Below are positions 1 to 25,285 of a stretch of 25,285 nucleotides of DNA, piece after piece. Within the stretch, counting starts at the first letter, position 1. Each line of letters opens with the position of its first letter. Both the position numbers and the translations under genes were made by a program. Below the pieces are notes generated by a model. The model saw nothing but the letters and a program-made list of their open reading frames with translations. It did no database searches and was not told where the DNA came from. This stretch comes from a virus: the IMG/VR virus record IMGVR_UViG_3300005336_000049, positions 1 through 25,285 of that record. One strand, written 5' to 3'.

Positions 1-24
1 GAGGGTGTCGCTGATCATGTGGCC

Positions 25-75
25 TCCGGGGATCACAGTGGATGGTTATCCCATGATACCACCATGATCCCCGGA
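25..75. repeat. Imperfect inverted repeat with repeated half-sites
   Basis: Arms at 25-41 and 59-75 are complementary over 17 bp with two mismatches; the outer 11 bp (TCCGGGGATCA / TGATCCCCGGA) are perfect. The loop itself contains ATGG-TTAT-CCAT, so a long stacked hairpin is possible. The core word GATCAtgTGG recurs: + strand 13-22 (GATCATGTGG), + strand 31-41 (GATCACAGTGG), minus strand 69-59 (GATCATGGTGG), and a shorter copy, ATCATGG, on the minus strand at 57-51. Clustered copies in both orientations suggest a site for a DNA-binding protein: an operator, or arm-type sites of a recombinase beside the tRNA-like stretch at 91-130. The repeat is seen directly; its function is inferred. Confidence 0.6.
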
Positions 76-90
76 AACCGCCTTTTCTCC

Positions 91-130
91 ATCGGGGCGC
101 CGAGATTCGAACTCGCCAACCCAGAATCGA
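91..130 (-). other. tRNA 3'-end-like sequence, possible attachment site
   Basis: Read on the minus strand, 120-91 gives GTTGGCGAGTTCGAATCTCG followed by GCGCCCC, resembling a T-arm (loop TTCGAAT) and the 3' side of an acceptor stem. The T-stem has one G-G mismatch at its outer pair. No matching 5' acceptor strand (GGGGCGC or similar) exists in the next 100 bases, a D-arm is not convincing, and the apparent anticodon loop lacks the usual T33. It is therefore not an intact tRNA gene. A 3' half-tRNA at the edge of a phage genome is what an att core left by a tRNA-targeting integrase looks like. No integrase is in the window, so this is tentative. Bases 131-260 hold nothing else I can name beyond a small hairpin (GGAGC/GCTCC, 212-228). 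Confidence 0.3.
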
Positions 131-260
131 GACCTAGCGGGGATTACCGGGTTTTGCCGCCTATTTCGGGGGTCGAGGCTCGACGCTGGAGAGGGCCTGA
201 TCGCCGCGGTTGGAGCTTCTGTGGCTCCCATAAACCCACGATGAGACCACGGCGGCCAGT

Positions 261-539
261 GTGACCGTCTACGGAGTCGTCCACGAACGCGACAGCAGAC
301 ACCGCGACCGGCCCGACGTCCGCCAAGCCCACCTCGACGGCCGTCACCGCCGCGCGCTCCAACGGATGCAAGAGCCGGCGCCGAACTGCACGCACGCCTT
401 CCGGATCCGCTGGATGCCGCTCCTGTGGATCTGCCAGCTATGCGGCGCCGCCGTCACCGCCGAACAGGTCGACACGACACGCACTTCCCGCGACATCAGG
501 CGGCGCCTCCTACGCATCATGGACGGCCGAAGCGCGTGA
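261..539 (+). CDS. Small Cys/His protein, possible zinc-binding
   Basis: 92 aa from GTG 261. I do not recognise a family. The N-terminal half is rich in Arg and His; the centre has C43-x-H45 and C58-x2-C61 around a hydrophobic stretch (WMPLLWIC), spacing that could hold one zinc. The C-terminus is basic and likely helical. It is the first gene of a chain in which each stop overlaps the next start, here GTGA at 536-539. No strong Shine-Dalgarno lies before 261. Its coding status rests on the overlap chain and on Cys pairs that recur in the neighbouring products. Confidence 0.55.
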   Translation: MTVYGVVHERDSRHRDRPDVRQAHLDGRHRRALQRMQEPAPNCTHAFRIRWMPLLWICQLCGAAVTAEQVDTTRTSRDIRRRLLRIMDGRSA

Positions 540-742
540 CCAGCCGCCACGTCACCTGCGCCGCTTGTGGCCTGCACATCCACGCCGCCACCCTCTACGA
601 CGCATGGCAGTTGTTCGACCATCACGTCGACACGGAGCATGGCCGCCGCTTCCCGCTCGGCGCGCACCACGTCATCAACACCGGGCTCGGCCCGATGCGG
701 CGTGCGCGGGTGGCGCCGCTCACACCACAAGGAGGATCGTGA
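536..742 (+). CDS. Small C2H2-like zinc-finger protein
   Basis: 68 aa from GTG 536, which overlaps the preceding stop (GTGA). A frame open further upstream exists, but the overlap start fits the pattern of the whole chain. CAAC near residues 8-11 is followed by HIHAA and then HHVDTEH about 20 residues later, giving C-x2-C with paired histidines: a plausible single C2H2 finger for nucleic acid or protein binding. The tail is low-complexity. No family is recognised; a role in early host interaction or regulation is inference from position only. Confidence 0.6.
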   Translation: MTSRHVTCAACGLHIHAATLYDAWQLFDHHVDTEHGRRFPLGAHHVINTGLGPMRRARVAPLTPQGGS

Positions 743-744
743 CC

Positions 745-987
745 ATGCCGACCTGTCCCTACTGCGCCACGGAGTGGCATGGCTCGCATGACTGCGCCGG
801 CGTCTGGCAGCGCAAACCCGCGAAGCCGCCGATGCCGGAGTACGACGAGGGTTGGGAGATGCGCGGCGATGCGATCAAGCTCTGGCTCGACCTCTTCCGC
901 CGCCAGGGCGACCTTGACGACCACATGATGTTCGGCCTGCACATCGCCGAGAAGGCGCTGGAGGCGACTCGGACGGTGCAGCGGTGA
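745..987 (+). CDS. Small CxxC zinc-finger-like protein
   Basis: 80 aa. ATG 745 is preferred because AAGGAGG at 729-735 lies nine bases upstream; GTG 739, overlapping the previous stop, is possible but too close to that site. It opens CPYC then WHGSHDC, giving C-x2-C-x3-WHGSH-x-C, an apparent zinc knuckle in the first 20 residues. The rest is an acidic/amphipathic helix region (EYDEGWEMRGDAIKLWLDLF and onward), perhaps for dimerisation or partner contact. It ends in a GTGA overlap with the next gene. Confidence 0.65.
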   Translation: MPTCPYCATEWHGSHDCAGVWQRKPAKPPMPEYDEGWEMRGDAIKLWLDLFRRQGDLDDHMMFGLHIAEKALEATRTVQR

Positions 988-1238
988 ACCGCCAGACCAG
1001 CAACCGCGTTGAGGAGAGACGCTTCGCCGCGGCCGAGGCCGACGGGTGGTACCTCCAGGCGCCCAAAGGCGTCGGCCGGCGACGCCGAAGCGGATTCGGC
1101 GCGCCCCGAAGCTATCCAAGTTGCGGATCGTGCTACCGGCCGATATCGGCGAAGTCCGGCGCATATTGCCCAGCCTGCGAAGAGTCCGGTGCTGCTGACC
1201 GGCATCGCCAGCGAGCAGCCGGGGGGATCAGGCCATGA
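984..1238 (+). CDS. Small four-cysteine zinc-ribbon protein
   Basis: 84 aa from GTG 984, overlapping the upstream stop. CGSC and CPAC pairs about 15 residues apart (residues ~47-50 and ~62-65) form a classic zinc ribbon of the kind common in small phage proteins. The N-terminal half is basic (RRRRSGFG) and could contact DNA or RNA. The stop overlaps the ATG of the HNH gene (ATGA, 1235-1238). The competing frame at 1009-1392 gives an arginine/proline-rich shadow without motifs. Function unknown. Confidence 0.6.
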   Translation: MNRQTSNRVEERRFAAAEADGWYLQAPKGVGRRRRSGFGAPRSYPSCGSCYRPISAKSGAYCPACEESGAADRHRQRAAGGIRP

Positions 1239-1657
1239 CCGTCCTGCCCGAGGTTCTCACCCGGTATGTGGTCGAAGACCGCGGCTACCACACGCCCTGT
1301 TGGATCTGGACGGGTGCCTGCAAGCCAGAAGGCTACGCCGAGGTCAACTGGCAGCGCCGCGGCGGGGCCAACGCCCACCGCCTTGTCTATGAGCACCTGG
1401 TCGCTCCCATCCCGGATGGGTTGCAGATCGACCATCTCTGCCGCAACAGGTCATGCGTGAATCCAGACCATCTCGAGCCCGTAACCCCCGCCGAGAACAC
1501 TCGACGCGGTGCAGGCACCAAGCTGGCGATGGACGACGCGATCAATATCCGGCGGCGTCATGCCGCCGGGGAAAGCCAGAGCGCGCTCGCCAGAGAGTAC
1601 GGAGTCCACCCGGCGCATGTGAGCAAAATCGTGTCTGGGAAGAAGTGGCGCCCCTGA
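1235..1657 (+). CDS. HNH endonuclease with C-terminal HTH
   Basis: 140 aa. Residues ~22-92 match the HNH_3-type homing/phage nuclease pattern: CWIWTG, GGANAHRLVYEHL, IPDGLQIDHLCRNRSCVNP, HLEPVTPAENTRRG. Expected catalytic/metal residues are D66-H67, N76 and H79; C22, C69 and C74 may bind structural zinc. Residues ~102-137 form a helix-turn-helix (SALAREYGVHPAHVSKIVSG) that would give DNA site recognition, as in free-standing homing endonucleases. The start ATG follows a G-rich tract (GGGGGGA, 1220-1226) that can act as ribosome binding site. Being embedded in a chain of mini-genes, it may be a mobile nuclease insertion or a phage enzyme acting on competitor DNA. Confidence 0.9.
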   Translation: MTVLPEVLTRYVVEDRGYHTPCWIWTGACKPEGYAEVNWQRRGGANAHRLVYEHLVAPIPDGLQIDHLCRNRSCVNPDHLEPVTPAENTRRGAGTKLAMDDAINIRRRHAAGESQSALAREYGVHPAHVSKIVSGKKWRP

Positions 1658-1836
1658 TGGGCGACAAGGGCTTCCATCTGTCTAGCAAGACCATTTGCCC
1701 GGTTTGCCAGAAGCCGATCCGGCGCACCAAGAGCGACTCGTACAGCTGCGCCGCGTGGCTCGACTTCCAACCCGCCCACATCCGCTGCGCCGCCGCCACG
1801 CAACCCCGCGAAATGGCCGCAGGAGGCGCCGAATGA
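1657..1836 (+). CDS. Small zinc-finger protein, 59 aa
   Basis: 59 aa from ATG 1657, overlapping the HNH stop by one base (TGATG). It contains CPVC near residue 15, then C31 and, after AAWLDFQPAH, H41-x2-C44: enough ligands for one zinc site (C-x2-C...C...H-x2-C). The arrangement resembles short HNH-less 'CPVC..PI' treble-clef peptides encoded by phages, but no family can be named. The stop is shared with the start of the Ntn hydrolase (ATGA), so the two are probably translationally coupled. Confidence 0.65.
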   Translation: MGDKGFHLSSKTICPVCQKPIRRTKSDSYSCAAWLDFQPAHIRCAAATQPREMAAGGAE

Positions 1837-2390
1837 CCTGCATCGTCGGGATCGCCACCAAGACCGGCACCCTCATCGCTGGAGACAGCCTCGCGTCGAA
1901 CTGGTACACCCAGACGCGGCGCACAGACCGGAAGGTGTTCAAGCTCGGCGACCACGTCGCCGTCGGCTTCACCAGCAGTTACCGGATGGGGCAGATCATC
2001 CGCTACCACGTCACCGCGCCGAGCCTGCGCGACGCGGAAGGCGAGTGGATCGACGCCTTTGAGTACGCCGTCAAGTACCTGATCCCCGAGGTGCGCACGC
2101 GGCTCAAGGAACACGGGTTCACGAAGGTCGAGAACAGCGTCGAAGAGGGCGGCCGGTTCGTGCTCGGGATCCGCGACCGCGTATTCATCGTCGACAGCGA
2201 CTTCCAGGTCGGCGAGTCGACCGACGGGTACGTCGCCGCCGGCAGCGGCGAAGAGGTCGCACTCGGCGTCCTCTACCACACCCGCGCCGAGAAGGACTCC
2301 GCGGCGGAACGGGCCGAGGCGGCGATCAGAGCCGCCGAGTACCACAGCCGCGGCGTCGGCGGCCCGATCGAAACCGAGGAGACCACATGA
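1833..2390 (+). CDS. HslV/proteasome-beta-like Ntn hydrolase
   Basis: 185 aa from ATG 1833 (ATGA overlap; AGGAGG at 1821 upstream). After the initiator Met comes T2; D18 (in AGDSLAS) and K34 (in DRKVFKLGD) fall exactly where T1, D17 and K33 lie in HslV once Met is removed. GSG at 137-139 followed by EEVALG matches the HslV GSG-xx-AL motif with the helper serine, and the C-terminal AERAEAAIRAAEYHSRGVGG resembles the proteasome ending. This strongly suggests an active N-terminal threonine peptidase or amidohydrolase. No ATPase partner (HslU-like) is visible, so it may act alone on small substrates, use a host unfoldase, or serve in host or virion protein turnover. The substrate is unknown. Confidence 0.85.
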   Translation: MTCIVGIATKTGTLIAGDSLASNWYTQTRRTDRKVFKLGDHVAVGFTSSYRMGQIIRYHVTAPSLRDAEGEWIDAFEYAVKYLIPEVRTRLKEHGFTKVENSVEEGGRFVLGIRDRVFIVDSDFQVGESTDGYVAAGSGEEVALGVLYHTRAEKDSAAERAEAAIRAAEYHSRGVGGPIETEETT

Positions 2391-2554
2391 CGCTCCCCAA
2401 CCGACCACCACCACCGCTCCCCCCGCCGAGTCGCATCCCACACGTCTACTACGCCGGGTGGGGCCACTACTGGACAGCGACGCCTGGCACACCCGAAGCC
2501 AAAGGGCCGCCAGGCAGCCTCCGCCGATGGTGGGCACGAAAGCGAGCCGCGTGA
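2387..2554 (+). CDS. Short proline-rich protein, 55 aa
   Basis: 55 aa from ATG 2387 (ATGA overlap with the hydrolase stop), ending at TGA 2554. The N-terminus is proline-rich (NRPPPPLPPPSR), followed by an aromatic patch (HVYYAGWGHYW) and a basic end (RRWWARKRAA). No family is recognised. Support is the perfect stop/start overlaps on both sides (GTGA at 2551-2554 begins the next gene). It could be a scaffold or adaptor peptide; this is speculation. Confidence 0.5.
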   Translation: MTLPNRPPPPLPPPSRIPHVYYAGWGHYWTATPGTPEAKGPPGSLRRWWARKRAA

Positions 2555-2694
2555 CCGGCATCATCGTCCAGGTCTACTGCCCCGCCTGTCGCTGCCACGT
2601 CCTCGCCGAAGTCCGCCCCGCCAGCACCGCGCGTCGCTGCGCTTGTCCTTGGTGTGACCACCAACTCCGCGTCCCCCAGGAGAAGGCGGCGTGA
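2551..2694 (+). CDS. Mini zinc-ribbon protein, 47 aa
   Basis: 47 aa from GTG 2551. CPAC (residues 10-13) and CPWC (about 33-36), with additional C15 and C31, make a compact four-cysteine zinc ribbon similar to bacterial 'hydrogenase-maturation' or Com-type ribbons. Almost the whole protein is the ribbon. It is coupled to its neighbours by GTGA overlaps at both ends. The function cannot be told from sequence. Confidence 0.65.
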   Translation: MTGIIVQVYCPACRCHVLAEVRPASTARRCACPWCDHQLRVPQEKAA

Positions 2695-2840
2695 CGGCTC
2701 GTGACCAGATCCATCTCCTCCAACGCCCCACCTGTCCATGCGGCGGCCTCGCCGAACGCAACGGCCGCGGCGACGGATACCGCACCCATTGCGCCCGCTG
2801 CCGCAAACACGCCCAAAAAACACGCCATGCCGCTGCCTGA
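2691..2840 (+). CDS. Mini zinc-ribbon protein, 49 aa
   Basis: 49 aa from GTG 2691 (GTGA overlap). CPC (residues 15-17) and CARC (about 34-37) form C-x-C...C-x2-C, with H33 and H40 near the second pair; the linker is Gly/Arg-rich and the C-terminus is basic (RKHAQKTRHAA). It is probably a zinc-stabilised nucleic-acid-binding peptide. The competing frame starting at 2701 has no motif in this stretch, but its downstream part is a separate gene starting at 2827. Confidence 0.6.
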   Translation: MTARDQIHLLQRPTCPCGGLAERNGRGDGYRTHCARCRKHAQKTRHAAA

Positions 2841-2964
2841 CACTCAGCTTCAACTAGACCTCGAGGGTAGCCACCACGATGCGACGACCGCGTTCCGCGA
2901 ATGGCTCAAAGCCCAACCACCCACCCACTGGACAGAGGAGCCCGAAGACGATGAGCATCGTTGA
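2827..2964 (+). CDS. Short acidic protein, 45 aa
   Basis: 45 aa from ATG 2827, overlapping the previous gene by 14 bases and the next by 14. It is acidic, with an amphipathic helix (HHDATTAFREWLKAQPPTHW) and an acidic tail (EEPEDDEHR). No family is recognised. The frame is open upstream to 2701, but that upstream part is antisense to the reading frame of the zinc-ribbon gene in character (Ser/Pro/Ala run) and is unlikely to be translated. Confidence 0.5.
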   Translation: MPLPDTQLQLDLEGSHHDATTAFREWLKAQPPTHWTEEPEDDEHR

Positions 2965-3730
2965 ACTCGTCCACACGCGCACCCTCGACGAACTCGCCGA
3001 CGCTGCGCGGTCCGAATATGCCGCGCTCCACACGGCAGCCGTATCGACCCTCGACCACGGGTTCCGGCTCGGCGAGATCCTTTGCGAAGCGCACGCCCAA
3101 CTCGCAGCCGAGGAGTCATGGCGCAGGTGGTTGAAAGAAAACCTCGGCCACACCATCGGCTGGTCGTACCAGTTCGAACGGTTCGCCTTACTGCGCGACA
3201 CTCTCCCCCCCGAGGTATTCGAGCCGTTCACGGACAGCCGCGGGTACACGCATCAGCCCTCCTTGACCCGAGCGTTCTCATATCTCCGCGGCCTTCCGCC
3301 AGTGCGCGAGTTCGTGGGGACAGAGCGGCGCCCCGCAGAGATGAAGGATGAAGCGCGCCGTCTCGTCGCCGCCGGCGCCAGTCAGCGAGAAGCCGCGCGG
3401 ATCCTGGGGACGACACAGACGAGCGTCGCCTACTGGGTAAACCCGGAAGCAGCCCGACGGGCCAAGGCTCGCCACAAGGCTGCTTACCGCGAGCGCGTCG
3501 CCGCTCGCCGAGCTCTGCAACGCGAGCGCGAAGCCGCCGCCATCAAGGCCAGCGGCGCCGACATCGCAGAGGTGTACTCGCTCACCAGGCGCAGCCTCCG
3601 CACCCTCGAACAGATGCTCGACAAGGCCGAGGACTCGCCGCGCTACCGCCGCAAGCTGAACGCGCTTATCACCGACCTACACCGCGTCGAGGAATCCGTC
3701 GTCGCGATCCTGAAGGACGCCGACCGATGA
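2951..3730 (+). CDS. DUF3102-like DNA-binding protein with HTH
   Basis: 259 aa from ATG 2951. Residues ~35-80 (GFRLGEILCEAHAQL, SWRRWLKENLG, YQFERFALLRD) resemble the DUF3102 pattern seen in phage and plasmid ParB-adjacent proteins: a length-regular repeat of 'long-term bound, W-L-W' helices. Residues ~134-165 (EARRLVAAGASQREAARIL, then TTQTSVAYWV) are a homeodomain-type HTH. Residues ~166-215 are a long basic helix, likely coiled coil, and the C-terminal ~45 residues form a second helical hairpin. It lies directly before the replication ATPase and may be a replication accessory, partition-like or transcription factor. It could also bind packaging sites, since no small terminase is recognised elsewhere. 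Confidence 0.7.
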   Translation: MSIVELVHTRTLDELADAARSEYAALHTAAVSTLDHGFRLGEILCEAHAQLAAEESWRRWLKENLGHTIGWSYQFERFALLRDTLPPEVFEPFTDSRGYTHQPSLTRAFSYLRGLPPVREFVGTERRPAEMKDEARRLVAAGASQREAARILGTTQTSVAYWVNPEAARRAKARHKAAYRERVAARRALQREREAAAIKASGADIAEVYSLTRRSLRTLEQMLDKAEDSPRYRRKLNALITDLHRVEESVVAILKDADR

Positions 3731-3783
3731 GCGACCTCGACCCAAGCTGCGATGGATCGTAACCGGGGAAGGGCCGATGCCCG

Positions 3784-4020
3784 ATGAGTGACGCGCTGCT
3801 CAACCACCTCTCAAGCGGGGGTTTGGCCGCGACCGAACACCGGCCGTGGCCCCAAGCCCTCCGCAGCCGCCTAACAGCCGCCATCGAAGCCGTCCAATGC
3901 CTCGACATCCACGACGCGCTCGCCCTCCTCGAAGACCTCGCCGGTGACCTCGCCGCGCTCGACCACGCCTACGAATCCACGAGCGCCGAAGCGGCATACC
4001 AGCGGTGGAAGGCGTCGTGA
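3784..4020 (+). CDS. Small helical protein, 78 aa
   Basis: 78 aa from ATG 3784, with GGGGAAGGG at 3763-3771 as a likely ribosome binding site. All-helical, acidic in the second half (DIHDALALLEDLAGDLAALDHAY) with no cysteines. No family is recognised. The 53 bases before it hold only an 11-codon frame (3727-3762) opening on the upstream stop. The gene ends in a GTGA overlap with the DUF3987-like ATPase, so it may be made in step with it as a partner protein. Confidence 0.6.
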   Translation: MSDALLNHLSSGGLAATEHRPWPQALRSRLTAAIEAVQCLDIHDALALLEDLAGDLAALDHAYESTSAEAAYQRWKAS

Positions 4021-5639
4021 CCAGCGTCCAACTCCCCCCGAGCGGGCTCCTACGCGCTTGGGTCGACACGTTCGAGCCGATGACCGAGGCGCCCGCCGAA
4101 GCGCAACTCGCGACGGGCATCGCGATCGTCAGCGCAGGCGTCGGCTGGAAAGCACCGATCCGATGGGGCACCTCGTCTGAGCCGTGCACCATCAGCTCGA
4201 TCCTGGAAGGCGGCAGCGCGATGGGCCGCAAGACAACGACGATGAACGGCGGCCGCGCGATCGTCCACGAGGCCACCGGAGACATCCCCCCAGAGCATCG
4301 CGGCCTGTTCGCGCACATGCTCGGCCACACCAGCGACGTCGGCCTGCTCGAACTCGTCGCCCCTAAAGACAAGGAAGAGGCCGAGCGTTGGGAATCCACA
4401 CCGCCGCCCGGCCACGTCCTCAACTGGGACGAGATGGGCGGCATCCTCGGCGACCCAGGCGTCGCCCGGAAAGGCGGAGACTGGCACGGCCGCACGCGCA
4501 CCACCATGATGAGCCTCGCCAACGGCCGGCACGGCGGCATCAAGACGGGCGCCAAGAAGTTCCCGTCGGCCAGGTGCGCCGTCGCGATCGTCGGCACCAT
4601 GACGCGAGTCGAGCTCGAACAACGAGTCGACACCGGCCTGCTCCGCGACGGGTTCCTCGGCCGGTTCATGCTCATCCCCCACAACGGCCGCGCCCGCCTC
4701 CTCAGCCAGCCGCCCGCATGGACGCCCGCCCAGGTCGAAGCGAAACAGTCGATCGTCCAATGGGTACGAATGCTCAGCGAGCGCCGCGAACCGTTCGGCG
4801 ACGCATTCTCGCTCTTCACGCCGGCCGCGCTCGAGGAACGCAAGCGGTGGTACATCGAAACGACACGCCGTCTCGACCGCGAAGCCGACCGAGACCCGAC
4901 AGACGCCACCCGCGCCGCCGTAGAAGCGTTCGCGCGACTCCAAACGACACAGGTAAAGCTCGCCGTCTGCGCCGCCGTCAGCGACATGCCGACCTCGAAA
5001 CTCGCCACCGGCACGCCCATCGTCACGCTCGAACATGCGCAGTGGGCGCAGAGCGTCATCGACACCAGTTTCCAGGAAGTCGTCGAACTCGCGCGCGGCG
5101 GCGGCCAGAACCCGGAAGATGAATACCGCGGCCACGTCGTCGCATACCTCGCGACACGCGGCAAGGTGCCACGCAAGGAACTTCTGCACAACTGCACCTT
5201 CAAGCAGATCTCGGCGCACCGAAGATGGAGCATCATCCGCGACCTGCATGAGGACGGGACGCTGGCCGTCGAGCTCGAGCAGACCAGCGGCCGACCCCGC
5301 CAGGTCATCGCCGTGACCAGAGATACGGACGCTTACGACCGTCCACCAGAGCCAGAAACGGCGACTAACGGACGTTCCCCAACCATCCACGAGACCCGAA
5401 ATCCGAACGGCCATAAGCCAGATCCAGCGTCCGTACCAACGTCCGAAAGTCGAGACGCGTCTGAGTCCTATACACGTATTCCCCCCCTTACGGGAGTTAC
5501 GACACATACGGACATACACAGAGACGACCCCGAAAACAGCCCTCAGATAGACACACCGCCGTCCGTAACGTCCGAAACGCCCGTAAGCCCCCCAGAACCC
5601 GACCCCTACATCCTCCCCAACGACGACATCCCCTTCTAA
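4017..5639 (+). CDS. DUF3987-like replication ATPase with SSB-type tail
   Basis: 540 aa from GTG 4017, chosen for the GTGA overlap and GGAAGG at 4007-4012; GTG 4005 is an alternative. Residues ~1-370 look like the RecA-fold ATPase of DUF3987 phage/plasmid primase-helicase proteins: an atypical Walker A (G65-GSAMG-RKTTT), Walker B (VLNWDE, D138-E139), and the GLLRDGFLGRFM arginine segment. Residues ~395-440 resemble a winged helix (KVPRKELLHNCTFKQISAHR). Residues ~440-528 are a Pro/Thr/Ser-rich linker, and the last residues are NDDIPF, matching the C-terminal peptide of bacterial SSB (DDDIPF) that recruits PriA, RecQ, Exo I and others. This suggests a replication initiator or helicase that docks host replication proteins by SSB mimicry. 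Confidence 0.75.
   Translation: MTSVQLPPSGLLRAWVDTFEPMTEAPAEAQLATGIAIVSAGVGWKAPIRWGTSSEPCTISSILEGGSAMGRKTTTMNGGRAIVHEATGDIPPEHRGLFAHMLGHTSDVGLLELVAPKDKEEAERWESTPPPGHVLNWDEMGGILGDPGVARKGGDWHGRTRTTMMSLANGRHGGIKTGAKKFPSARCAVAIVGTMTRVELEQRVDTGLLRDGFLGRFMLIPHNGRARLLSQPPAWTPAQVEAKQSIVQWVRMLSERREPFGDAFSLFTPAALEERKRWYIETTRRLDREADRDPTDATRAAVEAFARLQTTQVKLAVCAAVSDMPTSKLATGTPIVTLEHAQWAQSVIDTSFQEVVELARGGGQNPEDEYRGHVVAYLATRGKVPRKELLHNCTFKQISAHRRWSIIRDLHEDGTLAVELEQTSGRPRQVIAVTRDTDAYDRPPEPETATNGRSPTIHETRNPNGHKPDPASVPTSESRDASESYTRIPPLTGVTTHTDIHRDDPENSPQIDTPPSVTSETPVSPPEPDPYILPNDDIPF
5323..5576. repeat. Seven iteron-like octamers in the ATPase linker
   Basis: The octamer TACGGACG (or one-base variants) occurs at 5324-5331, 5367-5374 (AACGGACG) and 5507-5514 (TACGGACA) on the + strand, and as CGTCCGTA/CGTCCGAA at 5428-5435, 5440-5447, 5560-5567 and 5569-5576. 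Two tight pairs (5428-5447 and 5560-5576) share the order CGTCCGTA then CGTCCGAA, encoding PASVPTSES and PPSVTSETP. The local DNA is visibly less GC-rich than the rest. Lambda carries its origin iterons inside the linker of its initiator gene O, so a replication origin is a fair guess. The repeats are seen; the origin role is inferred. Confidence 0.55.
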
Positions 5640-6017
5640 ATGCCCGACTTCCGCCGCCAACGAGACACCGCCAGAGCCGAACGAGACGAAGCTCTCCAAC
5701 AACTCGAAGACCTCCGAGCCATCACCGGCTGGATCGAACCCGCCTACGCCAAAGCACTCCGCGACCACGCCGAACTCGCACCCAACGCCATCCGCCGCAT
5801 CTCCGCCGGCGTCAACGGCATCCCCGAATCACGACCACCCAGCTACGACGCCCGCGCCTACAACGACCTCCGCCGCCAAAAAGAGTTCCAACGCCGCCAA
5901 GCCGAATACCTACGCCGCCGCCTCCGCCACCTCGTCGACGGCGACCACGACCCCGACGACGGAGCCACCGAAATGCCCACCCGTGCGCAACCCCGGGGGG
6001 AAAAAAGAACCGCATGA
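5640..6017 (+). CDS. Basic coiled-coil protein, 125 aa
   Basis: 125 aa, starting one base after the ATPase stop. Highly charged and helical: residues ~3-28 (RRQRDTARAERDEALQQLED) and ~78-100 (RRQKEFQRRQAEYLRRRLRH) look like coiled-coil helices around a central GWIEPAYAKALRDHAELAP segment. No recognisable domain. Strongly C-rich coding strand (C-ending codons throughout). Given that no small terminase is recognised, this is one candidate for that role, but a replication or nucleoid-binding accessory is equally possible. The stop overlaps the next start (ATGA). Confidence 0.6.
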   Translation: MPDFRRQRDTARAERDEALQQLEDLRAITGWIEPAYAKALRDHAELAPNAIRRISAGVNGIPESRPPSYDARAYNDLRRQKEFQRRQAEYLRRRLRHLVDGDHDPDDGATEMPTRAQPRGEKRTA

Positions 6018-6190
6018 ATAAGCCAAAACCATGTCCGTCCGACCAGATCTGCTACCGTTTCCTGCAGCGGGCGAACTGCGCCACCAAGCGCCGCACACAC
6101 GCCCCACACCACGACCCCACGGCCGGCCTGGCGGCAGCGCCCACTGCCCAAACGCTCCGTGCAGGCTTCACGGAGGGCCAGGCCACATGA
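6014..6190 (+). CDS. Small CCCH-like zinc-finger protein, 58 aa
   Basis: 58 aa from ATG 6014 (ATGA overlap), ending at 6190 with an ATGA overlap into the HNH gene. The N-terminal 30 residues show C7-x5-C13-x8-C22-x6-H29, with YRFLQRANC between, reminiscent of CCCH zinc fingers that bind single-stranded RNA, although the spacing is not the canonical x8-x5-x3. The rest is Ala/Thr/Pro-rich and probably disordered. No family can be assigned. Confidence 0.5.
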   Translation: MNKPKPCPSDQICYRFLQRANCATKRRTHAPHHDPTAGLAAAPTAQTLRAGFTEGQAT

Positions 6191-6636
6191 CCAGTCGCAT
6201 CTGCGCCCACCCCGGATGCGGCCGCATCATCGCCGCCACCATACGCCGCTGCCCCCAACACGCAGCAGCACACCAACAAGCACACGCCCAACGCCCCGTC
6301 AACCTGATCTACCGCGACCCACGCTGGCGCACCACCCGCCGCCTCGTGCTCGAGCGCGACGACTACACCTGCCAACTCTGCGGCAACCCAGCAACCACCG
6401 CAGACCACCACCCCACCCCCGCGCTGCAATGCGCCGACCCATACGACCCCGACACCTGCCGCGCCCTATGCGCATCCTGCAGCGGACGGTCAGACGGCGG
6501 CAGGCGCGGCACCCAGGGGGGGGAGCCCATAACCGCGCCCCCCGCCCTAAACCCCTGGGTAACTCACCGCGAAAAAAATCGGGTTGAGCCGGGTTCGGTG
6601 ATGTCGAGCTCGGTTCGGCCGAGTTGGGGTGGGTGA
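6187..6636 (+). CDS. HNH nuclease beside the terminase
   Basis: 149 aa from ATG 6187. Residues 1-30 have a Cys/His cluster (CAHPGCGR, RRCPQH); residues ~41-105 are an HNH fold: YRDPRWRTTRRLVLERD, C62-x2-C65, DHH at 73-75, C95-x2-C98. In the usual motif the last pair is followed by His (CxxCH); here it is Ser (CASCS), so the third catalytic His is missing or displaced. HNH proteins just upstream of TerL, such as HK97 gp74, assist cos cleavage and packaging, and the position fits that. The C-terminal ~40 residues, read through a G-run (6517-6525), are low-complexity and may be dispensable. The stop overlaps the TerL start. Confidence 0.85.
   Translation: MTSRICAHPGCGRIIAATIRRCPQHAAAHQQAHAQRPVNLIYRDPRWRTTRRLVLERDDYTCQLCGNPATTADHHPTPALQCADPYDPDTCRALCASCSGRSDGGRRGTQGGEPITAPPALNPWVTHREKNRVEPGSVMSSSVRPSWGG
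6586..6618. repeat. Direct repeat at the HNH/terminase junction
   Basis: GAGCCGGGTTCGG (6586-6598) recurs as GAGCTCGGTTCGG (6606-6618), 11 of 13 bases identical, centre spacing 20 bases (two helical turns). It sits immediately before the terminase start and exactly where strand composition flips from C-rich to G-rich. It could be a terminase or regulator binding site, but it lies inside the HNH frame and may be chance. Confidence 0.35.
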
Positions 6637-8087
6637 TGGCGCGTCCGTTCTCGTTGCCGCACTTTCGGGCGTGGGCGCGGGAATGTGTGTTGGACACGGG
6701 CGAGCCGTGGGTGCTTGAGGATTTCCAGGAGTGGTTCGTCCGCGACCTGTTCAAGGGTTACGCGGAGGCATGGCTGGTGGTTCCGGAAGGGAACACGAAG
6801 ACGACGCTGCTCGGTGGTGTGGCGTTGTACCACTGTGAGTACCGCGAGTCGGCGATGGTGCCTGTGGGCGCGTCTGCTCGTGAGCAGGCGGAGTGGATCT
6901 ATCGGCAGGCGGAGGGGTTCGTGTTGCGGACGCCGCGGCTGCGTGAGGTGTTCCGCTGCCAGGAGGGGTATCGGCGGATCCGGTGCGATTCGATGATGTC
7001 GCGGATCCAAGTGTTCGCGGCGGATGACCGGACGGGCGACGGGGTGATCCCGACGCTGTGCCTGTTGGACGAGTTGCATCGGCATAGGGATCTGCGGCTG
7101 TATCGGACGTGGCGGGGGAAGTTGGGGAAGCGTGGCGGCCAGTTGGCGGCGATCTCGACGGCGGGCGAGCCGGGGAGCGAGTTCGAGGTGACGCGCGAGT
7201 TGATTCGCCAGTCGGCGACGCGGGTGAAGCGGAGTCGTGGTGGCGCGTATCTGCGGGCCGAGTCGAGCCAGCTGGTGTTGCATGAGTGGGCGGTGCCTGA
7301 GACCGGCAACGTCGAGGACATGGCGACGGTGAAGCGGGCGAACCCGTTCAGCGGTGTGACGGTGGTGGGGCTGCGGGATAAGCGGTCGTCGCCGACGATG
7401 ACTCTTCCGCATTGGCGCCGGTTCGTGTGCAACCTGGCGACGCGGGCGGGGAACGCGGCGATCACCGAGGTGGAGTGGGAGAAGGCCGAGACGGCAGAAC
7501 GGATACCGCCGGGCGAGCCGGTATGGGCGGGGTTGGATATCGGGTGGAAGTGGGACACGACGGCGATCGTGCCGTTCTGGATGTCCCACTTTGAGCGTCG
7601 CCTGATCGGCTCGGCGTCGATCGTGACGCCGCCGCGTGATGGCACGTCGACCGACCCGCACCTGATCGAGATCGCGCTAGAGGATCTGCACTCGGTGAAC
7701 CCGATCCACACCGTGGTGATGGACATGACGAAGGGCGAGCAACTCGCGGCGTGGATCGAGGCGGAGTTGGGCGCCGAGGTGGTCGACCGCGGCACGAAGA
7801 ACGCGGACGCGGTGATGGACTACGACAAGTTCATGGAGGCGCTGCGCAACGGGTGGCTCAGGCATACCGGGGATGCGGCGTTGAAGCGGCATGTCTTGAA
7901 CGCGGTCGCTCGGATGCTCCCGGGCGGTGACACCAGGTTCGACCGGCCATCGTCGAGTCGCGGCGGGCGGACGGGTAGCGATTTGCAGGAGGTGCGCGTG
8001 ATCGATGGACTTGTGGCAGCGGCGATGGTGAACGCGGTCGCGTCGAGCCAGCCTGTGAAGGTCGAGCCGTGGGTGGCGGTGTGGTAG
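6636..8087 (+). CDS. terL: Terminase large subunit
   Basis: 483 aa from ATG 6636, overlapping the HNH stop (TGATG); TTG 6624 would add four residues. The packaging motor ATPase: atypical Walker A PEGNTKTT (50-57), Walker B LCLLDE (D145-E146), motif III AISTAGEP (~172-179). The C-terminal RNase H-like nuclease shows its acidic residues at D301 (GLDIGWKWDTT), D363 (VMDMTKGEQ) and D457 (VIDGLVAAA). Length and layout fit the HK97-like Terminase_1 type. It sits before the portal as usual, but no small subunit gene is recognisable upstream. Codons are rich in G/T endings (gtg, ttg, cgg), unlike both neighbours' blocks, suggesting the gene arrived with a different module. Confidence 0.95.
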   Translation: MARPFSLPHFRAWARECVLDTGEPWVLEDFQEWFVRDLFKGYAEAWLVVPEGNTKTTLLGGVALYHCEYRESAMVPVGASAREQAEWIYRQAEGFVLRTPRLREVFRCQEGYRRIRCDSMMSRIQVFAADDRTGDGVIPTLCLLDELHRHRDLRLYRTWRGKLGKRGGQLAAISTAGEPGSEFEVTRELIRQSATRVKRSRGGAYLRAESSQLVLHEWAVPETGNVEDMATVKRANPFSGVTVVGLRDKRSSPTMTLPHWRRFVCNLATRAGNAAITEVEWEKAETAERIPPGEPVWAGLDIGWKWDTTAIVPFWMSHFERRLIGSASIVTPPRDGTSTDPHLIEIALEDLHSVNPIHTVVMDMTKGEQLAAWIEAELGAEVVDRGTKNADAVMDYDKFMEALRNGWLRHTGDAALKRHVLNAVARMLPGGDTRFDRPSSSRGGRTGSDLQEVRVIDGLVAAAMVNAVASSQPVKVEPWVAVW

Positions 8088-8323
8088 TGCGCCGGCGGCG
8101 ACGGGTGCGGCTGCATCTCGTCGACCCGAATCCGCACGTGAACCATCCCAGCGTCGAGGGGCTGCTGCTCGGATGGTGGTTGGAGCGGCGCCTTGCCCGC
8201 GAGTATCGGGTCGCGGTGCCCGACCTGTTGTTCGCTGCCGGCGCGAAGCCGGAGCGGCTGCGTGACGCGCGTGAGTTGCGGATCCCCCGCGAGAACGTCG
8301 CCTTTTACGAGGTGCTCAGATGA
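8087..8323 (+). CDS. Small basic phage protein, 78 aa
   Basis: 78 aa from GTG 8087, overlapping the terminase stop (TAGTG); GTG 8081 is possible. It opens with an Arg run (RRRRRVRLHLVDP), followed by an amphipathic helix region (VEGLLLGWWLERRLAREYRV) and a KPERLRDARELRIPRENVAF segment. Small proteins of unknown function of this kind lie between terminase and portal in many actinophages. It shares the G/T-rich codon style of the terminase and ends in an ATGA overlap with the next gene. No function is claimed. Confidence 0.65.
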   Translation: MRRRRRVRLHLVDPNPHVNHPSVEGLLLGWWLERRLAREYRVAVPDLLFAAGAKPERLRDARELRIPRENVAFYEVLR

Positions 8324-8472
8324 CTGGTGCGCTCGGGAATGTGCTCGGGAATGTCCTGGACAGCGTGATCACAGGGGTGTTCATCGTGGTCGTGTGCGCG
8401 CTGGCCGGGCAGCGGTTGGAGATTGTGAAGATGGATCGGCCGTGGTGGCGCCGGCTGCGGAGGGCGAAGTGA
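8320..8472 (+). CDS. Small single-span membrane protein, 50 aa
   Basis: 50 aa from ATG 8320 (ATGA overlap), ending at 8472 in a GTGA overlap with the portal gene. Residues ~13-28 (DSVITGVFIVVVCALAG) form one hydrophobic segment; the end is strongly basic (PWWRRLRRAK), predicting N-out/C-in topology. The N-terminus has a tandem GNVLGNVL, from a 12-base repeat (CTCGGGAATGT) at 8332. A membrane protein between terminase and portal is unusual for a morphogenesis role; it could be a small superinfection-exclusion or membrane-effector protein, or a cryptic holin. Function unknown. Confidence 0.6.
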   Translation: MTGALGNVLGNVLDSVITGVFIVVVCALAGQRLEIVKMDRPWWRRLRRAK

Positions 8473-9713
8473 TCCTGCGCACCACGACGGCCGAGATCGA
8501 GCATCGCAGCTTCGCGCTCACCGACATGACGCGGTGGGGGTACACGGGGCTGCGCAGCCAGTCGTGGGGTGACGCGACGCAGAACGCGCAGGCGATCCCC
8601 GCGATCTACCGCGCCGCCAGGCTGCGCGCCGAGGCGGTCGCGACGCTCGACCTAAAGTGTTTCCGCGGCTACGGCGTCGACCGCGCCGAGGCGCCCGGTG
8701 TGTGGCAGGCGCAGCTGTTCTCGCAGCCGCGCCAGAACGAGTACCAGACGACGCCCGTGTTCTGGGACGCCGTCGAAGAGTCGCTCGCCTACCGCGGGAA
8801 TGCCTACATCTGGAAGAACGTCGACCCGGCGCTGGGCCGGATGGTCGACTGGTATGCGCTGCACCCTGACCAGGTCACGCCGGTCGATGTGAACGAGTGG
8901 CGCGTATCGGTCGGCGACGGGTATGTCGATCCGGTCGGGAACGGCCGGAAGGTGTACACCGTCGACGATTCGACGATCCTGCACATCCGCGGCCACGGCA
9001 ACGGCGGGACGCTCGAGGCGCCGAGCCCGGTGCAGGTGTTCAAGGAGGCGCTGGGCGCGAGCCTCGGGCGGATGCGGCACGAGAGCCGGATGTGGAATCG
9101 CGGCACCGCGATCCAGCAGGCCGTCGTATTCCCTCCCGCGGTGACGCCGACGGAGGCGGAGCAGTGGCGCGGCCAGTACGCCGCGCAGTACGAGGGGACG
9201 TCGGGCGACACGACGCTCGTGCTCGGCGGCGGCGCGACGGTGACGCCGATCGGGATGACCGCCGTCGACGCCGCGTATGTAGACATGGCTGGCCTGACCG
9301 CTCGCGACGCGGCGATGATCATGGGCGTGCCGGCCGACCTGCTGGGCGTGCCGGTGCAGACGCGCGGCGTTCCGAACCTCGAGCAGGACTTGGCGACGTG
9401 GCTGCGGTTCGGCCTCGGCCCCGAGTTGAAGCGGATCGAGAAGGCTGTCGCCGCCGACCCACAGGTGTTCCCGCCCTACTCGCAGACCTACCCGTGGTTT
9501 GACACTGACCAGTTCGTTCGTGGCGACCTCGTCACCGAGGCGAACATCATGCACCTCCGGATCCAGGACGGCACGCTGGCACCTGACGAGGGGCGTGCAC
9601 AGATCGGCCTTCCGCCCCATCCGGACGGGCTCGGTGCGACGCCGCAGATCACGCCGGTCGGCGGCGGAGCGAACCCGATCCCGGCCGCGTTCAACGCCGA
9701 ACCTTCCGACTAG
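8469..9713 (+). CDS. Portal protein, HK97 family
   Basis: 414 aa from GTG 8469 (GTGA overlap); the frame is open upstream, but that part has no portal features. Typical HK97-type portal signatures: NAQAIPAIYRAARLRAEAVA near the N-terminus, VFWDAVEESLAYRGNAYIWK, LHPDQVTPV, the ILHIRGHG strand, the ALGASLGRMRHESRMWNRG helix, and the GLTARDAAMIMGVPADLLGVP segment that precedes the stem/crown. It would form the dodecameric vertex through which DNA is packaged by the terminase, and onto which connectors dock. Length is usual for the family. Codon use returns here to the balanced GC-rich style of the structural genes. Confidence 0.95.
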   Translation: MILRTTTAEIEHRSFALTDMTRWGYTGLRSQSWGDATQNAQAIPAIYRAARLRAEAVATLDLKCFRGYGVDRAEAPGVWQAQLFSQPRQNEYQTTPVFWDAVEESLAYRGNAYIWKNVDPALGRMVDWYALHPDQVTPVDVNEWRVSVGDGYVDPVGNGRKVYTVDDSTILHIRGHGNGGTLEAPSPVQVFKEALGASLGRMRHESRMWNRGTAIQQAVVFPPAVTPTEAEQWRGQYAAQYEGTSGDTTLVLGGGATVTPIGMTAVDAAYVDMAGLTARDAAMIMGVPADLLGVPVQTRGVPNLEQDLATWLRFGLGPELKRIEKAVAADPQVFPPYSQTYPWFDTDQFVRGDLVTEANIMHLRIQDGTLAPDEGRAQIGLPPHPDGLGATPQITPVGGGANPIPAAFNAEPSD

Positions 9714-9725
9714 AGAGAGGTACAG

Positions 9726-10811
9726 ATGACGCTCATCGAGCCTGACGAGAGTCGGGGGCTTCTGGCTGCCGACGATGTGGAGCTGCGCCGCGACTTCAGT
9801 ACCGCGGAGCGCGTCGCATTGGCGAAGAAGGGGCAGGCGATTCCGGTCCGCAACGCGAAGGGCGAGATCATCGACGGCCGCTACCCGATCGTGACAGCCG
9901 GCGACCTCTCGAACGCCATCCAGGCGATCGGCCGCGCGAACGGAGCCTCTGAGGTGAAGGCGTTCATCGTGAAGCGCGCGAAGGCGCTCGGCCGGATGGA
10001 CATGATCCCTGACTCGTGGAAGGGCGGGATGCGTGCAGCTGACGACGCGGTCGAGCGGCGCGTCGTCCAACTCACCGAGGTCGAGCTCCGCGATCCGCCC
10101 GGCGATAACGGGCCGGACGGTCACACGGGCGGCGACTGGTACACGGTCACGGGCTACGCCGCCGTGTTTAACAGCGAGACGACGCTCCGCGACGGCCGTC
10201 ACGTGCGACTGCGCGAGCGGATCGAGCCGGGCGCGTTCGGCGCCGTCCTCGCCAGCCGCCCCGACGTTCACCTGCTGATCGGCCATGACCTGAACTATCC
10301 GCTCGCTCGCACCGGCGTCCGCGGCCCCGGCGCCCTCGACCTCAACCAGGACGACCACGGTCTGCGTATGCACGCGAAGCTGAACCCGCGCGTGAGTTAC
10401 GCCCGCGACCTAGTTGAGCAGATGCGCGCCGGCGTCGTCGACCAGATGTCGTTCGGGTTCACCGTCCCGCCCGACGGCGAGACGTTCGAGCATGGAGAAC
10501 TTGAGGATGGTCGCAGCGACACGCTGCGCACGATCCGCCAGATCGGCCGCCTGTTCGACGTGACGATCACGCCTGCAGGCGCCTACCCGGATACCAGCGT
10601 CGCCGTCCGGTCGGCCGCTGCGTATCTCGGTCGCGACGCCGCCGAGTTGTTCGGCGATGCGTCGGGCCTCACTGCCATCGCACCAGCCTCGGATCTGGTG
10701 GGTGGGAGCGTCATCGCCCCGGATGGGGGTGACGCGCAGCGCGCACTCGTGGCGCGCAAGAAGGCGCACGCGCGGGCTCGGCTCGCAGCGATGCGCTACC
10801 CCACCCGCTAA
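9726..10811 (+). CDS. Prohead protease with N-terminal extra domain
   Basis: 361 aa from ATG 9726, with AGAGAGG upstream. Residues ~135-300 are the HK97 prohead protease (peptidase U35 type): TGYAAVFNSET, ERIEPGAFGAVL, catalytic H187 (LIGHDLNYPLARTG) and S242 (DQMSFGF). Residues ~21-98 are a separate domain (RRDFSTAERVALAKKGQAIP, then DLSNAIQAIGRA and IVKRAKALGRMDMIPDSW) of the kind named DUF6582 in actinobacterial phage and host proteins. The C-terminal ~60 residues are Ala/Arg-rich. It matures the capsid by trimming the delta-domain of the next gene's product and itself. The fused domain may target the protease to the prohead, or be a scaffold portion removed on maturation; that is inference. 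Confidence 0.92.
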   Translation: MTLIEPDESRGLLAADDVELRRDFSTAERVALAKKGQAIPVRNAKGEIIDGRYPIVTAGDLSNAIQAIGRANGASEVKAFIVKRAKALGRMDMIPDSWKGGMRAADDAVERRVVQLTEVELRDPPGDNGPDGHTGGDWYTVTGYAAVFNSETTLRDGRHVRLRERIEPGAFGAVLASRPDVHLLIGHDLNYPLARTGVRGPGALDLNQDDHGLRMHAKLNPRVSYARDLVEQMRAGVVDQMSFGFTVPPDGETFEHGELEDGRSDTLRTIRQIGRLFDVTITPAGAYPDTSVAVRSAAAYLGRDAAELFGDASGLTAIAPASDLVGGSVIAPDGGDAQRALVARKKAHARARLAAMRYPTR

Positions 10812-10826
10812 ACCGAAAGGACGACG

Positions 10827-12197
10827 ATGGCCGCGAAGACCATCGACGAGCTCCGCACTGCCTACAACGAGGCGGCGGAGCGCGTTCAGGAGGCGCTGCG
10901 TCAGATCGACGACGCGCCGGAAGACGCAGACGCCGGCTACTTCGAGCCGCTCGACGCAGAGGTCGGCGCGGCCGAAGAGGCGGCGGAGCGGTGCAAGGCG
11001 GATCTCGACACCGCCGAGTCGCGGGCACGCGCCCGCGAGAAGTACAAGCCGCTGGAGGTCACATCTGAGACGCGGATCAGCGTCAACGAGCCCGACCTGT
11101 ACACGAAGGACACCCCGCGGCAGCGCGGGTTCCTGCGAGACCTGTACATGCGCGACATGCGGCACGACTCGGCCGCGGCCGACCGCCTCTCGCGGCACCA
11201 GATGCACGAGCTCGGGCGGATCGAGAAGGAGGCCGGCGAGCAGCGCGCCGTCGCCACGGCAACGCTGGGCGGCGCGATCCCGCCGCAGTACCTCGTCGAC
11301 CGCTACGCGAAGGCGCTGCGGAACGGCCGCGTCTACGCGAACGCGGCGCAGCACGAGGACCTGCCCGACGAGGGCATGTCGGTGATCGTGCCGCGGTTCA
11401 CGACGGGCCTCGCGGCCGGCGTGCAGGCGTCAGAGTCCACGACGCTGACCACGCAGGATCCGGTCGAGGTCGACCTGACCGTGCCTGTGCGCACCGTCGG
11501 CGGCTACTCACCGGTGTCCCGTCAGACGCTGGAGCGGGCCCAGTACAGCGAGCCGATCCTGATGGAGGATCTCGGCGCGCGGTACGCTGCTGCGCTCGAC
11601 ACGCAGTGCATCTCGGGGTCGGGCTCGTCCGGCCAGATCCTCGGCGTTCTGAACACGTCAGGCATCTCGACGAGCGCCGTTTCGACGGCGACCGTCGCGG
11701 CTGTGTGGCCGAAGTTCGCCGACGTCATCCAGCAGATCCAGACGTCGGTCGGCGGCCTCGGCATCAACGCCGACAAGATCATCATGCACCCCCGCCGGTA
11801 CGGCTTCTTCAGCGCCGGCCTCGACTCGCAGAACCGGCCGCTGCTCGTCCCTGACGCGGGCGGCCCGTTCTTCAACGCGATGGCGGACGGCGGCGACGTC
11901 GCCACCTACGGCTACACCGGCACCCGTATCCAGGGGCTGCCCGTGTTCACCGACGCGAACATCCCGACGAACCAGGGCGCCGGCACGAACCAGGACGTGA
12001 TCATCGTCCAGGCTTCGAGCGTCGTGCACCTGTGGGAGCGCCCGCAGGACCCGGTCACGCTCGCGTTCGAGCAGCAGGCCGGCAACGCGCTGCAGGTGCA
12101 GCTGGTCGCATATGGGTACGCCGCGTTCACCGCGGGCCGCTACCCCGCCGCGAGCGGCACCATCACCGGCACCGGCCTCGTCCCGCCGACCTTCTAG
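10827..12197 (+). CDS. Major capsid protein, HK97 fold
   Basis: 456 aa from ATG 10827, with GAAAGGA at 10815-10821. Residues ~1-75 are a charged helical delta-domain (DELRTAYNEAAERVQEALRQ) acting as built-in scaffold, which explains why no separate scaffold gene exists. From about residue 145 (TLGGAIPPQYLVDRYAKAL) the HK97 fold follows: VRTVGGYSPVSRQTLER, ILMEDLGARYAAALD, GSGSSGQILGVLNTSG, IIMHPRRYGFF, GLPVFTDANIP, VVHLWERPQDPVTLAFEQQ, LVAYGYAAFTAGRYPAA. The protease probably cuts between residues ~75 and ~145. The gene is followed by a strong hairpin, fitting high expression of a major structural protein. Confidence 0.95.
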   Translation: MAAKTIDELRTAYNEAAERVQEALRQIDDAPEDADAGYFEPLDAEVGAAEEAAERCKADLDTAESRARAREKYKPLEVTSETRISVNEPDLYTKDTPRQRGFLRDLYMRDMRHDSAAADRLSRHQMHELGRIEKEAGEQRAVATATLGGAIPPQYLVDRYAKALRNGRVYANAAQHEDLPDEGMSVIVPRFTTGLAAGVQASESTTLTTQDPVEVDLTVPVRTVGGYSPVSRQTLERAQYSEPILMEDLGARYAAALDTQCISGSGSSGQILGVLNTSGISTSAVSTATVAAVWPKFADVIQQIQTSVGGLGINADKIIMHPRRYGFFSAGLDSQNRPLLVPDAGGPFFNAMADGGDVATYGYTGTRIQGLPVFTDANIPTNQGAGTNQDVIIVQASSVVHLWERPQDPVTLAFEQQAGNALQVQLVAYGYAAFTAGRYPAASGTITGTGLVPPTF

Positions 12198-12219
12198 GCC
12201 GACTGGGCGATCTGACCGT

Positions 12220-12263
12220 GGGGCGAGCCGCGGCCGCTATGACAGCGGCCCGCGGCTCGCCCC
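12220..12263 (+). terminator. Strong hairpin after the capsid gene
   Basis: GGGGCGAGCCGCGGCCGCT (12220-12238), a five-base loop ATGAC, then AGCGGCCCGCGGCTCGCCCC (12244-12263): 19 base pairs with one bulged C. There is no T-tract after it, so it may be a leaky or Rho-assisted terminator, or an mRNA-stabilising 3' structure that sets capsid expression above that of the downstream genes. It fills the 94-base gap between the capsid gene and the next gene. Confidence 0.75.
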
Positions 12264-12291
12264 GCACAACCATCGAACGGAGGACGCCGAC

Positions 12292-12501
12292 ATGGCGGAC
12301 AAGAAGAACTTCTTCGCGGAGCAGGGCCACGAGGATCCCGAGTGGGCGATGGAGCGTCACACGGAGGACCTCGAGCGCGAGATCGAGGGCGCGAAGGTCC
12401 GTGGCGACAAGGAGCAGGCCGACAACGCCGCGAAGGCGCTGGCCGCGCTCGGCCACAAGAAGGAGACGCGGCCGCGCGCCGCAGCAGGCGAGGAGCGGTA
12501 A
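12292..12501 (+). CDS. Small charged protein, 69 aa
   Basis: 69 aa from ATG 12292; CGGAGGA at 12278-12284 is the likely ribosome binding site. Strongly charged helices (DLEREIEGAKVRGDKEQADNAAKALAAL split by glycines) and a basic tail. No family is recognised. It is the first gene after the capsid hairpin and before the beta-rich proteins; position suggests a head-associated or assembly accessory protein. Confidence 0.6.
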   Translation: MADKKNFFAEQGHEDPEWAMERHTEDLEREIEGAKVRGDKEQADNAAKALAALGHKKETRPRAAAGEER

Positions 12502-12504
12502 CCG

Positions 12505-12783
12505 ATGGCGAACGTCGCAGTCGCCACGGCGGCCACGCAGATCCTCGCCGCGAACACGAACGTGGCGCAGCGCAGCGCCGTCGTCATCCAGAACCTCGGC
12601 CCGAACGCGATCACGATCGGCGTCGACAACACCGTCACCACCGCGAACGGGATCACCGTCCCGACGAACGGCGTGCTGACGCTCACCGCAGGGATCAACG
12701 GGACGCTGTTCGCGATCGCGGCGACCGCCAACCAAGTGTCGCCAGCCGACACGCGGATCCTCGTCGAAACAGCCGGCCAGTAG
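12505..12783 (+). CDS. Beta-rich structural protein, 92 aa
   Basis: 92 aa from ATG 12505, three bases after the previous stop. Ala/Thr/Asn/Val-rich with alternating hydrophobics (SAVVIQNLGPNAITIGVDN, VLTLTAGINGTLFAIAATA), predicting a single beta-sandwich or jelly-roll. Phage proteins of this sort often decorate capsids or cap adhesins. No catalytic or Cys features. Its place just downstream of the capsid gene favours a capsid decoration protein, with moderate confidence only. Confidence 0.65.
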   Translation: MANVAVATAATQILAANTNVAQRSAVVIQNLGPNAITIGVDNTVTTANGITVPTNGVLTLTAGINGTLFAIAATANQVSPADTRILVETAGQ

Positions 12784-12793
12784 GAGGCCATCC

Positions 12794-12952
12794 ATGACGC
12801 TAGACCCTGCACCCGTCCGGGCGGCGGAAACCGATGATGAGCAGCCCGAACCGGGCGAGATCATCCAGACCCCGAACGGCAACATCGTGATCGGCGTCCC
12901 GACAGCCACGGCCGACGCCGAGTCGCCCGTGCCGAGCGGAGGGTCGAGCTAG
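12794..12952 (+). CDS. Short acidic protein, 52 aa
   Basis: 52 aa from ATG 12794, with AGGAGG at 12782-12787. Acidic and Pro-rich, mostly disordered, with one short strand-like patch (GNIVIGVPT). No family is recognised. The stop overlaps the GTG of the following gene (TAGTG, 12950-12954), which supports real translation. Confidence 0.5.
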   Translation: MTLDPAPVRAAETDDEQPEPGEIIQTPNGNIVIGVPTATADAESPVPSGGSS

Positions 12953-13395
12953 TGGCCGTCACCGCCAACATGTATCCGATGGTCCTGACCACGACCTGGA
13001 ACAAAGAGGCGAACCTCAACTCGGACGCGATCAAGTGCGCCCTCACGAACACGGCGTACACCTATGCGGCGACACACAAGTACTTCGACGCCGCGCCGTT
13101 CAACGCCGCGTTCACCGAACTCGCGACGGCGAACGGATACACCGCTGGCGGCGTCGCGCTCACGAGCCCGGCGACGACGAGCGCGCAGACGACGAGCTGG
13201 ACGGCCGGGAACGCCGTGTGGACGTCGACGGGCACGCTCTCAGCGGTCGCCGCGGTCGTCTATGACTCGTCGCCGGCGTCGAACAAGCCGCTCGTCTCGT
13301 TCGTCCAGTTCGGCGGCACCGTCACCGCGCCGTCGGGAGCGACGATCACGATCGCGTGGAACGCCTCGGGCATCATCACCGTGGCGGTGACGTAG
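12952..13395 (+). CDS. Phage structural protein, DUF-type beta protein
   Basis: 147 aa from GTG 12952. The pattern NSDAIKCALTNTAYTYAATHKYF, ...ATANGYTAGGVALTSP, ...AVWTSTGTLSAVAAVVYD, NKPLVSFVQFGG, TITIAWNASGIITVAV is shared by many small phage virion proteins: a beta-sandwich ending in 'I.W...GI..'. I recognise the pattern but not a firm name. It likely sits on the capsid or at the neck. It abuts the next gene's ATG directly. Confidence 0.75.
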   Translation: MAVTANMYPMVLTTTWNKEANLNSDAIKCALTNTAYTYAATHKYFDAAPFNAAFTELATANGYTAGGVALTSPATTSAQTTSWTAGNAVWTSTGTLSAVAAVVYDSSPASNKPLVSFVQFGGTVTAPSGATITIAWNASGIITVAVT

Positions 13396-13866
13396 ATGGC
13401 CGACGCGATCTATGTCTGCCAGAACACCGTCTTCTCGGCAGCAACTGGCGCGAAAACCGTCCTGAACATCATCGCGGGCGCGAACCAGCCTGTCCAGATC
13501 ATCGAGTGGGGCATCAGCTTCGACGGTACCGCCGCAGCGTCGGCGACGGTCAACCTTTGCCAGTCCACCCAGGCCGGCGCAGGCACCGCTGGAGCGTCGC
13601 CGCCGGCCGTCGTGCAGGTGACCGGCCGTGCGATCACTGCCCAGTTCACCGTGGCGCACAACTACACGGCAGAACCGACGGTGCTGACGGTGATCGAGCC
13701 CTATCTCGTCAGCCAGTTCGGCGGCCAGTTCGTGAAGCAGTACCTGCCAGGCCGCGAACCGGAAACGGACCTGTCCGGCGGGACAGTGAAGTCGCTCGCG
13801 ATCAGGGTGAACACGGCGTCGACGGTGAACGTCCTCGCCTACGCCTACGTCACCGTCGGTGCGTAG
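13396..13866 (+). CDS. Beta-rich virion protein, 156 aa
   Basis: 156 aa from ATG 13396, directly after the previous stop. Beta-rich (KTVLNIIAGANQPVQIIEWG; STVNVLAYAYVTVGA), with a helical-looking YLVSQFGGQFVKQYLPG insert near residue 115. No signature residues. Related-looking small beta proteins surround it, so it probably belongs to a set of decoration or receptor-contact proteins. The stop overlaps the GTG of the next gene. Confidence 0.65.
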   Translation: MADAIYVCQNTVFSAATGAKTVLNIIAGANQPVQIIEWGISFDGTAAASATVNLCQSTQAGAGTAGASPPAVVQVTGRAITAQFTVAHNYTAEPTVLTVIEPYLVSQFGGQFVKQYLPGREPETDLSGGTVKSLAIRVNTASTVNVLAYAYVTVGA

Positions 13867-14645
13867 TGGCGGTCGCCTTCGTCAAGGCGCTCCAAGCCGC
13901 GGGCGGTACGAGCACCGTCAACTCGACAACGATCGCCGTCACCACGAACGGCGCCGTCGCCGCCGGTAACCACATCATCGGCTTCTACACGAACCGCCTC
14001 ACAAACGCGACGACGCTCGCGAGCGTCGCTGCGACAGGCGCGACGTTCCAGGTCGACGGCACGGCGAGCGGCGCGGCCGGAACGACAGAAGGGTGGGGCA
14101 TCTTCTCCGCCTACTGCCCGAGCGGCCTCGCGTCGGCGACGACGATCACCGCGACGCTGTCGCTGGCGTCTACGCGCAAGACGATGTCGTGCTTCGAGTT
14201 CTCGGGCCTCGCGTCGACGAGCTGGGCCTACTCGCCTGCCGTCTCTGGTAACGGGAATCCGGCGCCTGCGTCTCCGGTCACCGTCGGCACGCTCTCTGGC
14301 CTGACGGCGGGCGATCTCGTTGTCAGCGTTACGCAGTACAACAACAGCACCGGCACGATCGGCCAGATCGCAGCTGGGTCGGGGTGGACGACGCCGACAG
14401 CGGCGACGGGCGGCAACACGATCGTCGGCGCGAGTTCGTGGGACGAGTCACTGTTCCAGTACATCGCCGGTGTCGCTGGCACGAGCCAGGCAGTGACGTT
14501 CACGTGGTCGGTCGATAACTCCTACGCGGCTGGCGGCGTCGCCTATCACCAGGCTTCGTCCGCCGTTGTGATGCCGCCCCGGCCCGTCATCGCGACCGCG
14601 CGGACCATCCCTGTGGCTACTCAGCCGCTGGTCGGATGGCGATAG
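13866..14645 (+). CDS. Beta-rich virion protein, 259 aa
   Basis: 259 aa from GTG 13866 (TAGTG overlap). Alternating strands (TTIAVTTNGAVAAGNHIIGF, TITATLSLASTRKTMSCFEF, GDLVVSVTQYNNSTGTIGQI, QAVTFTWSVDNSYAAGG) make an Ig-like or jelly-roll domain over residues ~10-225, similar to host surface-binding domains that recur in actinobacterial phages. The C-terminal ~30 residues are Pro/Arg-rich. It may decorate capsid or fibre and bind cell-surface glycans; inference. Confidence 0.65.
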   Translation: MAVAFVKALQAAGGTSTVNSTTIAVTTNGAVAAGNHIIGFYTNRLTNATTLASVAATGATFQVDGTASGAAGTTEGWGIFSAYCPSGLASATTITATLSLASTRKTMSCFEFSGLASTSWAYSPAVSGNGNPAPASPVTVGTLSGLTAGDLVVSVTQYNNSTGTIGQIAAGSGWTTPTAATGGNTIVGASSWDESLFQYIAGVAGTSQAVTFTWSVDNSYAAGGVAYHQASSAVVMPPRPVIATARTIPVATQPLVGWR

Positions 14646-15488
14646 ATGGCTGTCCTGATCGCCCACCGGCCGCCGAGCGTCGCGGCGAACCAGACCGTAT
14701 CCCCTCCAGCAGCGACAGCGAGTGCGTCGGCGCCCGTCCCGACGATCACCGTCACCCTCCCAGCGCCCGCAGCGACCGCAGCCGCGAGCGCGCCAACGCC
14801 AACGCTGCAGGTGACGCTCTCCCCGCCCGCCGCCACGGCGAGCGCGTCCGCGGCCACGCCGACGCCCGCGATCGGGTTCACGCCGCCCGCTGCGACAGCG
14901 AACGCGACAGCCCCGACGCCGACGCCTGCGCTCCGCTTCACACCTCCCGCCACGACCTCGAGCGCGTCCGCGCCATCGCCGGGGCTCGGCGTCACGATCA
15001 ACCCGCCCGCCGCGACAGCGAACGCGACAGCGCCCGTCCCGATCGTCAGCGCCGGCCAGGTCGTCAGCCCGCCAAGCGCGACGGCTACAGCGTCCGCTCC
15101 CGTCCCGTCGATCGCAGTCACCTTCAACCCGCCCGCCGCGACAGCAGCGGCCTCTGCCAAGACGCCTGCGCTACAGATCTCCATCCCGCCGCCGGCCGCG
15201 ACGGCGACCGCGTCAGCTCCCATCCCTGGCACTGTCGGGAACAGGATCCAGGTGCGTCTCTCGCCTGCGACCGCGACCGCTGCGGCGAGCGCCCCAACAC
15301 CGACCGTCGCCGTAGTGACCGGCGCGCACATCGTGACGGCGGCGCTCACCGGCTACGTGCAGGTGGGCGCGCAGGACGGCGTCACGGCCGGCGCGACCGG
15401 ACAGCCCGGCGTCGGCGCAGACGCAGACCCGGCTACGGGTGCGACTGGACAGCCCGGCGTCGGCGCGAGCGGAATCGTCAACCTCTAA
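14646..15488 (+). CDS. PPAATA tandem-repeat protein
   Basis: 280 aa from ATG 14646, abutting the preceding stop. From residue ~18 to ~225 it consists of about ten ~20-residue units with consensus PPAATAxASAPxPxxxVTxx; the linker between proline-rich turn and hydrophobic strand is the only variable part. A C-terminal segment carries two copies of GATGQPGVGA, a collagen-like touch. Such regular Pro/Ala/Thr repeats suggest an extended, fibrous, possibly surface-displayed protein (capsid fibre or spacer). No signal peptide or enzymatic motif. Codon choice shifts between repeats, so the array is old enough to have diverged, not a recent copying artefact. Confidence 0.75.
   Translation: MAVLIAHRPPSVAANQTVSPPAATASASAPVPTITVTLPAPAATAAASAPTPTLQVTLSPPAATASASAATPTPAIGFTPPAATANATAPTPTPALRFTPPATTSSASAPSPGLGVTINPPAATANATAPVPIVSAGQVVSPPSATATASAPVPSIAVTFNPPAATAAASAKTPALQISIPPPAATATASAPIPGTVGNRIQVRLSPATATAAASAPTPTVAVVTGAHIVTAALTGYVQVGAQDGVTAGATGQPGVGADADPATGATGQPGVGASGIVNL
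14697..15466. repeat. ~60-bp coding tandem repeats plus 26-bp repeat
   Basis: About ten degenerate ~60-bp units (14697-15321) underlie the PPAATA repeats; the most conserved stretch is CCGCCCGCCGCGACAGCG and variants. Downstream, a 26-bp unit at 15393-15418 recurs at 15441-15466 with one mismatch, 48 bp apart, encoding GATGQPGVGA twice. Copy number could vary between relatives. Confidence 0.7.
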
Positions 15489-15510
15489 CCCCCGAGAGAG
15501 CGAGGACCCG

Positions 15511-15777
15511 ATGACGAACCTCACAGACGCTGCGGTGCAGCGGATGCTGCGCGACGCGCAGACCACGCCCACGCCGCAGGTCGGCCCGATCGAGCATCAC
15601 ATCGGCGGCCAGATCAACGTCGGCGACATGGTCATGCCCGACGGGTCGCAGGTGAAGGTGCTCAGCATCGCCCACCCGAGCGGCCATGCATGGATCACGA
15701 AGCTACCGCTCGCCGCGGCACAAACGATCGCGAAGGAACTGCAGAAGCCGCCGCGGATCCCGAACGGGGCGCTCTAA
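15511..15777 (+). CDS. Small phage protein, 88 aa
   Basis: 88 aa from ATG 15511; GAGAGCGAGG upstream (15495-15504) is the likely ribosome binding site. It has an N-terminal helix (TDAAVQRMLRDAQ), a compact beta part (INVGDMVMPDGSQVKVLSIA, HAWITKLPL) and a C-terminal helix. The MVMPDGSQVKV strand resembles a small barrel. No family is recognised; its place between decoration genes and connector genes suggests a virion or assembly role. Confidence 0.6.
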   Translation: MTNLTDAAVQRMLRDAQTTPTPQVGPIEHHIGGQINVGDMVMPDGSQVKVLSIAHPSGHAWITKLPLAAAQTIAKELQKPPRIPNGAL

Positions 15778-15780
15778 CCA

Positions 15781-16107
15781 GTGGCCGCGAGCACCCTCTA
15801 CGTCGGCGACCAGAACCCGACGCTACCCACGACCGTCAAGGACGGAAACGGGAACGTCATGGACCTGACCGGCTACCTGTCCGTCACGTTCGCGCTGGCC
15901 TACGCCTACGGCACGACGACGCTGTTCAAAGCCGCCGGCGCGTTCGTGAACCCGCGCACCAGCGGCGGCGTCACCTACGCACTCGGCGCGCTCGACCTGT
16001 CAGGCGCGACCCCGGGCCGGTACGTCGGCCAGTGGATCCTGGTCGACGCGAACTCGAAGCCGCAACACGTCGACGCCGGCCTCTTCGACGTGAAGGTGGG
16101 GTACTAA
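15781..16107 (+). CDS. BppU-N-like beta domain protein
   Basis: 108 aa from GTG 15781. The arrangement LYVGDQNPTLPTTVKDGNGN, VMDLTGYLSVTFALAY, ...GRYVGQWILVDANSK, HVDAGLFDVKVG resembles the small Ig-like domain at the N-terminus of baseplate upper proteins (DUF2479/BppU_N), often found alone near connector genes in actinophages. It probably attaches another component to the virion. The stop overlaps the next start (TAATG). Confidence 0.6.
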   Translation: MAASTLYVGDQNPTLPTTVKDGNGNVMDLTGYLSVTFALAYAYGTTTLFKAAGAFVNPRTSGGVTYALGALDLSGATPGRYVGQWILVDANSKPQHVDAGLFDVKVGY

Positions 16108-16772
16108 TGACCGACGCGATCGTCACCGTGCTCGAGCCGTGGGCGTTCACGACCGAGGCGAAAGTGAAGCAGCAGGGCAGCGGCATCGCCCCGACCGACT
16201 CGTCGCAGGACGACAACCTCCGCTTCCTGATCAACGCCTTCAGCGACCTCGCGATGCGCTACAGCGAACGCGAGTTCCGAACGACGGCGACGAACCCGGC
16301 GACGCGCACGTTCCCCGTCGCGCCTTACAAGGTGTGGGGCGCCGACGCCGGCTACGTCGACTTCGGCCGCTACGACGCGCAGACCGTCACCAGCGTGGTG
16401 ATCAACAGCCAGGCGCCCGGGTCGACGACGACGCTCGACCTGACGATGTACCAGCCCGTCCCCGTCGAACGGTGGGACGGCGTCTACACCGGCCTGAACA
16501 TCACCGGGTACGTGATCGCGTCGGCGAGCCTGCCAGGCATCGCGGTTACCGCTGACGTGACCGGGACGTGGGGATGGGCAGCGGTGCCCGACATCGTCAT
16601 CCGCGACTGCGTCGAGACGGTGAAGACATGGTTCCGGATGGGCTACCAGGTGAAGAGCGGCCAGTCGATCCAGGGGGAACTCGCCGCCCAGTCGCAGCTG
16701 TTCCCCGCCGACCTGCCGAACAGCGTGAAGACGCACCTCGACGCCTTCAAGACGATCACGGTGTTCTGCTAG
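16107..16772 (+). CDS. Head-tail adaptor, gp6-like
   Basis: 221 aa from ATG 16107. The N-terminal helical part (DDNLRFLINAFSDLAMRYSERE) and the C-terminal helix (PDIVIRDCVETVKTWFRMGY) flank a beta insertion (residues ~55-165), as in head-tail connector proteins of the HK97 gp6 / SPP1 gp15 class that bind under the portal. Longer than the minimal ~110-aa family because of the beta insertion. The next two genes, gp10-like and tail-terminator-like, follow in the canonical order, which supports the call. Confidence 0.65.
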   Translation: MTDAIVTVLEPWAFTTEAKVKQQGSGIAPTDSSQDDNLRFLINAFSDLAMRYSEREFRTTATNPATRTFPVAPYKVWGADAGYVDFGRYDAQTVTSVVINSQAPGSTTTLDLTMYQPVPVERWDGVYTGLNITGYVIASASLPGIAVTADVTGTWGWAAVPDIVIRDCVETVKTWFRMGYQVKSGQSIQGELAAQSQLFPADLPNSVKTHLDAFKTITVFC

Positions 16773-17194
16773 TGGCGAGCGTCCACACACACGTCGAGAC
16801 GTTCGGCCTCCAGAGTCGGTTCGAGTTGTTCACCGCCGTCGGCGCGAAGAAGGCTTTCAGGAAGGGCGCGCGCCGCGTGGGTTCTCGGGGGCGAACGCTC
16901 GCCCGCGCGGGCGCGCCCGTCAAGACCGGCCTGAGCAAAGCGGGGATCAGATCCTCTGTGCGTAGCACCGGCACCGTCTCGACAACGAAGATCTATCCGA
17001 GCGGCCCGCACCGCCACATCACGATCTGGCAGGACCAAGGCACCGGCGAACGGCACAAGCGTGACGGCCAGCCGACCGGCATGGTCGAGGCGCAGTTCTT
17101 CTTCGAGCGGGCGAGCCTCGTTCTCGACGGCGAGGTCAGCGACATCTACGAGTCTGTGATCGACGAGGCGCTGCGCGCGGCGGGCCTGTCATGA
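16772..17194 (+). CDS. Neck protein, HK97 gp10-like
   Basis: 140 aa from GTG 16772 (TAGTG overlap). It has the pattern RGRTLARAGAPVKTGLSKAGIR followed by short strands and a late WQDQGTGERH and FFERAS helix, typical of HK97-gp10-like/minor capsid neck proteins: basic helix, 'P..TG.L..SI', beta hairpin, C-terminal helix. It would join head and tail terminator. The stop overlaps the next ATG (ATGA). Confidence 0.65.
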   Translation: MASVHTHVETFGLQSRFELFTAVGAKKAFRKGARRVGSRGRTLARAGAPVKTGLSKAGIRSSVRSTGTVSTTKIYPSGPHRHITIWQDQGTGERHKRDGQPTGMVEAQFFFERASLVLDGEVSDIYESVIDEALRAAGLS

Positions 17195-17661
17195 CTGTCA
17201 CTACCAGCCTCAACCTCGCCGCCGTCCGCAGCGGCATCGCCCAGGTGATCAAGTCGGGCATCCCCGAGATCGTGAAAGTCACGCGGCACGTCGACTACGT
17301 CGAGGGCGTGAACAACTTGCCGTTGGCAACTATCGGGCGTGGCGAGATCCAGGGACAGGACATCACGCTGCAAGGCGAAGCGGCGGACGCCCAACTCGGC
17401 GGGTATGACCACCTCGTCACGTGGACGGTCACCGTCTACGCGACGTTCCAGACGGTCGTCGAAGCGCAAGAGTTGGACGACATCCTCGCCGGCCGGTTCC
17501 TCGACGCTTTCAACGGCAACCGGCTGATCGACCCGAACGGCCCCGGAGCGGTCGACTCGTCGCGCGTGCCCCTGATCGTCCCGTTCATCCTGGACGAGGA
17601 ACACGCGCCGCTATGGCTGTCCGAAGTCACCCTTCGCACCTTCATCATCTCGAGCCTCTAG
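17191..17661 (+). CDS. Tail terminator-like protein
   Basis: 156 aa from ATG 17191 (ATGA overlap). An N-terminal helix (AAVRSGIAQVIKSGI), strands (LPLATIGRGEIQGQDI; YDHLVTWTVTVYATFQ), then a helix (AQELDDILAGRFLDAF) and C-terminal strands (WLSEVTLRTFIISS) follow the alpha/beta layout of lambda gpU / SPP1 gp17-type terminators, which cap the tail tube and join it to the head. Position between gp10-like and tail-tube genes is exactly as expected. Confidence 0.65.
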   Translation: MTVTTSLNLAAVRSGIAQVIKSGIPEIVKVTRHVDYVEGVNNLPLATIGRGEIQGQDITLQGEAADAQLGGYDHLVTWTVTVYATFQTVVEAQELDDILAGRFLDAFNGNRLIDPNGPGAVDSSRVPLIVPFILDEEHAPLWLSEVTLRTFIISSL

Positions 17662-17670
17662 GAGCAGCCG

Positions 17671-17856
17671 ATGCTGTGGATCCTCCCCGACCCTGACCTG
17701 GTCACGAGCGGCAGCGAGCAGGACGTGCCCGACCTCGGCCTCGTCGTCCCGTGCCGGCTCGCCGACACGTCGCACACCCGCAAAGACCTCGAGGCGCTGA
17801 TCAAAGAGACCGGCGCCCCGCTCATCGTCAAAGACGTGAAGGATGGTGGTGACTGA
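17671..17856 (+). CDS. Small protein before the tail tube gene
   Basis: 61 aa from ATG 17671; TAGGAG at 17660-17665 serves as ribosome binding site. Mixed alpha/beta (MLWILPDPDLV; LGLVVPCRLADTSHTRKDLEALIKE; LIVKDVKDG). No family is recognised. The stop and the tail-tube ATG share one base. It may be an assembly accessory for the tube, by position only. Confidence 0.6.
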   Translation: MLWILPDPDLVTSGSEQDVPDLGLVVPCRLADTSHTRKDLEALIKETGAPLIVKDVKDGGD

Positions 17857-18893
17857 TGGCCGTCGCAGGCGGTTACGTGCAGCTGGCGGTCGAGACGACG
17901 CCGAACGGCGAGCTGAACCCGTCGCCAGTCTCGTCGACCGTGTTCTACCACCCATACCAGCAGCGGCAGTGGGACATCCCGCTGCTGCTCGACGACCGCA
18001 CCGACGAGTTGCGCGGCGTCACCGACAACGTGCAACAGGACGTCGTCGGCTATGACACCCAGCCGTGGAGCGCGAACCTGCGTCTCTACCCGAACCTGTT
18101 CGGCCTATTGATGTGGGGGTGCCATGGCGCCGGCGTGTTCACGGCCGGGAACGGCGTGATCACCGACCCGGCCAGCGTCGTCATGCCGGTATCCACGAAC
18201 CGCTGGGTGTGGACGGCCGGCACCAACAACGGCCCGGTCAGGAGCCTGCAGATGCAGGTCACCTACCCCGACCAGTCAGTATTCCTGATGCAGAAGGGGT
18301 GTGTCGTCGAGCAGCTCCAGGTGAGCTACAACGGCGAGGTCGCGCTGATGAACGCGACCGGCCACGCCCTCTACAGCGTGCAGCAGGCCGACCCGGCGCT
18401 TACCCCGACGTATGACGCGCTGACGGTGAAGCCGTTCCTGCGGTCGATGATGGTGCAGCCCGCGACGTGGCTCGCCAGCACGGGGACGCACAGCGGGTTC
18501 ACGTTCTCGCTCGCCAACCCCGTGTCGTATGACCGGACGCTGTCGGGCAGCCGCTACCCCGACGCGGTCGACCGCACCGGCACCGGCCTGAACCTGACCG
18601 CGACCGTCGACATCCGCAACCTCAGCACCGCCGACATCGCCGGCCTCGTCGCGGGGACGGGCTTCACGGTGAAACAGTCATGGGTGCACACCCAGTTCAT
18701 CACCGGCTCATACCCGTACAAGCTGTTCATCGAAGGGAACGCGATCTACAGCCAGGTGAACGCCGAATCGCTGCAGCACAAGATCCGGCACGGCGGCACG
18801 TTCACCGTCGACTTCGGCCGCTCGTCGGGTGGCACTCCTAGCTACACCATCACCCTCTGTAACGGCATCTCCGCCTACTCGAACGTCGGCTGA
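17856..18893 (+). CDS. Major tail (tube) protein
   Basis: 345 aa from ATG 17856. Long beta-rich single-domain-plus pattern: residues ~1-150 with WDIPLLLDDRTDEL, QPWSANLRLYPNLFGLLMWG and KGCVVEQLQVSYNGEVALMNATGHA split by turns; residues ~215-345 repeat the strand pattern (LNLTATVDIRNLSTADIAGL). This fits siphophage tail tube proteins, which stack in hexamers around the tape measure. It lies directly between the terminator-like gene and the frameshifted chaperones, the canonical place for the tube. Confidence 0.8.
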   Translation: MAVAGGYVQLAVETTPNGELNPSPVSSTVFYHPYQQRQWDIPLLLDDRTDELRGVTDNVQQDVVGYDTQPWSANLRLYPNLFGLLMWGCHGAGVFTAGNGVITDPASVVMPVSTNRWVWTAGTNNGPVRSLQMQVTYPDQSVFLMQKGCVVEQLQVSYNGEVALMNATGHALYSVQQADPALTPTYDALTVKPFLRSMMVQPATWLASTGTHSGFTFSLANPVSYDRTLSGSRYPDAVDRTGTGLNLTATVDIRNLSTADIAGLVAGTGFTVKQSWVHTQFITGSYPYKLFIEGNAIYSQVNAESLQHKIRHGGTFTVDFGRSSGGTPSYTITLCNGISAYSNVG

Positions 18894-19234
18894 TGGGCGA
18901 CCTGAACCTCACCCAGCAGCGGCCGAAGGTGACCGTCAACTTCACCGACGACGACGGCGCGACGCACAGCCACGAGTTCGAGGTGCTACCACTCGACAAG
19001 AAGCGGTTTGAAGGGCTCGCCGCTTACCAGAAGCGGGCGCGGACGCTCGACGAGACGCAGGACGTGGACGAACTCGCGAAGCTCGTGCCCGAGTTCTGCG
19101 ATTCGATGCTCCGCTCAACGAACGGCGCGGTGACGATCACGAGCCTATGGGAGAACGCTGGCCTGCCGTTCTCGTGGGTGATGCAGATCGCGAAGCACCT
19201 GCAGCAGGAGGCCGTCGGCGACCCCCCAGCCTAG
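18893..19234 (+). CDS. Tail assembly chaperone, unshifted form (G)
   Basis: 113 aa from ATG 18893 (TGATG overlap). An N-terminal strand part (KVTVNFTDDDGATHSHEFEV) then helices (DKKRFEGLAAYQKRA; ELAKLVPEFCDSML; LPFSWVMQIAKHLQQE), as in tail assembly chaperones that coat the tape measure. It ends at TAG 19232-19234 just after a CCCCCCA slip site, the expected plan for a lambda G-like product. Confidence 0.85.
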   Translation: MGDLNLTQQRPKVTVNFTDDDGATHSHEFEVLPLDKKRFEGLAAYQKRARTLDETQDVDELAKLVPEFCDSMLRSTNGAVTITSLWENAGLPFSWVMQIAKHLQQEAVGDPPA

Positions 19235-19506
19235 GCGCCCAACGGGTCTACGCCGTCTGGGCGCGCTACGGGAAGATGCCTGACGAGGTTGACGGGTGGC
19301 CGGTCGCGTGGTCGATGGGATGGTTGTGCGAGCGGGTGCTCGAGCTGGAGGGCGTCATCCGCGGCTCGAAACGATGGGACGACGGCGTCCCTGTCGGGTT
19401 CGGGCTGGATGACCCCGACTATGACCCGGCGCTTCAGGTGGCTCCGCCGCCCGACGGTTACACGTCGTGGCAGCACTTCGAGGAGGTGAACGGCAGTGGC
19501 GAATGA
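18893..19506 (+). CDS. Tail assembly chaperone, -1 frameshift product (GT)
   Basis: The zero frame is read to 19228, then continues in the -1 frame to TGA 19504-19506, giving about 204 aa. The extension reads PPSLGAQRVYAVWARYGKMP, then a helical WSMGWLCERVLELEGVI and an acidic DDPDYDPAL segment. The -1 frame has no convincing start of its own in the overlap, so fusion by frameshift is the simplest explanation. The minor product is expected to bring tail-tube subunits to the tape measure. Confidence 0.8.
19222..19228 (+). promoter_or_regulatory. -1 ribosomal frameshift slippery site
   Basis: CCCCCCA, read as C-CCC-CCA in the zero frame (GAC CCC CCA GCC TAG), meets the X-XXY-YYZ rule; after a one-base slip both tRNAs still pair at two or three positions. 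It is four bases before the zero-frame stop. No stem-loop was worked out downstream. Confidence 0.8.
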
Positions 19507-20995
19507 CATCGCGATCATCGTGACCGCCGAACTCGGCGACACGCTGCTGAAACTCGACCTCGCAAAGCACGCCGTGAGCGACCTCGGAGACGCTTCGGAG
19601 GAGAACGCGGCGAAGACGGATGAGGCCGCCGCGTCGAACGCATTCTTCTCCGACTCTCTCACCGGGCTGAACAATGTCCTGATGCAGAGCGTGCCGCTGC
19701 TCGGCGGGTTCCAGGTGCCGCTCGTCGCATTGCCGGCCGTCGCGATCGGCGCGGCGGTAGCGGTCGTCGCGCTCGCGGACGCGGTCGGGACGCTGATCGC
19801 GATCCTCGCTGACCTCGTCGCCCCCGTCACCCTCGTCGCCGGGCTGCTCGGCGGCCTCGGCGGCGCGTTCCTGATCGCCGCGAAAAGCGCGTTCGGCGGC
19901 GGCGGCGCGCTCAGCGGCCAGCTGGGAGTGCTCAAGCACCAGTTCGACAATCTCACGAAGACGCTCGTGCAGGACTTCATGCCCGTGTTCCGGTTCCTGA
20001 TCAACTCGGCGCATGACGCGCTCACCTACCTGAACCAGATCGCGAAGCTGCCGCTGAAGGAGGCGTTCCAGAGCCTCGCGACCACCGGCATGCAGGCGGT
20101 AACGAAGTTCCTCGAGCAGGTCGGCCACTTGGTGGCTCGTCCGCTTCGCCTCGCGTTCCAGATCGCGTTCGGGACGGGGAAGGGCGGTAACGAGATCTCG
20201 AGTGCTGTCAGCGGGCTGTTCAACCAACTCGAGCGGTTCCTGTTCGGCTACACGAAGACGCACCAGATCCATATCGGCCGGTTTCTCGGTCCGATGACGA
20301 CGACGCAGGTGAACGGCCTGTTCCAGCCGCTGATCGACTGGTTCAACCGGCACCACTTCACGAAGCAGGGCACCGAGATCGGCCATGACATCCTGCAGGG
20401 GTTCATCGGCAGCGGCGCGTCTCAACGGGTCGGCAAGTTCCTCGTCCAGGTACTCGAGGACGCCGTGAAGACGGTCGGCGTGCAACTCCTGCGCGCGGCC
20501 GTGGCGGTCGCGAAGGAGTTCTACAAGTGGGGGCCGGTGATCGCGCTGGTCACGAGCGGCCCGATCGCGGCGCTGTACACGTTCATCGTGACGCGGATCA
20601 TCAGCGTGATCAGGCGGATCCCCGGCCTGTGGAGCGCCGTCGGCGTGGCTATCCAGGCTGTGGTCGGTGCAGCGAAGACGTTCTGGGGTTGGCTGCAGAA
20701 GATCGCCGACTTCTTCTCCCACGCCCTCACCTTGAACATCAACTGGCCGAGTCCGCCGGGTTGGCTCACATCTCTGGGCGGGTTGATCGGTGGCGGGTCG
20801 AACCCGTCGAGCAATCCGGGCGCCGGCAGTGGCCGCGGCGCAGGGTCTCACCCCGGCAGTGGCGGCGCGCAGGTCATGCAGGTCAACCACTTCCATCTGA
20901 GCGGCATGGGTAGCGACGCCGCGTCCCGCCGGCAGGTGCGCGAGATCAGCCGCGAGATTGGCCGGCAGAACCATATCCTCGCTGGAGGCCAGTAG
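19496..20995 (+). CDS. Tape measure protein, short
   Basis: 499 aa from GTG 19496, overlapping the chaperone end by 11 bases. N-terminal helix, then a long hydrophobic zone (residues ~70-130: VALPAVAIGAAVAVVALADAV, GLLGGLGGAFLIAA) with two or three membrane-competent helices, then amphipathic helices, further hydrophobic patches (~335-365), a Gly/Ser-rich linker (~430-460) and a final basic helix (SRRQVREISREIGRQ). Layout is typical of tape measures that set tail length and enter the membrane. At about 1.5 angstroms per residue it predicts a tail near 75 nm, short for a siphophage. Confidence 0.85.
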   Translation: MANDIAIIVTAELGDTLLKLDLAKHAVSDLGDASEENAAKTDEAAASNAFFSDSLTGLNNVLMQSVPLLGGFQVPLVALPAVAIGAAVAVVALADAVGTLIAILADLVAPVTLVAGLLGGLGGAFLIAAKSAFGGGGALSGQLGVLKHQFDNLTKTLVQDFMPVFRFLINSAHDALTYLNQIAKLPLKEAFQSLATTGMQAVTKFLEQVGHLVARPLRLAFQIAFGTGKGGNEISSAVSGLFNQLERFLFGYTKTHQIHIGRFLGPMTTTQVNGLFQPLIDWFNRHHFTKQGTEIGHDILQGFIGSGASQRVGKFLVQVLEDAVKTVGVQLLRAAVAVAKEFYKWGPVIALVTSGPIAALYTFIVTRIISVIRRIPGLWSAVGVAIQAVVGAAKTFWGWLQKIADFFSHALTLNINWPSPPGWLTSLGGLIGGGSNPSSNPGAGSGRGAGSHPGSGGAQVMQVNHFHLSGMGSDAASRRQVREISREIGRQNHILAGGQ

Positions 20996-22419
20996 TGGCC
21001 GCGCCGAGCATCGTCCTCGACCCCACCGGACTGAACATCCAACTCAACAACCAAGGGTCAGCGACTGGACTGTTCACGCAGGAGGCGAACCAGCAGGTGC
21101 AGGGCGTCGACTGGGGCGGCCAGGCGATCCAGGACATCATCAACACCGGCGCGTATCGGATCGAGGACATCGACGGCGTCCTCGCCGCCACCCGCGCTGT
21201 GCGCACCATCCTCCTCCCCGTCCGGATGTTGGGCTCGTCGAAGGACAACCTCGACACGACGATCTCGAATCTGAACTACGCCTTCGCGAAAGCGAGCCGT
21301 TTCCAGCCGCTCGACCTCGTCGTCACGCCGGGCGGGTCGACGAAGACGACGACGTTCAAGGTGATCGGCGGCGACACGTTCCATTACTACAGCCAGATGG
21401 AGGACAACCTGAACCGCGTCCGCGACGCGCAGGTACAGATCTTCTGCCTCCCGTTCGGCTACGGCGCGAAACAGACCTATGGGTCGAGCGGCGCGCCGCT
21501 CTTCGCCGCCGCCGCTGGCCCCGGCGCGTTCACCGTGACGATCCCCGCCGGGTCAGAGGGCGACGTGCTCGCCGACGTGACCGTCATTTTCCAGTTGACA
21601 GCGGACACAGCTGGCGCGGTCACGGTTGGGTGTATCGCGGGGAACTCGTCATGGACGGTGACGAGCGACATCACCAGCTGGTCAGCCGGGTCTGGCGCAG
21701 GCACCAGGGCGGCGCAGTCGAACGCGAAGTACAAGGGCGGCGCGGCGCCGGGGTATATCGCGGCGGCGCAGGGAACAGTCGAGGAGGCGTACAAGAAGAC
21801 GTTCACGACGGCGGACTTCCCGACCGGAGTGCCGATCCGGTGCCTCCTGTTGGCCGACGACTTTCAGGTGCTCGCGGCTAGGCGCGGCTTGTACCAGATG
21901 CGGCTCGCTGTCGCGGCCGGCGGCGTCACGTCGTATGGGGATTGGGTGAGCGTTCCGGCGGCGGCTGGTAACGGGACGACGACGCATTTCTTGCAGGTGA
22001 TGGATATGGGCGCCTTCTTGTTCCCGCCCGGCCCGTCGGGGTCAGTCGCGTTTAGCGGGAGTACGACGGTGTCGATCCAGGTGCAGGACGCGAACGTCCA
22101 CGCGAACGCGCTCACCTGCGCGTTCGACTCGATGATCTTCCTCCCAGACGCGAGCTCGCTCATCGCTGAGTGGCCGATCACACAGCCGGCCGCGAACACG
22201 CCGATCCGCATCGAATCCGACCTCTTGTTCAACAACGCCGACGGCGCTCCGCAGACGGTGCTCGTGTCGGGTGCGCATATCCGGAGTAGGGGGACGACGC
22301 AGTACGCGATCTGGGCCAGCGACCAGACTTTGGCGAACACGTCCGGCGACGTCACCTATTCGCTCGTGAAGGCGTGGGCTGAGGTTGTGCCCAGGTATAT
22401 CGGGTTGGCTCCGGTCTGA
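20995..22419 (+). CDS. Distal-tail (Dit)-like protein with C-terminal beta domains
   Basis: 474 aa from GTG 20995 (TAGTG overlap). Residues ~1-165 (LNIQLNNQ; DWGGQAIQDIINTGAYRIED; VRTILLPVRMLGSSKDNLDT; FTHYYSQ-like strand; VQIFCLPFGYG) match the Dit N-terminal ring fold. Residues ~166-474 are beta-rich and likely two jelly-roll modules (VTIPAGSEGDVLADVTVIFQ; TVSIQVQDANVHANALTCAF), which in such positions often bind cell-surface polysaccharide. It follows the tape measure, the usual Dit place. Confidence 0.75.
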   Translation: MAAPSIVLDPTGLNIQLNNQGSATGLFTQEANQQVQGVDWGGQAIQDIINTGAYRIEDIDGVLAATRAVRTILLPVRMLGSSKDNLDTTISNLNYAFAKASRFQPLDLVVTPGGSTKTTTFKVIGGDTFHYYSQMEDNLNRVRDAQVQIFCLPFGYGAKQTYGSSGAPLFAAAAGPGAFTVTIPAGSEGDVLADVTVIFQLTADTAGAVTVGCIAGNSSWTVTSDITSWSAGSGAGTRAAQSNAKYKGGAAPGYIAAAQGTVEEAYKKTFTTADFPTGVPIRCLLLADDFQVLAARRGLYQMRLAVAAGGVTSYGDWVSVPAAAGNGTTTHFLQVMDMGAFLFPPGPSGSVAFSGSTTVSIQVQDANVHANALTCAFDSMIFLPDASSLIAEWPITQPAANTPIRIESDLLFNNADGAPQTVLVSGAHIRSRGTTQYAIWASDQTLANTSGDVTYSLVKAWAEVVPRYIGLAPV

Positions 22420-24356
22420 TGGCTGCGTATACGGCGATCATCGGCGACGCGCGGTCGGTCGGCGCCCTGGCCGGGTCGGCGCTTCGCGGCGACCAGGCGG
22501 TCTTGCAGCGCCTCAACCCGCAGGTCGCGACGGCAAGGGTCCGCGGCATCCTCAACCCGCACATCGTGAAGGACGCCGTCGGCGGCCTCATCAGCGCCGA
22601 CTTCACGATCCCCGCCGAAGAAGCCGCCAGGTGGCGTCCACTGCTCCGCTACGGCGCGGTCGTGTGGATGTTCGACGGCGGCGAACCCATCTTCTACGGC
22701 TACGCCGAACAGCCCGTATGGACGTCGACGGGTGACTGCCAGATGAACATCTCCGGCATGTGGACGGTCCTGAGCCGCACCCGGACCCGCGAAGTATGGG
22801 ACCTGTGGGACATGAGCCTCCTGTCGCGCGGCACGGGCGCGAACGAGAACAAGGCCGGCCAGGCGAACGTCAACAGCGACGGCACCGTCACGTTCAGCAT
22901 CCCGAGCGGCACCGTCGTCGCCGCTTCTGACCGGATCAGCGTCGACTACCTCCTGTTTGATGAACCGGCAGGCGTCTCGGACGGGAAGCTGATCACGGCG
23001 TTCGAGTTCAACATCAGCGACCAAGTTGGGATGGGCACTACCGTCCGGCTCCGCGTCATCGGCAAGGCCACCGCCGCCGCCGCGACTGGTGATCTCCTCT
23101 ACGACACGGGCGCGACCGGGCCGAGCACGCGGCAGGGCGCGACGAACCTGAACGGCACGAACCAGGGCGGCGTCGCATGGGGCAGCGAATCGGGGTATCG
23201 GTGTCTCCGGTTCCAATACATCTTCACCGCTGGCGGCACTCTCGGCGCGGACCACTACGCGACGCTCGACCGGATCCGAGTGTCGACCAGGGAAAGCCTC
23301 TTCCCGTCGGTCAGCGGCGGCGTTGTGGCACCGTTGGACACGGGCGTCCTCGCCCGCGATGTCCTGTCGATCCGAAGCCCGAACAGCGTCACTACGAGCT
23401 CCACCTATCTGAGCGAACAACTCGACACGCCGCCCGAGTTCTGGCCGAGCAAGGTCGCGGCGGGTGCGACCGACACGAACAGTTATGCGTATGCGTGGGG
23501 GCTAGACCCGACAACGGGAACCGGGACGGCACCGAACAGCGGCGTCGCCACATCGGGATTCTCGGCGCTTGAGTGGCAGTCACCGACCGACATCCTCTCG
23601 GCGCTCGCCGGGATCGACGGCAACCACGTCGGCTTCTACCTGCCCTATAACGGCCGCGGAGGGTATGACGCGCCCGGCAACCAGTACGCAGCATCGGCGC
23701 CGGCCGTTCCCGACGTCGGCTCGTTCTGGCTCGCCGCGCCGCCACAGCTCTACTACCAGGCGTTCAGCGACCCGACGACGAACCCGGACTACACGGTGCA
23801 GACGCAGGAAGGCGCGCAGGTCACGCCGACGACGGACGTCCAACCCCTCGTCAGCTACGTCTACACCAACTATCAGACGATCAAGGGCAGGCAGCAGAGC
23901 GTCGTCGTCCAAGATGCGAGCCAGAAGAACTACGCCTTTTCGCAGGGCTACCAGCGCCGAGAGGACTACACCATCCAGCCGTCGGTGGGCGATAACCAGA
24001 CACCGACGAGCCAAGCCGCCCAATACCTCGCGCAGCGCAGACTCCCCGTCGCGAGCGCGGTGATCACAATCACGAACGACGGCGCGAGCCGCTACGCGAT
24101 CTTGAAACAGGGCTGCGTTATCGCGCGCCTCGCCACCATCAGGCCGGGCAGCCTCCAGATCAACGGCGTCGCCACCAGCGGCCTCAACCTCTCAGCCGGC
24201 TACGCCACCCACGTCGAATGGTGGGGCGAATCCGACACGGGCCCGGAGTACGTCGAACTCACTCTCGCCCAACCACCAGGCCAAATCTCGCGCGAGACGG
24301 CGCATGGGCGGCTCGCGTATCGCAGCCTGAAGACTCGGCACCGAATCCTTTTCTAG
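22419..24356 (+). CDS. Tail hub/minor tail protein with lectin-like insert
   Basis: 645 aa from ATG 22419 (TGATG overlap). The N-terminal ~125 residues (DARSVGALAGSALRGDQAVL; ISADFTIPAEEAARWRPLLR; VVWMFDGGEPIFYGYAEQPV) resemble the first domain of tail-hub proteins (gp27/Tal-like, 'phage late control' fold), and ~465-645 (LVSYVYTNYQTIKGRQQSVV; LAQRRLPVASAVITITNDGA) the later hub domains. Residues ~145-300 are a beta-rich insert that looks like a jelly-roll carbohydrate-binding module. No peptidase motif was found. It likely closes the tail tip and contacts the receptor. Confidence 0.75.
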   Translation: MAAYTAIIGDARSVGALAGSALRGDQAVLQRLNPQVATARVRGILNPHIVKDAVGGLISADFTIPAEEAARWRPLLRYGAVVWMFDGGEPIFYGYAEQPVWTSTGDCQMNISGMWTVLSRTRTREVWDLWDMSLLSRGTGANENKAGQANVNSDGTVTFSIPSGTVVAASDRISVDYLLFDEPAGVSDGKLITAFEFNISDQVGMGTTVRLRVIGKATAAAATGDLLYDTGATGPSTRQGATNLNGTNQGGVAWGSESGYRCLRFQYIFTAGGTLGADHYATLDRIRVSTRESLFPSVSGGVVAPLDTGVLARDVLSIRSPNSVTTSSTYLSEQLDTPPEFWPSKVAAGATDTNSYAYAWGLDPTTGTGTAPNSGVATSGFSALEWQSPTDILSALAGIDGNHVGFYLPYNGRGGYDAPGNQYAASAPAVPDVGSFWLAAPPQLYYQAFSDPTTNPDYTVQTQEGAQVTPTTDVQPLVSYVYTNYQTIKGRQQSVVVQDASQKNYAFSQGYQRREDYTIQPSVGDNQTPTSQAAQYLAQRRLPVASAVITITNDGASRYAILKQGCVIARLATIRPGSLQINGVATSGLNLSAGYATHVEWWGESDTGPEYVELTLAQPPGQISRETAHGRLAYRSLKTRHRILF

Positions 24357-24386
24357 CCAGAAGCAACCGGACAGGGCAGGGCAGCT

Positions 24387-24878
24387 ATGAACCCGTTCAT
24401 CGTCCCGCTCCTGGCCGTCCCTGTCGTGCTCGGCATCGACTGGTCAAGCGTCAGCGGCGGCAGCCTCGCGATCATCGGCACCCTCGTCCTGATCGCCGGG
24501 TTCGGGTTGCGGTACACGTCGACCGGCAGCGAAGCGCGCGACATGCTCAAAACGATGAACGAGGAGCTGCGCGCCGACAACGCCGAACTCCGCGGCGAAC
24601 GCGAATCGCTCCTCGAAGCACAAGAAGCGCTGAAAGAGGACATCCACAAGCGTGAGCTCGAGACGATGGAACGCGAGAAGGTCATCGCCGAGTTACGCGC
24701 CCGCCCGGACACGACCGAACTGATGCGCCGGCAGGACGATAACCACACCGCGGCGATGGAGATCGCGCACCAGACGGCGGAGACGCTCGAGCGTGTCGTC
24801 GGGATGCAGGGCGACCTGCAAGCGATCGTCGCGGCCAGCCTCAACCGGCCGCAGCGCCGCACCGACCCAGGCACGTAG
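24387..24878 (+). CDS. Membrane-anchored coiled-coil protein, lysis candidate
   Basis: 163 aa from ATG 24387; AGGGCAGGGCAG upstream (24373-24384) is a plausible ribosome binding site. Two hydrophobic segments (residues ~3-17 and ~27-42), then a long charged coiled coil (~48-115: MLKTMNEELRADNAELRGE and onward) and a helical C-terminal region. Adjacent to the endolysin, this suggests a holin or a spanin-like membrane protein; a long cytoplasmic or periplasmic coiled coil is uncommon in holins. The family is not recognised. Confidence 0.65.
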   Translation: MNPFIVPLLAVPVVLGIDWSSVSGGSLAIIGTLVLIAGFGLRYTSTGSEARDMLKTMNEELRADNAELRGERESLLEAQEALKEDIHKRELETMEREKVIAELRARPDTTELMRRQDDNHTAAMEIAHQTAETLERVVGMQGDLQAIVAASLNRPQRRTDPGT

Positions 24879-24887
24879 GGCCGCCGC

Positions 24888-24948
24888 GAGTGACCACGAC
24901 GACCCCGCCTCAAATCCTACCCACCCCGACCTTCGTGAGTGACCACGA
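24888..24948. repeat. 12-bp direct repeat before the endolysin
   Basis: GAGTGACCACGA occurs at 24888-24899 and again at 24937-24948, 49 bp apart, in the 80-base gap before the amidase. The second copy runs into its Shine-Dalgarno. The stretch is also open in frame with the amidase from GTG 24890. It may be a regulator site or the trace of a small duplication. Confidence 0.5.
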
Positions 24949-24958
24949 AAGGAGCAGC

Positions 24959-25285
24959 ATGGCCATCGCTATCAAGCGGCAAATGAGAGAACCGAGCGTC
25001 CAATACCTCGCGCACAACGCGATCACGCACGGCGGGATGAGCATCAAGCGCGTCGTCCTGCACGACACCGAATCCCACGACACCGCCGGCATCACCGACG
25101 TCAAAGGCATCTACGACTTCTGGGCCGGACAGGGCCTCGAATACGGAGCGCACCTCGTGATCGACAAGGACGGCAACACCGGCATGAGCGCGTTCGGGTT
25201 CGAGGAAGAGATGTGGCACGTCGGCAACTTCAACGGCGGCAGCATCGGCATCGAACAGATCGGCTTCGCGAGCCTCACCAAACTC
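24959..25285 (+). CDS. N-acetylmuramoyl-L-alanine amidase endolysin, partial
   Basis: 109 codons from ATG 24959 to the window edge; the 3' end is outside. AAAGGAG at 24948-24954 decides this start; GTG 24890 or 24935 would add a Thr/Pro-rich leader. Amidase_2/PGRP signatures: VVLHDTES with zinc ligand H35, YGAHLVIDKDGN around Y62, WHVGN (W86-H87) and SIGIEQIGF. The second zinc histidine and the catalytic Lys/Glu would lie beyond the end, as would any wall-binding domain. It cleaves the lactyl-Ala bond of peptidoglycan at lysis and follows the membrane coiled-coil gene as part of a lysis cassette. Confidence 0.93.
   Translation, partial: MAIAIKRQMREPSVQYLAHNAITHGGMSIKRVVLHDTESHDTAGITDVKGIYDFWAGQGLEYGAHLVIDKDGNTGMSAFGFEEEMWHVGNFNGGSIGIEQIGFASLTKL

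What the first reader, a model, noticed from the sequence alone, without database searches (positions are those of the whole stretch)
5604..5639. SSB-like DDIPF tail on a phage DUF3987 ATPase
The ATPase ends ...YILPNDDIPF after a ~90-residue disordered linker. The last residues match the C-terminal peptide of bacterial SSB (DDDIPF), the docking site for PriA, RecQ, RecO, Exo I and chi. A helicase/primase-like protein with this tail, not an OB-fold SSB, suggests the phage recruits host replication enzymes by mimicry. Actinobacterial SSBs as I know them tend to end EPPF, so the match to the DDIPF form is also of interest for host assignment.
Basis: partly seen in the sequence, partly recalled or inferred. 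Interest (0 to 1): 0.75.

Follow-up and report, generated by a model that had tools for sequence, protein, structure and literature searches.

The report
Phage helicase with SSB-like tail
A phage replication helicase ends in the short peptide that bacterial single-strand-binding protein uses to recruit replication enzymes, and the stretch of gene just before it looks like the phage's replication origin, so one gene may combine the motor, its starting site and a hook for host enzymes.

Summary
The ORF at 4005-5639 ends ...PYILPNDDIPF, a perfect SSB C-terminal (SSB-Ct) peptide, on a protein with no OB fold: a distant DUF3987-type helicase core followed by a winged helix. Chance is unlikely: DDIPF occurs 0 times internally in 778,000 residues, and most viral ORFs ending DDIPF that could be named are ssDNA-binding or replication proteins.

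Three homologues (38-43% identical) lack linker and tail. Two come from genomes I could search, and both encode an SSB ending in DIPF. This phage's 38-kb contig has no recognisable SSB.

The 'disordered linker' is not ordinary coding sequence. It holds the strongest repeat array in the contig (TTACGGAC-type), has unusually low GC and has lost codon periodicity, which returns in the last 15 codons. Homologues carry comparable arrays just after the helicase stop codon. Most likely this is a replication origin embedded in the gene, as in lambda O.

A second, unrelated phage helicase (AAA_25/DnaB-like, L092) has the same layout: iteron linker, DDDIPF, no SSB in its contig. The recruitment idea is well supported by sequence but untested biochemically. 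The host inference is not supported.

The parts
4005..5639 (+). Replication helicase/initiator ORF, 544 aa (GTG start), ending NDDIPF
   Evidence: (PHROG 3022 'DNA primase', C-terminal helicase half, E 4e-14)
4209..4241 (+). Walker A-like motif GGSAMGRKTTT (GGSA and KTTT shared with the homologues)
   Evidence: alignments; function inferred from sequence
4419..4433 (+). Walker B-like motif LNWDE (WDE invariant)
   Evidence: alignments; inferred
5112..5315 (+). Winged helix-turn-helix domain at the end of the conserved core
   Evidence: AlphaFold2 model of residues 362-445, mean pLDDT 81; Foldseek hits are mostly winged-helix DNA-binding proteins
5310..5591 (+). Linker (94 codons) without codon-position GC periodicity; lower total GC than every 94-codon gene window tested
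5325..5584 (.). Iteron-like array: 9 copies (at most 1 mismatch) of ACGGACGT in both orientations at 5325, 5335, 5368, 5427, 5439, 5508, 5559, 5568, 5577; putative replication origin
   Evidence: strongest repeat window of the 38-kb contig
5592..5636 (+). SSB-Ct-bearing tail PEPDPYILPNDDIPF; codon-position GC back to gene-like 0.67/0.33/0.87
5640..6017 (+). Next ORF (125 aa, unknown); its ATG directly follows the helicase TAA

Best explanation
The gene encodes the phage's replicative initiator-helicase: a DUF3987-like ATPase core followed by a winged helix. Downstream of the winged helix the reading frame runs through the phage's replication origin, an AT-richer array of about nine TTACGGAC-type iterons that the winged helix most likely binds. 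The frame then ends in an SSB-Ct peptide (NDDIPF). Proposed mechanism: the helicase binds and melts its own gene's origin. Its ring of disordered tails presents several SSB-Ct peptides that dock host enzymes recognising this peptide. The most useful would be DnaG primase and the Pol III chi/clamp-loader complex, possibly PriA. In this way the peptide that relatives carry on a phage SSB is carried on the helicase instead. Shown from sequence: the tail, the array, the loss and return of codon periodicity, the comparative pattern, and a predicted winged-helix fold. Inferred: origin function, iteron binding, helicase activity, multimer state and the identity of the partners.
For: Tail: rarity. Of 231 viral ORFs ending DDIPF (at least 60 aa, counting overlapping records), 119 fall in one SSB-like cluster. 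In a set of 78, Pfam and PHROG matches are mostly ssDNA-binding proteins plus SF2 helicases, RecT and ERF. A T7 gp4-like primase-helicase, a DnaB-like helicase and an AEP primase also end DDIPF. Tail swap: tailless relatives encode an SSB ending EDDDIPF (G002) or GSDIPF (Mae-JY09). The window's contig G001 and L092's contig G403 have no PF00436 hit, no match to HMMs of 15 DDIPF protein clusters (positive controls found), no DnaG zinc ribbon and no Prim-Pol. Origin: the array is the top repeat window of the contig (-log10 p 14.3, next 8.0). The corresponding position just after the helicase core is also the top window in G002 (14.3 v 6.1) and L009 (10.9 v 6.5), and marginally in Mae-JY09 (7.7 v 7.0). 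There it is mostly non-coding. In G002 the terminase lies about 16 kb from the array. Codon periodicity: core GC 0.68/0.51/0.84, linker 0.60/0.60/0.55, tail 0.67/0.33/0.87. Second case: L092, an unrelated AAA_25/DnaB_C helicase ending DDDIPF, with 9 TGGTGTGC iterons in its linker and the same periodicity pattern. Precedents: lambda ori lies inside gene O (PMC3349717); the origin of pRN1 lies directly downstream of its primase-helicase gene (PMC4234260); SSB-Ct binds DnaG, chi, PriA and Exo I (PMC5872125); the T7 gp4 helicase has an acidic tail ending in Phe that docks its polymerase (PMC12230644).
Against: Only one natural occurrence of this tailed protein is known: the matching IMG/VR contig differs by one base over the window, so it is the same population. 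All three close homologues and the remoter ones examined lack the tail. The tail-swap pattern rests on four genomes, and a divergent SSB could be missed. The contigs may be incomplete. The array in Mae-JY09 is barely significant. Repeat arrays can also be packaging or operator sites. No binding or replication data exist. An open frame of this length through the linker is not itself very unlikely (7% by a Markov model). The whole-protein structure model was poor (pLDDT 37).
Confidence: 0.68

Rival explanations
1. The array is an origin and the frame merely happens to read through it; the DDIPF ending is a coincidence without function.
For: All close homologues lack the extension. Loss of one stop codon could create the linker; no stop over 108 codons has probability 7% in such sequence.
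Against: DDIPF has probability about 2e-7 per C-terminus, with 0 internal cases in 778,000 residues. Codon-position bias returns in the last 15 codons. A second unrelated helicase has the same layout. The contig lacks an SSB while relatives have an SSB with this tail.
Confidence: 0.1
2. The repeat array is not an origin but a packaging site (cos/pac) or an operator for a regulator; the tail is still a genuine SSB-Ct.
For: In the window, Mae-JY09 and L009 the array lies between the helicase gene and the terminase genes. GC skew changes sign near 6.5 kb.
Against: In G002 the array follows the helicase although the terminase lies about 16 kb away. The helicase core ends in a winged helix. The arrays lie in locally AT-richer DNA, as in known origins.
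Confidence: 0.15
3. The tail is real but serves regulation rather than recruitment: it folds back on the helicase's own DNA-binding surface, or acts as a decoy that frees host SSB-binding enzymes from SSB, or binds the phage's own RecT-like protein.
For: The SSB tail is reported to bind weakly to its own DNA-binding site (cited in PMC5928155). A RecT-like gene is present in the contig. In phage HK620 the SSB tail NDYPPF is needed for Sak4 to bind SSB-coated DNA.
Against: Nothing specific. The phage lacks recognisable primases, which favours recruitment.
Confidence: 0.2

Closest known systems
Bacterial and phage SSB (PF00436) C-terminal tip, SSB-Ct DDDIPF
   Same: Identical last five residues after a disordered linker; the same kind of peptide used by relatives' SSBs
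   Different: No OB fold; the carrier is an ATPase/helicase with a winged helix
Lambda O initiator with ori-lambda inside gene O (PMC3349717)
   Same: Iterons and an AT-rich stretch inside the coding region of the replication protein
   Different: O is not an ATPase and recruits DnaB through lambda P (own knowledge); here the carrier is itself a helicase and ends in SSB-Ct
pRN1 ORF904 primase-helicase (PMC4234260)
   Same: Origin lies directly 3' of the primase-helicase gene, as proposed for the homologues
   Different: Origin is a stem-loop outside the coding region; no iterons; no SSB-Ct reported
T7 gp4 primase-helicase acidic C-terminal tail
   Same: Helicase whose acidic C-terminal tail with terminal Phe recruits a replication partner
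   Different: Binds the phage polymerase rather than host SSB-Ct partners; no origin known in its linker (own knowledge)
L092 helicase (AAA_25/DnaB_C) in IMG/VR contig G403
   Same: ATPase, apparent winged helix (read from sequence), iteron-bearing linker, DDDIPF; no phage SSB found
   Different: Different ATPase family and iteron sequence (TGGTGTGC)
Microcystis phage Mae-JY09 WWT39933.1
   Same: 41-42% identical helicase core in the same gene position
   Different: Ends after the winged helix; SSB-Ct is on its separate SSB WWT39930.1

Membership tests
SSB-Ct peptide (DDDIPF class) | C-terminal acidic residues followed by [I/L]PF at the very end | tested here: met
   NDDIPF-stop; rarity
SSB-Ct peptide (DDDIPF class) | Binds SSB-interacting proteins | not testable with these tools
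   needs a binding assay
SSB protein (PF00436) | OB-fold domain | tested here: not met
   no PF00436 match in the protein or contig
DUF3987 (PF13148) | Match to the Pfam model | tested here: not met
   no hit for the window protein or three homologues
DUF3987 (PF13148) | Homology to accepted members | tested here: inconclusive
   HMM of the window family finds Loki gp32 (E 4e-4) and the C7 primase (E 5e-5), both PF13148 members
Lambda O-type origin-in-gene initiator | Iterons inside the initiator's own coding region | tested here: met
Lambda O-type origin-in-gene initiator | AT-rich unwinding element beside the iterons | tested here: inconclusive
   linker GC 57-58% against about 67%; no distinct AT block
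Lambda O-type origin-in-gene initiator | Protein binds iterons and initiates replication there | not testable with these tools
   winged helix predicted; binding not tested
Hexameric replicative helicase | P-loop ATPase motifs | tested here: inconclusive
   GGSA...KTTT and WDE conserved, but the Walker A is non-canonical and the full model is poor

The most novel reading that the evidence does not exclude
There is a convergent class of phage initiator-helicases in which one gene holds the motor, an origin-binding winged helix, the iteron origin written into the disordered linker, and an SSB-Ct tip that takes over the recruiting role of a missing phage SSB.
Probability: 0.5. Interest if true: 0.8.

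Novelty: new variant of a known kind. Interest (0 to 1): 0.66.

Why it matters
Each element has a precedent: an origin inside lambda O, an acidic tail on T7 gp4, and SSB-Ct itself. I found no description of all three in one gene, nor of the SSB-Ct moving from SSB to helicase between related phages. If true, it shows how a small phage without its own primase or SSB can pull host enzymes to its origin through a five-residue hook. It also explains why the linker sequence looks unconstrained as protein, because it is constrained as DNA, and it gives a direct way to find phage origins: search for iterons in linkers just upstream of DDIPF ends.

Tried and rejected
The DUF3987 label from Pfam: no direct hit; kept only as a remote relation.

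Family-wide tail conservation: searches of phages, plasmids, IMG/VR, GTDB contigs and 400 genomes of the phylum of L009's MAG gave only three close homologues, all tailless; a search with the remoter C7 protein found nothing.

Whole-protein fold: uninformative.

Raw repeat counts are misleading in this GC-rich genome, so expected counts per motif were used. One codon-position table was out of frame for the linker and was recomputed; the linker-composition figure at the end had the same frame error and is not used.

Host assignment from DDIPF: rejected.

Relatives of the L092 helicase in phages and plasmids were remote and lack the tail.

Antisense ORF 4050-5768: judged a high-GC artefact on general grounds, not tested.

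Full report
Observation. The ORF 4005-5639 encodes 544 residues and ends ...PEPDPYILPNDDIPF. The last five residues equal the E. coli SSB tip (DDDIPF; PMC5872125). It is the only such C-terminus in six frames of the 38.3-kb IMG/VR contig G001, of which the window is positions 13019-38303 with a single base difference. By amino-acid frequency the exact ending has probability about 2e-7. In 778,333 ORF residues DDIPF never occurs internally, and the loose form occurs at 2.6e-6 per residue.

What carries it. No Pfam or NCBIfam model matches. PHROG 3022 'DNA primase' matches through its helicase half (E 4e-14). A profile of the window protein and three homologues reaches Loki gp32 and the phage C7 primase-polymerase, which are PF13148/DUF3987 members. 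DUF3987 has been predicted to be a helicase replacing RepA, DnaB or MCM (PMC5862659). The core ends in a winged helix (model pLDDT 81; Foldseek hits are mostly winged-helix DNA-binding proteins). So this is a replication ATPase, probably a helicase, without an OB fold.

Homologues. Mae-JY09 WWT39933.1, L009 (Chloroflexi MAG contig) and G002 (IMG/VR) are 38-43% identical and all stop just after the winged helix. However, Mae-JY09 has an SSB ending DDGSDIPF and G002 has an SSB ending PPEDDDIPF. The window's contig has no PF00436 gene, nothing matching HMMs built from 15 clusters of DDIPF-ending proteins (controls), no Prim-Pol and no DnaG zinc ribbon.

The linker is an array. From 5325 to 5584 there are nine copies of ACGGACGT with at most one mismatch, in both orientations (0 of 100 Markov sequences reach nine). 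Measured against each motif's own frequency, this is the strongest repeat window in 38 kb (-log10 p 14.3; next 8.0). In each of the homologues the strongest window is also just after the helicase core: G002 CTTTCGGA (14.3 v 6.1) and L009 TTACGCGG (10.9 v 6.5), both non-coding, and Mae-JY09 TTATCCGG (7.7 v 7.0, marginal; it begins at the end of a small ORF that follows the helicase). The motifs resemble one another (TTACGGAC, TTACGCGG, TTATCCGG). In the window the frame runs through the array. The linker has total GC below every one of 4,363 gene windows and codon-position GC 0.60/0.60/0.55, against 0.68/0.51/0.84 in the core. In the final 15 codons it returns to 0.67/0.33/0.87, above every 15-codon linker window in GC3. 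This suggests that the linker is constrained as DNA and the tail as protein.

Origin or something else. A packaging site is possible because terminase genes follow in three genomes, but in G002 the terminase is about 16 kb from the array. An origin next to or inside the initiator gene is well known: lambda ori lies in gene O (PMC3349717), and the pRN1 origin lies directly 3' of its primase-helicase gene (PMC4234260). Origin function here is inferred, not shown.

Independent second case. In a survey of viral ORFs ending DDIPF most that could be named are ssDNA-binding proteins. Some are not: SF2 helicases, RecT, ERF, a T7 gp4-like primase-helicase and an AEP primase. One, L092:2969-4192(-), is an AAA_25/DnaB_C helicase with an apparent winged helix (read from sequence, not modelled), a linker of about 60 residues and DDDIPF. 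Its linker carries nine TGGTGTGC-type repeats (0 of 200 Markov sequences; top window of its locus, 13.8 v 6.7), and shows the same loss and return of codon periodicity (0.67/0.45/0.76, then 0.59/0.69/0.47, then 0.60/0.47/0.87). Its 42.8-kb contig also lacks PF00436 and primase hits. It is not detectably related in sequence to the window protein: the window-family profile did not match it.

Mechanism proposed. The winged helix binds iterons in its own gene, the ATPase melts or loads there, and the tails of the multimer dock host enzymes that recognise SSB-Ct, most usefully DnaG and the Pol III chi subunit. T7 gp4 gives a precedent for a helicase with an acidic, Phe-ending tail that docks its polymerase (PMC12230644). 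In HK620 the phage SSB tail is needed to bring in Sak4 (PMC5928155).

Limits. There is one natural sequence of the tailed form, four genomes in the tail-swap comparison, no binding data, and contigs of unknown completeness. The literature searches found no earlier report of an SSB-Ct on a phage helicase, but only open-access papers are held.

Noticed in passing
window 1695-2390 (+): Proteasome/HslV-family peptidase gene (PF00227 E 4e-9, phrog_1040 E 6e-25) in a tailed-phage early region.
   Followed up: no
window around 6500: GC skew changes sign sharply from about -0.34 to +0.27 near the start of the terminase gene.
   Followed up: partly
L099:4105-5631 (+): T7 gp4-like primase-helicase (Helic-prim_T7_N, Toprim, AAA_25) ending DDIPF without a long linker.
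   Followed up: partly
L019:4836-6524 (-), L083:9403-11409 (+), L129:683-2416 (-): Cluster of phage SF2 (ResIII/DEAD) helicases ending DDDIPF.
   Followed up: partly
L114:538-2091 (+): AEP-TOTE type primase ending NDDIPF, another replication protein with an SSB-Ct end.
   Followed up: no
L131:6341-7132 (+), upstream of the window in G001: RecT-like annealing protein in the same phage, a possible partner of the SSB-Ct tail.
   Followed up: no
L131:3967-4809 (+): Phosphodiester glycosidase (NAGPA, PF09992 E 2e-12) in the phage contig.
   Followed up: no
L134:2796-3692 (-) in G002: In G002 the Prim-Pol domain (PF09250 E 3e-49) is a separate gene directly upstream of the helicase, a split version of the fused primase-helicases.
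   Followed up: partly
L002:3051-3085 and L009:1940-1990: By eye, Mae-JY09 and L009 share a non-coding stretch resembling GGTATATA...CCCTGCATACGGGCA beside the iterons, a possible conserved origin element.
   Followed up: no
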